64,000 nucleotides of DNA, from positions 628,477-692,476 of the forward strand of contig NZ_DS989904.1 in assembly GCF_000155595.1 (NCBI RefSeq), written 5' to 3'. Under the pieces are notes generated by a model, which saw nothing but the letters and a program-made list of their open reading frames with translations, made no database searches and was not told the origin of the DNA. The position numbers were made by a program, and so were the translations under genes. The DNA comes from Synechococcus sp. PCC 7335. Its GTDB lineage: Bacteria; Cyanobacteriota; Cyanobacteriia; Phormidesmidales; Phormidesmidaceae. Below, piece after piece: positions 1-64,000 of the stretch (its first letter is position 1; each line of letters starts with the position of its first letter).

Positions 1-31
1 GCAATTAGCTTGTGGGCTATTTATGGGTTAC

Positions 32-913
32 TTATGGGCTAAAGGGAATATGGTTGCGATCGCAATAACTCTTAATTGTGTTTTCTAACAGCATGGTCAC
101 CGTCATAGGACCAATCCCACCCGGAACCGGGGTGATCGCTCCAGCGATCGGCTCTACGCTGTCAAAGTCCACATCGCCAACCAACTTAGGTTTGCTAGTA
201 GTCTCGTCTTCTACACGATTGATACCGACATCAATCACTGTCGCTCCAGGCTTTACCATCCCCTTAGTGATCAACTGAGGGATACCGACCGCTGCTATAA
301 GAATATCGGCTGAGCGCGTCAGTTCAGACAAATTTTCTGTCTTAGAATGAGCAAACGTTGGTGTTGCATTTGCGGCTAGCAGCATTAGCCCAATCGGCTT
401 ACCCACCAAGATACTGCGGCCCAAAACCACAGCTCGCTTGCTAGCCAAGGGCACATCGTAGGCTGCCAGCAGTCGCATAATCCCGGCGGGTGTACAGCTA
501 CGCAGCCCCGGTTCACCTCTGACTAGCCGGCCTAAATTAAGAGGATGTAGACCGTCCGCGTCTTTATTAGAATCGATTAGAGTTAGCAGACTAGAGGGCT
601 CTAGATGACTAGGCAAAGGTAGCTGCACCAAAATGCCGTCTACGTTCGGATTTTCGTTGAGCGTCAGAATTTCTCGGGCAACCTCATTCTGGCTGATTTG
701 TTTGGGTAGGTGCTTTCCTAGAGAAGCAACGCCTATTCGTTCGCAGGCTCTCTCTTTATTACGCACATAGGCGGCGCTAGCAGGATTATCCCCAACCATT
801 AGCACCGCTAGTCCCGGCGGCCGCCCAACCTGCTGGGTCCAAGCTCGAATAGCTAATATGCGATCTGTTTGAATCTGTTTTGCGAGCGCTTTCCCGTCGA
901 GGAGCTGGGCCAT
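32..913 (-). CDS. folD: Bifunctional methylenetetrahydrofolate dehydrogenase / methenyltetrahydrofolate cyclohydrolase FolD
   Basis: Cytosolic enzyme that oxidises 5,10-methylene-THF with NADP and hydrolyses the methenyl product to 10-formyl-THF for purine and formyl-Met synthesis. The 293-residue length is normal for the family. Visible family motifs are the substrate-site [13 protein letters not shown] segment with its Tyr and Lys, the QLPLPSHL stretch, the nucleotide-fold segment [12 protein letters not shown], and the C-terminal [10 protein letters not shown]. The start is an ATG (complement of 911-913). The gene is divergent from the lipoprotein gene downstream on the other strand, with about 160 bp between them. 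Nothing is unusual in it; assignment is by motif recognition. Confidence 0.97.
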
Positions 914-1076
914 AATGTTAGAGTACGCTACTGGCCTTACAAGCCGAATCGAGTTGCTGGCAATAAAGCTCTAAAACCAGATTACCAGAGCTCAGATTAC
1001 CAAAGTAATGTAGCAAAAGTAACGAGGCTCATTCTTCAGCTATCCTTCGAATTTTAGTTCTTGTTAGAGACTTTTT

Positions 1077-1589
1077 ATGAAAGTATTCGCAACCAGCAAC
1101 CAGCTCATAAAACTACCTGGACTAGCCTTGGGTCTCAGAGGATTAGTTCTCTTAGCACTGCTATTGGGCAGCTGCGCGGTAGCTGAGACCGGTCCTGGTG
1201 TGCCGTCTGGTTCGGAAGTCCCTCTGCCTTCTATGAGGCTACCCGGTCTACGACTACCCGATCAGCCAATAGCGATTGATTCACTGAGCGCTGAGCGGGC
1301 CGAGGATAATGTTTCTATCTCTGGTAGGGTAACGCAGCGAGTCGCGACTTTAGATGGCTGGATTTATCAAATTAAAGACGATACAGGCAGTCTGTGGGTT
1401 TTGACGCGCCAATCTGATCCTAACGTAGGCGAGATCGCAACGGTGTCAGGAATTGTAAAACATGAGGCAATTGTGATCGAGGCAGTCGATGCTAGCGAAG
1501 TTTATCTAGAAGAGCACGCTTACAGGGCTGCTGATAGCGCTGCTGACGGCACTGCTGAGCCCTCACCCGCCCGGAGGGAAGTTAATTAG
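1077..1589 (+). CDS. Small lipoprotein with an OB-fold-like C-terminal domain
   Basis: 170 residues. The N-terminus has a hydrophobic stretch (about residues 15-32) ending in a lipobox-like LLLGSC, so a lipid-anchored periplasmic or thylakoid-lumen protein is likely. After a Pro-rich linker, residues about 70-145 read as beta-rich with SISGRVTQRV, YQIKDDTGSLWV and VGEIATVSGIV, a pattern typical of small OB-fold nucleic-acid or ligand-binding modules. I do not recognise a named family. The stop codon overlaps the GTG start of the cobH-like gene by one base, so the two are probably co-transcribed. A link to corrin synthesis is only suggested by that overlap. Confidence 0.75.
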   Translation: MKVFATSNQLIKLPGLALGLRGLVLLALLLGSCAVAETGPGVPSGSEVPLPSMRLPGLRLPDQPIAIDSLSAERAEDNVSISGRVTQRVATLDGWIYQIKDDTGSLWVLTRQSDPNVGEIATVSGIVKHEAIVIEAVDASEVYLEEHAYRAADSAADGTAEPSPARREVN

Positions 1590-2233
1590 TGCCAGCCTAC
1601 AGCGAGCATGCAATCACCTTAGCTAGCTTTGAGCAGATCGATCGAGAGATTGGCGAACACCCGTTTACAGCAGCAGAATATGCGATCGCCCGGCGAGTTA
1701 TCCACACAACGGCCGATTTTGAGTTTAAGCGGCTGATAAAATTTTGTTATCAGCCAGTAGAAGCCGCAATTACCGCATTTAGATCAGGCGCACCCATCAT
1801 CACTGATGTTTCTATGGTGGCTGCTGGCATCGGGACAGTCGTTGAGCGCACCTGGCAATCTCAAGTTACTGTTGCGGTTCAGCAGGCTTCTCACTCTGCC
1901 GTTGGATCTTCTTTTGACCTAGATCTAGTCACACCAGCTCAGACTCGTAGTGCTATGGGGATGGCTAGCTGCGTGCGAAGCCATCCTGGTGCAATTGTGG
2001 CTATAGGCAATGCGCCCACCGCTCTGATGGTGCTTTGCCAAGCGGTTGCAGCAGGTTATTGGCAGCCTGCTCTAGTGATCGGCGCGCCAGTGGGGTTTAT
2101 TAACGTGGTCGAATCAAAACAGGTACTCTCAACTTTGAGCATCCCCCATATCCTAGTCGAAGGCCGAAAAGGTGGATCGGCAGTAGCTGCAGCGATTCTG
2201 AACGCAGTCATGATCTGGGCTTGGGAGGCATAA
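1589..2233 (+). CDS. cobH: Precorrin-8X methylmutase (CobH/CbiC)
   Basis: Moves the C11 methyl group to C12 of precorrin-8X to give hydrogenobyrinate (cobyrinate in the anaerobic route) in cobalamin synthesis. The 214-residue length matches the family. The catalytic His lies in the segment RRVIHTTADF (His about residue 39), and SHPGAIVAIGNAPTAL is the typical later motif. The start is GTG at 1589, preceded by the strong Shine-Dalgarno GGAGGGAA at 1573-1580; it overlaps the upstream TAG by one base. The downstream cobL reading frame begins inside or immediately after the end of this gene, so the pair is an operon. Confidence 0.95.
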   Translation: MPAYSEHAITLASFEQIDREIGEHPFTAAEYAIARRVIHTTADFEFKRLIKFCYQPVEAAITAFRSGAPIITDVSMVAAGIGTVVERTWQSQVTVAVQQASHSAVGSSFDLDLVTPAQTRSAMGMASCVRSHPGAIVAIGNAPTALMVLCQAVAAGYWQPALVIGAPVGFINVVESKQVLSTLSIPHILVEGRKGGSAVAAAILNAVMIWAWEA

Positions 2234-3723
2234 GTAGCACTTTGGGTCAGACACCTTTGGGACAACCAAAAATTCAGGTTGTTGGCGTCGGCCTAGACGG
2301 CGCTGATAGCCTAAACTCGAAGACTCTAGAGATTGTCAGATCAGCAACGGTACTGTTAGGTAGTCAGCGGCATCTAGACGGGTTTCAAAAGCTTGAAAAG
2401 TCCACAGCTAGTCAGGCAGCAACTGGCCAAGGAGCAAAAGAGTGGGAAGTAGAAAGATGGGCGCTAGGCAACTTCTCTGAAGCGTTTGACAAGCTACGCT
2501 CATATCTGATTGACCATCCGAATGCGCGTATCGTCGTTCTAGCTTCTGGAGATCCGCTCTTCTTTGGCATCGGGCGACTGCTCCTTGAATATTTTCCAGC
2601 AGAGCAGCTGGCCTTCCATCCCCAACTCAGTGCTATTCAGCTGGCCTTTAGCCGTCTGAAGATTCCATGGCAGTCAGCGACTTTGGTCAGTGTTCATGGC
2701 CGAGGTGAAGCGCTTCTAATCAAAGCACTAAAAAGAGGTGACGAGAAGATCGCGGTGCTGACAGATTCTGTTTTGACACCCAGCGCGATCGCCCGTCTTG
2801 TCGAGGCCTTAGAGCTGCCCATACGCTATCGGATCTGGGTCTGCGAGAATCTGGGCGCTAAGTCAGAGCGGCTCAGCCTGTATAGCAGCGAGCAAGGGGT
2901 AGACTACAGCTGCTTAAATGTCGTAGTGATGTTGCGTGAGCTTGAATCCAACTCGGCCAGTATAGAAAGTCTGCCACTCATTGGCTTACCTGATTCAGTA
3001 TTTAAAGGATTTCCAGATCGGCCGACGCTGATGACCAAACGGGAGATTCGACTTTTGATCTTAGGGGCGATCGCCCCTTTACCACACCAAGTTATCTGGG
3101 ATATTGGTGCTGGGACAGGTTCTGTCAGCATAGAGCTCAGTCGACTCTGTCCGGCAGCGCGGATTTATGCACTTGAGAAAACGGCAATAGGCGCAGCCTT
3201 AATCAAACACAATGTAAAGCAGCTAGCAATTGGTCCAATACAAGTTGTCCAAGCGAAAGCGCCCGATGCCCTCTCACAGCTACCCACCCCAGATCGAGTA
3301 TTTATCGGCGGAAGCAGCGGTCGCCTAACCGATATCCTCAGCTATCTTCATAAACACTTTCAGCGCAACCACACTATCAATTCAAAGAACAATTCAAAGA
3401 ACAATTCTCATCACCCAGTGCGAATTGTTCTGGCCCTAGCTACCGTAGAAAACGTCGCGGAAGTCATCAGTTGGCTCGACCAAGAAGATACAGAGACAGC
3501 AGTAAAGTCGACGATAGAGAGATCGAAAGATAGCCAAAAATTAACTTCGAAACGAATCAAACACACCTGGCAACATCAGCTAATACAAGCTAATATCTCA
3601 CGCTCAATTCCGGTTGGACCACTGACCAGATTCTTGCCACTTAATCCCATCACCATAATGACGCTATCGATGGGCAATTATTTAGAGCAAACAGTTGAAA
3701 GAGAAAACAAGCATCGCTGCTGA
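2221..3723 (+). CDS. cobL: Precorrin-6Y C5,15-methyltransferase (decarboxylating), CobL / CbiE-CbiT fusion
   Basis: Methylates C5 and C15 of the corrin ring and decarboxylates the C12 acetate side chain. It is a fusion: an N-terminal tetrapyrrole methylase (CbiE-like, residues about 15-240, with VVGVGLDG and ASGDPLFFGIG) and a C-terminal SAM methyltransferase (CbiT-like, from about 260, with IWDIGAGTGSVSIE). The longest frame starts with TTG at 2221, inside cobH. TTG codons at 2242 or 2257 are also possible and lie just behind the GGGAGG at 2223-2228, so the first 7-12 residues are uncertain. The C-terminal domain carries an Asn/Lys/Ser-rich insertion encoded by a 12-bp tandem repeat. Confidence 0.94.
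   Translation: MGGISSTLGQTPLGQPKIQVVGVGLDGADSLNSKTLEIVRSATVLLGSQRHLDGFQKLEKSTASQAATGQGAKEWEVERWALGNFSEAFDKLRSYLIDHPNARIVVLASGDPLFFGIGRLLLEYFPAEQLAFHPQLSAIQLAFSRLKIPWQSATLVSVHGRGEALLIKALKRGDEKIAVLTDSVLTPSAIARLVEALELPIRYRIWVCENLGAKSERLSLYSSEQGVDYSCLNVVVMLRELESNSASIESLPLIGLPDSVFKGFPDRPTLMTKREIRLLILGAIAPLPHQVIWDIGAGTGSVSIELSRLCPAARIYALEKTAIGAALIKHNVKQLAIGPIQVVQAKAPDALSQLPTPDRVFIGGSSGRLTDILSYLHKHFQRNHTINSKNNSKNNSHHPVRIVLALATVENVAEVISWLDQEDTETAVKSTIERSKDSQKLTSKRIKHTWQHQLIQANISRSIPVGPLTRFLPLNPITIMTLSMGNYLEQTVERENKHRC
3379..3405 (+). repeat. 12-bp tandem repeat inside cobL
   Basis: Two full copies of AATTCAAAGAAC (3379-3390, 3391-3402) plus the first bases of a third. In frame it encodes an NSKNNSKNNS-type linker within the CbiT-like half, which should be a surface loop. 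Confidence 0.85.
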
Positions 3724-3804
3724 TTTATCAGTCATCATATCAATCATGCATGCCGGATCTTTCAGATAGTTTCACTTGTTAATCGGCTTCACTGCTAGTC
3801 AGTT

Positions 3805-4200
3805 TCAGCCTTGGTCCGTTTCGCTGTCATCATCACTACTACCCACCTGTTCGAGCCGAATATGTTTATAGCCCAGCTTGATAACAAATTCATCTCCAGG
3901 CTTTAGACCCATAGCCTGCGTGTAGGTTGAACCAATTACAATCTGACCATTCTTGTGGACACTCACTCGATAGGTTGGCTCTCGTCCCCGCCCATCTTTA
4001 GTCCCCTCAGGATTTAGCGAAATTCCCCTAGCCTCTAGCAGCGCATCGTAAAAGTCCGCTAGGTTTGCCCTTATCTGACCATCCTTCGTTTCTGTGTAAT
4101 AGCCACATGCTTGGGCACTTTCACGCTTAGATAGATGAGCGAGTTCATTGATTTTCTGAAGGAGAGACTTTCCCTTCAGTGGATGGTTTTTATTCGCCAT
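3805..4200 (-). CDS. Cyanobacterial AbrB-like transcriptional regulator (cyAbrB family)
   Basis: 131 residues. The C-terminal part (about 76-118) has the AbrB-like beta layout YRVSVHKNGQIVIGSTYTQ followed by GLKPGDEFVIKLGYKHIRL, which is typical of the cyanobacterial cyAbrB proteins. The N-terminal half carries the conserved SKRESAQACGYY segment of that family. Known members regulate nitrogen and carbon metabolism genes, hydrogenase genes and cell-division-related genes. I cannot tell from sequence alone which of the two usual paralogues this is. The tail is acidic (DDDSETDQG). It is monocistronic, convergent with cobL and divergent from the HLIP gene across a long AT-rich spacer. Confidence 0.92.
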   Translation of the reverse strand: MANKNHPLKGKSLLQKINELAHLSKRESAQACGYYTETKDGQIRANLADFYDALLEARGISLNPEGTKDGRGREPTYRVSVHKNGQIVIGSTYTQAMGLKPGDEFVIKLGYKHIRLEQVGSSDDDSETDQG

Positions 4201-4821
4201 AGCACTCTTTCATCTAGCTTAGATTTCGCTAACTACAAGGTACTCACAGCTAATATCTCTCACTATCTAGTGATCATGTCCAGTCTCATCAGATAACCCA
4301 AGATCAGAACAATTAGCAACAAGTAGAAGTCACAAACAATACTTTAATCAGAGATCAATCTTGACAGCAATTTATTAATGATGATACCGCTTAAATATTC
4401 ATCAAGAATACCAAAACATCTATCAAAGTCTAGCCAACTATTGCGACTTCATCAACACACTCTCCACTAATCATTCTATCAGTTTGCTATATCGTAATAG
4501 CCATCTATAGTCTACGGCAGAATGGTTTTGAGCAAATGGCAAACCCTTTTTAAAAAAAGCACTCTTCTTTAAATGCCATTTCAAATAGCACTTCCAAAAC
4601 ACATCGAAAACACAACAGTGAAATTAACAGTGATAGATGGGCTGCTACCCTCTTCCTATAAAAGATACTACGCGTCTTTTCATTCAGCGCTCCTATACAA
4701 GCACTCTTACCAGCATTTCTCTACACCATTCCGTTGACTTAATTTGTACTCAAGAAAGCCTCTCCAATGTATCGATTAACCGATAATATACAGACAATAG
4801 ACTTTAACTAGCTATCTTTCA
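4201..4821. other. AT-rich intergenic region between cyAbrB and HLIP genes
   Basis: 621 bp without a supported gene. It must hold the promoters of both divergent genes. AACAGTGA occurs twice with a 12-bp period (4614-4621 and 4626-4633), a possible binding site. I did not find a convincing HLR1 (RpaB) direct repeat of the kind expected before high-light genes. Confidence 0.6.
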
Positions 4822-5016
4822 ATGGCAGGACCTTCTCTAGACACACCGGATTCCACAGACTCATTGGCATCGCCTGAACAACCACAACCTGGCTTTGGCT
4901 GGACTCAATATGCAGAACAAATCAATGGTCGATTCGCTATGGTTGGATTTGTCGCACTACTGCTGTTAGAGCTGTTCACAGGACAAGACTTCTTCACTTG
5001 GATAGGGTTGCATTGA
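4822..5016 (+). CDS. High-light-inducible protein (HLIP / one-helix CAB-like protein)
   Basis: 64 residues. The single membrane helix carries the chlorophyll-binding signature EQINGRFAMVGFVALLLLEL (residues about 32-51), in which the Glu and Asn-Gly-Arg pattern is diagnostic of the LHC/CAB/HLIP family. Such proteins sit in the thylakoid membrane, dimerise, bind chlorophyll and carotenoid, and protect photosystem II assembly intermediates and chlorophyll synthesis enzymes during light stress. The soluble N-terminus is Pro/Ser/Asp-rich. The position next to a cyAbrB regulator and phycobilisome genes fits light-stress regulation, but no shared operator was identified. Confidence 0.93.
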   Translation: MAGPSLDTPDSTDSLASPEQPQPGFGWTQYAEQINGRFAMVGFVALLLLELFTGQDFFTWIGLH

Positions 5017-5440
5017 GTCTTCAGCGCAATTAGTCGCAGGCGATAGACAGGCGATTAGCTCGAAATACAACAGCGTCGGATGCGTGCTCAAAAGAACTAT
5101 TGGTCCAGCACTGAGCAGTAGTAGGCAGTAGCTAGTAGAACCCACTCAAGAGCTAGCCTCAGCCCTTCTACGGACAGGGTATCAACTGCATTAGGCTATA
5201 GGTAATGTCAATTTTCTGTGCCTCCATCCGTTCACTCACTACTCAATGAAGCCCACAGCGAATAGCAAGAGAAGGATACCTCCTACCTTGATTCATTTCA
5301 CCTAAGGATAACTACTATAGAAGACAGAGAAGGCTGCGCAGTGAATGCGCAGCCTTCCTCATACGTTAGTTCGTACAGCCTTTCATCGTTAACTTGTAAG
5401 GGTAGATAGGCTTTGGACAAAGCTACCTAAGAATGAGCGC
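5017..5440. other. Intergenic region between HLIP and apcC
   Basis: 424 bp where two convergent genes end. Apart from the hairpin at 5329-5357 I see no gene or RNA family. Confidence 0.5.
5329..5357 (-). terminator. Hairpin downstream of apcC, probable terminator
   Basis: Perfect 11-bp inverted repeat GAAGGCTGCGC (5329-5339) / GCGCAGCCTTC (5347-5357) with a 7-nt loop. It lies about 85 bp after the apcC stop on the minus strand and is followed there by a pyrimidine-rich tail rather than a clean T run. It may also stop transcripts coming from the HLIP side. Confidence 0.75.
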
Positions 5441-5644
5441 CTATGCTAGACCAGTATTCGCACCGCGCCGACCAGTAGCAAGTTCTACTTTCACGATAGT
5501 CCCACCCATTTTTTGGATTCTCTGCTGCTCTTTGAACCAGTTATCATAGGGAACTAACTTGGTAAAATAAGTATTCTGGAGCTCGCGCTGAGTTCGAATC
5601 CTGGTTTGACTAGGGACGCAGGCAGTGACTCGAAACATTCGCAT
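5441..5644 (-). CDS. apcC: Allophycocyanin small core linker ApcC (LC 7.8)
   Basis: 67 residues, the normal size. The opening MRMFRVTACVPSQTRIRTQRELQNTYFTK is typical of the CpcD/ApcC linker domain, written here only in part as MRMFRVTACVPSQTRIR. ApcC caps allophycocyanin trimers in the phycobilisome core cylinders. It is the last gene of the apcE-A-B-C array on the minus strand, but lies 587 bp after apcB, which is long for this junction and leaves room for its own promoter or processing elements. Confidence 0.96.
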   Translation of the reverse strand: MRMFRVTACVPSQTRIRTQRELQNTYFTKLVPYDNWFKEQQRIQKMGGTIVKVELATGRRGANTGLA

Positions 5645-6231
5645 GGTAATGGCCTCTTGGGTGTTTAAATCTAAAGGGTCTAAATCTAAAATTTTGTCGC
5701 TGAGTCAGCGCTCGTAACGCAAGGATTGACTTAAGCACTTTTGCTATCTGAAACGGGTCCTTGAAATGCATAAGGGCAACAGATATCAAGTCAGAAACTT
5801 ACGAGCTTTTGTTTTACAACACTTACACCAGCTGTTTTCTTTCACTGAAATCTCATGCTTGTCAGGCGCTTATAAAAGTAATCTAACCACCTACTACACC
5901 TCGCAAATACTGTGCTTTTGATTAGAACTACTTTATCAGCGGCCTCTTACTAAACTTTCGTATCAGGACTTTTTTAAAAGCTTCCTTTACGGAAGTAAGA
6001 GCAATCTAGAAGTCTGATAAATCAATGCTAATGTTTCGAAGCCTCTCAGATATCCAAAGGTCGCTTTTAGTCATCACTCTGGACATCCGCTAAGCCTTCA
6101 ATTCTTTAACACTCACTCCAGACTTCTAGAGAGGATTAAGACTCGTCAAAAGACTAAGAATTAGCCTTCGTGAATCTAAAGTGGAACCGAATTACTTAAC
6201 TGTATCTACTTAGCTATGCCTAACTCAGGAC
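5645..6231 (-). other. Long apcB-apcC spacer with inverted repeats
   Basis: 587 bp without a gene. On the minus strand it contains a short hairpin CTTCC-GTAAA-GGAAG (5981-5995) followed by CTTTTAAAAA, which could act as a partial terminator after apcB. It also holds a 12-bp inverted repeat whose arms (6005-6016 and 6119-6130) are 102 bp apart. Near apcC there is a short direct repeat of TCTAAATCTAAA. Confidence 0.6.
6005..6130. repeat. Separated perfect 12-bp inverted repeat in the apcB-apcC spacer
   Basis: Arms TCTAGAAGTCTG (6005-6016) and CAGACTTCTAGA (6119-6130) are exact reverse complements. They could pair in the apcBC transcript and enclose a structured domain, or be regulator half-sites. 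Function unknown. Confidence 0.7.
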
Positions 6232-6717
6232 CTAGCTCAGGCCAGAGCAGATATAGTCGAGGTAAACACCCATCTCTTTACCAGCGTCAGCACCAACTAG
6301 GCTAGCAGTAACTTCCTTGATTGCTTGGATGGCCTGAACGGTAGCACCAACAGGAACGCCCAAGGAATTGTAAGTTTCTTTCAAACCGTTGAGCACGCGC
6401 TCATCGAGGATGGAAGGATCGCCAGCGAGCATGGCGTAAGTAGAGTAGCGCAGGTAGTAGTCCAAGTCGCGAATGCAAGCAGCATAGCGACGAGTGGTGT
6501 ACATGTTGCCACCAGGACGAGTGATGTCTGAGTAAAGCAGAGACTTCGCAACTGCTTCCTTAACGATTTCAGCAGCGTTAGCGCTGATAGAGGTTGCTGC
6601 ACGAACGCGCAGTTCACCAGTTTGGAAATAAGCTTTAAGCTTATCCATAGAAGACGAATCAAGGTACTTACCTTGCACGTCTGAAGCATTAATTACAGCA
6701 GTAATTGCATCTTGCAT
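6232..6717 (-). CDS. apcB: Allophycocyanin beta subunit ApcB
   Basis: 161 residues, a phycobiliprotein globin fold of the phycobilisome core. The phycocyanobilin-binding Cys is residue 81 in [23 protein letters not shown], of which [13 protein letters not shown] is diagnostic. Asn71 in [12 protein letters not shown] is the position that is gamma-N-methylated in beta phycobiliproteins. It pairs with ApcA to form (alpha-beta)3 discs that absorb near 650 nm and pass energy to the terminal emitters. It starts with ATG preceded by TAGGA, 97 bp after apcA on the minus strand, so apcA-apcB are co-transcribed. Confidence 0.98.
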
Positions 6718-6814
6718 GGGGTTTGCTTCCTAAAAGTGGACTAGAACAGATATGGACAAATGAGCAACAACAGATCTCTCAGGTGTTAGCTCTAGGTACT
6801 AGCTCATAGATGGC

Positions 6815-7300
6815 TTACTGCAAGCCACCAATAACGTAGTCAAAGTAAGACGCAGCTTCAAGCGCATCATCACCAGACATCATAGAGCCAGCAACGCTCT
6901 TCATACAGCGAATGGAGTCTGCCATCGCAGGGATAGAAGTACCTAGCGAATTGTACATCTCACGAGCGCCGACCAGGCCAATCTCTTCGATAGGCGCCAC
7001 GTCCCCTGCGACCACACCATAGGTGATAAGGCGTAGGTAGTAGTCCATATCGCGTAGGCAGGTGGCTGTCATTTCTTCGCCATAAGCGTTGCCGCCAGGA
7101 GAAACAACATCAGGGCGCTTTTGGAAAAGTTGGTCGCCGGCAGTTTTGACGATTCGCTCACGAGACTCAGTCAAGACCTGAGCAATACGAACACGACGCT
7201 CACCAGAGGTCACAAACCCCTTAATGCGATCCAATTCACCGGGGCTGAGGTAGCGGGCCTCAGCATCAGCATTCACGATTGACTTCGTGACTATACTCAT
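6815..7300 (-). CDS. apcA: Allophycocyanin alpha subunit ApcA
   Basis: 161 residues. The bilin-attachment Cys is residue 81 in [15 protein letters not shown], and the first residues [22 protein letters not shown] match the family; ATG start at 7300. A GGAGGA Shine-Dalgarno lies about 9-10 nt upstream (minus strand). It forms the core trimers with ApcB. It is the first gene of the apcA-apcB(-apcC) unit; a terminator closes apcE upstream, so apcA must have its own strong promoter in the 484-bp gap. Confidence 0.98.
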
Positions 7301-7784
7301 TAATGGATTCCTCCGAAAGAATAAACCAGATGAGTTTCACTGGTTCTGTGTAAAAACAGATGAAAGATCAAACAGCTGAGCCTTAGTTTTAAGACTTCGA
7401 TGCTGTTCTAAGGTAATCGCACATAGCCCTTGCCAAAGCTTTGGGCACAGTATGCGGTACCGACAACACTATTATGAAGTCTTACGAGCAGCGAAAGGTA
7501 TAAACTTTGTTACTTTTCTGGCCTGCGAACAAACTAGAGAAGAAGCAACAGAAATATTCCTTTTAAGAAGCTGCTCTGGCCTTGCTCAGCAACAGTTTTC
7601 TGTAAACATTTTCCAGTATTTAGCTTACCTTCTTAGAGGTTTAGAAACATTTCGTAATCTAAATCCTCAGTTTTCCGAAAGGCGATCGCTCGGTAGGTCG
7701 ACAAAAGATGGTTTTCCTTGGGTAAGCAAAACAGGATGCACAGAGGGTGAATGTGCATCCTGTTACGATTCAAGAAGCTATCAG
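7301..7784 (-). other. apcE-apcA intergenic region with the apcA promoter and leader
   Basis: 484 bp holding the apcE terminator at one end (7730-7764) and the apcA leader at the other. A plus-strand reading frame of 114 codons crosses it but runs through the terminator into the apcE 3' end and has no family resemblance. I treat the region as non-coding. Confidence 0.7.
7730..7764 (-). terminator. Intrinsic terminator of apcE
   Basis: Perfect 13-bp inverted repeat AACAGGATGCACA (7730-7742) / TGTGCATCCTGTT (7752-7764) with a 9-nt loop. It lies 20 bp after the apcE stop, and on the minus strand the second arm runs into TTTT. It separates the apcE transcript from apcAB. Confidence 0.9.
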
Positions 7785-10950
<3,166 letters not shown>

Positions 10951-12231
10951 ATGCAGTCCACTCAGCCGCCTGCCAACCCACAAACTAACCTGCCTGGACT
11001 TTCATCCAATTCGTCCAAGACTGAGACTGATACCGCAACCGTAAGTTCTGCGGTAGCGAAGTTGTATGACGCCTATCCCTTTCCACCTGAGCCTTTGCTA
11101 GATGAAGCTCCTCCCGGCTACAACTGGCGCTGGACTTGGCCTGCGGCATACAGTTTCTGCACAGGGCGGAAGCCCGAAACAAACAGCGTACGGATTCTAG
11201 ATGCGGGCTGCGGGACGGGAGTAAGCACGGAATACCTGGTGCATCTAAATCCAGAAGCAGAGGTCGTAGGCATCGATTTAAGTGCAGGCGCAATTGCGGT
11301 TGCGAAAGAACGCTGTCAACGCTCCGGTGCAGATAGGGCTAGCTTTTACAACACCAGCATTTACGACGTTGAACAAATCCCCGGTAAGTTTGATCTAATC
11401 AACTGTGTAGGCGTACTTCACCACCTGCCGGACCCTATTCGTGGCATTCAGGCCCTCGCTAAAAAGCTCAAGCCCGGCGGCATTTTTCATATCTTTGTCT
11501 ACGCCGAGCTAGGGCGCTGGGAGATTCAGCTGACTCAAGAGGCGATCGCGCTGCTGCAAGGCGACCAACGCGGTGACTACAAAAATGGCGTCGCTATTGG
11601 TCGCAACCTCTTCTCCGCCTTACCCAAAGAAAATCGGCTACGCCAACGAGAAGAGACACGCTGGGCATTGGAAAATCAGCGCGATGAGTGCTTTGCCGAT
11701 ATGTATGTCCACCCTCAAGAGATCGACTACAACGTTAAAACGCTTTTTGATCTCATAGATGCCTCAGGACTAGACTTCGTAGGCTTTTCAAATCCGCAGT
11801 ATTGGGATCTATCTAGACTAATTGGGTCAGCGCCCGATCTAATGGACAGAGCAGCAGAAATGGAGGAGCGTGATCGCTATCGCCTGATAGAAGTTCTCGA
11901 TCCAGAACTGACTCACTTCGAGTTCTTTTTGAGCCGCCCACCTTTGGAGCAAATCGACTGGGATAATGATGAGACGCTATTAACAGCTATTCCCGAGCGG
12001 CACCCTTGTATAGAGGGCTGGCCTAGCCGTAGTTTTTTCAACTATGACTATCAGGTGGTCTCGATTGGCGAAGCGGAGTTCGCCTTTATGGAAAAGTGCG
12101 ATCCGGATCAGGGTCAATCGGTCGCTGAAATTCTGACGCAGATAGACACTCAGGCACGAACTGAGGGACTAGATATGGTGCGATCGCTGCAGAATCGGCA
12201 GCTGATCATGCTAGCGACGACTGAGAAATAA
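10951..12231 (+). CDS. Class I SAM-dependent methyltransferase, substrate unknown
   Basis: 426 residues. The Rossmann-type methyltransferase core spans about 85-210, with motif I ILDAGCGTGVSTEYL, the acidic end of strand 2 VVGIDLSAGAI, motif IV-like FDLINCVGVLHHLPDP and the post-motif LKPGGIFHIFVYAELGR. The first 40 residues are a Ser/Thr/Asn-rich tail, and KLYDAYPFPPEPL precedes the core, as in a conserved cyanobacterial group. The C-terminal 200 residues are not recognised. It stands between apcE and the ATP synthase operon on its own; the substrate cannot be inferred from context. Confidence 0.88.
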   Translation: MQSTQPPANPQTNLPGLSSNSSKTETDTATVSSAVAKLYDAYPFPPEPLLDEAPPGYNWRWTWPAAYSFCTGRKPETNSVRILDAGCGTGVSTEYLVHLNPEAEVVGIDLSAGAIAVAKERCQRSGADRASFYNTSIYDVEQIPGKFDLINCVGVLHHLPDPIRGIQALAKKLKPGGIFHIFVYAELGRWEIQLTQEAIALLQGDQRGDYKNGVAIGRNLFSALPKENRLRQREETRWALENQRDECFADMYVHPQEIDYNVKTLFDLIDASGLDFVGFSNPQYWDLSRLIGSAPDLMDRAAEMEERDRYRLIEVLDPELTHFEFFLSRPPLEQIDWDNDETLLTAIPERHPCIEGWPSRSFFNYDYQVVSIGEAEFAFMEKCDPDQGQSVAEILTQIDTQARTEGLDMVRSLQNRQLIMLATTEK

Positions 12232-12342
12232 ACCACTGCTAGCTATTAAATCTTTCTGTAATAAGTATTATTGCCGTGATATGATTGCCCTTGGTTTCAC
12301 AGAACTTAACTCTAGCTACTCAACTGTTTTGAAGCGTTCCGT

Positions 12343-13008
12343 TTGATCGATATTTTCTTTCGGGCGATCGCAAAAAAGCAAACAGGAAGAGGCAGACAAA
12401 TCAGCAGGCAATTAATACTTCTTGGCACCATTTTTAACGTGACTTCTGGGGAAAAAACAGCTGATGTTTCTCTCAATCTCTCGGCGACCGCTGAAGAGAA
12501 TATTGGTTCAGCCATCGCTGAGCTAGAGACGATTGAAGCAGCTCCTCAAGCCGCTGCCGCTCAAGGAGAGACCGAAGCAGTGTCGGGTCGCCCGCCGCTA
12601 CCACCCGCGTCTGAAACCTCGATGCAGGAGTATTACCGACTACAGCAAGACTTGCTCAAGCTGACCTTGGTTTTCACCGTCGTCATCTTCTTAGCTGTTT
12701 GGGGCACCTACTCGCTTAATACTGCGCTCAACTATATAGTGGGCTCAGTCACCGGTATCGTCTACTTCAGAATGCTAGCGAAGAGCGTAGGTAACATCGG
12801 CCGCCAGCAGCCGACGACTTCTAGTGGGCCAAGCAGCGGTAGGATAGCCATTTTTATCGGCGTTATGGTGGTTGCTACCCAATGGCAGCAGCTTTCTGTA
12901 CTACCGGTATTTCTAGGCTTCCTAACTTACAAAGCTGCGTTGATTAGTTTTGTGCTGTGGACGGCCGTGATGCCAGACAAGTCAGTAGCTTCAGAAGAGC
13001 TAGTGTAG
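12343..13008 (+). CDS. atpI: ATP synthase subunit I (AtpI / Atp1), membrane assembly factor
   Basis: First gene of the ATP synthase operon. Residues about 94-200 match the cyanobacterial Atp1 protein, with QEYYRLQQDLLKLTL, then a membrane segment VVIFLAVWGTYSLNTALNYIVG and two further hydrophobic helices. Family members help c-ring assembly. The frame begins with TTG at 12343 and gives an unusually long, Ala/Glu-rich N-terminus; in-frame GTG at 12439 and ATG at 12622 are alternatives, the last giving about 128 residues, near the family's usual length. None has a good Shine-Dalgarno, so the start is uncertain while the membrane domain is secure. Confidence 0.88.
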   Translation: MIDIFFRAIAKKQTGRGRQISRQLILLGTIFNVTSGEKTADVSLNLSATAEENIGSAIAELETIEAAPQAAAAQGETEAVSGRPPLPPASETSMQEYYRLQQDLLKLTLVFTVVIFLAVWGTYSLNTALNYIVGSVTGIVYFRMLAKSVGNIGRQQPTTSSGPSSGRIAIFIGVMVVATQWQQLSVLPVFLGFLTYKAALISFVLWTAVMPDKSVASEELV

Positions 13009-13197
13009 TCGTTAGCTGACCCTGCTGGCCTGTGCGGCTAACCTGTAGAGTTTTTCAATAGTCGAGCATCAACTGTCGAATACCCAAGCAGCTTTATCAA
13101 GTTTCCACTAGTTTAATAACTGGTTCAATTCATCGGCCTTGTAGCACAGACAACAAAGTTTGACTCCAAAGTGGCCAACAGCAATCTAGAGATCTAA

Positions 13198-13935
13198 ATG
13201 GCGATGCTAAACACCTTTCACTTCCTCAACGCGCCACTCCTAGCCAAACTAGAAGTAGGTGAGCACTATTATTGGAAAATTGGCGGTCTAAACATTCACG
13301 GACAGGTTTTCATTACCTCTTGGTTTGTGGCTGCTGCTCTGATTGGTGTCGCTTTTCTAGCTACTCGCAAAGTAGAGCGCGTTCCCTCTGGTTTGCAGAA
13401 CCTGATGGAATATGCTCTGGATTTCATTCGCGATTTGGCCAAAGATCAGATCGGAGAAAAGGAATATCGCCCCTGGGTTCCGTTTGTCGGCACGCTATTC
13501 CTCTTTATCTTTGTGTCTAACTGGGCCGGCGCGCTAGTGCCCTGGAAACTATTTCACATTCCATCCGGTGAATTGACAGCACCGACCAACGACATCAATA
13601 CAACTGTCGCTTTGGCTTTGCTGACTTCGCTAGCCTACTTCTACGCAGGATTTCGCAAACGCGGCCTAGGCTACTTCAAACGATACATTGAGCCAACGCC
13701 GATTTTGCTGCCTATCAACATTCTTGAAGACTTCACCAAGCCGCTCTCACTCAGCTTCCGACTTTTTGGAAACATCCTTGCAGACGAGCTGGCGGTCGGT
13801 GTATTGGTACTGCTAGTTCCTCTATTTATTCCGCTGCCTTTGATGGTGCTAGGTCTGTTCACTAGTGCCATCCAAGCTTTGATCTTTGCTACGCTGGCGG
13901 CTGCCTACATTGGTGAGGCCATGGAGGGTCATTAG
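13198..13935 (+). CDS. atpB: ATP synthase F0 subunit a
   Basis: 245 residues, an integral membrane proton channel subunit. The essential Arg lies in [15 protein letters not shown], and the segment [15 protein letters not shown] is typical of chloroplast/cyanobacterial subunit a. It begins ATGGCGATG at 13198. It follows atpI by 190 bp and precedes the c-subunit gene, the standard cyanobacterial order. It works with the c ring to convert the thylakoid proton gradient into rotation. Confidence 0.98.
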
Positions 13936-14086
13936 AGTTTGCTACGTTCTAAGCATCTAAACTCTGTATTTTTCGTATTTTAAGTCTTGAGAGATGGAGA
14001 CTCTCGTTAATCTCACTCTGGGCTAGCCGTCCTATTTATGGAGAACATCGCTGGAGAACTCTCTTGGCTTTGGTTTGAAATAGTAA

Positions 14087-14374
<288 letters not shown>

Positions 14375-14382
14375 GCATTCAT

Positions 14383-14427
14383 AAAGCTGGGAAGAGTAAG
14401 AAGCCCCTTTCTTTTCTACCCAGCTTT
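14383..14427 (+). promoter_or_regulatory. Stem-loop between atpE and the b' gene
   Basis: AAAGCTGGG (14383-14391) pairs with CCCAGCTTT (14419-14427); the 27-nt interior can form a second small stem (AAGAA / TTCTT). It starts 8 bp after the atpE stop. It lacks a long T run, so partial termination, RNA processing or 3' stabilisation of atpE mRNA is more likely than a full stop, matching the high demand for subunit c. Confidence 0.75.
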
Positions 14428-14578
14428 GTCATGTGTGCCAGCTTGCTACTATCTATCGAGGCCAAATGGGCCAATTCGCTTAGGATAAGTCAGCAAGAAA
14501 CGGCCACAGTCAAAATTGCCTGTTTATTCAATCGGGAGTTACTTGCTGAGTAAGTTTCAGCGAGGGTAAGTAAAGAAC

Positions 14579-15067
14579 ATGTGGATAGGACTGACACTAT
14601 TAGCTGTTGAAAGCGTTGAAGCAGTTGAAGAAGCGGGCGGGTTATTTGATTTAAACGCCACGCTTCCTTTGATGGCGATCCAGTTTTTGATTTTGATGGC
14701 GGTACTCAATGCTATTTTGTACAAGCCTTTAGGCAACGCTATTGATGAGCGAGATGCCTACATACGTAGTGCAAAATCGGGCGCTTCAGAGCGTCTGGCT
14801 AAAGCCGAAAAGCTAGCCGCTGAGTATGAGCAGTCTTTGGCAGATACTCGCAAAGAAGCTCGCAACGTCATTGAAGCAGCCCAGGCAGACGCGCAGCAGA
14901 TTGCCGCGCAAAAGCAGGCAGAGGCTCAGCAAGAAGCAGCTAGCAAGCGGGAAGCAGTACAGAAGGAATTAGACGAGCAGAAAGCAGCGGCGCTCAGTCA
15001 GCTGGAGCAGCAGGTCGATTCCTTGAGCGATCAGATTCTAGGTAAGTTGCTAGGTTCAGCAGCTTAA
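14579..15067 (+). CDS. atpG: ATP synthase F0 subunit b' (atpG in cyanobacterial naming, also AtpF')
   Basis: 162 residues. One membrane helix near the N-terminus (about 27-47, [21 protein letters not shown]) then [15 protein letters not shown] and a long Ala/Gln/Glu-rich coiled coil. Photosynthetic organisms have distinct b and b' subunits forming a heterodimeric peripheral stalk; this gene lies before b, as usual. Start ATG at 14579 behind a GAGGGTAAG element. Confidence 0.95.
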
Positions 15068-15176
15068 TTGCGGGGACTTGGCGAAAAGCTGAGTTGGAAA
15101 GAGATTGATCGCTAAAGGACGAACCGTCTAGCGGCAGACACAAGCAAAAAGAGACGAAGCAGTATAGGTATCGAAA

Positions 15177-15701
15177 GTGTTAACGCAAGCGTGGGGGCTG
15201 CTAGCCTCTGAAACTAAAGGGTTCGGGTTGAATTTCGACATCCTCGAAACGAATATCATCAACCTGGCTATTGTTATTGGCGTTCTTATCTACTTTGGTA
15301 AGGGCTTTTTGGGTAGCAAACTCCAAGAGCGTCGCCAAGCAATCGAGACGGCAATCAAGGATGCGGAAGCGCGTCAGAAGAAAGCGGCAGCATCTCTAGC
15401 TGAGCAGCAGCAAAAGCTTCAGATGGCAAAGAAAGAGGCTGAACGTATCAAGGCAGAAGCCCAGACAAATGCTGAAGCGGCTCGTGAAGCGGTTTTAGCG
15501 CAGTCTGCCAAAGACATTGAACGGATTAAAGCGTCTGCTGCCCAGGATTTGTCTTCTCAACAGGATAAGGTGATGCAGGAATTGCGGCGACGAGTCTCGG
15601 CAATGGCAATGGAAAAGGTGCGATCGCGTCTACCTGATATCCTCAACCAGGACGTACAGACTAAGCTAGTGGATCAAAGTATTTCCCAGCTAGGAGAATA
15701 G
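15177..15701 (+). CDS. atpF: ATP synthase F0 subunit b
   Basis: 174 residues. N-terminal membrane helix (about 27-45, INLAIVIGVLIYFGKGFLG) followed by LQERRQAIETAIKDAEAR and a long coiled coil that reaches the delta subunit. The frame opens with GTG at 15177; this gives the GFGLNFDILETNIINL segment expected before the helix in cyanobacteria. It ends 5 bp before atpH. Confidence 0.95.
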   Translation: MLTQAWGLLASETKGFGLNFDILETNIINLAIVIGVLIYFGKGFLGSKLQERRQAIETAIKDAEARQKKAAASLAEQQQKLQMAKKEAERIKAEAQTNAEAAREAVLAQSAKDIERIKASAAQDLSSQQDKVMQELRRRVSAMAMEKVRSRLPDILNQDVQTKLVDQSISQLGE

Positions 15702-15706
15702 AAACA

Positions 15707-16252
15707 ATGAGTACTGCTACTTCAGAGGTTGCCGCTCCTTACGCCCAAGCGCTGCTTTCGATTGCTAAGTCAAAAGATTCCGTTGACGAAACTAGTCAAA
15801 TTGCATCTGATTTTTTGGCTTTAATCAAAGAATCAGAAGGTCTTTCAGACTTTTTGACAAACCCCATTGCGAATGCGGACGCTAAGAAAGGCGTGATCAA
15901 TCAGGTGTTAGGCGATGAGACTAATGCTCAGATGAGAAACTTTTTGCTCTTGTTAGTAGATAAGGATCGCATCTATCTAGTAGAACCGATTTTGAAACAG
16001 TTTCAATCTCAGGTGCGTGAACTGAAGCAAACGGTTCTAGCTGAAGTCATTTCAGCCGTAGAACTTAGCGACGAACAAAGGGAAACCGTTCGTCAAAAAG
16101 TGCAAAGAATAACCCAGGCAAAGGCCGTCGATCTAGAAACAAGTGTAGATCCTGACCTGATAGGTGGGGTTATTATTCAGATCGGTTCTCAGGTTTTAGA
16201 TGCTAGCTTGCGCGGACAGCTTCGCCGCATCAGCTTACAGCTAGGCGTTTGA
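15707..16252 (+). CDS. atpH: ATP synthase F1 subunit delta (atpD in cyanobacterial naming)
   Basis: 181 residues, the OSCP/delta family. The N-terminal helical domain has APYAQALLSIAKS and the C-terminal end has the typical DPDLIGGVIIQIGSQVLDASLRGQL pattern (quoted in part: GGVIIQIGSQVLDASLRGQL). It connects the peripheral stalk to the top of the alpha3-beta3 head. It lies 5 bp after atpF, translationally close. Confidence 0.97.
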   Translation: MSTATSEVAAPYAQALLSIAKSKDSVDETSQIASDFLALIKESEGLSDFLTNPIANADAKKGVINQVLGDETNAQMRNFLLLLVDKDRIYLVEPILKQFQSQVRELKQTVLAEVISAVELSDEQRETVRQKVQRITQAKAVDLETSVDPDLIGGVIIQIGSQVLDASLRGQLRRISLQLGV

Positions 16253-16405
16253 TCAGAGCTGTTTATCAGAAACTATTGAACTAAAACCACTGATTGATTC
16301 AAACCATAATTAAGGAAGTGTCTCGTTAGAGCAGTTAGTCACAGAACCGCCTTCCAATCAGCCTTTTCCATTTGTACATATCCGTAGTTAGTAGAGCGAC
16401 TCCTA

Positions 16406-17920
16406 ATGGTAAGTATTAGACCGGACGAAATTAGCAGCATTATTCAGCAGCAGATAGAGCAGTATGACCAAGACGTTAAGGCCGATAGTGTTGGTACTGT
16501 CCTACAAGTAGGTGATGGGATTGCCCGCATCTATGGACTCGATAACACCATGGCTGGTGAACTATTAGAGTTTGATGATGGCACTATCGGCATTGCCCTA
16601 AACCTTGAAGAAGACAACGTCGGCGCGGTGATGATGGGAACCGGTCGCCAGGTTCTAGAAGGCAGTACGGTCAAGTCTACCGGTAAAATCGCTTCTGTTC
16701 CGGTGGGCGAGTCAATGTTGGGTCGTGTAATCGATACGCTAGGTCGTCCGATCGACGGTAAGGGGGATATCAATACGTCTGAGAGTCGTTTGATCGAATC
16801 AATGGCACCTGGCATTATCGAGCGCAAATCGGTATATGAACCTTTGCAGACAGGCATTACCGCAATTGATGCGATGATTCCGATTGGCCGTGGTCAGCGC
16901 GAGCTAATTATTGGTGATAGACAAACAGGTAAAACGGCGATCGCCATCGACACCATTCTCAACCAGGCAGACCAAGACGTGATTTGCGTCTACGTCGCGA
17001 TTGGACAGAAAGCTTCTTCTGTTGCCCAAGTCATCGGCGTGCTAGAAGAGCGAGGCGCGCTAGATTACACCGTTGTCGTTGCAGCGAATGCTAATGACCC
17101 GGCAGCACTTCAGTACCTGGCTCCCTATACGGGCGCGGCGATCGCTGAGTACTTTATGTACAAAGGCAAAGCAACCTTAATCATCTACGACGACTTAACC
17201 AAGCAGGCTCAGGCTTATCGTCAGATGTCTCTCTTGCTTCGTCGTCCACCCGGTCGTGAAGCGTATCCTGGTGACGTGTTTTTCTTACACTCACGGTTGC
17301 TAGAGCGTGCTGCTAAGCTCAGCCCCGAACTAGGCGAAGGCAGCATGACCGCGCTTCCCATTATTGAGACCCAAGCAGGTGACGTTTCAGCCTACATTCC
17401 TACCAACGTAATTTCGATTACCGACGGTCAGATCTTCCTTTCTTCTGACTTGTTTAACTCGGGTTTGCGCCCAGCGATCAATGCTGGCATCTCAGTATCT
17501 AGGGTAGGTTCGGCTGCACAGACGAAAGCAATCAAGAAAGTTGCTGGTAAGGTGAAGCTGGAGCTAGCTCAGTTTGATGAATTGCAGGCATTCGCTCAGT
17601 TTGCATCGGACCTTGATCCTGCCACTCAAGCGCAACTGGCTAAGGGTCAGCGTCTACGCGAGATTCTAAAGCAACCGCAGTACTCTCCTAGATCTTTGGC
17701 TGAGCAGGTTGCAGTTATCTATGCAGGGGTCAATGACAAGCTCAACGACATTCCAGTAGATAAAGTAGCCGATTATGTCAGTGAGCTGATCGCTTATGTC
17801 AATACGAGTAAGAAGGCTTACGTCGATGAGATTATGAACACTAAGAAGCTAACAGATGATGCCGTCAAGCTTTTGGAAGAAGCAATTGACGAAAGCAAGC
17901 AAGCATTCTTAGCAGCGTAG
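16406..17920 (+). CDS. atpA: ATP synthase F1 subunit alpha
   Basis: 504 residues, full family length. The nucleotide-binding P-loop is [14 protein letters not shown], and the domain start [20 protein letters not shown] is the usual cyanobacterial N-terminus. Further family motifs are [15 protein letters not shown] and [27 protein letters not shown] (the latter in part: [19 protein letters not shown]). It forms the head with beta, whose gene is not in this window; in cyanobacteria beta and epsilon are normally encoded elsewhere. Confidence 0.98.
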
Positions 17921-18008
17921 GGAGACGCATAGACAAGGTCGCTAATTTCATTAGATGAGCAGCTAACTTTTTTAGTGATGGAGCAAGCGGCCTTGTGAGG
18001 AAACGATT

Positions 18009-18962
18009 ATGGCTAATTTGAAACTGATTCGCGATCGCATTAAGTCGGTCAAAAATACTCGAAAAATCACCGAAGCGATGCGTCTAGTGGCTGCAGCCAA
18101 AGTGCGCCGCGCCCAAGCTCAGGTGAATGCGACTCGCCCTTTTGCCGACCGTTTGGCCCAAGTGCTCTACGGTTTGCAAAGTCGTCTTAAGTTTGAAGAC
18201 ACGACTGATCTGCCACTCATGCAAACGCGCGATGTTGAAAAAGTAGCGCTACTTGTCATTTCTGGTGATAGAGGTCTGTGTGGTGGCTACAACTCCAACG
18301 TTATTCGCCGAGCCGAGAACCGCGCCAAAGAGCTTAAAGCTGAGGGCGTGGATTTCACTTATGTCCTAGTTGGCCGCAAGGCCGTTCAATATTTTGAGCG
18401 TCGCAGCCAGCCAATTGACGAAAAGTATATCGGCTTAGAGCAAATCCCTACCGCTGACGAAGCTGCGTCGATAGCAGATGAGCTACTGTCTTTGTTCTTA
18501 GCAGAAAGCGTCGATAGAGTAGAGCTGGTTTACACCAAGTTTATTTCTTTGGTGAGTAACCGCCCGGTCACACAAACTTTGCTGCCACTAGATCCTCAAG
18601 GATTAGAAGCTAAAGACGATGAGATTTTCCGGTTGACTAGCCGAGAGGGTCGCCTAGCTGTAGAACGCAGTGAGGCTCCTGGCGTAGAAGTCAGTGAGTT
18701 CCCCAAAGACATGATCTTCGAGCAAGACCCTGCCCAGATTCTAGATGCTTTGCTACCGCTCTATTTGAACAACCAGATCCTTAGAGCGCTACAAGAATCT
18801 GCGGCTAGTGAACTTGCGTCACGAATGACTGCGATGAACAGCGCTAGCGATAACGCTAAAGAGCTAATGAAGTCTTTAACGCTTTCCTATAATAAAGCGC
18901 GTCAGGCAGCGATTACCCAAGAAATTCTTGAGGTAGTCGGCGGCGCTGAGGCGCTAGGCTAA
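18009..18962 (+). CDS. atpC: ATP synthase F1 subunit gamma (atpC in cyanobacterial naming)
   Basis: 317 residues, the rotating central shaft. It opens with [20 protein letters not shown] and closes with the long helix [28 protein letters not shown] (part: [19 protein letters not shown]). A cyanobacterial-type insertion (about 198-233) is present, but no chloroplast-style regulatory Cys pair is seen in it, as expected for cyanobacteria. It is the last gene of the operon and is followed by a strong terminator. Confidence 0.98.
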
Positions 18963-18992
18963 AAGCTGAGTCTTCTTAATAGTTTAAACTTG

Positions 18993-19020
18993 AAAAGCAG
19001 AGCTATGGCTCTGCTTTTTT
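18993..19020 (+). terminator. Intrinsic terminator of the ATP synthase operon
   Basis: AAAAGCAGAGC (18993-19003), loop TATG, GCTCTGCTTTT and further T residues to 19020: an 11-bp stem with a T run, 30 bp after the gamma stop codon. Confidence 0.95.
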
Positions 19021-19095
19021 ATTGAGTAGTTATGCTTAGCATCGTGCTACTCCAGATGTTTCTGCTGACCATGACCTGCTGATTATAAGAGTGCT

Positions 19096-19587
19096 ATGTT
19101 CAGACTCACTATCATCGCTTGTCTTGTAATCCTGGCAGCTTGTGGTCAGGTTAGCACGGCCCAAAGCAGGGCGGCTAAGGTTTCGGTTTATGAGATTGAA
19201 GGCGATCGCACTGAAAGAATCGCTAGCGTATCAGCCATTATCGGCGAGCATACGGCGCCACCAACCGCCATTCTAGATGCAAACTTCCTCCAACAGCAGT
19301 TGGGAGACGGTAACTTCGGGCCATCAGATTACTGGGCGTTTTACTCTATCGAGGTAGCCCCCAAAGACATCGCACAGTGGACACAACTTCTCACACCACT
19401 TACCACAACGCCCAACTACAACGCACCCGATCAGGCCCCAGCTCAACCTGTAGATTGGTGGATTGCTAGCGACGATTTCACTGCGCTACAGTTTTACGAA
19501 CCTAGCGTTCTATCCGGTAGGGCACATGGTTGGGTCGGTGTCTCGGCGCAGACAGGCCACATCTATATCTTCACCTTCACGATGTGA
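19096..19587 (+). CDS. Small lipoprotein of unknown function
   Basis: 163 residues. A signal peptide (about 1-15) ends in the lipobox LAAC, so the mature protein should be lipid-anchored. The rest is a mixed alpha/beta sequence with a C-terminal segment GWVGVSAQTGHIYIFTFTM that looks like a terminal beta hairpin. I do not recognise a family. It follows the ATP synthase terminator and is convergent with the RecB-like nuclease gene; no functional context. Confidence 0.7.
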   Translation: MFRLTIIACLVILAACGQVSTAQSRAAKVSVYEIEGDRTERIASVSAIIGEHTAPPTAILDANFLQQQLGDGNFGPSDYWAFYSIEVAPKDIAQWTQLLTPLTTTPNYNAPDQAPAQPVDWWIASDDFTALQFYEPSVLSGRAHGWVGVSAQTGHIYIFTFTM

Positions 19588-19606
19588 TGACAATGGCGTG
19601 AGGCAG

Positions 19607-21145
19607 CTATTGCCAGAAGGGCCTGGCGAATTTTATTAGCCAGTCTTTGACCCGGTAGGTGGCTTGGCAGTCGTCTTCGTTGTAGCGCAAGATAGTGTCT
19701 AAGTGAGTGCGATCGCCTGTTGTCAGCCAGTCGTCATACCAACAGATCGACTGCGCTCCATTGGCATCTTCATCTCTCCACTCAAAGCCCATCCAACGGG
19801 CCAAATGCTTGAGCGCGTAGCTTTCTACCGGTAATGCAACAGAATCTATAATTCGCTTGTGAATATCAACAAACCTGTTCAGCAGCGCACTGATATCTAT
19901 TCCATTCGTACCATAGAGCTGAGCTAGGCGAGCAACTGTCTGCACCTCATAAGGACAAAAGTGATAGATAGGAGCATCAGGATAGCTATTAACCAGAGAG
20001 AGGAATTCGAACCAAGCTTTCTGTTCTTCTTCTGGGTGTTCGGCAAGAAGCGCATGAAAATTTTGTTGTTGTTTATGGTTATCCACAACAAGCACACCAT
20101 GAAGATAGATCAAATCTTTATCAGGGGCAGCTTCGATATCAAAATACAGCTCCACATCAGCAGTTGGGACCTGGTACGCTTCTAGTGGAAAGTACCCAGT
20201 ATGAAGTCGGGGGATGGCAGTATTGCGAGCAGTTGCTTGGGCTTGATAGATTAGCTTTTCGCTGATGTGGTGATCAGTGCCAAGCGCAGTTGTGAGCCGA
20301 GGCGCACTGACGTCTGCAAGGGCCTCTACTGTCGTCAGACCTAGCTCTACTAGCGTAGGATAGCGAGCCAGTGTCACACCTGGAAGTAATGAGAGATGCT
20401 TAGTCGCTTTTGCTTCAGCGTAACAGTGACTAAGCCATGGACATAGGCCACAGCGGTTGCGAGAAATAAAAACTTCTGGAGCAGTGTTAGACGTCATAAT
20501 TTTATGACAATCGTCTAGTGCCGCTTGAAGCTTAGGCACGTAGCGTTCTAAGTTGACGCTGTATTGTTTATCTTTGAGGAAAAGCCAAGCCGTTTCAGGC
20601 CACACACCTTGAACTTCGGCGAGAAGATAGGCGCTAAAGGCAGCAGCAAGCTGATATTCGGGCTTAGACTTTTTGCCGAATTTTATATTGTAGGGAACGT
20701 AGTACCAATCGCCTAACCAAGACTCACCAGGTTGCCTAACTAACAGATCAGGCTCGGTCCGGTAATAGGTTCTATTGGGACCTTCGATAGTGAGGACGCC
20801 GCGATGAATCGAATCAGCACCATCGCTCATTAGTTGGTAGGTAGCCGCCGCCGCCGCTTGCCAGTCATGGCGCTCATAGACAGGGCGACTAAGCGGCGAA
20901 AACTGGTTTAGGATAGACTGCCGATGGGCAGCGCTGTCTTGTCGCAGTTTAATAAAATAGTCACTGGGAGGGTCTTTTTGGGATAGATCACCGTAGGTGT
21001 CAAGGTAAACGCGGCGGCGACATCGGTGATATTGAAACAGCATGTGGTCAGTGATCCACAAGGGTTCAAAGGCAGATTTGTGCTGCGCTATTTCAAGCTG
21101 CGCTGTACTGACGGAGTTGGCCAAATCGCGCCGTGCAGTTGACAA
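19607..21145 (-). CDS. TM0106-type RecB-like putative nuclease with C-terminal RNase H-like domain
   Basis: 512 residues. The N-terminal half is a RecB/Cas4-like nuclease: YHRCRRRVYLD at its start, LAAAFSAYLL, and a Cys cluster CGLCPWLSHC (about residue 230) that could hold an iron-sulphur cluster with the earlier Cys. The C-terminal part (about 315-505) has LYFDIEAAPD, HFCPYE and RYNEDDCQATYRVKDWL, the acidic layout of YprB/DnaQ-type RNase H-like exonucleases. Function is unproven; nucleic-acid repair or processing is likely. The frame starts with TTG; the first ATG is only at residue 34, so the exact start is uncertain. Confidence 0.85.
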   Translation of the reverse strand: MSTARRDLANSVSTAQLEIAQHKSAFEPLWITDHMLFQYHRCRRRVYLDTYGDLSQKDPPSDYFIKLRQDSAAHRQSILNQFSPLSRPVYERHDWQAAAAATYQLMSDGADSIHRGVLTIEGPNRTYYRTEPDLLVRQPGESWLGDWYYVPYNIKFGKKSKPEYQLAAAFSAYLLAEVQGVWPETAWLFLKDKQYSVNLERYVPKLQAALDDCHKIMTSNTAPEVFISRNRCGLCPWLSHCYAEAKATKHLSLLPGVTLARYPTLVELGLTTVEALADVSAPRLTTALGTDHHISEKLIYQAQATARNTAIPRLHTGYFPLEAYQVPTADVELYFDIEAAPDKDLIYLHGVLVVDNHKQQQNFHALLAEHPEEEQKAWFEFLSLVNSYPDAPIYHFCPYEVQTVARLAQLYGTNGIDISALLNRFVDIHKRIIDSVALPVESYALKHLARWMGFEWRDEDANGAQSICWYDDWLTTGDRTHLDTILRYNEDDCQATYRVKDWLIKFARPFWQ

Positions 21146-21284
21146 ACTGACTAAAGACCGGAAACTACTTCACCAGCGTAGCGTATTCGAGGACTTTATG
21201 TTATTGAAGGACTTTGCCAGGAAGGATTTTGCCAGCTCCATCAGGGGATGCCGCAATGGGTAGCTGCAATAAGAGTAGCTGTGA

Positions 21285-21318
21285 TAGGAAAAGAGAGTGA
21301 ATAGGAAAAGAGAGTGAA
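21285..21318. repeat. 17-bp tandem duplication in intergenic DNA
   Basis: TAGGAAAAGAGAGTGAA occurs twice in direct tandem (21285-21301, 21302-21318), between the nuclease and the small membrane protein gene. Confidence 0.85.
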
Positions 21319-21344
21319 TAAAAAAATAGGTAGAAGAGTAATTG

Positions 21345-21566
21345 CTAGCCACCGCTTTGTCGACTCACCAAAAGTAGTCCAATAGTACCGACTACGCCAC
21401 ATATCAACAGAAAAATGCCCGCCACCGGACTAGTACTTAGGTAGGCTAAGCCGAACACAATTAGCCCAACAACCATTGGGATTACCAGTATGTTTGATAG
21501 TTTTCTAAGTCGTTCTCCAATTCGCATCAGATAACGACTATCTTTGTTATGAGGCGGCCGAGGCAT
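21345..21566 (-). CDS. Small two-helix membrane protein
   Basis: 73 residues with a basic N-terminus (MPRPPHNKDSRYLMRIGERLRK) and two hydrophobic helices at about 25-45 and 48-67. Its ATG (complement of 21564-21566) has an AGGAGA Shine-Dalgarno 5 nt upstream, which supports it as a real gene. No family recognised. It lies close downstream of the cysQ-like gene on the same strand, about 80 bp away. Confidence 0.7.
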   Translation of the reverse strand: MPRPPHNKDSRYLMRIGERLRKLSNILVIPMVVGLIVFGLAYLSTSPVAGIFLLICGVVGTIGLLLVSRQSGG

Positions 21567-21645
21567 GTCTTCTCCTGTGACGCCCGTACTTTCATCAAGG
21601 AAGGGCGTTTCTTCTATCGATATGAGTCGTAGAGTTCGTGTGAGT

Positions 21646-22620
21646 CTATCCAGCCGCCTTCAACGCTGCCAAAACTTTGTCGTGAATCTCTCCATTGCTA
21701 ACCACAACCCCTGTGGTGCTCAGTCTATCTGCCTTGGAAAAGTCTAGCGTTTCACCATACATATCGGTAACGCGACCACCGGCTTCTTCAACCACGATCA
21801 CACCTGCAGCGTGGTCCCAGATTTTCTCTTGATAGCCAGGATATTTTGGAGAGGGTAAGCGTAGGTACAGGACTGCATTGCCAGAGGCGACTGCGCCGTA
21901 TTTGGCTTGTGAATCCATGCGCATAGATTCGGTGGTGACGCCTGCAGCTTGAGCGATCGCACTTTGCAAACTCTGATCGCCATGCCCAGACTCTACACTC
22001 TCGACAAAGCGAAAATGCGCCTTGTCTTCAGAACTAGTTACCTTGATCGTTTCAGGCGTACCGCCGTCAATTGCCTGCATTGTCGCACCTTCACCCCGCA
22101 CTGCGACAAACAAGATACCGGTCGCAGAACCACCTTTTAGCTCCAGTGTCAGCGCCGGACAAGCTAAGACACCTACTTTTATCTCACCGTCGGCCACCAT
22201 CGCCAAAGCCACTGCGTACTGGTCTTTTCGCAAGAAGCCTTTAGTGCCATCAATTGGATCTAACGTCCAGTAGCGATTGGCAACTGCGCCATTACCATGA
22301 TCGATCCAGCGAGTCACTTCATCTGGAGAAGCTTCGGGAATGACTTCTTGAACGTAGCTAGTCACCTGTTTTAGCCGCTCAACCATCTCGGGCGCTTTTA
22401 GCTCAGCGGCATCTTCTTCGCCCACGACAGGATCGGTTGGGAAAGATTCCATCAGCGCCTTGCAGACTACTGCTTGAGCGCCAAAGTCGGCGACAGTTAC
22501 CGGACTCTTATCTTTCTTTTCAATGGCTTCTGGCACCATAGTTGCGCGGACTTTTTCACAGACGATAGCAGCAGCGGTAGCAGCTGCCACGGCAACTTCT
22601 TTTTCTTGTTCAAAAGCCAT
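21646..22620 (-). CDS. cysQ: 3'(2'),5'-bisphosphate nucleotidase (CysQ/Hal2-like)
   Basis: 324 residues, inositol-monophosphatase superfamily. Metal-binding motifs are VVGEEDAAE, LDPIDGTKGFLRK and WDHAAGVIVVEEAGG. Hal2-like length and the TKGF segment favour a phosphatase that turns adenosine 3',5'-bisphosphate, a product of PAPS reduction, into AMP. This fits the presence of cysH elsewhere in the window, though the two are far apart. An inositol-phosphatase activity cannot be excluded. Confidence 0.9.
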   Translation of the reverse strand: MAFEQEKEVAVAAATAAAIVCEKVRATMVPEAIEKKDKSPVTVADFGAQAVVCKALMESFPTDPVVGEEDAAELKAPEMVERLKQVTSYVQEVIPEASPDEVTRWIDHGNGAVANRYWTLDPIDGTKGFLRKDQYAVALAMVADGEIKVGVLACPALTLELKGGSATGILFVAVRGEGATMQAIDGGTPETIKVTSSEDKAHFRFVESVESGHGDQSLQSAIAQAAGVTTESMRMDSQAKYGAVASGNAVLYLRLPSPKYPGYQEKIWDHAAGVIVVEEAGGRVTDMYGETLDFSKADRLSTTGVVVSNGEIHDKVLAALKAAG

Positions 22621-22780
22621 AGAAATTCTCCCTGATAATAGAAATTAATTACAGTGCTTCACGAAAGGTCGATTTTGAGGACCTATCTCATAAAGAACTT
22701 GAGCACTTCGAGATAGGCATCCTGACCAAAAACCTTCATTAGTCTACGAGCCACTGAGCGAACTTCAAAAAAGGTAGCAC

Positions 22781-23773
22781 TTAGTTTGTGGTTTCTTCAT
22801 CGTCAGTATCCTCAGCTATACGATAAATTTTCGCCCAGTCCCGGGTGCCCCAATACTGACAGGCCATAGAAGCCGTTCGACTGGCCTTTAGCAGCGTTTC
22901 TTCAAAAGTGTGAGCTAGGTAAAAGTGACAAACCGCGCCGTGGAAAATATCGCCAGCGCCAAGTGTATCTACCGCGCGGATTTGCGGCACCTCAAGCTCG
23001 CTGATGGTATCGCCTGTCTGGTAGAGAATAGGGGCAGCGCCTTGGGTAATGGCGATCTGAGGGCTGTCCGCTTTGGTACCGTTTGTGGTGGAGCCGTTTG
23101 TGGTGGAGCTGTTTGTGATGGAGCTGTTTGTGGCAGAGTGCAGCGATCGCACCCACTCCATGACCTCAGCCGCCGTCTCGCAGCCTGGGGGCAGAAAGTT
23201 AGCAGAGGCTACCACCACATCTGCTAGCGCCAAAACAGTCTCAAAACCCGACTTCCAACTACCCGCATCCACCACTACTGGGATTTGCTTCGTTTTCGCC
23301 CACTGGGCAACTTCCGCCCCCACCGCCATCTGATGCCCGTCGATGAGTACAATATCGACATTATCTAGGCTACTAGCAGAAAAACCGCTTGCCACGATTT
23401 TGGCATCCTCGGCGCTGCGCGACACCACTGCGCGCTCTCCAGTTGCTGCCGATACGACAATAGAAGACAGCGGCGGCGGCGCTAGCCGCTGTGGGTCTAG
23501 ATCAGCTAGAATCACCCTTTGACCCAGCAAGTCTTCAGTAATTAGGCCAGTAAGCGGGTGCGATCCAATCACAGAAGCTAGGGTTGCTCGGTTCCGGCTG
23601 TTGAGCTGAGCAAAGGCAACCGCAGCATTGGTCGCAGGTCCGCCGGCCACTATCAGGCTTTTCGTTGCGGCTACCTTTTCGTTAGCGCTAGGCGGATGGT
23701 CGGCTTGGTAGATACAGTCCAGCGTAGTGACGCCTACAAAAAGCCCATGATTGCCTGGTTGATTGCCTGTCAT
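22781..23773 (-). CDS. PfkB-family carbohydrate kinase
   Basis: 330 residues, ribokinase fold. The N-terminal substrate motif is LIVAGGPATNAAVAFAQL and the catalytic C-terminal motif is AVDTLGAGDIFHGA with the base Asp. The substrate is unknown. Residues about 213-232 are a low-complexity Asn/Ser/Thr stretch encoded by four tandem 15-bp units and inserted before the IAITQGA strand, not expected in the core fold. It lies upstream of the cysQ-like gene on the same strand with about 160 bp between, possibly one unit. The divergent neighbour is rsmI. Confidence 0.92.
   Translation of the reverse strand: MTGNQPGNHGLFVGVTTLDCIYQADHPPSANEKVAATKSLIVAGGPATNAAVAFAQLNSRNRATLASVIGSHPLTGLITEDLLGQRVILADLDPQRLAPPPLSSIVVSAATGERAVVSRSAEDAKIVASGFSASSLDNVDIVLIDGHQMAVGAEVAQWAKTKQIPVVVDAGSWKSGFETVLALADVVVASANFLPPGCETAAEVMEWVRSLHSATNSSITNSSTTNGSTTNGTKADSPQIAITQGAAPILYQTGDTISELEVPQIRAVDTLGAGDIFHGAVCHFYLAHTFEETLLKASRTASMACQYWGTRDWAKIYRIAEDTDDEETTN
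23081..23140. repeat. Four tandem 15-bp units inside the PfkB kinase gene
   Basis: GTTTGTGGTGGAGCC and three slightly diverged copies at 23081-23095, 23096-23110, 23111-23125 and 23126-23140. On the coding strand they encode five-residue Asn/Ser/Thr-rich units, so copy change keeps frame. Confidence 0.92.
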
Positions 23774-23873
23774 AGCTGGTCTGTGATGAATGGTCTATGG
23801 CGTATGGTCGCGTGATGTAAGACGGTGGTTGCTGCTAGGCTTTTTACTATAAAGCTTATCTAGGCTCGTTCTG

Positions 23874-24785
23874 GTGATAGATTTGGAGACAGAAACGCAC
23901 TCGGTTGCTTCCGGCACGCTCTACCTGGTTGGTACGCCTATCGGCAATTTGGAAGACATTACCTTTCGGGCGTTGCGAGTGCTAAAACAGGCAGATCTAA
24001 TTGCGGCTGAAGATACGCGGCACACAGGTAAGCTGCTGCATCATTTTCAGGTGAGCACACCGCAGATTAGCTATCACGATCACAATACCCAACAGCGAAT
24101 TCCGCAGCTAGTGAAAAAACTACAGGCGGGGGCAGTGATCGCCCTGGTTACTGATGCAGGCACACCCGGTATCTCCGATCCTGGCTACGAACTCGTCTGC
24201 GCCTGCGTAGAAGCCGATATTACGGTAGTACCGATTCCGGGACCGTCGGCAGTCATCACAGCGATCACCGCTGCTGGATTACCGTGCGATCGCTTCGTCT
24301 TTGAAGGGTTCTTGCCAGTGAAGGGCAAATATCGAAAGGCTCGCCTCAAAGCACTCAAGAGCGAACCTCGCACTGCTGTTTTTTACGAAAGCCCCCATCG
24401 TCTGCTGAAAACGCTAACGGATTTAGAAGCTGTTGTAGGACCCGATCGCCAAGTTGTTCTTGCCCGCGAACTCACCAAGCGCTACGAAGAATTTTGGCGA
24501 GGGACCATTGAGGAGGCAATTACCCACTATCAATCCGTCCCTTCAAAAGGAGAATTCACGCTGCTGCTCGCACCAACGTCTACACCTTTCTCTCTTTCAA
24601 AAGCAGAAATCACAACAGAATTGAAAAGCCTCTTAGCACAGGGCCAATCTCGAACAGAAGCCAGTCGCAACCTAGCTCAACATAGCGACTTATCCAAAAG
24701 AGAGATCTATCAGATTTCATTAGAGATTGATATCTACAGCGTCTTACAAGATAAAAGTGGTTCGGAAGATCTGCCATTAGATTAA
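23874..24785 (+). CDS. rsmI: 16S rRNA 2'-O-ribose C1402 methyltransferase RsmI
   Basis: 303 residues. Tetrapyrrole-methylase-like fold with GTLYLVGTPIGNLEDITFRA, the AEDTRHTGKLL motif and VTDAGTPGISDPGYELV, all diagnostic of RsmI. It methylates the ribose of C1402 in the 30S decoding centre using SAM. The start is GTG at 23874. The C-terminal 60 residues are the usual short helical tail. It is a single gene, divergent from the sugar kinase. Confidence 0.97.
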   Translation: MIDLETETHSVASGTLYLVGTPIGNLEDITFRALRVLKQADLIAAEDTRHTGKLLHHFQVSTPQISYHDHNTQQRIPQLVKKLQAGAVIALVTDAGTPGISDPGYELVCACVEADITVVPIPGPSAVITAITAAGLPCDRFVFEGFLPVKGKYRKARLKALKSEPRTAVFYESPHRLLKTLTDLEAVVGPDRQVVLARELTKRYEEFWRGTIEEAITHYQSVPSKGEFTLLLAPTSTPFSLSKAEITTELKSLLAQGQSRTEASRNLAQHSDLSKREIYQISLEIDIYSVLQDKSGSEDLPLD

Positions 24786-25133
24786 TCTCTTTGCATCCAT
24801 GATTAGACAGAAAGAAAGTCAAGTACTCGCTATGAGTTCCAGTCGGCATTCCAATCAATGGAGAGGGTTTCACCTATTGATAACCTGCGAGGAGAAGTAT
24901 TAAGCGCCATGGTTCTATCGCAGGGGTTGAGAGTTTTGACGATTATACTTTTCTTTTGCTTCTACCTCTTAAGAGACCGTTTCTAAAAGATGGCAACCTG
25001 AACGTGCTCCTGGAGGTAGAGGAAATAGTCAGCTAGCTTTCCTACGCTTAGAGCATCACCACCGGTAAAGTTAGGCTTGAACTTTGACATGACCAAGCTG
25101 CTGACTGCCTATGGATTATTAGGGATTTAAACT
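24786..25133. other. Intergenic region upstream of Mn catalase
   Basis: 348 bp. It should hold the catalase promoter. No gene, RNA or repeat that I can support. Confidence 0.4.
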
Positions 25134-25871
25134 ATGTTTTTTCACAAAAAAGAGTTGATTGCGAAAGAGGTGAAGGTAGATGAGCCCGACCCTATGTTTG
25201 CTCAGCTTTTATTAGAACAATTTGGCGGTGCAACAGGTGAACTAACTGCCGCCTTGCAGTACTGGGTACAGTCTTTTCATGTCGAGAATAAAGGCATTAA
25301 AGACATGCTACAAGACATTGCAATCGAAGAATTTAGCCATTTGGAAATGGTGGGCAAATTGATCGAAGTCCATACGAAAAACGCAAAGCAAGCTGGCCAA
25401 GAAGCGGCCTTTAACAGTAGCTTGTTCGCAGTAAGAGGCATTGGTCCTCACTTCTTGGATTCACAGGGTTCGGCTTGGACAGCGACCTATCTAAACGAAG
25501 GCGGGAATGTTGTTCGTGATTTACGCGCTAACATTGGCGCTGAAGCGGGCGCTCGTCAAACCTACGAGTCGCTAATTAAGATTGCCCCTGATGCTGGTAC
25601 CAAAGATACCTTGGTACATTTGCTGACCCGTGAGATTTCTCATACGAAGATGTTCATGAAGGCACTGGATTCGTTGGGTAAACTAGACGATCCTTTCTTT
25701 GGAAATGTGCAGCCCGACGAGACAGTAGACATCTACTACAATTTATCTACTGAAGGCGAGGATGGCACGGATCATCGAGGACCTTGGAACTCTGACGAGA
25801 ACTTCCGATACATTGAGAATCCAATGGAAAAAGCCAGTAGCGACGACATGAAAGAGGTTGTTAAAAACTAG
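25134..25871 (+). CDS. Manganese (non-haem) catalase
   Basis: 245 residues, ferritin-like four-helix bundle. The di-manganese ligands expected from known Mn catalases are present: Glu36 (TGELTAALQY), Glu66 and His69 (IEEFSHLE), a Glu in GAEAGARQTYE and the final His in LTREISHTKMF. It disproportionates hydrogen peroxide in the cytosol without haem. It is monocistronic and followed by a terminator. Mn catalases are common in cyanobacteria and complement peroxidases. Confidence 0.95.
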   Translation: MFFHKKELIAKEVKVDEPDPMFAQLLLEQFGGATGELTAALQYWVQSFHVENKGIKDMLQDIAIEEFSHLEMVGKLIEVHTKNAKQAGQEAAFNSSLFAVRGIGPHFLDSQGSAWTATYLNEGGNVVRDLRANIGAEAGARQTYESLIKIAPDAGTKDTLVHLLTREISHTKMFMKALDSLGKLDDPFFGNVQPDETVDIYYNLSTEGEDGTDHRGPWNSDENFRYIENPMEKASSDDMKEVVKN

Positions 25872-25983
25872 TCAGCTAGCGGTACGTAGAGAAGCGGCGC
25901 GTAGAGATACATTAGCCACTCTACTTCAAGCATGAGTTCCATTTGCCCTTGCACAAAGCAAAAGGTAGTCACAATGGATTATC

Positions 25984-26014
25984 AAGCCCAGGTGATCGCT
26001 CTGGGCTTTCTTTG
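25984..26014 (+). terminator. Terminator of the Mn catalase gene
   Basis: AAGCCCAG (25984-25991), 9-nt loop, CTGGGCTT (26001-26008) followed by TCTTTGTG, a T-rich tail. About 113 bp after the catalase stop. Confidence 0.8.
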
Positions 26015-26121
26015 TGCTTTCAGGTGAAGGGATTAAAATCGTTTGGGAATTCGTTTGACAAAGCGGCCTCAACTCCGCACAATGGAGATCGCCTGAGAGA
26101 GGAAAGCCTTTTCCCTGCTGA

Positions 26122-26195
26122 GGGCCTGTAGTTCAATTGGTTAGAGCACCGCCCTGTCACGGCGGAAGTTGCGGGTTCGAATCCCGTCAGGCCCG
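26122..26195 (+). tRNA. tRNA-Asp (anticodon GTC)
   Basis: 74 nt. Acceptor stem GGGCCTG (26122-26128) pairs with CAGGCCC (26188-26194), discriminator G at 26195. Anticodon arm CCGCC-CTGTCAC-GGCGG gives GTC. The T arm has GTTCGAATC. CCA is not encoded. The 3' end lies 22 bp from the convergent glgA stop. Confidence 0.97.
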
Positions 26196-26217
26196 TTTAC
26201 GACACTGAATATATCAC

Positions 26218-27639
26218 TTACATTTCTAGTGTACCGCCGTGTTTTGGCGGGAGCTGAGTCTCGTGGGGCAAGTTCATTACGTCGCTATACAGCTTAATGT
26301 ACTCTACGGCCGACTTCTCCCAGCTAAAGCTTGTTTCCATTGCCCGCTGCTGTAGCGCTTTCCACTGTGGTTTGAATCGGTAGGCTTCTGATGCTCTAAC
26401 CATAGAGGTGAAAAGATCTAGCGCCTCGTAGCGGTCAAAGCAGTAGCCGGTCCCGGCTTCGTTGATCGGATCGTTGTGACTAACTGTATCTACTAGCCCG
26501 CCAGTTCGACGAACAATCGGGATACAGCCATAGCGCATTGCAATCATCTGGCTAATACCGCAGGGCTCGAACCTAGACGGCATTAGAAATGCATCGCAGC
26601 CAGCATAAATTTTGCGACCTAGGGCATCGCTATACATCAGATAAGCAGAGGCCCGATTTGGGTAGCGAGCGGCTAATTCCCAAAGCTGAGTCTCGTAATA
26701 GCGATCGCCTGTGCCCAACAGCACAAACTGAGCGTTTGAGTAGGCTAAAAAGCGGTCCATCGTCTGCAAGATCAGGTCAATCCCCTTTTGCTCTACCAGA
26801 CGACTGACCATCCCAATCAAAAACTTGTCCGGGTTGACTTCTACCCCCATCTCTTTTTGTACGACCGCTTTGTTCTTATCGCGCACATCTAGCGTCTTTA
26901 CGCTATAGGGATGGTCAATCTTTTTATCTTTTGAAGGATCAAAGGAATCTAGATCAATGCCATTGACAATGCCGCTTAACCGTCCGCTGATAAAAGAAAG
27001 CAGTCCCTCTAACTCTTCGCCATACTCAGGTGTTTGAATCTGCTGGGCGTAGGTAGGCGAGACCGTATTGACGCGATCAGCAAACTGTAGAGCTGCGGCC
27101 ATTACGTTGTGACCCTGCATATACCAAGGGCACCAGGCGTTTTGCTCTAACCACCAGCGCCAAGGTCCTTGGTAGGCCAGGTTGTGAATTGTAAAAACGG
27201 TGCCGATATCAGAAGTATCGTGCATCCAGACTGGAATCATCCCGGTATGCCAGTCATGACAGTGAATAATGTTGGGCTTCCAATGGTTCCAGGCAAATTC
27301 AGCCGCACCATTAGAAAAGAAAGTGAACCGCCAGCCTTCGTCATCACCGCCGTAGACGTTTTCAGGATCGAAGCAAGGATGACCAAACAAGTAGAGCGGC
27401 ACGTCGCTATCAGGCAGCTTACTCTCGTATATCGCAAACGAGTTGAACATGGCATAGCCCCACCAAATTGGCTCAGCGGGCACGTCAACTTGGCTAGATA
27501 CCCCCCCGTAGTAAGGCATAAAAACGCGAACATCGTGGCCCATCGCCCGCAAGATTTTGGGTAATGTTCCGACGACATCACCCATCCCGCCCACTTTGGC
27601 AAGCGGTGCGGCTTCGGCGGCCACAAACAAAATTTTCAT
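26218..27639 (-). CDS. glgA: Glycogen synthase (ADP-glucose type) GlgA
   Basis: 473 residues. GT5 family: [22 protein letters not shown] holds the ADP-glucose-binding KVGG motif, and the C-terminal half has [19 protein letters not shown] with the catalytic Glu region (EPCG) and [10 protein letters not shown]. It elongates alpha-1,4-glucan from ADP-glucose for carbon storage. I place the start at the ATG at 27639, where an AAGG lies about 8 nt upstream and the protein begins like its homologues; a TTG two codons earlier is less likely. Confidence 0.97.
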
Positions 27640-27767
27640 ATCCAAGCCTTATTTATATAGATCACTGCCTCTCATCTCAAGTTTATAGTGAGGTGATCCA
27701 ATCTATAAAAAGAGTTAAGAGGCTAGCTGTTGGCTTGGTGGTAGCTCAAACGATTTTGTTAGTGGCT

Positions 27768-28196
27768 TTATTCGACAGTAGTATCAGCCGGAGGTGCTTT
27801 AATAGCGACTTCTTCTTCTAGCTCATCTAGAAGGATCTCTCGCTCTCCAGGGATATGGGTTTTCATGTGGTTGTGCTGCTGCTCGTTCAGTTCTTTGAGC
27901 TGACGGTTAGCAATGTCGAAGGTGTCACGGATGATCGCTTCTAGCGGCTGGTATTGCACACCTTTATCAGGGCTCTTATCGACAACGACTTCTCGATCTT
28001 CGGGCACTGTGATATCAAGCCGAACCCGGTAGGGAGAGCCGCTATTAGGGTGATCATGAACTTTCTCGATCGCCAGATGGCAGCTGCTAATTTCTCTGTA
28101 AAACTTTTCTAGCTTGGCAATCTTTTCGGCAACTAGGGTTTCTAAAGCCTCAGTTTTATTGACGCCTCGGTAGGAAATTTCGGGAGGAACTCTCAT
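27768..28196 (-). CDS. Ribosome hibernation promoting factor, HPF/RaiA family
   Basis: 142 residues. The S30AE/HPF fold is seen in residues 1-100: SYRGVNKTEALETLVAEKIAKLEKFY (part: EALETLVAEKIAKLEKFY) and AIEKVHDHPNSGSPYRVRLDITVP. It lacks the long C-terminal dimerisation domain of typical cyanobacterial LrtA (about 190 residues), so it belongs to a shorter variant with an acidic tail. Such proteins bind the 30S decoding site in dark or starved cells. It is between glgA and hemC on the same strand with its own gaps. Confidence 0.82.
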   Translation of the reverse strand: MRVPPEISYRGVNKTEALETLVAEKIAKLEKFYREISSCHLAIEKVHDHPNSGSPYRVRLDITVPEDREVVVDKSPDKGVQYQPLEAIIRDTFDIANRQLKELNEQQHNHMKTHIPGEREILLDELEEEVAIKAPPADTTVE

Positions 28197-28305
28197 AGAT
28201 AAAATAGTTTGGATAAAACGGTTGGCTTACAGTCTTATTAATTTGGGCGATCGCCTTCTACAAAGCATCCCCCATAGGTCGAGTTAAGGCTACTCGAAGC
28301 TTAAC

Positions 28306-29265
28306 TTACGACCGATTCTCTGCGTTGATGACATCTAAAATCTTCTGTGCACCCTGCTCACGCAAACGCTCTGCTAGTTCTTTACCCATACTTTCCGCAT
28401 CCGCAGGCGCACCTTGCACAGTATCTTTGATGAGCTGCTGTCCATCTAGGCTAGCCACAATGCCGACTAAGGTCAACGTGTCACCTTCGATGCGGGTATT
28501 CACGCCGATTGGCACCTGACAGCCGCCTTCTAACTCTCTTAGGAAGGCACGTTCAGCGTAGCAGCGCTGGGCAGTCGGCAAATGCTCTAGCGCTTTGATG
28601 ACTGTCAAGATATCCTCATCACCGCTACGGCACTCAATTCCAAGTGCACCCTGGCCAACTGCATGCAGAGAAATCTCGGCAGGTAGGAGTTGATGAATGC
28701 GATCGCTCATATCCAATCGATTGAGCCCAGCCGCTGCTAGCACAATTGCATCGTACTCACCTTCATCGAGCTTACGCAGACGGGTATTGACATTACCGCG
28801 AATGTCTTTGAACTGGAAATGCGGAAAATGATGACGCAATTGGGCTAGACGGCGTAAAGAAGACGTACCAATTACCGCACCTTCTGGTAGCGTATCGAGC
28901 TGCTTATCTTTGTGCTTTTCGTGTACCACCAAAGCATCTGCTGGATCTTCGCGCTCAGTCACGCATCCCAACATCAATCCTTCTGGCAATTGCGTTGGTA
29001 AATCCTTGAGCGAATGCACTGCAAAGTCAACTCTGTGGCTGAGCATATCGTCTTCTAGCTCTTGGGTAAATAAACCTTTATCGCCAATCTTAGAGAGGGC
29101 AACGTCTAGAATTTTGTCGCCTTGAGTTTCCATTGTGCTCACCTCAAAGGTGATATCTGGAAACGCTTTGCTAAGCTCAGCTTGGACCCAGTGGGTTTGA
29201 ACCAGGGCTAGCTGGCTTTTGCGAGAACCGATCCGGATGGTCCGAGTGGCAACATTAGAAGACAT
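28306..29265 (-). CDS. hemC: Hydroxymethylbilane synthase (porphobilinogen deaminase) HemC
   Basis: 319 residues from the chosen ATG. Joins four porphobilinogens into hydroxymethylbilane for haem, chlorophyll, bilin and corrin synthesis. Motifs: [46 protein letters not shown] and the dipyrromethane cofactor Cys in [11 protein letters not shown]. The frame extends 23 codons upstream to a TTG, but the ATG at 29265 (MSSNVATR) matches family length and is preferred. The divergent TPR gene begins 114 bp away. Confidence 0.97.
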
Positions 29266-29379
29266 ACTAAAGCGGGCGTTTGCTATGGTGACTTGGCTGC
29301 GGCTTTTTGGCGCAAGATCACCAGAATATCCCAATTAGAGCGCGCGCTATTGCTAAAGCATAAAGTTCTATAAACAACT

Positions 29380-30834
29380 GTGAACACTCCCTTACAAACA
29401 GAACGAATACAGAGGGCTGTAATTCTCGGCGTGCTATCAAGCATCGTTTGGTTATGTGTGCCCCTCAACAACCTGCTGCTGGGCGGTATAGCAGGTAGAT
29501 ATCGTAGTCAATCGGATAGGGAGTCAAAAACAATAGGATCAAAAGTAATTGCCATAGGGTTAGGGACTCTAGTCGCGCAGGCGCAGCAGCTTGATCCTCA
29601 AGCAAGACAGGATTTTCTAGCAGATCCTCTAGATGAGCCACGCGACCCGCTGCTACCGGTTTTAGTCGTCGAGAGATCTCTTAGCCCGCTAGAACTAAGA
29701 ACGCTGGCGGCCGATCTAGAAGAGCTTCAGCGCCAGGCTAATGCCTTGCTGCAAGCTGGAAATACCCAACTGGATCTCGATCCAGCTTTTGATCTATTAC
29801 TGCGAGAGGTCAAGCTAAGACGACTGTTTGGCTTAGAAGCGGAACTAGAAGCCCTTGAGCGTGTAGCAGCGCTAGCATGGCAAAGACAGCGTCCGGTGGC
29901 TATACAGCTATTGACGCTAAGAGCCCGAGAGATTTGGAATGCCGCACAGACCGACTTAGGCGTTGAGTTTGAGCCTACCTTTGGAGGTGTGGATTTAGGT
30001 AGCCCAGAAGATTCGCCAATCACTGGCGTACTGTCTGCGGATAAGATAGCGCTGAGCTCGCTAGCGGAGATTTTTATTACGCTAAGAGACATCGATTCGG
30101 CAGTGGGCGTGTATCAGCAGCTCATTGCATTAGACAAAGCGGAGGGGCAAACGACTACCTCCCAGCAGATCGCACTAGCGGAGCTGAATCTAGAATGGTT
30201 TAAGTTTGCGGATGCAGCGGATGTCTATTTGGATCTGCTGGCTGAAGCAAGAGCAGAGGGCAAAACGGATAGAGAGATCTTTTATCTTGAGAGGCTTGCA
30301 TATAGCTATCAGCAGGCGGAGTCTTTATCGAACGCACTGCGATCGCAAACCGACTTGTTGGATAGGTACTTAGCGCTAGGCGAAGAAGAGAAACTCCCTA
30401 ATCTGTTAGTTGTGATCGCCCAAAACTACCAGGCGATAAACCAGCCCAACAACGCAATTACATACTATCGTTCTGCCTACGTTACTGCCCAAAAGTTAGG
30501 GCAGTACAGCTTTTCGGCAAAAGCCTTGCGCGAACTTGGCAAGCTCTATAGAGCTGTCGATAATCTAGAGGAAGCCCTGCTCTCCTATGAGTTGCTGATC
30601 TTAGTCGAGCGCCAAGCCTACAACGACTACGGCATGATGAACGCTTACGACAACCTAGGACAAATCTACAGAGAGCGGGGTCAGCTATCCGAAGCCCTTA
30701 AAAGCTTTCAGCAGGGTCTAGTTTTCGCCGACAGACTAGATCTACGAGTGGATTATTTTACAGAGCAGATAGAAGGGGTTAGCCAAGAGCTTTCAGAACT
30801 TGATTCTTCAAAGCTTGATTCTACTGAGCGTTAG
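29380..30834 (+). CDS. TPR-repeat protein with N-terminal membrane segment
   Basis: 484 residues. A hydrophobic stretch (about 13-36) may be a signal anchor, then a linker and a helical region. From about residue 225 there are tetratricopeptide-like repeats, e.g. EIFITLRDIDSAVGVYQQLIAL, ELGKLYRAVDNLEEALLSYELLI and NLGQIYRERGQLSEALKSFQQGL (each quoted in part or just over a helix; key residues are the A-Y-A/L pattern). TPR proteins are scaffolds; no specific partner can be named. The start is GTG at 29380. The tail has a short LDSSKLDST duplication. The gene is divergent from hemC. Confidence 0.82.
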   Translation: MNTPLQTERIQRAVILGVLSSIVWLCVPLNNLLLGGIAGRYRSQSDRESKTIGSKVIAIGLGTLVAQAQQLDPQARQDFLADPLDEPRDPLLPVLVVERSLSPLELRTLAADLEELQRQANALLQAGNTQLDLDPAFDLLLREVKLRRLFGLEAELEALERVAALAWQRQRPVAIQLLTLRAREIWNAAQTDLGVEFEPTFGGVDLGSPEDSPITGVLSADKIALSSLAEIFITLRDIDSAVGVYQQLIALDKAEGQTTTSQQIALAELNLEWFKFADAADVYLDLLAEARAEGKTDREIFYLERLAYSYQQAESLSNALRSQTDLLDRYLALGEEEKLPNLLVVIAQNYQAINQPNNAITYYRSAYVTAQKLGQYSFSAKALRELGKLYRAVDNLEEALLSYELLILVERQAYNDYGMMNAYDNLGQIYRERGQLSEALKSFQQGLVFADRLDLRVDYFTEQIEGVSQELSELDSSKLDSTER

Positions 30835-30891
30835 TCAGCTTATCCTGCAAGAGACTAAACCTAGTCTATTGAGACTCACTTCACCTAAGAA

Positions 30892-31182
30892 TCAAAACTG
30901 ATAGCGACTCTCTAACCAAACTCTTAGCTCTGTCTCTGACACTTGGTGGATAGTTCTTCCAGATGCACTATCGTAGGCGTTCCACAGCGTTTGGCCAGCA
31001 GCATCTCTAGTGACCCATACTCGCGGGCCAGCAGTTCCTTCCATCTGGGCGAGGAGGGTGCTGAACAGATTTTTCAGCTGGCGCCAGAGATTTGATTGGC
31101 CTTGATTTGATGTGTACGAAGTACGACGTAGGGGCCAGTAGGCCTGATTAAGTTGGAAGGCGGGAGCAGCGGCAGTTTTCAT
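30892..31182 (-). CDS. Small conserved-looking protein of unknown function
   Basis: 96 residues, ATG start, single gene convergent with the TPR gene. The C-terminal half reads VWVTRDAAGQTLWNAYDSASGRTIHQVSETELRVWLESRYQF (part: TLWNAYDSASGRTIHQVSE), a beta-beta-alpha pattern that I have the impression is conserved in cyanobacteria, but no function is known to me. Soluble, slightly basic. Confidence 0.65.
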   Translation of the reverse strand: MKTAAAPAFQLNQAYWPLRRTSYTSNQGQSNLWRQLKNLFSTLLAQMEGTAGPRVWVTRDAAGQTLWNAYDSASGRTIHQVSETELRVWLESRYQF

Positions 31183-31354
31183 TTGTTCGGTTCCTTATTT
31201 TGACGACTAAATACAGTGTAAAAAGTTGTCAAATTGGATACCAAAACTAGTTCTCACCCTTCATATGAGAAGGTTTAATGTTATGTCTGGAGCGGCACGA
31301 AAACTCCTGGCGAAGAAACCCAATCTCTAATGCAGCATTCCTAACACAGTAACT

Positions 31355-32143
31355 CTAATGCAGTATTTGGGAGAGGAAAATCTTTAGCCGCTCTTCTTCG
31401 GGGTTGTTGAAAAATTGATCGGGGGTAGTATCGGCAATGAGCTTGCCTTCTGTTAAGAAGATGATACGGTCGGCAACTTCGCGAGCAAACCCAACTTCGT
31501 GAGTGACGCACACCATTGTCATGCCAGATTCTGCGAGCGATCTCATCACGTCTAGCACCTCGCGCACCATCTCAGGATCGAGCGCAGACGTTGGCTCGTC
31601 GAATAGCATCACTTTGGGCTTCATCGCTAGGGCTCTGGCGATCGCCACTCGCTGCTGCTGACCGCCAGAAAGCTGACCTGGATATTTTTCAGCCTGGCGG
31701 CCAATACCTACTCTTTCTAGCAGTTCCATCGCATCTCGCTCAGCGTCAGCTTTGGACAAGCCGCGCAGCTTTATGGGTCCGATAGTGATGTTTTTGAGAA
31801 TCGTGAGATGCGGAAATAGATTGAACTGTTGAAAGACCATACCGACTTCGCGGCGAACCAGCTCAATTCCTTTCTTGCCATGAGAGATCGGCGTGCCATC
31901 GATCTCAATGCTGCCTTTTTGATAGGGCTCTAGGCCATTGAATGTCCGAATAAAGGTGGATTTACCTGAGCCAGACGGCCCCATCAGTACGACCACTTCT
32001 CCTTTATGAACCGTTAGGCTCACGCCCTTTAGAACGTTGAAGCCGTTGTCATAGGTTTTTTCAACGTCCTTGGCGACGATAATCGGCGACCTTTCTAAGG
32101 TGGCTGTGCTTGCGCTGTTCAAACCGGGCTGTAGGCTTGTCAT
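31355..32143 (-). CDS. Polar amino acid ABC transporter, ATP-binding subunit
   Basis: 262 residues. ABC ATPase with Walker [10 protein letters not shown], signature [15 protein letters not shown], Walker [14 protein letters not shown] and the switch His in CVTHEVGF. Sequence style is that of GlnQ/ArtP/HisP proteins (PAAT family). It is the last gene of a minus-strand operon permease-permease-binding protein-ATPase, so the system is complete. Substrate (Gln, Glu, Arg or His) is not decidable from sequence reading. Confidence 0.96.
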
Positions 32144-32275
32144 TGTGGGGCTCCTGTTGTAATAGATGGCTTGGAGTAGCAGAAAAGATACCGTCAGCTC
32201 GTTTTGTCAATTCGGTTGTTGAACCGGTACATCGTTCGACCTTGGATATCTTTTGGAATCTCGTATAGTTTGGAC

Positions 32276-33175
32276 TCAGGCCGTTTGAGCGATCGCCTCA
32301 GGTAGCGGCTCGCCAAACCACTCTTTTGACATTTCGTTGAGTCGCCCTGAGCGTTTGGTAAACGCGATAATTTCGTTGATTTCGTCAACAAATTCGGTAT
32401 CGCCTTCTCTAACACCGACATAGCAGGGAGAATCTTTCAAGATGAACTTGCTAGTAATTTCGCTGCCAGGATTATCGCGAATGAGCTTGGCTGCTACGAC
32501 GTTTCCAGTAGCGATCGCATCCACCTGACCAGACACCAGCGCTGAGGCAGTCAAGCTGTTGTTGGCATATCGCTTGATATCCACATTGCTGATATCCTCG
32601 GTCAGACTAGAGATTTCTAGATCTTCTAACGACCCTTGTGCCACTCCAATTGATCGCCCTGAGAGATCCTCGATAGTAGAGATATCTGCGGTTGGCCCAC
32701 CGTAGATTGCAGAAAAGAATGGTGCGTAGGGTTCAGAGAAATCAATAATCAAATCGCGTTCGTCGTTTTTTCCTAGGCTAGAGATAATCATGTCTACCCG
32801 GTCAGTTTGGAGAAATGGAATCCGATAGCCACCGACGACAGGGATAATCTCCAGCTCAGCATTCAATCCCTTGGCAATTTCTTTGGCCATATCAATGTCA
32901 TAGCCGATCGGCTCCATAGAAGTGTTCACAAATCCAAAGGGTGGAAAATCCGAAGGCACCGCGACTTTAACCTGGCCGGATTCTCGAATCTGTTCTAAGG
33001 TGGCTTCGACCGGAAGCCGAGCAATATCTTCAGGCGTAATCTGAGCTTTTGAACCCACTGAAGTCGGTTCACCACCGCATGCAGCAATACTGACGGTCAG
33101 AAAAAAGCTAAAGAGGCAGAATGCAACAAACTTCTGCCATTTTGAAAACATCGCACTTAGCAGTTCTAATACCAT
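32276..33175 (-). CDS. Polar amino acid ABC transporter, substrate-binding lipoprotein
   Basis: 299 residues, solute-binding protein family 3. A signal peptide ends in the lipobox SIAAC (Cys about residue 33). Family motifs are VAVPSDFPPFGFVNTS, IGYDIDMAKEIAKGLNAELE and VDMIISSLGKNDERD. It binds an amino acid in the periplasm and delivers it to the two permeases encoded just upstream. ATG at 33175 has a GGAGATAG Shine-Dalgarno; ATG eight codons later is the alternative. Confidence 0.95.
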   Translation of the reverse strand: MVLELLSAMFSKWQKFVAFCLFSFFLTVSIAACGGEPTSVGSKAQITPEDIARLPVEATLEQIRESGQVKVAVPSDFPPFGFVNTSMEPIGYDIDMAKEIAKGLNAELEIIPVVGGYRIPFLQTDRVDMIISSLGKNDERDLIIDFSEPYAPFFSAIYGGPTADISTIEDLSGRSIGVAQGSLEDLEISSLTEDISNVDIKRYANNSLTASALVSGQVDAIATGNVVAAKLIRDNPGSEITSKFILKDSPCYVGVREGDTEFVDEINEIIAFTKRSGRLNEMSKEWFGEPLPEAIAQTA

Positions 33176-33257
33176 CTCTATCTCCGGGTTTCTCCTAGCT
33201 GTTGTTCTTTCTAGGTTTTTGGCTGATTAATTTTGGCCAATTAAAGTGCTCGGACGT

Positions 33258-33908
33258 CTACTTATAGGCCAGCTTCTTCTCTAGCCGCTGGCTCCAGGTC
33301 GAAAGCGGATAGCAAAGGGCAAAGTAAATTAACCCAGCTAAGCCGAAAATAAGCAGCGATTGTAAGGTGACGTTGTTGATTAAAGAGGCCGCCCGAGAGA
33401 GTTCGGTAAAGCCGATAATAGAGGCGAGTGAGGTGCCTTTGATTACCTGAACCAAGAAACCGACAGTAGGCGCGATCGCCAATCGCACCGCCTGCGGCAA
33501 GATGATTAGCCGCAACTGATCGAAATAGCCAAAGCCAATCGCAGAGGCTGCTTGCCACTGACCTCTGGGTACAGCTTGAATAGAGCCACGCCAAATGTCA
33601 CCTAGAAAGGCGCTGGTGTAAGCGGTGAGTGCTATGGCTGCGGCGACTAGCGGTGAGAGGTTGATGCCAGTGACAACCGAGAAACCGAAGAAGGCTAGAA
33701 ATAGCTGTAGGAGTAAAGGCGTTCCTTGAAAAAATTCAATATATAGCCAGCTAATTCGACTCAGCAGCTTGTTAGAAGAGATCCGCATCAGTGTGATCAA
33801 AGCGCCGACTAGTCCGCCACCAACAAATGCAATCAGGGATAGAATAATTGTCCACTTAGTAGCTATCACGAGATTGATAAAAATACGAGATAGCGTAAAC
33901 TCATCCAT
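33258..33908 (-). CDS. Polar amino acid ABC transporter, permease subunit
   Basis: 216 residues, about five membrane helices. HisM/GlnP-type: FFQGTPLLLQLFLAFFGF and the EAA-like loop GSIQAVPRGQWQAASAIGFGYFDQLRLIILPQA (part: VPRGQWQAASAIGFGYFDQ), which docks to the ATPase. It is the second of two permease genes, 89 bp after the first. Confidence 0.95.
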   Translation of the reverse strand: MDEFTLSRIFINLVIATKWTIILSLIAFVGGGLVGALITLMRISSNKLLSRISWLYIEFFQGTPLLLQLFLAFFGFSVVTGINLSPLVAAAIALTAYTSAFLGDIWRGSIQAVPRGQWQAASAIGFGYFDQLRLIILPQAVRLAIAPTVGFLVQVIKGTSLASIIGFTELSRAASLINNVTLQSLLIFGLAGLIYFALCYPLSTWSQRLEKKLAYK

Positions 33909-33997
33909 GGCTACCTTCCTTAATAGTTGGTTGTTAGGGAAATAGATTTTTACAAGTAAAGTTAGATTTTAGATACTCTGCTCTCCGTCTACGACGG

Positions 33998-34720
33998 CTA
34001 CTGCCTATACTTAGCAAACTCGAAAAAGCGAGCTTCTATGACATAGGCTAGCGCTTTGACAATCCAAACAATTGCAAGATAGAGAATCGCTAAGGTGAAA
34101 TAAATTTCAAAGCTACGAAATGTTCTAGCATCTAGATAGTTGCCGGCATAGGTGAGATCTTCAGCCGCGATTTGAGAAACCACGCTAGTAAACAAAACTG
34201 CTAGAATGACCTGCCCCACTAGCGAAGAGTAGATGTTGGCAAGGGCAGGCGGAATCACAATATGACGAAACACATCTAGCTTATTGAAGCCAATGGCCAG
34301 ACCTGCTTCGACTTGTCCTTTTGGGATGCTTTCTACGCCCGCTCTGACGATCTCCGTCGAATAGGCACCAAAGTTGATGGCTAAAGAAACAATCGCCGCT
34401 TGTTCTGCCGAGAGCTTTAGCCCCAGCGCTGGCAAACCAAAGAAGATAAAAAAGAGCTGAATTAAATAAGGCGTATTGCGAATAATCTCTACATAGGCCA
34501 GGGCAATACCATTGAGCAAGCGGTTACCAGACGTTCTAAACAAAGACCCTATGATACCGATCACTAGACCAAATGCCACGGCCAGTAGCGATAGTCTTAG
34601 CGTTAGCCACGCCCCTGCTATCAAGACGCCAAAGTTATCCCAGATGACCGAGAAATCAAACGAATAATGCATAAGCTTGTCCGATTCTGCTGAGCTAGCG
34701 AGCAGCTGACTTGTAAACAA
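33998..34720 (-). CDS. Polar amino acid ABC transporter, permease subunit
   Basis: 240 residues, five or six membrane helices. Typical motifs are EIIRNTPYLIQLFFIFFGLP and the ATPase-contact loop GVESIPKGQVEAGLAIGFN. First gene of the operon. Together with the other permease it should form the heterodimeric channel. It is divergent from the small membrane protein gene at 34948. Confidence 0.95.
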   Translation of the reverse strand: MFTSQLLASSAESDKLMHYSFDFSVIWDNFGVLIAGAWLTLRLSLLAVAFGLVIGIIGSLFRTSGNRLLNGIALAYVEIIRNTPYLIQLFFIFFGLPALGLKLSAEQAAIVSLAINFGAYSTEIVRAGVESIPKGQVEAGLAIGFNKLDVFRHIVIPPALANIYSSLVGQVILAVLFTSVVSQIAAEDLTYAGNYLDARTFRSFEIYFTLAILYLAIVWIVKALAYVIEARFFEFAKYRQ

Positions 34721-34947
34721 GCTAGAAGACGGATTGGTCCAAGTTTGTGCTGGTTGATACTACCAAAGAGATTTCGACAAGAATCTTTAGGCTTAGCGCG
34801 CTATCAATAAAACTATTTTGACTCGTCAGTAACTTGGTTTGGTTGCTAGATAAAGTTCCGTCTGTAGATGTATGCTTTTTTACAGCTGTGACTTTTTTAA
34901 GCACGCTAGCTCAAGCCCTCTAACCTAAGCATTCTAGGTAGATACCA

Positions 34948-35304
34948 ATGCCAATCACACAGTCCCTTCTGATAGTCACGGCACTCGGATTTATCAGTGG
35001 TTTCTTGATTACAATACAAGAAGTCAGCTTGGACTATCTAATCAACAAAGAATGGCTAGGATGGACGCTTACCATCCGCAAATTCGCTTTCAGTACGCTT
35101 AGTTTAGCAGCGCTGTTCAGCTTAGGGGGTGCTTTGATTGCGAACTGGGAGCCTGTGCGATCGCTCAATATAGCTCCCGAAGGCATTGTTCCCTTCTTCT
35201 TCAAAACCGCCATCTTCCTCAGTGTTGTCACACCCATCAGTAGCCAAATTAGAGTCGCTTTAGCTCAGCGCCAAACCGTCTCTGACGACAGCAACCAGCC
35301 GTAA
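34948..35304 (+). CDS. Small three-helix membrane protein, first of a tandem pair
   Basis: 118 residues with hydrophobic helices at about 5-25, 48-66 and 82-102, ATG start. No family recognised. The next gene, 17 bp downstream, has the same size and the same helix layout (LGFISGFLITIQEVSLDY here against AGLFSGLLSGYTQVALIW there), so the two may be diverged paralogues that form a hetero-oligomer. Confidence 0.7.
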   Translation: MPITQSLLIVTALGFISGFLITIQEVSLDYLINKEWLGWTLTIRKFAFSTLSLAALFSLGGALIANWEPVRSLNIAPEGIVPFFFKTAIFLSVVTPISSQIRVALAQRQTVSDDSNQP

Positions 35305-35321
35305 ATTCTACTGAGTCGCCG

Positions 35322-35657
35322 ATGGAATATTTCACCGCAGCCGATAAAACAGTTCTCTTTGGTATAGCAGCTGGTCTTTTCAGTGGATTACTCAGCGGTT
35401 ACACCCAGGTTGCGCTCATATGGTGGAACGAAGAAGCGGCGGTCAGTCAAAGCGAACTTATCATTCGCTCACTTAGTCGCGGTGCGATCCAAGCGATCAC
35501 ATTCGGTGCAGGAGCCTTTGTTCTAGGACTCTACGATACCGAGACGGCTCCGCAATCAATGAGGCAATTTCTTTTCTTTTTGGCCATTGTCGTGGGCATA
35601 GGGGAACCACTTTTCGAGCGGGCGTGGGATTGGCTAATCGACAGAGACAGCACATAG
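35322..35657 (+). CDS. Small three-helix membrane protein, second of a tandem pair
   Basis: 111 residues with helices at about 10-28, 46-66 and 80-96. It is 17 bp after the previous gene, on the same strand, and is very likely co-transcribed. No recognisable domain. It ends 57 bp before the convergent cupin gene. Confidence 0.7.
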   Translation: MEYFTAADKTVLFGIAAGLFSGLLSGYTQVALIWWNEEAAVSQSELIIRSLSRGAIQAITFGAGAFVLGLYDTETAPQSMRQFLFFLAIVVGIGEPLFERAWDWLIDRDST

Positions 35658-35714
35658 CTCTGGGACCATCGAAATTCGGTCATTAGCTTGATGATTTAGA
35701 TGACTGACACAAGC

Positions 35715-36473
35715 CTAGGGAGACGTTTGAATCTGGGGTAGCTCTGTGGCGCGAATGCCATCGACTAGGGTGCGGCTGAGCATCGGGTGGCTGCGACCGC
35801 TAAACCCCATATCACTATCTGGATGAAACACCACTAAATCTAATCCCTGACTGTCCGTTACAAATCGATGCTGATGGTCAGATGAAATGTAGAACAAATT
35901 GCCTGGTGTTAGGTCATGGCAAATTTCATGATCGCAGCATTGACCGCTACCTCTGATGATGATGCCAATGCGATCGCTTGGATGAGCGTGCATCGTTTGA
36001 TCCACATTTGGCGGCATGTACAGCGCGTGCAAGCAAGGATCACCGACCGCCATCGGTGCGACCAAAAGGCTTGTCGTGCCACCATCGATATAGGGAAAGC
36101 GGCCTGTCGATTCGATCGGACCACCGATCAAAAACTGCCCTGAGTGCGTCTTTTGGCTAATGACTATTCCCGTCGTATTGTGACCGCCAACGGTAGTCGC
36201 TCCAGTTGTAGAAAAATACATTCCAGCTAACAGCGGGAAAGTTAGTGGCTGCGTCGCTTGCTTTAGCTGCGCTTTGCCCTGCCATACAAAGCCAAAATGC
36301 GTTCCCTTTGCCGGTAGCATCAACGTTTCGTTTTTCCAGAAGCTTACCTGTGTCGATCGGTCCGCTCTACTGGTCACTCTGGTGGCACAATCAGCGTGAT
36401 CCGTTTGATTAACAAGAGGCTGATCTAGAAGAACAGATGATAGGGTATCAAAAGAACAGATATTAATCGACAT
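35715..36473 (-). CDS. Bicupin-like protein, overlapping the NACHT gene
   Basis: 252 residues, two beta-barrel halves (about 40-125 and 130-235). The second half has cupin motif 1 HAHPSDRIGIIIRGSG and motif 2-like LTPGNLFYISSDHQHRF, with His residues that could hold a metal. It resembles cupin proteins of unknown substrate. Its ATG (36473) lies 11 bp inside the end of the NACHT gene, so translation is coupled and the two products probably act together. Whether it is an enzyme, ligand sensor or regulator is unknown. Confidence 0.75.
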   Translation of the reverse strand: MSINICSFDTLSSVLLDQPLVNQTDHADCATRVTSRADRSTQVSFWKNETLMLPAKGTHFGFVWQGKAQLKQATQPLTFPLLAGMYFSTTGATTVGGHNTTGIVISQKTHSGQFLIGGPIESTGRFPYIDGGTTSLLVAPMAVGDPCLHALYMPPNVDQTMHAHPSDRIGIIIRGSGQCCDHEICHDLTPGNLFYISSDHQHRFVTDSQGLDLVVFHPDSDMGFSGRSHPMLSRTLVDGIRATELPQIQTSP

Positions 36474-38847
36474 CGCTTACCACCGCCGGACTAAACAAAA
36501 TTTTCTCGATCGCTCGGCGACGAGCTGGTTCTAGCATACAGCCGTCGCTGTAGAGACAATCCACCAACAACTTCGCAGCGCGATAATACTGCTTGAGCAG
36601 TTGTTTTTCATCATCGCTGAAGGTCCATTTTTGACGAATATGATGGCGATTTTTGGCGACGTGGCGGGCTGCATCAGCGACGTCTTTGATCGCTTCAACT
36701 TCAGCCGTTTCTGGGTAAAATTGTTCGATGTGAAAGCGCTCGATAATATCTTTCAACTTTTTATCTTCACTAGGTTTCAACTTTTTAGAATCGAGTACAA
36801 TCCCAATGGCAATCATCATGGCCTCATTTGCAGACTTGCACTGGGCAATTTGTTTGAGCGGCTCACTGACTTGCTGATCGTATTGCTTGACGCGGGCGAT
36901 CGCAGCTTCTAGACTTACACCTTCGAGCATTCGGGTCAAAAAACTTGCACAAACCAGCAAATTTGCTCGCTGGTCTAGCCGAATTGCCACCGCCCGATTC
37001 TCATCAATATCAAAATCAATATCAAACAAAAAAGCTCGTACCGCTGATGGTTTGAAGCTTTCAAAGTATGGCTGATTGGCCTGCTGAGTGACATCTGCTA
37101 AGAACGCTTGTAGCCTAGATGATTCTGCCAGAAGAGAAGACACTTTGGCCGCTAGCGGAAACAGCAGCAGATTCGCATCTCTTAGCAGCTCACTGGCCAG
37201 CAAAAAGACTTCTCTCCAGCGAGGCTGTAGCGCCTGTTCATCGGCTAGCCGTGCCATTGTCTCTTTAAGATTAGCGCTATTCAGCGTCAGTTCTCTGGCA
37301 ACAAAATATTCGTGAAACGTCAAATGAGAAAATGAGTAGCAGCGCTTTGCCCGCTCCACCAGCAAACCATGCTGCGCCTCAATTGAATGCAGCACTGTTG
37401 TACTGTCTACTTGTAGCACCTCTAAATCATCGCTCGCCTCAGGTAAATTGCGAATGTAGTGGGTAATGAGATATTCCAAATCATGCTGACGAAAAAAGTA
37501 CTGTGCTTGCTGAAATGTGGTTAGTGCGATCTGACTGAGCAGATCTTCTTTGCGCCTAAGCGATAGTTTCTTATACACCTGGTCGCGATGGATTCCCCGT
37601 GATGAGTCCCATTTTTTGAGCAGTGTTTCAATCCCTTCCTGATACAGTTCACTGCGGCTACTAGGTAGCGAACTTGATACTTCAAAGGCCAAACACAGCA
37701 GCGTCAATAACAAAGGCGTTACGGCTAGCTCTACTAGTCGAGGCCGCTTAGACAAACTTTGTAAAAACGTCTGCGGTAGTATTGGCTTGTTCGCAAACCA
37801 CCGATGGGCAAACGCTTCTACCTGATCAGCATCAAAGTCGGCAATCTCCACCTCTGTAAACTGCTCGAAGGTATATTCCCAGGCAGCGACTCGGCAGGTC
37901 ATTAGAAAGTGATTGTCATGGAACTCTTCAGATACAATCCGAATTTCACGCAGTACCCAGTCATGCGCGTCTTGGGTTACCTCGTCTAAACCATCCAACA
38001 GCAACAGTGCTCGGCCGGCACTAAGCACCTGTTTTAGTTGCAACAGATGTTTTTCAATTTCTGTCTCGCTCAAAGCCGTTATCCGACTTTTTAAGTGCCG
38101 GTGACTTAAAAAAGAGAGCAATCCTAACCGATTTGGATTCTCAGCAAACTGTTTTAAGTTGATAAACAAGGGCAGGCGATCCGGCTCAAATTGGCCATCG
38201 ATACACTGAATGGCCAGGTGCTTTAGAAAGGTGGTTTTACCGGCACCGGGTTTTCCTAGCACAATCAGCTTTTTGTGTTGAGCGACTGCCTCCATCACAG
38301 GGACACGCGGCTGCAAAACCTGACCGAATCCTAAGCGGTCAAAGTCTCCGGCTTGAGCTTGGACAAGCAAATCTTGCAGCGGTCGGCGCTGGTGGCTACT
38401 GATTTGTTCAAGGATGTTGACGTTGGTGTAGAGTTCCCCCAGCCCAACGGGTTGGGACATGTCGAGTACGCGCATAGTGCCGCAGCGCTCATAGAGGCTT
38501 TCGGCGGCGGTTTGACGAAGCGATCGCACCAGCCAGTCAATATCTGTTGTCTCTTCTAGCTCATCGAGTCTTTCTACCTTCTTTGTTTCCTGGGATAACT
38601 TAGGCGTTACTGTGGCATCTGGACACTGGGTCAATCCTGCAATCACCTGCCAGTCCAAATCGAGGCGATCGCACAGTCGTAAAAACAACCCCTGCTCAAT
38701 TGCCACCCCCTGAAAGAAATTCGTCACCGGCTGGCGGCTACAGCCCACCGCATTACTTAGGCTAGTCTTAGTCAGTCCAGCCAGCGTCAGCGATTGCGCT
38801 GCCAGCCGCTGTCCTTCCTTTGAAGCCTGCAAAGAAGGCTTAGCCAT
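36463..38847 (-). CDS. NACHT-domain STAND NTPase with N-terminal HTH-like segment
   Basis: 794 residues. N-terminal helices (about 15-65) include TKTSLSNAVGCSRQPVTNFF, which looks like a helix-turn-helix. The NACHT NTPase has Walker A VLGKPGAGKTTFLKHLA (about 195), Walker B LLLLDGLDEV (about 283), the MTCR sensor-like motif and a conserved FSHLTFHEYFVA segment in the winged-helix part. The C-terminal 250 residues, with FKPSAVRAFLFDIDFD, resemble the helical NACHT C-terminal domain frequent in cyanobacteria. Bacterial NACHT proteins include antiphage sensors, so defence is possible but unproven here. ATG at 38847 behind AGGG. The cupin gene overlaps its end. Confidence 0.9.
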   Translation of the reverse strand: MAKPSLQASKEGQRLAAQSLTLAGLTKTSLSNAVGCSRQPVTNFFQGVAIEQGLFLRLCDRLDLDWQVIAGLTQCPDATVTPKLSQETKKVERLDELEETTDIDWLVRSLRQTAAESLYERCGTMRVLDMSQPVGLGELYTNVNILEQISSHQRRPLQDLLVQAQAGDFDRLGFGQVLQPRVPVMEAVAQHKKLIVLGKPGAGKTTFLKHLAIQCIDGQFEPDRLPLFINLKQFAENPNRLGLLSFLSHRHLKSRITALSETEIEKHLLQLKQVLSAGRALLLLDGLDEVTQDAHDWVLREIRIVSEEFHDNHFLMTCRVAAWEYTFEQFTEVEIADFDADQVEAFAHRWFANKPILPQTFLQSLSKRPRLVELAVTPLLLTLLCLAFEVSSSLPSSRSELYQEGIETLLKKWDSSRGIHRDQVYKKLSLRRKEDLLSQIALTTFQQAQYFFRQHDLEYLITHYIRNLPEASDDLEVLQVDSTTVLHSIEAQHGLLVERAKRCYSFSHLTFHEYFVARELTLNSANLKETMARLADEQALQPRWREVFLLASELLRDANLLLFPLAAKVSSLLAESSRLQAFLADVTQQANQPYFESFKPSAVRAFLFDIDFDIDENRAVAIRLDQRANLLVCASFLTRMLEGVSLEAAIARVKQYDQQVSEPLKQIAQCKSANEAMMIAIGIVLDSKKLKPSEDKKLKDIIERFHIEQFYPETAEVEAIKDVADAARHVAKNRHHIRQKWTFSDDEKQLLKQYYRAAKLLVDCLYSDGCMLEPARRRAIEKILFSPAVVSDVD

Positions 38848-38994
38848 AAGACCCTAAAACTCCACCGCTTCATCCTATCGCTCATTACTCACTTAGCCTT
38901 TATGTTGGCAATTTATTGACAAACATTAGTCAATCAAATAGCATTTACTCAATCGTTACTTAGACAGCACTGTTTTATTCTCAGGAAAGCTTGC
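38848..38994. promoter_or_regulatory. Divergent promoter region, NACHT operon and kinase pair
   Basis: 147 bp that must carry promoters for the NACHT-cupin unit (minus) and the kinase pair (plus). It is AT-rich and contains TTGGCAATTTATTGACAAACATTAG-like text around 38904-38927. The HTH-bearing NACHT protein could autoregulate from here, which is inference. Confidence 0.5.
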
Positions 38995-40479
38995 ATGAAG
39001 GAACTAGCCACCCAAAAGCTCCGTCACTATGCCCTTCAGCAAGAGCTGAGCCACAAAGCTGGTAGACGAACATTTTTAGCCAGAGATCTTTATACCAAAA
39101 CGCCCGCCATCGTCAAAATTCTTCAGTTCGATAGAGCGTTTGAATGGGATGCGCTAAAGCTGTTTCGAAGGGAAGCTGACATTCTTCAACAGTTGGATCA
39201 TTCCGCTATTCCTCAATACAAAGACAGCTTTGAAGCTGAAATCGATGGCGTGCATAGCTTTGTTCTCGTGCAAACCTATATTCCAGCGCCGTCACTGCAA
39301 AAGGTAGTCGAAACGGGCAAATTATTTTCCGAAGCGGAAGTCACTGCGATCGCCCAACAGCTCCTCACAACTCTGAGCTACTTGCATCAACAGCTACCCC
39401 CGGTTATCCACCGCGATCTTAAGCCTAGCAACATTCTTATTAGCGAACCTTCTCCTAGAGCTGCTGCTAAGACCGCAGATGTCATAGAAAGAAACGTCTA
39501 TCTAGTTGATTTTGGCGCTGTACAGGTCACCGCTAGTAAAAGCAGCGGTACAGTCACCGTCGTCGGCAGCTATGGCTACATGCCATTAGAACAGTTTTTA
39601 GGACAAACTACGCCTGTGTCAGATCTCTACAGTCTAGGAATGACATTGCTTTATTTAGTAACTGGTATGCATCCGTCAGAACTACCCCAAATAGATGGCC
39701 GCATTCAGATTGACCAAGTAGGTAGAACGGTAGGTCTAAGCAATTGGTTTATTCGTTGGCTATCGCAGATGAGCGCACCTTATTCGGATCAGCGCTTTGA
39801 GTCGGCTGCGATCGCCCTTTTAGCACTCAACTCCAAAGACGATGGGTCTGGCTGCTATTTTTCCCATCTGCGACCTGACTCGTCTCATCTGCATATCTAC
39901 CGCCAAAAAGACGAACTCAAGATTATCTCTAAATCATCGTCTCGAAACCCATACCTTGATTCATTAGGTTGCCTTCTCCTTACGCCTTTCTTGGTTTCAA
40001 TGGTAATTCCTTTCACAGGGACGCCTGCAGCGATCATTATTTTCTCTATCTTGAACGGAAGTATTCTGTTAGACGCTTTCCAGAGGCACCGGCAGGGCGC
40101 AAATGAATACAACGTGATATCTATCAGCCGCGCTTCAGGCATTTGTGTAGGAACGGCAAGAGGACATCACCACAGTCAATTGTCTGATATTAAGCCAATA
40201 TGCGTACCTTCTCCATTTAGCAGCATCAAGCTTTTAACTTATAACCCTGGCTATACCTTCACCCACTACTACAACAAGAAAAAGCTTACTGTCTCACCTA
40301 GTCACATTCATCTACCGCCCAAACTATCAATTCATGCAGAGAAGCAAGAATACTCTATCGAAGGCAAATCTCTTTCTAAAGCAGAACAGCTATGGATTGA
40401 CAAAGAACTAGACAGTTTTTTAGGGCTGCCTTTGCAAAGAATTCACCCTACTGGCCCAGGGAAAGTAGACCAGATGTAG
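38995..40479 (+). CDS. Membrane-bound Ser/Thr protein kinase, first of a tandem pair
   Basis: 494 residues. Hanks-type kinase (about 10-285): AGRRTFLARD loop, Lys in AIVKIL, Glu in FRREADIL, catalytic HRDLKPSN, VDFGAVQ, and the activation segment GSYGYMPLEQF. Hydrophobic segment(s) at about 322-362 anchor it to the membrane. The C-terminal 130 residues, with LLTYNPGYTF, LSIHAEKQEYSIEG and the end LDSFLGLPLQRIHP, form an unrecognised region shared with the next gene. All catalytic residues are present, so it should be active. It lies divergent from the NACHT gene. Confidence 0.92.
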   Translation: MKELATQKLRHYALQQELSHKAGRRTFLARDLYTKTPAIVKILQFDRAFEWDALKLFRREADILQQLDHSAIPQYKDSFEAEIDGVHSFVLVQTYIPAPSLQKVVETGKLFSEAEVTAIAQQLLTTLSYLHQQLPPVIHRDLKPSNILISEPSPRAAAKTADVIERNVYLVDFGAVQVTASKSSGTVTVVGSYGYMPLEQFLGQTTPVSDLYSLGMTLLYLVTGMHPSELPQIDGRIQIDQVGRTVGLSNWFIRWLSQMSAPYSDQRFESAAIALLALNSKDDGSGCYFSHLRPDSSHLHIYRQKDELKIISKSSSRNPYLDSLGCLLLTPFLVSMVIPFTGTPAAIIIFSILNGSILLDAFQRHRQGANEYNVISISRASGICVGTARGHHHSQLSDIKPICVPSPFSSIKLLTYNPGYTFTHYYNKKKLTVSPSHIHLPPKLSIHAEKQEYSIEGKSLSKAEQLWIDKELDSFLGLPLQRIHPTGPGKVDQM

Positions 40480-40574
40480 TGGTCAGGTTGAACGGAGAAA
40501 GAACAGAAGGATAAAAGGAAAGGCAAAGTAAAGCCAACCTCGAACAGAAATTCAGCGCGAATAGAAGGGAACCG

Positions 40575-42155
40575 ATGAAAACTGTCATTCAAAAGATAGA
40601 ACAATATAGTCTACAAAAAGAGCTAAGTACGGAAGAAAGACGAAAGGCCGGTAGACAGACTTTCTTAGCAAGAGATACCAATACGCAAGAACCTGTTGTC
40701 GTCAAAATCATTCGGTTAGATCAAGCTATTCACACCGCCGATCAATGGGTAGAACTCAAGCTTTTTGAACGAGAAAGCAACATTCTGCAAACGTTAGATC
40801 ATCTAGCGCTACCAAAGTACAAAGACGCTTTTGAAACAGACGTTGAGGGCATTCGTAGCTTTGTGCTGGTGCAAAGCTATCTCGAAGCAGATTCTTTAGA
40901 AGCGCTTCTCCAATCAGGCAGACGATTTTCAGAAAGCGAAGTATTAGACATTGCTAAGCAACTGCTCACCACTTTGCACTATCTCCATATGCAAGTACCG
41001 CCAGTCGTCCATCGCGACATCAAACCCAGCAATATCTTGATCGGTTCATCTAAAGAGATTAGATCATCCAAGGATAGTGCTGACGATCACGTTGGTGATG
41101 TTTATTTAATTGACCTTGGCTCAATCCATACAGAGCTGACAAAAGAGAGTGACACCATTACCATTGTGGGCAGCTACGGCTATATCCCATTAGAACAATT
41201 CGCTGGACAGGCTGTTCCTGCTTCTGATCTATACAGCTTAGGGATGACTCTGATCTATCTGGTCACAGGTACTCATCCTGCTGATATGGCTCATATCAAC
41301 GGCAAAGTTCAGCTGCCTTCTCACTCTGTTCAACCTGCCTTCACTCGATGGTTAGAGAAAATGACTCATCCCAGCCTCAACCAGAGAATAGAGTCTGCCG
41401 AGCAAGCTCTGGCTATGCTGGAGGCAAAAGAACATAATCAGGGGCACTATCAGCATCTGAAGCCTGAAGGAACAGAAATAGTTGTAGAGAGAACGCGCGA
41501 TCGCTTACGAATTTCAATAGACAAACCCAAAAGTCGCTTACCCAGGCAGGCAGGAAATGGTGTTTTTGCCTTAACCTATATAGTTGCACTTTTCTATTTC
41601 CCCGTCCTACTCTTTAACATTCTGCCTCTGACTTTTGCTCTAAAGATAGGCATAGTTGTAGTCTCCTATGTTCCAGTCCTCCGTTTTATTGTTATGCCTC
41701 TATCTCTTGTCCTGAGGGCAGGCGTTGAGTCATCTTTAAGCTGTTACTTTAGAAGCCGACCAAACTCGAACCAGCAACAAACGATAGTTGAGATCGATCG
41801 CAAGCAAGGCATTCGTACAGGCACTCAAAGAAAAGACCGAACAGCCGTGGAGTGGGACCAGCGAACTTCTCGCTACGAGGCCCTCGACCTGTTGGCATAC
41901 AACCCTGGCTATAAGTTCAACAGCTACAAAGAAGGAGATAACACTGTTACGCAGAGCAAAGGGGGCGTCCCACCTGAACTATCCGTTCACGCAGGTACAC
42001 TCTCATATCCTATTGGTCACAGTCGTCTGTCCGCTGCCGAATTTTGGTGGCTTGGTCAAGAGCTCAGCGACTTCCTAGATCTAGAGCTACAAACCATCTA
42101 TCCCATGCCCATCGTCACCGTTGCCGCCACCAGCACAGGCGGGTGCGGCTGCTAA
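40575..42155 (+). CDS. Membrane-bound Ser/Thr protein kinase, second of a tandem pair
   Basis: 526 residues, a clear paralogue of the upstream kinase, 95 bp away. Kinase domain has VVVKII, HRDIKPSN and GSYGYIPLEQF, but the metal-binding DFG is DLG (IDLGSIH), a tolerated change that keeps the Asp. A broad hydrophobic region at about 329-379 is membrane. The shared C-terminal region has LLAYNPGYKF, LSVHAGTLSYPIG and LSDFLDLELQTIYP. It ends in a Gly/Cys tail, STGGCGC, absent from the first kinase; a metal-binding or modified tail is possible. The pair probably arose by duplication and diverged. Confidence 0.92.
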   Translation: MKTVIQKIEQYSLQKELSTEERRKAGRQTFLARDTNTQEPVVVKIIRLDQAIHTADQWVELKLFERESNILQTLDHLALPKYKDAFETDVEGIRSFVLVQSYLEADSLEALLQSGRRFSESEVLDIAKQLLTTLHYLHMQVPPVVHRDIKPSNILIGSSKEIRSSKDSADDHVGDVYLIDLGSIHTELTKESDTITIVGSYGYIPLEQFAGQAVPASDLYSLGMTLIYLVTGTHPADMAHINGKVQLPSHSVQPAFTRWLEKMTHPSLNQRIESAEQALAMLEAKEHNQGHYQHLKPEGTEIVVERTRDRLRISIDKPKSRLPRQAGNGVFALTYIVALFYFPVLLFNILPLTFALKIGIVVVSYVPVLRFIVMPLSLVLRAGVESSLSCYFRSRPNSNQQQTIVEIDRKQGIRTGTQRKDRTAVEWDQRTSRYEALDLLAYNPGYKFNSYKEGDNTVTQSKGGVPPELSVHAGTLSYPIGHSRLSAAEFWWLGQELSDFLDLELQTIYPMPIVTVAATSTGGCGC

Positions 42156-42216
42156 CTCAACCTTTTTCTAGCTAGCTCTTTCCTAACTTGTCTTTCTTCA
42201 GTCTATAAAAGGTTAA

Positions 42217-42747
42217 TTGAGCAACATGACTCCTGAGCAAAAGCTACTGTACGACCAAATCGTCCAATTCAAACTCGATCAGCCTGGCGTACTTTGTCCT
42301 TTTTCTACCAAACTCGCCTGGCAATATGGCTGGTCAGGCGTCTTTACCCTTCGGGCCATTCGTGAATACAAGAAATTCATTTTCCTGATCATGGTCTCAG
42401 AGCAGCGCCTATCCCCGGCCACCGTAATCGATCGCGTATGGCATCAACACATCCTTTATACCCAGTCTTACTGGATTGACTTTTGCGAAAAGCTGCTCAA
42501 GCGCCAGATTCACCATACCCCAGGGCTCGGCGGTGAAGAAGAAGGCATGAAATATTATCGTCAGTGCGATAGGGCACTGACGCTTTATCAACAACATTTT
42601 GGCGATCCACCCGCAGATATTTGGAATCCGCCGCAAACCACAGTCGAGACCCTCGACTATCAATGGGTCAACCGGGCCAAAAACTGGGTGATTTCAAAGC
42701 CAACGATTGGGCCTGCACTTAGACTAAGTCGGCGCACTACCGGCTGA
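42217..42747 (+). CDS. Small protein with WHxH / HHxPG His pattern (GRDP/DUF1399-like or TIGR04222-like)
   Basis: 176 residues. The core VIDRVWHQHILYTQSYWIDFC followed by KRQIHHTPGLGGEE resembles a His motif found in glycine-rich-domain proteins of plants and in some bacterial membrane proteins with Gly/Cys tails; quoted here as VWHQH and HHTPG. No membrane helix is obvious. Function unknown. It follows the second kinase by 61 bp on the same strand and may be its partner. TTG at 42217 has AAAAGG 4 nt upstream; ATG at 42226 is the alternative start. Confidence 0.65.
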   Translation: MSNMTPEQKLLYDQIVQFKLDQPGVLCPFSTKLAWQYGWSGVFTLRAIREYKKFIFLIMVSEQRLSPATVIDRVWHQHILYTQSYWIDFCEKLLKRQIHHTPGLGGEEEGMKYYRQCDRALTLYQQHFGDPPADIWNPPQTTVETLDYQWVNRAKNWVISKPTIGPALRLSRRTTG

Positions 42748-42950
42748 CGAGCAAGGCCACAACGTCTTTTGATGCCTTCGCGTGGATATCGTCTTGAACG
42801 TAGTCACCTATATAGACATCAATCTATATCCTCGAAAGCCGCTCATAGAACCTAGAGATGCCATCTTCTTAAGCCTTCCCATTCCAATCTTGACTCATTT
42901 ACTCAAGCGAAGGAGTGCTTAGAATTAGAGAACATAATTAGAGAGCAGTA

Positions 42951-43541
42951 CTAAGAATCTAGTTCAGAAATTGCGTATCTAGCCGCCGCCAAGCTTAATT
43001 TAGCTTGTTCAATTGCCGATAAGTCTGCCCAGTTGGCCTGACGTACCGACAAGATAGTCGCTTCTACAAATTCATCAGCGCTACTGCCACGCATTGCTAA
43101 TGCCATCGGTCTAGCAACCACTCGCAGGTCTGCTTCTGCTACATCACTCAAACAGTCTTGCACACAGCCGATCATCTGCTTCATCATCGGCTGACCGCTA
43201 CTAGCCATCTGCTGTGCCTTTTCTGCAATTATCGCTAGCAGATCAGCGGGCAGTCGCTGTGCAAATTTCTGCTGTAGCCGAACCAGCAAACTATTTTCCA
43301 CGCCGCTCCACACGCTATCGAGCTGAGCTGACAGGCTTTCCCAACCTTGCGCCGCTTCTGCGTCAGAAATTTCTAATAACGCGCCAGCAGCCGAGAGTTT
43401 CTGCTCGTACTCAGCGGCTATCTCTACCGCTACCCAAGGCGAACTTTGCTCCGGATCCAAAATGGTTTGTAGCAGTTCAGACTCAGTAGTAGATGGGGTT
43501 GACTTATCCATATCGCCGGGAGATGAAGATACATGGGTCAT
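42951..43541 (-). CDS. Helical protein of unknown function downstream of CHAT-FHA
   Basis: 196 residues, predicted soluble and mostly helical, Ala/Gln/Leu-rich, acidic, starting with a Ser/Thr/Pro-rich tail (about 1-25) that could be a kinase substrate. Segments such as MIGCVQDCLSDVAEADLRVVARPMALAMRG (part: DLRVVARPMALAMRG) look conserved in style, but I recognise no family. It lies 152 bp after the CHAT-FHA gene on the same strand and could be part of the PP2C-CHAT unit. Confidence 0.65.
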   Translation of the reverse strand: MTHVSSSPGDMDKSTPSTTESELLQTILDPEQSSPWVAVEIAAEYEQKLSAAGALLEISDAEAAQGWESLSAQLDSVWSGVENSLLVRLQQKFAQRLPADLLAIIAEKAQQMASSGQPMMKQMIGCVQDCLSDVAEADLRVVARPMALAMRGSSADEFVEATILSVRQANWADLSAIEQAKLSLAAARYAISELDS

Positions 43542-43693
43542 AATTCGCGCTTACCTGATGGTTGAGAATGGCTTGTGTGACAAAGGAAGGATACATCGAG
43601 GCTTTTGGTTGTTCCGCATAGTTCGCCTTATTTATGACAAAACCTGCAACGCCACATCAAAGATTTAACTAAAGATGAAGCTCCGCATCTACG

Positions 43694-45316
43694 CTAAGAC
43701 TCGATGACAAATTCTAGAAGTTGACCGTCAGACTGACTGCCAAATCGAATTTGAGTGCCAGGACGTAGAGCAACTTCCTGGCGATGAACTTCTTGCCAGC
43801 TGCCGTCTCGTCGATAAAATGTACCGTAGCGAGAGTTGTCTCGAAGGAAGTAAGCCATCGCCAAACCGTCACTAGCCTGCTGCCGACGATGAAAAATCTC
43901 AGCATGGCTACTAGATACCCATGGATCAGAAATAACTAGATCGTTTAGTCCTGGCTTACGGCCGATGCGCATAACGTCACTGTAGATTGGCCAGACTTTC
44001 TTAGGATCATCGGCATCTCTGAGCATGGCCTGCCGAGCGGGTAGCCGAAAAGCGGTGTGCTGATTGATCTGGGTGGTTTGTTCGGAGAGTAACAGCTTGC
44101 CGTCAAAGTCAGGGTGCATGTAGAGGACAGGTAATGTCCAGGCTGGCTGATTGAAATGATAGAGGGTAAGCAGGTGCTGGCGAGCGATCGCAACTGCCTC
44201 ATCCACCGCCATCCGCTCTGCTAATGCCTGAGCTAATGCCTGAATAAAGCTAACAGCCTCTTCATCAGCAATCGAATCCCGCATGGCAATTACAGCTGGC
44301 AGCCCGTGATGCAATAAGACCTCAGCTAAACTGCTCCGAGGCAGCGATCGCGCCTGGCTTTCTTCTGGTTGTGCTCCCCAACAGGTATTGAATACGGCTA
44401 GCCGCACCTTCGCCCTTAGCAACACTTGCGATAGCTCAGTACCACTTAAGGTCGTATCCGATAAAAACAGTAGACCCCCATCTGGTCCTGGCATCCCATG
44501 CCCCGAATAGAAAAAGACGTTGTAGCTACCTGTTTCTAGCGCATTCGATAGTTCGACGGCGCTGGGCTGCACTAACATATCCACCCGCCGCCGAGCTGTC
44601 GGACGCAGATTCAAATGACTGTTTTTCTCTAGAATCTTTTTTAGCAGCGCTGCTTCTTGATCTAGCTTGAGCTGGCCAGCTGTGGATCTTTCTTCAGCGT
44701 CGTTTGGACTGTCTTTTCCTAAGACCAACAAAATCCTTAGCGCTCGATCCAACGGTCTTGCTTCTAACGAATCAACATCGCTGCTAGTCCGGCTAAATAG
44801 AATCTTGCGCTTCAGTGAGAGGGCCCGGCTACCCGCTTGCCTCTGCATAATTTCCCAGGGCAGCGATATCAATTCTGGATCGCGAATCTCTAGGCGCAAT
44901 CGCAGCGGTAAATCTTGACCAATCGCAATCCCTTGCGCCCGTTCTAGGCTACTTTTGACAGGCCCTGAAAACAACCACTGCCAAAGATTCATGCCTAGAT
45001 GTTGCATGTAGCGACTGCTGTAGCTGGCCGGTTGATTCGTGACAGGAGCAACCGAGTTTGCGGTCGATAGATCGCCTTCGTTCAAGAACTGAGGAATATA
45101 GGCCGAAGGAATATGCGGCACCTGAGGTAGATTCCGTAGTGAAAAAACGGATTGCCAGCTCTGCCAGGCATCGGCTAGCTGCGGGCTCCAGTCACAGTCG
45201 TAGTGAACATGACCGCTAGGGTGGGGCGATCGCAGCACCCAAATAGCAAAGCGATCGCGCTGTAACCGTAGACTATCTACTGCGACCCACAGGCCTAAAG
45301 CATCCTGACGTGCCAT
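43694..45316 (-). CDS. CHAT protease - FHA domain protein
   Basis: 540 residues. The caspase-like CHAT domain (about 120-400) has the catalytic His in FYSGHGMPGPDGG (about 273) and the catalytic Cys in FNTCWGAQ (about 309), followed by GLPAVIAMRDSIADEEAV. The C-terminal FHA domain (about 440-540) has MRIGRKPGLNDLVISDP and SSSHAEIF, the phosphothreonine-binding Arg, Ser and His set. A protease whose reader domain recognises phospho-Thr is suggested. Its ATG overlaps the stop of the upstream PP2C gene (TGATG), showing translational coupling. Targets are unknown. Confidence 0.92.
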   Translation of the reverse strand: MARQDALGLWVAVDSLRLQRDRFAIWVLRSPHPSGHVHYDCDWSPQLADAWQSWQSVFSLRNLPQVPHIPSAYIPQFLNEGDLSTANSVAPVTNQPASYSSRYMQHLGMNLWQWLFSGPVKSSLERAQGIAIGQDLPLRLRLEIRDPELISLPWEIMQRQAGSRALSLKRKILFSRTSSDVDSLEARPLDRALRILLVLGKDSPNDAEERSTAGQLKLDQEAALLKKILEKNSHLNLRPTARRRVDMLVQPSAVELSNALETGSYNVFFYSGHGMPGPDGGLLFLSDTTLSGTELSQVLLRAKVRLAVFNTCWGAQPEESQARSLPRSSLAEVLLHHGLPAVIAMRDSIADEEAVSFIQALAQALAERMAVDEAVAIARQHLLTLYHFNQPAWTLPVLYMHPDFDGKLLLSEQTTQINQHTAFRLPARQAMLRDADDPKKVWPIYSDVMRIGRKPGLNDLVISDPWVSSSHAEIFHRRQQASDGLAMAYFLRDNSRYGTFYRRDGSWQEVHRQEVALRPGTQIRFGSQSDGQLLEFVIES

Positions 45317-47421
45317 CAGTTACAACTTCCTATCTGTTCAGATTGCAAATCGGTAATAGGCTCTGCAAAGCGAGACTGACGAATGCGTAGATAGTCGCCT
45401 ACCACAAAGTCAATGCTGGCAATAGGAGACTCTGGAACAGGGAGGATGGACGGTCCAGCATCGGCATTGCTAGTCTCAGCAGGCGGTTCATCGGGGCTCG
45501 CAGGCAGTAGGTACCGCCTTAGACCAGGCAGTAGGGTGTAAGCTAACGCGGCCAAAACACCTAGCAGCAAAACAATCAGCCCGACCTTCTGTAGGATGAC
45601 CTGGCTAGTCTTTCGATTTAGAGCAGCGCCTTCTACAGGAGATGATTCAGCAGGCGGCTGAGAAGATACCGATCGAGGCTCTAGCCGCTTGGTGATTGGC
45701 TGCTCAAGCTGCATTTGGCTAGAGTGAGGATGAGGCAAAGCAACCGTCTCGCCTGGCGCGTGCGCTGCCTTTGGCTGGGTAGCTAAGGTGGTCGGAACCA
45801 TTCGCTCAGAGTTATGTAGAACCCGAGCAGCTAGCAGTCCTACGGTGACATTGTCATGACCGTTATACTCGTTGGCTAGTGAAACCAACTGCTGAGCGAC
45901 CTCGTCTACTTTTTTCCCTCCATCGACTAGAGGCTTCAGTACGCTGACCCAAAATTGCTCTACGCGATCGCTATCGCTCAATCCATCCGAACACAGTAGA
46001 AAGACACAGCTTTCGTCAAGCACAAACCGCTGCACCGTTGGCCTCAACATCTTTGAGGGACCCATACCAAGCGCTTGAACTAGCGACCCGGCGCCCGGCT
46101 GAATCAGCATTTCTCGATAAAGGCTGCCGCCTAGACGAACTTGCCTAGAGGCGACATCGTCATCGAGGGTGACCTGCTGGCAGCTATGCTGGCTGATCCG
46201 ATAGGCTCGGCTGTCGCCAAGATGAGCAATATAGACCTCTGCGCCTCTAATAAGTGCTAAAACTAGAGTCGTGCCCATGCGATTGCGAGCTTGCCGGTGC
46301 GCTTGATCATTCTGGGCTGAAATCTCGTCATTCGCAGCGCAGATTGCCTGTTCAATCGCCAGCATAATCTCTATCGAGCTGAGATCTGTACTATCGGATG
46401 ACAGCGCGGATGACATGATTGGCGCTAGCTGGACCTTGATGGTTGCGATCGCCAATTTGGAAGCGATATCCCCACCCTGATGTCCGCCGATACCATCACA
46501 GACAATCAGCAGTTGCGGCGCAGCTGTTGTTTGGTCGCTCTTCAACGTCAAACTGGTTCCACTTTCTGGGAAACAGGCGTCCTCGTTGCGCTTTCGAGTA
46601 GGCCCTTGGTCAGTATAGACGGCCAAGTCATAGGCGACGCTCTGTTCTTCGGCGCAGATTGTGATCGCTAGCGCTAACTGGTCGCATAGCTGCTGAGCAT
46701 TGAGCTGCCCCTGCTCTAGGCAATCACACAGCTCGGCTAAAAAAGCACGCACAGATAGATGAGCGGTTGTCACCAAGGGCTGCCAGGTATGGGCCAAACT
46801 CACCAGTGTGGGTGCGCCTGATCCATCTTGATCTAGCGCTAAGCATCCTAAGTCGGCTGTGAGTTCTAGCAACCGCACCACCGATCCATCCACTCGCACC
46901 AGATGGTCGTTTAGTAGCGTCGCCGCTACCCCCTCATCTTGGAAACTTTCCCACATCTGAGCAATCTGCCATAGCCAACTTAGCTGCCGTAGAGGAGGCG
47001 CATTGGTCCAGGCTGTCGCTAGCGTCGGCAAAAGCATAGGAGTGCTGACATTAGCAGTCGTCGAGTCCGCCATTGAGAAGGCACTTGACTCCAACAGCAG
47101 CACCGGATCGCCTTTTGACGTTTCGAAAGCAGCGTATAGTCGCGGCACATGGAGTGGATAGACGGACAAGTACAAGTAGGGCAGCGCCATCCCCGAAATG
47201 TCTACTGGCGCTTCGGGGACAAGACCGGGCTTTGTGTCTAAAAAAATGCGATCATGCTTTAGCAGATAGCGATTATTCAGCATTGCCCCTGGCTTCAACG
47301 TAGCCAACGTTTCGCCAGCCCCCCACAAATAGTAATGAGGCAGCGCCGAAGAGCAAACCCGGCAGTCAACGGCCTCCTCAGAATTATCCGTATTACAGTT
47401 AGGATTGGGGCAATTAATCAC
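45316..47421 (-). CDS. Zinc ribbon - pseudokinase-like - PP2C phosphatase - membrane protein
   Basis: 701 residues. Residues 1-30 hold a zinc ribbon (CPNPNC ... CRVCSSAL). Residues about 45-265 lack kinase motifs but follow the layout of a degenerate kinase: MLNNRYLL, then LSWLWQIAQMWESF, then LLNDHLVRVDGSVVRLLEL in place of the catalytic and DFG segments. PP2C domain (about 275-540): metal residues in RNEDAC, CDGIGGHQGGD, GDSRAYR, CSDGLSDSD and HDNVTV are all present, so it should be active. A membrane helix lies at about 610-632, followed by a Pro-rich tail. It is the first gene of the pair with CHAT-FHA. Confidence 0.9.
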   Translation of the reverse strand: MINCPNPNCNTDNSEEAVDCRVCSSALPHYYLWGAGETLATLKPGAMLNNRYLLKHDRIFLDTKPGLVPEAPVDISGMALPYLYLSVYPLHVPRLYAAFETSKGDPVLLLESSAFSMADSTTANVSTPMLLPTLATAWTNAPPLRQLSWLWQIAQMWESFQDEGVAATLLNDHLVRVDGSVVRLLELTADLGCLALDQDGSGAPTLVSLAHTWQPLVTTAHLSVRAFLAELCDCLEQGQLNAQQLCDQLALAITICAEEQSVAYDLAVYTDQGPTRKRNEDACFPESGTSLTLKSDQTTAAPQLLIVCDGIGGHQGGDIASKLAIATIKVQLAPIMSSALSSDSTDLSSIEIMLAIEQAICAANDEISAQNDQAHRQARNRMGTTLVLALIRGAEVYIAHLGDSRAYRISQHSCQQVTLDDDVASRQVRLGGSLYREMLIQPGAGSLVQALGMGPSKMLRPTVQRFVLDESCVFLLCSDGLSDSDRVEQFWVSVLKPLVDGGKKVDEVAQQLVSLANEYNGHDNVTVGLLAARVLHNSERMVPTTLATQPKAAHAPGETVALPHPHSSQMQLEQPITKRLEPRSVSSQPPAESSPVEGAALNRKTSQVILQKVGLIVLLLGVLAALAYTLLPGLRRYLLPASPDEPPAETSNADAGPSILPVPESPIASIDFVVGDYLRIRQSRFAEPITDLQSEQIGSCN

Positions 47422-47509
47422 TAAACACTTGACCTAGACCACAACATACATTGAAGAGTTAAAGTGCCCACATAGTCATAGCGCCAGCACAGGTACTTCG
47501 TAGCCATTT

Positions 47510-47887
47510 CTACTTGGCCGCTGGTTCTATAGACGCATCTTGATCAGATAGTGGTTCATCCACAACTCTAGGTAAGCCCATGCTGTAATTGAGCACACGG
47601 CTCTGCAAGTTATAGCTGATTTCACCGGACTGTAGCAGCGCCCGAACAAAATGCTCTAGATCAGAGCCAATTCGCCGCAAATTGTAGTCCGTCAGTGCTT
47701 CTCCAGCGTAATCATCAACCATCCGATCAAACTCGCGATAGACCTTCTGTAGGGCTTCATCGCTCCAGTTAAACTCGTTTTCAGGATCGACATCTATCGT
47801 CAGTTGCTGATCGCTAGGAACAATCTCGTTGTTCTGAATTGTGGCCGCATAGATCAAAATGTGGCGAGTAGTGGATTTTAGCAGCAT
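47510..47887 (-). CDS. ndhM: NAD(P)H-quinone oxidoreductase subunit M (NdhM)
   Basis: 125 residues, the usual size. NdhM is an oxygenic-photosynthesis-specific peripheral-arm subunit of NDH-1, which runs cyclic electron flow and CO2 uptake at the thylakoid. Recognised by LLKSTTRHILIYAATIQNNE (part), ENEFNWSDEALQKVY and NYSMGLPRV. Single gene upstream of the plus-strand phosphatase; ATG at 47887. Confidence 0.93.
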   Translation of the reverse strand: MLLKSTTRHILIYAATIQNNEIVPSDQQLTIDVDPENEFNWSDEALQKVYREFDRMVDDYAGEALTDYNLRRIGSDLEHFVRALLQSGEISYNLQSRVLNYSMGLPRVVDEPLSDQDASIEPAAK

Positions 47888-48164
47888 AAATAAAGACTCT
47901 TAGGGCTTTTTTCTTCAGCAGATAAACATCAGCCTACTACCAGAACTTGCGCTTGATAGTAGCTGCTCTATCAATCATCTTTGTAAGTAATTATTGTAGA
48001 CGCTCGCCTGTCTACTGCATCTATCTACGCTACAGACAATACGTGTCTTGGCTACCAGTAGATATACCGAATGCTCAATAGCTGCTTGATATATTCATAT
48101 AGAGCCCCAATTAGAGCCCCAATCATATAGAGCACACCGACTAGAGCACACGGACCCTAACCCT

Positions 48165-48860
48165 TTGACTGTATTGACCTATCTAAAGCTCATCCTCGTT
48201 CGTCACGCGCAATCTATAGGTAATGCTCAAAAAATCATGGAAGGCCAAAGCTCTACTCCACTTTCAAACCAAGGCATTCACCAAGCCCAGCAGCTTAGTG
48301 CCACCCTACACACTGAGCCTGCGCTAGGACCGTCTGTTGTCTACAGCAGCCCTAGCCTTAGAGCTGTTCAGACCGCAGAAATTCTCACAGCGTCTTTGGC
48401 TCAAGATTCATACCAGCTTTCTAGCGATCTTCAAGAAATTCACCAAGGAATTTTTCAAGGACTGACTTGGCTAGAAGCGCAAGCACAATATCCTCAGCTT
48501 TGCCATCAACTTCTAAACACTAGAAAGTGGCAACCTGTCCCTCACGCTGAATCTCCGGCAGCTGCTCGAAACCGAGCTAACCTCTGGGTCGATAAAATTC
48601 GACATCGGCATCGGCCAGGAGAAGTCATCTGGGCAATCTCTCACGCGGGTATCATGCAGCAGATAGTGTCGGTAATTCTAGGATGCGATCGCACCTGGAA
48701 AATTCCTATCCATCACACTGCCCGCTTCGAATTCTGGCTATCTCAAACTTACTGGCAGAGCTCAAGCACAGAGCCAGGAACAGACCTAGACGCAGACCAG
48801 TTCAATCCTGAACACTGGATAATCCATCGCTTTAACGACTACTCTCACCTAATTAGCTGA
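48165..48860 (+). CDS. Histidine phosphatase superfamily protein (phosphoglycerate mutase-like)
   Basis: 231 residues. The phospho-acceptor motif is LVRHAQSIGNAQKIMEGQSSTPLS (part: LVRHAQSIGNA), an YSSPSLRAVQTAEIL segment follows, the acid Glu is in LQEIHQGIFQG, and the second His is in AISHAGIMQQ. All catalytic residues are present. Substrate unknown; family members include sugar phosphatases and cobalamin-pathway phosphatases. The start is TTG at 48165 or TTG at 48174, so the first residues are uncertain. Confidence 0.9.
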   Translation: MTVLTYLKLILVRHAQSIGNAQKIMEGQSSTPLSNQGIHQAQQLSATLHTEPALGPSVVYSSPSLRAVQTAEILTASLAQDSYQLSSDLQEIHQGIFQGLTWLEAQAQYPQLCHQLLNTRKWQPVPHAESPAAARNRANLWVDKIRHRHRPGEVIWAISHAGIMQQIVSVILGCDRTWKIPIHHTARFEFWLSQTYWQSSSTEPGTDLDADQFNPEHWIIHRFNDYSHLIS

Positions 48861-48902
48861 TCCTGACTGGCTAATCCTGACTGGCTAGTCCTGACCGGCA
48901 AT
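48861..48902. repeat. Three tandem 14-bp units after the histidine phosphatase gene
   Basis: TCCTGACTGGCTAA (48861-48874), TCCTGACTGGCTAG (48875-48888) and a diverged copy TCCTGACCGGCAAT (48889-48902), starting right after the stop codon. Confidence 0.88.
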
Positions 48903-49006
48903 TTTTCAGCTTTGGGCAAATAAGCAACGTTGAAGCTTGGTCCCCCAAGATCGGGTATCATCCTCAATAAAGGGATCAAGACCTTCCGCACCTACCTGCT
49001 ACTTCC

Positions 49007-49984
49007 ATGAGCAACCCCCTCACTGAGACGCTTGAGCAGGCACGCCAGGGAAGCGTTGCTGCCATTATTCAAGTCTTCAATGAACGTCTGGCCGATTCAG
49101 GCATTCGCATTCGTGCAGTTATCGATAGCGGCATACTCCAGCTCTTATGCGAAGCGGCTTCACCAGATCAACTAGAAAAGAAAGCTGTCGTTGAAAAAGT
49201 ACGTCGAGTTTTAGAGACTATCCGCCCTCGCCATATCAAAAAGGTCAAAATCAATAGCCGCATTGTCAAAGAAGAGCAGTTGCTATGGCTAGATGAAATC
49301 AGCAAAGACCCAGAGAACACACTGCTATGGTCTGAAGTCGTCACATTGCAGCACCCTTTCGCTATGCAGCGATGGATTCGCGATCGCCATCTTATGCCCA
49401 AAGCCCTCTTCCTGGGCAGAACCACTCATGCCAAAATGCCGGATAGTCTTCCTAGCAAATTGCTTGGTATTGGTAGCGTTGGTATTGCGGCGCTAGCGCT
49501 AGTGACAGGGTGGACATTTCGAGAGGATATCCTGCAGCTTCAGCAGGGCAACCCTGACCTGGTAGTTACGAAAACTGAGGTGACTAGCTCAAAGAGCGCC
49601 TCGCCTGCCCAGACTGCCGCCACTACTGGGTCCATTCCCGCTCCAGACGCCGCAGACAGAACCCCTGATACACCATCACCTGCTGCCTCACCGACCGTCG
49701 AAATCCTTACGGCGCCAGCAGAAAAGGCCAGTCAAACTGGTGATTCTGCTGATAGCACCGATGCTTTCACAGCCGCCGTACGCATTGCGCAAAAGGCGTC
49801 TATCGATGGGCAAACAGCAGCGACGGCGGCTGAGTGGCTAGATCTAGCCGCTCGCTGGCAGCGAGCAGCCGATCTCATGGCTCAGATCCCACCCGATCTT
49901 AAGCAATACGCCATCGCTCAAGATCGGGTTAGCGTCTATTCAGCTAACAGCAAAACCGCACTCGAAAGGGCTGCGGCTCTATAG
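49007..49984 (+). CDS. Single-pass membrane protein of unknown function
   Basis: 325 residues. A soluble N-terminal region (about 1-140) of alternating helices and strands with VEKVRRVLETIRPRHIKKVKINSRI, quoted in part as RRVLETIRPRHIKKVK. A membrane helix lies at about 150-168 (GIGSVGIAALALVTGW), followed by a Ser/Thr/Pro/Ala-rich linker (about 185-260) and a C-terminal Ala-rich helical part, AAEWLDLAARWQRAADLM. The N-terminal part has the style of a domain seen in several cyanobacterial proteins, but I cannot name it. It is convergent with the HerA gene, 4 bp between stops. Confidence 0.7.
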   Translation: MSNPLTETLEQARQGSVAAIIQVFNERLADSGIRIRAVIDSGILQLLCEAASPDQLEKKAVVEKVRRVLETIRPRHIKKVKINSRIVKEEQLLWLDEISKDPENTLLWSEVVTLQHPFAMQRWIRDRHLMPKALFLGRTTHAKMPDSLPSKLLGIGSVGIAALALVTGWTFREDILQLQQGNPDLVVTKTEVTSSKSASPAQTAATTGSIPAPDAADRTPDTPSPAASPTVEILTAPAEKASQTGDSADSTDAFTAAVRIAQKASIDGQTAATAAEWLDLAARWQRAADLMAQIPPDLKQYAIAQDRVSVYSANSKTALERAAAL

Positions 49985-49988
49985 CTGA

Positions 49989-51713
49989 TTATTCCAAGCT
50001 GATTCCACGTAATGTTTTTGCTTTAGGCTTAGCAGTAACCGGGGCTCGTTCTATGGTTTGCGATCGCACCCGGCTTCTATCAAAGTGCTTTTGCCATTCA
50101 GTGGGTGCATTCAACGTTTCGCCACCATGCTTCGTCAATCGTTGTCTCACTTGGCACATGACGGGCGTATTCACACAGGCACCAGAGATAATCACCTGCC
50201 CCTTTGTCAGCGCCGGCAGCTCTTTAAGTAGATCGCGGCCTGCTGCTTCTACGCCATACTTTAGACTTTCTTGATCCACCGGATTCACAATCCGCATTAG
50301 AAACTGACTCATGCATTGCGAGAGTACATCCGAATCTAGCTTGCCGGGTCGCTGCGTGATCAACCCTACCCCTAGACCAAACTTTCTGCCTTCACTCAAA
50401 ATGGTTCGCAAGATTGCCTTACATCTAGCTGGTTCCTTTGCAGGTGCAAACCGATGGGCCTCTTCAATCAGCGTGAAGACAGGGTAGGGAAGATAATTCT
50501 CATCTCCTGGCGAATTCTTCTCTTTGGCCGTATTCATCCGGGCTAGGTAGCTCTGTCGCAGCACCGCCGCGCAGATCACCTGCTGCTCTTCTTGGCTAAT
50601 TTCATTCATCTGTAGCACCGTCACCCGCCCCGGCTCAAACAAATCCTGTGGTGATAGATGATTTGTCTGATGAAAATATCGCGAACTAGCAAAGCGATCT
50701 AACTTCCACTCAATCGCTGGCGCTGACGAGCCAATCTTTAAGTTGCCTTCATCGTCTTCAGAGGTATCCGCCTCATTGACAGCAGCGATCAGGTCATCGA
50801 CATTCCAGCGGTAGTCACCTCTGCGATGCCGCTTCAAGATCAAAAAAGCTTTGTTGAGAATAGCCTGCTGGCGATCGCTCATCTCCGGTAGCAGGGTCAG
50901 TACGTCGTGATAGTCCAAAGACGAAATCCGAATCGTAATATCGTCCGGCGTTAGAATTCGCACGTCTGGCGCGTAGCCATCTGTTGAGGCAAACGCAGGA
51001 TGGCCGCGCATTTCAGCTAACGTACCGTACTCGCCATGGGGGTCAAAAATCAGCACTGCCGCTCGGTTGTACGGCTGTAGAAACTCCTCAATCAGTACAC
51101 CGGCCGTGTAGCTTTTTCCAGAGCCCGTACCGGCCAAGATCGCCATGTGCGTACTGACGAGTTCTTTCACATCTAACGCAACAGGCACCGCATTGCCTGG
51201 ACGTAACAGCAAAGAACCTACCTGCGCTGAACCAATCTCACCTGGCTGTTTTTTGTTCACCACCTGCCGTAAGGTATCGTCGTCAGTGATAGAGACTCTA
51301 GAGCCAGGGGCGGGCGTTAGGCGCGGATTGATAAAGCCTAAGGCTGGATTGAAATAGCCGATGACATCAACAGTAACCTCATAGATTTCGGGGTTAGGGT
51401 GTGAAAAGCCAATCAGAGCCGCGATCGCATCAGGACTAATCTCGGCATCTGCTAACATCCGATCCGGCAAGTGATCGCTCAAGCGACGATCAGAAATCTT
51501 GCCTAGTATCTGTAGAGAGCCACCTTGAAAAGAACTTTCACCATTCGGCGCATTTACCTCATAGTAGACAAACTCGCCAATCTTCACCTGGCGACTATCT
51601 GATGTTATAAAAACATATTGATTGCCATTTTCACCCGGTCCCTTCACCGTTCCAATCACGCCAGTTTTTAAAGCGCCTTGACTCGTCATCGAAGACTTAA
51701 CCGTTCCAACCAT
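49989..51713 (-). CDS. HerA-type ATPase (DUF87 / HAS-barrel)
   Basis: 574 residues. N-terminal beta barrel (about 10-110) typical of HerA HAS-barrels, then a FtsK/HerA motor: Walker A AGTGSGKSYTAGVL (about 196), FDPHGEYG, and Walker B FTLIEEAHRFAPA (about 414) with an arginine-finger-like RPGKLD region and QFLMRIVN. HerA is a hexameric DNA translocase that usually works with the NurA nuclease in end resection. No NurA-like gene is adjacent. Solitary HerA genes exist in cyanobacteria; defence-associated HerA variants pair with SIR2 or DUF4297 partners, not seen here. Confidence 0.9.
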   Translation of the reverse strand: MVGTVKSSMTSQGALKTGVIGTVKGPGENGNQYVFITSDSRQVKIGEFVYYEVNAPNGESSFQGGSLQILGKISDRRLSDHLPDRMLADAEISPDAIAALIGFSHPNPEIYEVTVDVIGYFNPALGFINPRLTPAPGSRVSITDDDTLRQVVNKKQPGEIGSAQVGSLLLRPGNAVPVALDVKELVSTHMAILAGTGSGKSYTAGVLIEEFLQPYNRAAVLIFDPHGEYGTLAEMRGHPAFASTDGYAPDVRILTPDDITIRISSLDYHDVLTLLPEMSDRQQAILNKAFLILKRHRRGDYRWNVDDLIAAVNEADTSEDDEGNLKIGSSAPAIEWKLDRFASSRYFHQTNHLSPQDLFEPGRVTVLQMNEISQEEQQVICAAVLRQSYLARMNTAKEKNSPGDENYLPYPVFTLIEEAHRFAPAKEPARCKAILRTILSEGRKFGLGVGLITQRPGKLDSDVLSQCMSQFLMRIVNPVDQESLKYGVEAAGRDLLKELPALTKGQVIISGACVNTPVMCQVRQRLTKHGGETLNAPTEWQKHFDRSRVRSQTIERAPVTAKPKAKTLRGISLE

Positions 51714-52054
51714 GACAACCTAATCGAACACAACGTTTCTCTAGATTCTTATAGCAGTTATAGCAAGGGTTCGCACGCTTTATAAATACATAGTTACTAA
51801 CTGCTAGTATAGAGCCTTGTATTTCTCACAATTACTTGGAATGAAGTGTAGTGTGATTGCGGAAGGCACATCACCTACACTAGCTACTACAATGAGTCTA
51901 AGCAAATATGCTTACTCCATCTAAAATACCTTTGTATCAGCCAGTGCAGACCGGATCAATCTTGCAGCGATATAAAAACGCTATAGACAAGGCGTACAAA
52001 GGGATATATCGAGCAATCACCTAACCTTAGAATAAGTAAAAGTCTTTAAAGCCT
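51714..52054. other. Divergent intergenic region, HerA and SRPBCC genes
   Basis: 341 bp. An imperfect inverted repeat TGTAGTGTGAT / ATCACCTACA spans 51847-51879. No gene recognised. Confidence 0.5.
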
Positions 52055-52648
52055 GTGACAAACAACACGCTATCCTATCCCAATTCGTCTGACGCAGATG
52101 GGCAGCTAGTAGATGCGCCGACGTTACCGATCAAAGGTGATAGCGCTATCTCACCTCTTTTGGGCTCAGCAGTCGTCAATGTTTCTACAGAGAAACGACC
52201 TGCAAAGGAGCGCAGGATTCTAGCCTCTGTGATCATTCCTCGGTCAATCGAAAACGTATGGCAGGTTATTACCGATTACGAAAAACTTGCTGACTTTATC
52301 CCAAGTCTTACTATCAGTAAGCTTATACCTAATTCAGAAGGCTGCACTCGCCTAGAGCAAGTCGGTTCTCAGTGCTTTTTAAAGGTCAAGTTCTGCGCTC
52401 GCGTCGTCCTAGACATGCGCGAAAACTTTCCTTATGAAGTCGGTTTTCTAATGAGAGAAGGTGACTTCAAGCGCTTTGAAGGTGCCTGGCGGCTAGAGCC
52501 TACTGACCAGGGAACACGGTTATCCTACGAGCTGCTGGTCAAACCGCCTGCAGCTATGCCAGCTTCGCTGATTGAGCGTCATCTTCGCAACAACCTTATC
52601 ACTAACTTGTTGGCAATCCACAAAAGGACGCTTGAGGTCAGCTCATAG
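52055..52648 (+). CDS. SRPBCC (START-like / polyketide cyclase) family protein
   Basis: 197 residues. A disordered N-terminus (about 1-55) precedes a ligand-binding SRPBCC fold with ASVIIPRSIENVWQVITDYEKLADFIPSL (part: VWQVITDYEKLADFIPSL), RLEQVGSQCFLKV and GTRLSYELLVKP. Members of this cyanobacterial and chloroplast group are membrane- or lipid-related ligand carriers, sometimes called cyclase/dehydrase. The ligand is unknown. Start GTG at 52055. Confidence 0.85.
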   Translation: MTNNTLSYPNSSDADGQLVDAPTLPIKGDSAISPLLGSAVVNVSTEKRPAKERRILASVIIPRSIENVWQVITDYEKLADFIPSLTISKLIPNSEGCTRLEQVGSQCFLKVKFCARVVLDMRENFPYEVGFLMREGDFKRFEGAWRLEPTDQGTRLSYELLVKPPAAMPASLIERHLRNNLITNLLAIHKRTLEVSS

Positions 52649-52748
52649 TACTAACAACAAGCGATCAGATTATGCTCAGAGTATTCAGAGTATATAGAGT
52701 TTATGGTTATGTAGAGCATTCCTAGGTCTTTCGCTTAGCAGCACGCAC

Positions 52749-52786
52749 AAAAAGGGAGCTCACTATGTTTAGTGAGCTCCCTTTTT
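52749..52786. terminator. Bidirectional terminator between SRPBCC gene and tRNA-Glu
   Basis: Perfect 16-bp inverted repeat AAAAAGGGAGCTCACT (52749-52764) / AGTGAGCTCCCTTTTT (52771-52786), loop ATGTTT. A-run on one side and T-run on the other allow termination in both directions; it starts 3 bp after the tRNA 3' end on the minus strand. Confidence 0.93.
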
Positions 52787-52789
52787 ACA

Positions 52790-52862
52790 TACCCCCAGGG
52801 GAATTCGAATCCCCGTCGCCTCCGTGAAAGGGAGGTGTCCTAGGCCTCTAGACGATGGGGGC
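52790..52862 (-). tRNA. tRNA-Glu (anticodon TTC)
   Basis: 73 nt read on the minus strand. Acceptor GCCCCCA pairs with TGGGGGT (position 1 is a G-U wobble), discriminator A at 52790. Anticodon arm CCTCC-CTTTCAC-GGAGG gives TTC. T arm GGGGATTCGAATCCCC. In cyanobacteria this tRNA also feeds glutamyl-tRNA reductase for haem and chlorophyll synthesis, in the same pathway as hemC in this window. Confidence 0.96.
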
Positions 52863-53243
52863 GTATGTCATTGGACCTATATAAAGATACCCGGTGCTCG
52901 CACCAAGTGTCAAACTAAATGCAGCAGCGCTCACCTGCTGAAAAGTCGACAGACAACTAGCGTAAATCTACAAAGATAGAAAAGTCATAGAGCCACACCC
53001 AAAGAACTCTCTTGAACCCCAGGATGCAGCACATCTCAACCTAATCACATGCATTAGAATCAGCCTCGATCACCTTCGTTTTCTCTGCTTGAGGCCAGCG
53101 TCAGGTGTGCACTTAGTAGTTACACAGTGTAGTTACGCAATAGAGGCGTCAGCTCCTAGTAGATGTTAACGCTGGCTTAGATTAATTCGGCTTTCCTATT
53201 CACCTTCTTCCATGGGCTCGACTAAGCCTGTCAACCAGCATGT
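52863..53243. other. Intergenic region upstream of tRNA-Glu
   Basis: 381 bp holding the tRNA-Glu promoter (minus strand) and the 3' end of the small regulator-like gene. No gene or repeat seen. Confidence 0.4.
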
Positions 53244-53519
53244 CTATAACAAACGGCTGGAATTACGTAAGCGGATAAGCTGTCTGCGCATTTTAGGCGA
53301 GGCTTGAGCAACGTCCTGAATATGTGCGATCGCTACTTGACTATCTAATGGCTCTAAATAATCGTCGCTTCCGTAAGCAAAGGCATCCACTAACGTCTCC
53401 ACCAGTTGCTCTTTGTCAGTCATAGCTACCTGTTCCTCGATAATGCGAAATTTAAGGCGGACCTCGCACTCGTAGATGCCAACATCATTATCAGGCGGTA
53501 AATCTGGTGAGCTGTTCAT
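53244..53519 (-). CDS. Small conserved cyanobacterial protein, possible regulator
   Basis: 91 residues. GIYECEVRLKFRIIEE, LVDAFAYGSDDYLEPL and SPKMRRQLIRLRNS form a pattern I recall from a small cyanobacterial family, one Nostoc member of which (Npun_R1517 type) is annotated as linked to heterocyst differentiation. This recall is from memory and nothing here shows that this organism makes heterocysts. ATG at 53519. The leader carries an inverted repeat about 45 nt upstream. Single gene, divergent from the CPBP gene across a 612-bp gap. Confidence 0.7.
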   Translation of the reverse strand: MNSSPDLPPDNDVGIYECEVRLKFRIIEEQVAMTDKEQLVETLVDAFAYGSDDYLEPLDSQVAIAHIQDVAQASPKMRRQLIRLRNSSRLL

Positions 53520-53563
53520 GGTTAGTAAAAGTAGGTTTCAAGAGGAGTACGTCTAAAAAAATC

Positions 53564-53599
53564 TCTAAGCATTAAGTTCACATAAATTGAACTTGAGAA
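53564..53599 (-). promoter_or_regulatory. Hairpin in the leader of the small regulator-like gene
   Basis: Perfect 7-bp stem AAGTTCA (53574-53580) / TGAACTT (53588-53594) with a 7-nt loop, with weaker outer pairing TCTC / GAGA. About 55-75 nt upstream of the ATG at 53519 on the minus strand. Confidence 0.5.
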
Positions 53600-53843
53600 G
53601 GCACTTTCAAACATACATAAATGTTTTATTCAGGTACTTTTTGAATTCCCTTAAGAAAGCGATAGATAACACTTTATTAACTTGATATAGGCAATATTTC
53701 CTGCTCTAAAAATGCATTAATAAGTACAATCTTCGGTGACTATTTTATACAAGACAAAATGCTGTCATTCCCTAGATAGACTGTTTTGAATACGCAAGTA
53801 TGTCAATGGTCATAGATGTCTTTTTGAAACAGTATATAAATAG

Positions 53844-53879
53844 ATACGGACAAAGATAGATACTTTCATAAGTCCGTAT
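53844..53879. repeat. Inverted repeat in the long intergenic region
   Basis: ATACGGAC (53844-53851) and GTCCGTAT (53872-53879) are exact reverse complements with a 20-nt interior that can itself pair (AAAG / CTTT). Confidence 0.6.
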
Positions 53880-54131
53880 ATAGAACGGTTGTGGCCACTT
53901 TTAGCGGTTAGTTTTTAGAAAGCTTTTATTGAAAGAAGGTAGCGTATGTAAGCTCTAAGAGCTTTGCTTTGCTAGATTAAAGCCAACTGGAATAGATTTC
54001 TTTAGATTTCTGTTAGATTTGTTTGTGTCGCTTATATTACTCAGTAGAACGTTTTTCCCAGTGTGTTTGTTGACTGGGTAGTAAGATTCAAGAGTGACTA
54101 ATTACAGCACGTCGTAGATATAGGAAATTGG

Positions 54132-54716
54132 GTGGCTAAGTACTCTCCAGAACATCCAGAAATAGAGCCTTTGGGTAGGGTTGAGCTGCTAGTAGCAATG
54201 GCAGCGACGGCGATTATCTTGCTGCTAGTAGCCCGAGTCTGGCTATTGTTCGAAACGTTTCGTTTCCCTCTGATATTTACCTGGCAGGTGCTGGGATTCG
54301 GTATGGCACTTGGACTGGGTATCTCTACGACGAGTGCGCTGATCTATCGATTGTGGCCGACGTATAAAAGGAGCGCCGATGTTTACTTAGAATTTGTGCT
54401 GGCACCGTTGATTCTTTCTGACTCCATATGGATCGGGTTATTGCCAGGAATGAGTGAAGAGCTTCTATTTAGAGGGGTGATGCTTCCAGCCGTTGGGTTA
54501 AATGCAACAGGGTTAGTCGTATCTAGCCTGTGCTTTGGCGTTTTGCACATGTCTGGGCGTGAGCAGTGGGCCTACGCAATTTGGGCTTCGGTAGTTGGGC
54601 TATTGTTAGGGGCAAGCGTAATCGCAACCGGTAATCTACTGGTGCCAATTACCGCGCACATAGTGACTAATTTTGCGTCTAGTTTGTTCTGGCAGCTCTC
54701 GCGACGTTCTGCTTAG
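54132..54716 (+). CDS. CPBP-family intramembrane glutamic/metalloprotease
   Basis: 194 residues, about five or six membrane helices. Abi/CPBP motifs: GMSEELLFRGVMLP (EExxxR), CFGVLHM (FxxxH) and a final AHIVTNF (HxxxN/B). Family members include Rce1-like prenyl-protein proteases and bacteriocin-immunity proteins; the bacterial role is mostly unknown. Start GTG at 54132, close behind a GGAAATTGG leader. Its last 38 bases overlap the end of the convergent dusA gene. Confidence 0.92.
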   Translation: MAKYSPEHPEIEPLGRVELLVAMAATAIILLLVARVWLLFETFRFPLIFTWQVLGFGMALGLGISTTSALIYRLWPTYKRSADVYLEFVLAPLILSDSIWIGLLPGMSEELLFRGVMLPAVGLNATGLVVSSLCFGVLHMSGREQWAYAIWASVVGLLLGASVIATGNLLVPITAHIVTNFASSLFWQLSRRSA

Positions 54717-55773
54717 AGGCGATCACGTCTAACGTGATCGCACTATCCGCCATCTGACGGTGGTCCGCTATCTGACGATGGTTCTGATGATGGTATAAAG
54801 CTAGTTCGGCGGCATCACGCACCTTTTCTAGCGCATCTGCTACAACCTCCACACCTGAGTTCAGCTGCCTAGCCTCCTCTGTTAATGTTTGCTTCCAAAT
54901 GCGGCTTCCTGGCTGTCCATGAAATAGATGCAGCATATGGCGAGTGATGCTGTGCAATCGGGTTCCTAGCTTCTGGGTGTGGTAGTCAATATAGGGCAGC
55001 ATTGACTCTACTACCTGATATCGAGTCTGAGGCTCAGTCGTTTCACCAAATATCTCTTGATCGGCCTTTTCAAACAGAAAAGGAATATCATAGGCGGCTC
55101 TGCCAATCATTACCGCATCAACTGCTCGCAGCTGATTTTTCACTTGGGCAAGCGTTTTGAATCCGCCATTGATTTCTATTTGTAAATGAGGAAATTCTTG
55201 CTTAAGTCGATGCACATCGGCATAGCGCAGCGGCGGAATGTTGCGATTGTCTTTCGGACTTAGGCCCTGCAGCCAGGCTTTGCGAGCGTGAACGCTAAAC
55301 CTTTGGCAGCCGGTTGCCGAGACGATGGTGACAAAGTTGGCCATGTCTTCATAGCTATCTTGATCGTCGATGCCGATGCGATGCTTCACACTTACCGGTA
55401 GCGCTGAGGCAGCTATCATCGCCGAGACACAATCTGCTACCCTTTCTGGCTGCGCCATCAGACACGCACCGAAGTTGCCGCTCTGAACGCGATCGCTCGG
55501 ACACCCAACGTTCAAATTAATTTCACTGTAGCCAAATTCAGCCGCCCGCCGCGCACTGTTCGCCAGCAGCTTCGGGTCATCACCGCCCACCTGTAGTACC
55601 AGTGGATTTTCATCAGGCGTAAAGCCAATCAACCGGTCGAGGTCGCCGTAATAGATTGCCTGCGCATTGACCATCTCGGTATAGAGCAGCGTACGCCGGG
55701 TGATCTGCCGCATGAAGAAGCGGTAGTGGCGATCGGTGCGATCCATCATGGGAGCGATGCTCAAAAGATGCAT
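54679..55773 (-). CDS. dusA: tRNA-dihydrouridine synthase DusA
   Basis: 364 residues. FMN TIM barrel with SIAPMMDRTDRHYRFFMRQI (part: APMMDRTDRHYRFF), the catalytic Cys in NLNVGCPSDRVQSGNFGACLM (part: NVGCPSDRVQSG), VKHRIGIDD and MIGRAAYDIPFLF. DusA-type proteins reduce U20/U20a in the tRNA D loop. Its C-terminal tail beyond the fold has two copies of the six-residue unit HRQ(I/M)AD. It lies 29 bp after rqcH on the same strand. Confidence 0.96.
   Translation of the reverse strand: MHLLSIAPMMDRTDRHYRFFMRQITRRTLLYTEMVNAQAIYYGDLDRLIGFTPDENPLVLQVGGDDPKLLANSARRAAEFGYSEINLNVGCPSDRVQSGNFGACLMAQPERVADCVSAMIAASALPVSVKHRIGIDDQDSYEDMANFVTIVSATGCQRFSVHARKAWLQGLSPKDNRNIPPLRYADVHRLKQEFPHLQIEINGGFKTLAQVKNQLRAVDAVMIGRAAYDIPFLFEKADQEIFGETTEPQTRYQVVESMLPYIDYHTQKLGTRLHSITRHMLHLFHGQPGSRIWKQTLTEEARQLNSGVEVVADALEKVRDAAELALYHHQNHRQIADHRQMADSAITLDVIASKQNVARAARTN
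54719..54741. repeat. Perfect 10-bp inverted repeat at the 3' junction of CPBP and dusA genes
   Basis: GCGATCACGT (54719-54728) and ACGTGATCGC (54732-54741) separated by CTA, directly after the CPBP stop and inside the dusA C-terminal codons. It has no T run on the plus strand; it may still weaken readthrough. Confidence 0.7.
54746..54781. repeat. 18-bp tandem duplication in the dusA C-terminal tail
   Basis: TCCGCCATCTGACGGTGG (54746-54763) and TCCGCTATCTGACGATGG (54764-54781) encode HRQ-IAD and HRQ-MAD on the minus strand, outside the enzyme fold. Confidence 0.88.
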
Positions 55774-55802
55774 AGGCGGCAGCTGATTACTTACTCATCT
55801 GG

Positions 55803-57587
55803 TTACTTACTCATAAAGTCTAGCGCCTGCTGCGGTTGTCCCCATAGGACCTGTTCGTGCTTGTAAATCACCATGCCAGGGAGTGCGCCTTTGGGCTTGT
55901 ATACATTTTTGGGCTCGGTATAGACGACGGGCACCTGGTCCGATTGACGAGCGCGGCTGTAGTAGGCAGCGAAACTGGCAGCTAGCTGTAGGGTTTCGTC
56001 TGTGGGCACTTCCCCAGCATTCAGGCGCAACAGCACATGGCTTCCTGGAATTTCTTGGGCATGAAACCAAAGGTCGTAGTCGCTGGCCTGCTTGAAGGTG
56101 AGCTGTTCATTTTGACTGTTGTTGCGACCGATAAGAATTTCGAGACCCTGAGGAACCGTATAGCGACGAAAATCTACAATGTCTTCTCGATGACGACTCT
56201 TAGCTTGAGCGGCTTGGGTAGATGGTGATCGCCCACTCGTATCGCGCAAATACCCCTGGGCTATCAGCTCTAAGTAAGTTTCTTCCAACGCTTTTAGATC
56301 GGCCTCGCTCTGGTAGGCAGGCACTTGCAATAAACTGTCTTCGACTTGATTTAGATAATCGATTTCAGCCTTGACTTCAGCTAACAGCGGCATGATCGCA
56401 ATCCGCGATCGCTTTAGCTTCTGATGCTTTTTATATAAAGCCTGCGCGTTCTGCACCGCGTTCTTCTCAGGATTTAGTGAAATCACAACCGGCTGATCAG
56501 AGTCAAAGTCGCGCAGCTCGATTTCGCTCATCCCTACCTGCCACTTGGATAGATGCGCCATGAGCAAGTCGGCCTGTCGGCGATACGCTTCTGCCTGGTC
56601 AGACTGCTGTAGCCTAGCGGTAAACGTATTGGCTTTCTGCTTAAGTTTTGCCTGGCGATGTCTAAGCGTTTGACTAAGCTGATGGTGCAGTCGGCGAAAC
56701 GCTTCCTGATTGAACTGATAGCGATAATAATCTTCTAGAAGCGTCTGTTCATTTTGAACAGGATATAGAACAACCTGGTCGCTGTTGACCAGCAGATCTG
56801 ATAGAACCGTGTAGCCGCCAGTTTCTATGGTGGCTGCAGCGAATGTTTCGGTAGATAGGCAGCTCAACCAATGCTGCCACGCCTTGAATAGACGCTGCCA
56901 GTTGTCTTCTGTTAGTTCGGAAGTCCTAATATCAACCGATAGATCAGCAGACCAAATTAGCTGGGTAGCAACTGACGAGCTAACACCACTAGAGGCTTTT
57001 ACCAGCATTTTCTTGAGCTTGCCAGGAATCAAAGAGATGCGATCGCGCCAATCTTCAAACCCTTCTGCTAGCGAGGGGAGCTTACCTCGAATCCTCGGCG
57101 GATGCACGTAGGGTCGACCCGTTTGAATCGGCCTAACGCTAGAGCGCTGCTCGCTGACCTGATGAGCTGCGGTCACAATCAATTTATCTGCGGTAGTTAG
57201 GATCACATTGCTATATTTGCCCATGATTTCTACATAGAGATGCCACAGCGCCGGTTCATCAGGACGCTGAGCAAACTGTAGATCTAACACTCGCTCCCAC
57301 GGCGATAAGACATTGATCTGAGTGAGCGCTAATCCACCCAGCTGATGCTTGAGCTGCTGAGAGAAGGTAAAGGTGTCCGGTTGCCTGGGCGGTGGGGAGG
57401 CCATATGGATACGCGCTGCCTGCGGATGCCAAGAAATTGCTAACCAGCCCTTTTCTTCAATAGTTCTGAGTGCGATGAACAGCGTGTATTGATCGCGCTG
57501 ATAAACCTGCTCACAGCGAGCGGGCAGCCAATGGGCACGCAGACCTGCTCTGGCGGCTGATAGAGTCGTGTAATCAACTGGCTGCAC
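55803..57587 (-). CDS. rqcH: NFACT-family ribosome quality-control protein RqcH (fibronectin-binding-like)
   Basis: 594 residues. NFACT-N nucleic-acid/tRNA binding region, a central long coiled coil (about 300-420) and the NFACT-R domain near the C-terminus with DYDLWFHAQEIPGSHVLLRL (about 510-530). RqcH/Rqc2 binds obstructed 50S subunits and recruits tRNA-Ala to add Ala tails to stalled chains. The start is GTG at 57587, behind AAGAGG. It is the first gene of an rqcH-dusA unit. Confidence 0.93.
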   Translation of the reverse strand: MQPVDYTTLSAARAGLRAHWLPARCEQVYQRDQYTLFIALRTIEEKGWLAISWHPQAARIHMASPPPRQPDTFTFSQQLKHQLGGLALTQINVLSPWERVLDLQFAQRPDEPALWHLYVEIMGKYSNVILTTADKLIVTAAHQVSEQRSSVRPIQTGRPYVHPPRIRGKLPSLAEGFEDWRDRISLIPGKLKKMLVKASSGVSSSVATQLIWSADLSVDIRTSELTEDNWQRLFKAWQHWLSCLSTETFAAATIETGGYTVLSDLLVNSDQVVLYPVQNEQTLLEDYYRYQFNQEAFRRLHHQLSQTLRHRQAKLKQKANTFTARLQQSDQAEAYRRQADLLMAHLSKWQVGMSEIELRDFDSDQPVVISLNPEKNAVQNAQALYKKHQKLKRSRIAIMPLLAEVKAEIDYLNQVEDSLLQVPAYQSEADLKALEETYLELIAQGYLRDTSGRSPSTQAAQAKSRHREDIVDFRRYTVPQGLEILIGRNNSQNEQLTFKQASDYDLWFHAQEIPGSHVLLRLNAGEVPTDETLQLAASFAAYYSRARQSDQVPVVYTEPKNVYKPKGALPGMVIYKHEQVLWGQPQQALDFMSK

Positions 57588-57975
57588 AAAGCACCTCTTG
57601 GGACAGTAGGGGCATTAGAAATAAGACAAATAGCAGACAAATGGTAAAAGAAAAGCTAGCTACAAATCTAGAAGCCAGCAAGAAAGGCATCGTTTAGGAC
57701 AGAGATACCAGGTCACAGACATAACTGTTTAAGGACATTTCAAGCTATCAACCAAGTTTCGCTAGATCCTTAAAACACTATAAACCCGTCTTACTACCCG
57801 CTTAGCCCACTACAATCTTGTAGAGACATATAGCTTATCCACATTAGGTTCAGAATTAGGTTTAGAAACGCCGTTTTCTGACAAACCTAGTGGTCGCCAT
57901 TAGCAGCAGCCAGGAAACGGACTAAGCAAAAGGTGGGATAGAAACGCTGCGAGTTCAAGGCCTTACACGCTATGG
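57588..57975. other. Intergenic region between rqcH and sufE
   Basis: 388 bp. Divergent promoters for rqcH and sufE must be here. No conserved RNA, repeat or gene seen; the longest frames are trivial. Confidence 0.4.
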
Positions 57976-58017
57976 TTGAGAGAGGTTCGTTACATACCGC
58001 AATTTTTGCCGCATCGA

Positions 58018-58455
58018 ATGAGTACTGCTGCCCGTCCTGCCCAACTCGACAAACTTGTCAAACGCTTTGCCCGTATCAACGACCCTAAACGTCGATATGA
58101 GCAGTTGCTCTGGTATGCCAAGAAATTAGAAGCTTTTCCAGCCGAGGGAAAGACTGCTGAAAACAAGGTGCCAGGATGCGTTTCGCAGGTATACGTCACG
58201 GCTAGTCTCGATCAGGATAAAGTCAGTTTTCAAGGTGATTCGGATGCGCAGATTACAAAAGGACTGCTAGCAATGCTGATCATTGCTTTAGAAGGCCTCT
58301 CACCTGCAGAAATTATCAAGCTCTCCCCAGATTTCATCAAAGAGACCCAGTTAGATGTCAGCCTAACGCCATCTAGAGCCAATGGTTTTTACAACATCTT
58401 CAAAACGATGCAGCAAAAAGCACTATCGCTTGCTGAGCAGACAGCTACTGACTGA
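58018..58455 (+). CDS. sufE: Cysteine desulfuration protein SufE
   Basis: 145 residues from the preferred ATG at 58018 (MSTAARPAQLDKLV). SufE accepts the persulfide from SufS. The active Cys is in NKVPGCVSQVYV, with the typical RYEQLLWYAKKL before it and ALEGLSPAEI after. The frame can extend 14 codons upstream to a TTG, but family length and the opening helix favour the ATG. It acts in iron-sulphur cluster assembly, relevant to photosystem I and ferredoxin supply. Confidence 0.93.
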   Translation: MSTAARPAQLDKLVKRFARINDPKRRYEQLLWYAKKLEAFPAEGKTAENKVPGCVSQVYVTASLDQDKVSFQGDSDAQITKGLLAMLIIALEGLSPAEIIKLSPDFIKETQLDVSLTPSRANGFYNIFKTMQQKALSLAEQTATD

Positions 58456-58488
58456 GCTAACTGATCGAGCTAACGGTTAATAGAAAGC

Positions 58489-59256
58489 CTATAGATGGAT
58501 ACCGCACTCAGTCTTTTCAGTCCCGCGCCAGCGTCCCGCTCGCTCGTCTTCGTCCGCGCTCGTGCGAGTCGTCAGTGGCTGATCGCCAATGCTAGTGTAG
58601 CCCTGGTCGTGTAGGGGGTTATAGAGCACATCATGCTTAAAGATATAAGCCCAAATATCTTTGCGTGTCCAGTGGGCCAATGGATTGATCTTTAATCTGC
58701 CTTGATCATCTCGCTCGAAGATAGGCAAATCTTTACGAGATTCCGACTGATCGCGCCGCCGCCCAGTGATCCAAGCCACTGCATTTAAATCGCTCAAAGC
58801 CCGCTGCAAGGACTCTACTTTGGTTAGCTCATAGAATCTATCGATGTCAGTCTCCCACAGGTTTTCACCATAGCGGGCAGCAAAAGACTCACGCGAACTC
58901 GCACCTACAGCAGAATAGGTATGTAGATCAAGCTGATAACGCACCTGCGCTTTGCGAGCAGTTTCTAGCGTTTCGGGGAATAAATGCAGCGTGTCTAGAA
59001 AAACGACCGGTACTGGCTGATCTAGCTCTTCGTAGAGCATATGCGAGATGGCTAAGAAACTAAAAGACGTAGTTTGTACTAGTCCTGTTGGAATCTGGGT
59101 TGTACACCAAGCCAAAATCTCTTGCGGGCTCGCCTGGGCAAACCGCCGATTGAGTAAGTTTAGATCCAACTGCTGAATAAATCGTTTAGGGTTGCAAGCG
59201 GCTACTGCATCAATTGCAGATAGATCGCTTACAGGGGCCTCTATACACTGAACCAT
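58489..59256 (-). CDS. cysH: Phosphoadenylyl-sulfate (PAPS) reductase CysH
   Basis: 255 residues. Reduces PAPS to sulfite with thioredoxin or glutaredoxin. Family segments: TTSFSFLAISHML, FLDTLHLFPETLE, WITGRRRDQSESR and the C-terminal active-site Cys in KTECGIHL. The paired Cys motifs that hold the 4Fe-4S cluster in APS reductases are absent, so PAPS is the likely substrate. It is divergent from a glutaredoxin-like gene; an 18-bp palindrome lies 70 bp upstream of the ATG. Confidence 0.95.
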   Translation of the reverse strand: MVQCIEAPVSDLSAIDAVAACNPKRFIQQLDLNLLNRRFAQASPQEILAWCTTQIPTGLVQTTSFSFLAISHMLYEELDQPVPVVFLDTLHLFPETLETARKAQVRYQLDLHTYSAVGASSRESFAARYGENLWETDIDRFYELTKVESLQRALSDLNAVAWITGRRRDQSESRKDLPIFERDDQGRLKINPLAHWTRKDIWAYIFKHDVLYNPLHDQGYTSIGDQPLTTRTSADEDERAGRWRGTEKTECGIHL

Positions 59257-59326
59257 ATTGTTTAACCCCTGCGCCTAAGAGTGGTCGCGCCAAGTTTCCC
59301 TCACAATCCTACCCCAATAAACACCC

Positions 59327-59344
59327 GTATTCCGATCGGAATAC
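59327..59344. promoter_or_regulatory. 18-bp perfect palindrome between cysH and the glutaredoxin-like gene
   Basis: GTATTCCGATCGGAATAC, self-complementary over 18 bp. It sits in the divergent promoter region and is a candidate operator. Spacing of GTA and TAC (12 between) does not fit NtcA (8 between). Confidence 0.65.
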
Positions 59345-59456
59345 CGGCCATTAGTTTTCTTGACCTATTTCTCAGTTTTTTATGGCCAGCCACACAGCAA
59401 TCAACCGACAATAAATCAAACGTTCAAAAATAGAAATAGACTTACGATCTTTTTGC

Positions 59457-59738
59457 ATGCCTATGAAAACGCTCATTTTGTATAGCAAACCCGGGTGTCA
59501 TCTTTGCGAAGGACTTCAGGAAAAATTAGAAACGCTGCCTGTCCATCTAGAGATCAGAGATATTACCCAAAACCAAGACTGGTTTCAAAAGTATCAGTAC
59601 GAGATTCCGGTTCTTTGCTATACCGAAACATCTGGTAGTGCTTCTATAGAGCGCTCCTTGCCTCGGGTTTCTCCACGGGCATCAGCCACGCAAGTAGCCA
59701 AAACAATACAGACGCACGCTGGCCCCTTTGAGGCATAA
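59457..59738 (+). CDS. Glutaredoxin-like thiol protein
   Basis: 93 residues, thioredoxin fold. The active site is SKPGCHLCEGLQ (CxxC), followed by VHLEIRDITQNQDWFQKY and the cis-Pro segment YEIPVLCY, all typical of the small glutaredoxin-like (DUF836) family. It could serve as electron donor or thiol-repair protein. It is divergent from cysH, whose product needs thiol reductant, and 35 bp before murE. ATG at 59457; a second ATG two codons later is possible. Confidence 0.88.
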   Translation: MPMKTLILYSKPGCHLCEGLQEKLETLPVHLEIRDITQNQDWFQKYQYEIPVLCYTETSGSASIERSLPRVSPRASATQVAKTIQTHAGPFEA

Positions 59739-59773
59739 TTTCAGCATCAATTTTGGCTAGGGGATATTTTGTG

Positions 59774-61357
59774 ATGCTGCTAAGAGATCTTTTGACTGGG
59801 CTAGAAGCATCTGAGCTAGAAGATTTTAAACTTCCTGAGGCGATCGCCGATCATTCTCACTGGACTAAGGCAGTCACTGGCCTATCCACCAATTCTCAGG
59901 CTATTGAACCTGGCATGGTGTTTATTGGGATGCCTGGAACTAGGGTCGATGGCGGTGAATTTTGGCAAAGTGCGATTGAGAAAGGCGCGATCGCAGCGCT
60001 CGTTTCACCCTCTGTTCTTGCTAGCAAACCCAACACCAGCGACGCGCTAGTCCTTACCACTAGTAATATTGCTAAAGTCTGCGCCGAACTAGCTGCGAGT
60101 TTCTACGCTCAGCCAGCCAAAGCGATGAACATAGTCGGCGTTACTGGCACCAATGGCAAAACGACAACAACTCATCTAATCGAATACTTTCTCAACCACG
60201 CCCAACAAAAAACTGCCATTCTTGGCACTCTCTACACTCGCTGGCCAGGCTACGAGAAGATCGCTGTTCACACGACGCCCTTTTCCATTGATTTGCAAGC
60301 AGAGCTAGCTAGCGCCCACCAGGCAGAGTGTCAAACCGTCGTCATGGAAGTTAGCTCCCATGCGCTCGCTCAACATAGAACTTGGAGCATTCCCTTCGAG
60401 GTAGCTGTCTTTACTAATCTCACCCAAGATCACCTTGACTATCACAAAGATCTTGACGACTATTTCGAAGCCAAGGCGCTACTGTTTAGCCCTGACTACC
60501 TGAAGGGGCATGCCATCGTTAATCAAAAAGATCCCTACGGGCAGAAGTTGATTGAGCGAATTGGCAAGCACAAAACTTTGACCTATGACATCACGGATAG
60601 AAGCGCCGATCTCTATACATCTGATCTTAGATACAGCCCAATAGGAGTCAGTGGCACTATCCACACGCCAGCTGGAAACGCTAGCTTTAGCTCACCCCTT
60701 GTCGGTCAATTCAACCTAGAAAATCTACTAGCTGCCGTTGGCGCGGCGCTACATTTAGGCGTCTCCCTAGACCAAATCGTGGTGGCGCTCCCTGAATTTA
60801 AAGGCGTTCCTGGACGAATGGAGCGAGTACAAATCTCAACCGGTATGGCAGCACAGGCTGTTGTAGAGCTAGATACTGTTGCAGAGCCAGATACTGTTGC
60901 AGAGCAAGATATTAGTGTGATCGTGGACTATGCCCATACACCAGATAGCTTAGAGAATGCGCTCAAGGCCGCTCGCCCCTTTATCGAGGGTCGATTGATC
61001 TGTGTGTTTGGCTGTGGGGGAGATCGGGATCGCTCTAAAAGACCTAAGATGGGTCGCATTGCCTACGAACAGTCAGATTTCGTAATTGTGACTTCTGACA
61101 ATCCGCGTACAGAATCGCCTGAACAGATACTAGAAGACGTCGTGGCTGGAATTGAAGGGCCGCTAGATGAAGAGCAGGTAATTGGCGATCGCGCCGCCGC
61201 TATTCGTAGCGCTATCTTGAATGCCCAGCCGGGAGACGGCATTGTCATCGCCGGTAAAGGACACGAAGACTATCAAATTTTAGGAACCGAAAAAATTCAT
61301 TTTGACGATCGAGAACACGCTAGAGCAGCGCTTGAAGAGCGCTTACAAAAACCCTAA
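59774..61357 (+). CDS. murE: UDP-N-acetylmuramoyl-L-alanyl-D-glutamate--2,6-diaminopimelate ligase MurE
   Basis: 527 residues from the preferred ATG. Adds meso-diaminopimelate to the peptidoglycan precursor. P-loop GVTGTNGKTTTTHL, DYAHTPDSLENAL in the C-terminal domain, and SDNPRTESPEQIL, whose DNPR box marks the meso-DAP-specific type. GTG at 59771 or ATG at 59774 both fit the AGGGGA at 59759-59764; a TTG at 59753 gives the longest frame. Residues near 365-380 contain a six-residue tandem repeat (DTVAEP, DTVAEQ) inserted in the loop before the VIVDYAHTP strand. Confidence 0.97.
   Translation: MLLRDLLTGLEASELEDFKLPEAIADHSHWTKAVTGLSTNSQAIEPGMVFIGMPGTRVDGGEFWQSAIEKGAIAALVSPSVLASKPNTSDALVLTTSNIAKVCAELAASFYAQPAKAMNIVGVTGTNGKTTTTHLIEYFLNHAQQKTAILGTLYTRWPGYEKIAVHTTPFSIDLQAELASAHQAECQTVVMEVSSHALAQHRTWSIPFEVAVFTNLTQDHLDYHKDLDDYFEAKALLFSPDYLKGHAIVNQKDPYGQKLIERIGKHKTLTYDITDRSADLYTSDLRYSPIGVSGTIHTPAGNASFSSPLVGQFNLENLLAAVGAALHLGVSLDQIVVALPEFKGVPGRMERVQISTGMAAQAVVELDTVAEPDTVAEQDISVIVDYAHTPDSLENALKAARPFIEGRLICVFGCGGDRDRSKRPKMGRIAYEQSDFVIVTSDNPRTESPEQILEDVVAGIEGPLDEEQVIGDRAAAIRSAILNAQPGDGIVIAGKGHEDYQILGTEKIHFDDREHARAALEERLQKP
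60871..60906 (+). repeat. 18-bp tandem duplication inside murE
   Basis: AGATACTGTTGCAGAGCC (60871-60888) and AGATACTGTTGCAGAGCA (60889-60906), nearly identical, coding for two DTVAE-type units in a loop. Confidence 0.9.
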
Positions 61358-61730
61358 GAGCAAAACTGCGGAACCCATTGCAAAGATGGCCGGATAAGTG
61401 GGCATATTCGAGTAGATAAACTCAACCTACTGTTCGATGTTTCCTGTAAGAGCAAGATTAGCCAATAGGTGTTTATTAACAAAATCCCATCCGACAAGCT
61501 TCTCGTAGAGTTTCACAGACCTTCATACAGCTAGTATCGGATGCATCATTTAGCAAGAATCTGCGTTTCGACGTAGAGAGACTTTGCATGCTACCCACAC
61601 CACTATAAAGAACTGAAGCTACTGATACGTCAGGTCGCTGCTCCACAACTTCTGATTTGGAACTTTGCATTTATCCCAATCAGCATTTGAGGGCTGCTGA
61701 GCGGATATTCATAAATCAAGCAAATATACT
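61358..61730. other. Intergenic region between murE and the histidine kinase gene
   Basis: 373 bp. A 64-codon frame lies on the minus strand (61476-61670) without a Shine-Dalgarno or family resemblance, so I do not call it. No terminator-like hairpin noticed after murE. Confidence 0.4.
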
Positions 61731-63260
61731 ATGTCGTTACCGTCCTTACTAGCTCACACGGTCAACCTATCGCCTTCATCAGGAGCGATTGTTGATCCAA
61801 GAGGGTTTAAAGCCGCACTCCAATCTTTCATTCAATTCTTAATCACCCATCAGGTTCGTGCGACTCTATGGGTGAAACTACCAAAAGACGACGCTTGGTG
61901 GCAAGATATCTGGCAATATGCTCAGCAGGCAGCAGGTTGTACTATCTATAGCCTGGGCGAGCAAACGGGTGATCCGCCCGACAGCTTAGCAGCTAGTCTA
62001 CGACCGATTCCTATCGAGCAGACCCCTGAATTAAGGCGTGAATACCTGTGCCTAGCTGTTTGTGATCAGTTCGTAGGCTCGCTAGTGGCAGCTAGAGTAG
62101 CACCCGGAACAGCTTCTGATAAGCGAACACTACGGCTATATAGTTCAACTTCTCTGCGCACAATCGCGGCTTTATCTACCAATATCAAAGCTGTGATTGA
62201 AGACAGCTCATGCGAGCAGACCATCGCCGGCGCCGCTGTGCTTAGTCAGTGGGAGCGTTACTTTCCAAAGGCTCTATGGACTCAGGGGACCTTGCCGCTA
62301 TCCGACGCTTTCTTGAGCTGGCAGCTGCAGCGCCAAGAAGACCTGCGATCCCAGCTCAACAGAAGTCGTAGCAGTCACAAAGAGGCTAAGAGCAATTCTG
62401 GTGCCCGTAGGATCAATGCCGACTTTCTTGGGCAAGCAAGAGAAGAGTTGCAATCGCCGCTGACCACTATCAAAACGGCCCTAACGCTCTTGGGTTCGCC
62501 CACGCTCAAGCTGGCTCAACGACAGCGCTACATAGAGATGATTGCGACTCAGTGCGATCGCCAGAAGAATCTTGTCAATAGCATCATTGAACTCTTGCAG
62601 CTCCAGATGACGCCAAGCCAGTCACCCCAACCTATTGGCCTTAGCGAACTGCTGCCTGGCATTGTTAGTATCTATCAGCCCATTGCTCAAGAGCGAGATA
62701 TTATGCTGGCTTATACTATCCCCGATCGGCTCGCGACCGTTCTAGGAGTAGAAGCCGAGCTCAAGCAAGTTGTTGTTCACCTGATCAAAAATAGTATCAA
62801 AAGAATCGCTAAGCGTGGTCGAATCTGGGTTAGCGCTGTCCCTGATGGCAAGAACTTTATCGTCCTTACCGTCCAAGATTCAGGTAGCCATATTCCCAAA
62901 TCCGAAATCGATCGGCTCTTCGAGCCTTTCCACCCATCAACGCACCCATCTACTAACAGTGATATAGCAAACCTAGATCTCATGCTAGTAGAGCAACTAG
63001 TGCAGAGGATGGGTGGACAGATTATGGTAGAAAGTCCGCCAGACCGAGACACCCTTTTCAAAGTTGCACTTCCCGTTCAGCCACCCTCATCAGCGCGGAT
63101 AGCTGCCTCCAAACCGATAGCGCAAGCAGATCGCTTTGTCAGAAGAAGTCTTGGGCCTGCTAGAACGACTAACAGCCAGTCTATAAATGATCAATCCGTA
63201 AATGACCAATCTGTAAATGACCAATCTGTAAATGCACAGACACCCGCTGCCATCTCATAG
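61731..63260 (+). CDS. Sensor histidine kinase-like protein with degenerate catalytic boxes
   Basis: 509 residues, no membrane helix. Residues 1-165 form a sensor region of a cyanobacterial type (ATLWVKLPKDDAWWQDI, YLCLAVCDQFVGSL), possibly DICT-like. The dimerisation helix FLGQAREELQSPLTTIKTALTLL (part: REELQSPLTTIK, about 237) has Glu where the phospho-accepting His of the H-box should be. The N-box HLIKNSIKR keeps Asn, but the G1 box is DSGSHIP and the G2 glycines are missing. It probably cannot autophosphorylate and may be a signalling scaffold or allosteric partner. The C-terminal tail has 15-bp tandem repeats. Confidence 0.88.
   Translation: MSLPSLLAHTVNLSPSSGAIVDPRGFKAALQSFIQFLITHQVRATLWVKLPKDDAWWQDIWQYAQQAAGCTIYSLGEQTGDPPDSLAASLRPIPIEQTPELRREYLCLAVCDQFVGSLVAARVAPGTASDKRTLRLYSSTSLRTIAALSTNIKAVIEDSSCEQTIAGAAVLSQWERYFPKALWTQGTLPLSDAFLSWQLQRQEDLRSQLNRSRSSHKEAKSNSGARRINADFLGQAREELQSPLTTIKTALTLLGSPTLKLAQRQRYIEMIATQCDRQKNLVNSIIELLQLQMTPSQSPQPIGLSELLPGIVSIYQPIAQERDIMLAYTIPDRLATVLGVEAELKQVVVHLIKNSIKRIAKRGRIWVSAVPDGKNFIVLTVQDSGSHIPKSEIDRLFEPFHPSTHPSTNSDIANLDLMLVEQLVQRMGGQIMVESPPDRDTLFKVALPVQPPSSARIAASKPIAQADRFVRRSLGPARTTNSQSINDQSVNDQSVNDQSVNAQTPAAIS
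63186..63230 (+). repeat. Three 15-bp tandem units at the 3' end of the histidine kinase-like gene
   Basis: AATGATCAATCCGTA, AATGACCAATCTGTA and AATGACCAATCTGTA at 63186-63200, 63201-63215 and 63216-63230. They encode NDQSV units in the disordered tail. Confidence 0.92.
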
Positions 63261-63448
63261 AGATCTCGTATAGCAACGGGGCTGGATGCATACTCTGCGA
63301 GAAGGCAAAGCCTACAGTTATCGCTGACTACTTAGCGCTTCTGTTAAAGGTTTCCAGCCCTAGAAAATGTGTAGAGCGAAGTGGCAAAAGCTATAGAACT
63401 TTGGTCTCCTAAACATCAGAAATCACCAAACATAAGAAGCAGCCAGGA

Positions 63449-63688
63449 CTAAGGCGCCTCGTCTTCGGCCACCAATGTTTCAATTAGCAAGGCGGCCTGC
63501 TTTTGCTTTTCTTGAAGGAAGCGATCGCATTGCTGCAATGCGCCTACAGCTTCAGAAAATTGATCGAACACCTCAGCTAAAGAGAGTTCTCCCCCCTCTA
63601 GCTGCTGGGTAATTGACTCAATGCGAACTAACGTCTCTTCGTAATCCCAATTGTCAGGCAGAGAAGGTGTCTTTTTTTGGCGAGGCAT
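63449..63688 (-). CDS. xseB: Exodeoxyribonuclease VII small subunit XseB
   Basis: 79 residues from the ATG at 63688 (MPRQKKTPSLP). The family core is NWDYEETLVRIESITQQLEGGELSLAEVFDQFSEAV (part: QLEGGELSLAEVFDQFSEAV). Several copies bind one XseA to make the nuclease that trims single-stranded DNA. A TTG 13 codons upstream is less likely as start. It is downstream of xseA on the same strand, 131 bp apart. Confidence 0.95.
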   Translation of the reverse strand: MPRQKKTPSLPDNWDYEETLVRIESITQQLEGGELSLAEVFDQFSEAVGALQQCDRFLQEKQKQAALLIETLVAEDEAP

Positions 63689-63819
63689 AGAACAGTGGAC
63701 GTAGGGAACAGTAGGCGTAGGAAACAAGAAGCATGGGAGATAAGGAGTGTAAGGAACAGCTAAGAATTAGGCAAAGCCAACTTTTGCTTACGAGAGCCAG
63801 CTTAGTTAAGACAGTCTGG

Positions 63820-64000
63820 CTAACGATTAGCAGACACCGTAGCTTTGACTTTACCTTTACCTAACTGAATTTCTAATTCGGTACCAGGAGGAAGCTGGTT
63901 GGCATCTGTAGCAATTTCTCCTGCCGTTTTGACTATTGCATACCCTCGCTTCAAAACGGCCTGAGGATCTAATGTCACGAGTATCTCTTGCAAAAGCTGA
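63820..64000 (-). CDS. xseA: Exodeoxyribonuclease VII large subunit XseA (C-terminal end, cut by the window)
   Basis: Partial: the last 59 codons are in the window and the rest lies beyond base 64000. The translated end reads LDPQAVLKRGYAIVKTAGE then LPPGTELEIQLGKGKVKATV, the typical XseA C-terminus in which the LKRGYAIV motif precedes a small beta domain. TAG stop at the complement of 63820-63822. It is followed by xseB on the same strand, the expected partner. Confidence 0.93.
   Translation of the reverse strand, partial: QLLQEILVTLDPQAVLKRGYAIVKTAGEIATDANQLPPGTELEIQLGKGKVKATVSANR

Follow-up and report, generated by a model that had tools for sequence, protein, structure and literature searches.

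A CHAT-FHA protein and its near-obligate partner orf196 in cyanobacteria: a candidate HetF-type, phosphothreonine-docked protease module beside a PP2C phosphatase

A gene for a fused CHAT-FHA protein and the gene directly downstream of it, orf196, are kept together in about half of the sampled cyanobacterial genomes, often with a PP2C-type phosphatase gene adjacent to them. We identified this cluster in a window comprising the whole 64,000-nucleotide stretch of DNA that was analysed (Table 1). In our best explanation, which rests on sequence comparison and to which we give about an even chance, these genes would constitute a vertically inherited housekeeping module composed of a HetF-type, FHA-docked protease, a PP2C eraser, and orf196 as a regulator or substrate. 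The first-pass annotation of this DNA was built on the phosphatase, CHAT-FHA and two kinases, and overlooked both orf196 and the ndhM gene directly upstream of PP2C. The best-known CHAT proteases are immune effectors, with HetF known as a developmental regulator. If our explanation is true, it would link Ser/Thr kinase signalling with caspase-like proteolysis in the everyday physiology of bacteria, and the unnamed orf196 protein family would acquire a function.

Table 1. Positions in the window of the CHAT-FHA cluster and the genes around it.
Feature	Position	Strand	Description
Ser/Thr kinase A	38995-40479	+	HRD, DFG; Pfam Pkinase E 4e-31
Ser/Thr kinase B	40575-42155	+	HRD, DLG; Pfam Pkinase E 3e-29
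orf196	42951-43541	-	196 aa; downstream of CHAT-FHA
CHAT-FHA	43694-45316	-	540 aa; Pfam CHAT and FHA
PP2C-type Ser/Thr phosphatase	45316-47421	-	701 aa; GTG start; Pfam PP2C_2
ndhM (NDH-1 subunit M)	47510-47887	-	directly upstream of the PP2C gene; Pfam NdhM E 2e-52

The PP2C and CHAT-FHA reading frames, both on the minus strand, overlap at ...AACTGATGGCA, where a single A is common to the TGA stop codon of the former and the ATG start codon of the latter; the TGATG stop/start described in the first-pass annotation was thereby confirmed. This overlap was found in five genomes, all of this genus (that of the window, G001, G002, G003 and G006), and outside the genus the gap between the two genes is mostly 43–150 bases, with a maximum of 363 where both genes are whole. 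Because TGATG was seen only in the genus and adjacency reaches further, coupling through the overlap is a trait of the genus and the adjacency is older. Scans for promoters and terminators did no better than with shuffled sequences. The organism is a cyanobacterium near Phormidesmis/Leptolyngbya; among named relatives the nearest is Cf. Phormidesmis sp. LEGE 11477, whose CHAT-FHA protein is 91% identical. The location of ndhM next to PP2C is probably positional and lies outside the mechanism considered here.

The tightest association in the cluster is that of CHAT-FHA with orf196. Among 212 cyanobacterial genomes of the class, each at least 97% complete, orf196 was present in 106, CHAT-FHA in 106, and both in 105. 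The 105 genomes, out of 107 having either gene, comprise 86 in which the two are adjacent on one strand, with 81–740 bases between the matches, and 19 in which they are unlinked and yet both are kept. In one of the two exceptions (G024) the contig ends beside CHAT-FHA, and in the other (G069) an FHA remnant of CHAT-FHA lies between an intact PP2C gene and an intact orf196 (L209:5733-6445), reflecting either recent decay or an assembly fault. Presence and absence follow families, which implies few independent gains and losses, and the Fisher value of 6e-59 for this co-occurrence is therefore not a calibrated probability. When loci were counted, orf196 was located downstream of CHAT-FHA in 99 of 112. 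The order is swapped at one locus (L175:7072-9596), with orf196 preceding CHAT-FHA in the same orientation.

A second neighbour served as a control for linkage. A gene encoding an FHA-PrsW intramembrane protease, convergent to the cluster, adjoins it in 31 of 112 loci. We rejected FHA-PrsW as a further partner, as just 17 of 58 genomes have it and four of these lack CHAT-FHA; a search of the window's own genome returned no match. FHA-PrsW is thus linked without co-occurring, indicating that linkage alone does not yield the pattern seen with orf196. As an observation in its own right, FHA-PrsW is a second FHA-protease fusion beside CHAT-FHA (L209:7177-8532 and about 30 other loci, L087:9244-10629 among them, in many families), and is often followed by a peptide deformylase gene.

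The orf196 protein was modelled as all-helical, and Arg, Pro, Trp, Leu and Asp make up most of its invariant positions. Searches of Pfam, NCBIfam and PDB revealed no relatives, and the fold search gave no PDB match below E 1. We considered orf196 as the phosphothreonine ligand of the FHA domain; the protein has no conserved Thr, and it is therefore probably not the ligand itself.

The CHAT-FHA protein begins with a beta region of about 100 residues, which is followed by a HetF-type CHAT domain (residues 107–388, PF12770, E 1e-21, 78 bits against a Pfam cut-off of 24) and a C-terminal FHA domain (residues 450–526, E 3e-11, 43.9 bits against a cut-off of 20.7). The CHAT His and Cys residues noted in the first-pass annotation, His273 and Cys312, are invariant in 48 of 48 CHAT-FHA orthologs, where they are flanked by GHG and N-x-C-W-G. 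In HetF they align with the motifs AGHS and N-S-C, and the genome's other CHAT proteins align as well. The domain score and these motifs assign the predicted protein to the CHAT protease superfamily. The FHA domain aligns with phosphopeptide-binding FHA domains, including that of Nibrin, with which it shares the variant YGT at the position where many FHA domains carry NGT. Arg453 is conserved in 45 of 47 orthologs, Ser468 in 46 of 46 and His471 in 45 of 46, and the fold together with these residues fits a phosphothreonine reader. The AlphaFold model of the protein (pLDDT 76.5) was matched by Foldseek to Craspase TPR-CHAT, separase, SAVED-CHAT and FHA structures. Given the conserved pairing with PP2C and the conserved catalytic and phospho-binding residues, the phosphothreonine-gated protease proposed earlier is a sound inference.

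The closest CHAT sequence family is HetF of Anabaena/Nostoc, which is likewise cyanobacterial, is present in one copy per genome and has the same His/Cys motifs. The HetF model NF045509 matched CHAT-FHA with E 6e-52 over residues 104–418, at 177 bits against a cut-off of 1200, and the match covers HetF positions 70–393 of 836, so that neither by score nor by full-length architecture is CHAT-FHA a HetF equivalog. CHAT-FHA forms a clade of its own (98/95) with HetF as the nearest family, and the two coexist in most of the genomes. Whereas CHAT-FHA carries an FHA domain, HetF has TM and TPR regions without one (PMC8406250). HetF has been described as a protease, with PatU3 reported as the protein that it cuts (review PMC12288457). 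Mutating the conserved active site of HetF abolished function, so that this site is required (PMC8406250). By analogy with the reported HetF protease, CHAT-FHA would be a protease and orf196 its regulator or substrate.

The CHAT/caspase-like fold is also common to Craspase TPR-CHAT (Csx29), SAVED-CHAT and separase, as the Foldseek matches indicate. RNA, cyclic nucleotide filaments or securin act as the switches of these proteins. In CHAT-FHA, by contrast, the sensor is the FHA domain, the gene is vertically inherited, and the cluster contains no CRISPR or CBASS gene. Searches of the open-access literature found no paper in which the terms for CHAT and FHA domains occur together. The parts are of known kinds; the CHAT-FHA fusion, the PP2C gene next to it and the near-obligate partner orf196 appear to be undescribed.

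The phosphatase consists of a 4-Cys zinc ribbon, a region of about 230 residues, the PP2C domain (about 270–530, with the PP2C_2 match at 299–513, E 4e-14, over the curated Pfam cut-off), one membrane helix and a C-terminal tail. The metal residues and the zinc ribbon had both been recognized at first pass, and both are borne out by conservation: Asp281, Asp309, Gly310, Asp479 and Asp523 are all invariant in 44 of 44 sequences, and Cys4, Cys9, Cys20 and Cys23 in the 21 sequences compared. The protein thus has the metal-binding Asp and Gly residues of PP2C Ser/Thr phosphatases and is predicted to be one. It shares the PP2C domain match with PRK14559, a cyanobacterial Ser/Thr phosphatase family, yet the match is partial (E 3e-77) and scores under the family cut-off (261 against 374 bits). 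The same genomes also carry a more distant paralog of about 600–700 aa. The region of about 230 residues between the zinc ribbon and the PP2C domain (window 46642-47300, minus strand) is conserved and matches no known family. A pseudokinase, suspected in the N-terminal region from a degenerate-kinase-like pattern, was not confirmed; profile searches matched the zinc ribbon alone.

In the mechanism that we propose, CHAT-FHA would be a HetF-type protease with a working His/Cys dyad, and its FHA domain would dock it on a phosphothreonine-bearing protein, with phosphorylation setting where or when cutting occurs. The membrane-anchored PP2C would strip such phosphates and thereby reset the switch. 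The orf196 protein would be a dedicated partner: a regulator that keeps the protease in check or switches it on, or else its principal substrate, the part that PatU3 plays for HetF. We tentatively suggest a more specific version, in which CHAT-FHA and orf196 would be a protease-partner pair parallel to HetF-PatU3, and phosphothreonine docking together with PP2C would control the cleavage of either orf196 or a bound target, as part of a core process, for example growth or division. The gene pairs of the cluster would then be direct candidates for knock-out.

The distribution of the phosphatase bears on whether it belongs to this module. Of the 58 genomes in the relatives set, 49 have CHAT-FHA, and three further matches are accounted for by HetF, a separate gene. 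PP2C lies directly upstream of CHAT-FHA in 95 of 121 loci, and ndhM precedes PP2C in 83 of 121; these are the loci with enough upstream sequence, and they are partly redundant, since named contigs overlap the G-numbered genomes. Almost every genome of the family has its best PP2C match immediately upstream of CHAT-FHA in the same orientation, as do many other families (adjacency in f1, f4, f8, f15, f17, f18, f24, f25, f28, f32 and f37), and the pairing noted at this one locus in the first-pass annotation is accordingly conserved well beyond the genus. It is nevertheless conceivable, if rather unlikely, that the functional unit comprises only CHAT-FHA and orf196, with PP2C travelling with the ndhM region and acting on other proteins. 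The near-perfect co-occurrence of CHAT-FHA and orf196, maintained even when they are unlinked, is in keeping with such a two-gene unit. The same is true of PP2C relatives of similar extent in genomes without CHAT-FHA (G049, G052 and G053), of the families in which PP2C and CHAT-FHA are unlinked (f3, f6, f7, f9, f14 and f22), and of G042, in which PP2C remains beside ndhM and CHAT-FHA is elsewhere. Because it occurs without CHAT-FHA and is unlinked in several families, PP2C may be less a partner than a neighbour; it is the weaker partner, and orf196 is tied more tightly to CHAT-FHA. However, PP2C and FHA belong to one phosphothreonine chemistry, and PP2C is adjacent in many families and translationally coupled in the genus. 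Moreover, evolutionary rates covary with those of CHAT-FHA beyond ndhM, with partial r of 0.75 for orf196 and 0.71 for PP2C in 20 genomes, which agrees with a shared function and may also reflect common history.

Two other readings bear on the protease and on the kinases. CHAT-FHA might be a non-catalytic scaffold, in which FHA serves as an adaptor and the CHAT fold mediates protein contact. The catalytic loops, modelled at moderate to low confidence (mean pLDDT 73 for the His273 block and 50 for the Cys312 block), would allow for this, but the invariance of His and Cys in their motifs and their alignment with HetF, reported as proteolytic, make a scaffold improbable. We consider it very improbable that the two neighbouring kinases, PP2C and CHAT-FHA form a closed circuit, possibly a conflict-system effector, as the first-pass annotation had outlined. 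The chemistry of kinase, FHA and PP2C fits such a circuit, and the kinases are located near CHAT-FHA both here and in LEGE 11477. The annotation placed two kinases within 2 kb on the opposite strand; the strand is correct for both, but downstream of CHAT-FHA they come no closer than 1.5 and 3.2 kb, and only one is within 2 kb. Kinases A and B recur only in LEGE 11477 (L040 and L099 are one locus seen twice), neither lay near any other CHAT-FHA locus examined, and the genome contains 15 kinase and 8 FHA matches. Since only the closest relative keeps them beside the cluster, a role as cognate kinases is unlikely, and we rejected it. Two Ser/Thr kinases and a phosphatase also lie together in the KKP kinase-kinase-phosphatase module of Pf prophages (PMC11341870); here, however, the kinases are not conserved with PP2C, the protease and orf196 are additional, and no prophage setting was seen.

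The conflict-system framing is likewise not supported. CHAT-FHA is single-copy per genome, its gene order is kept across families, and no full-length relative was found on plasmids (none among 72,556). In the defence library the only match, a weak one, was to SAVED_CHAT (E 0.001), and there were no defence partners; on these grounds an anti-phage or conflict CHAT system was rejected. Owing to its single copy and stable gene order, the CHAT-FHA cluster looks like a housekeeping regulator and not a conflict system. Separately, the window's genome was observed to contain 18 CHAT matches, nine of which lie at 3.13–3.32 Mb (G000 contig C1, about 3129577-3322724) and make up a large CHAT cluster.
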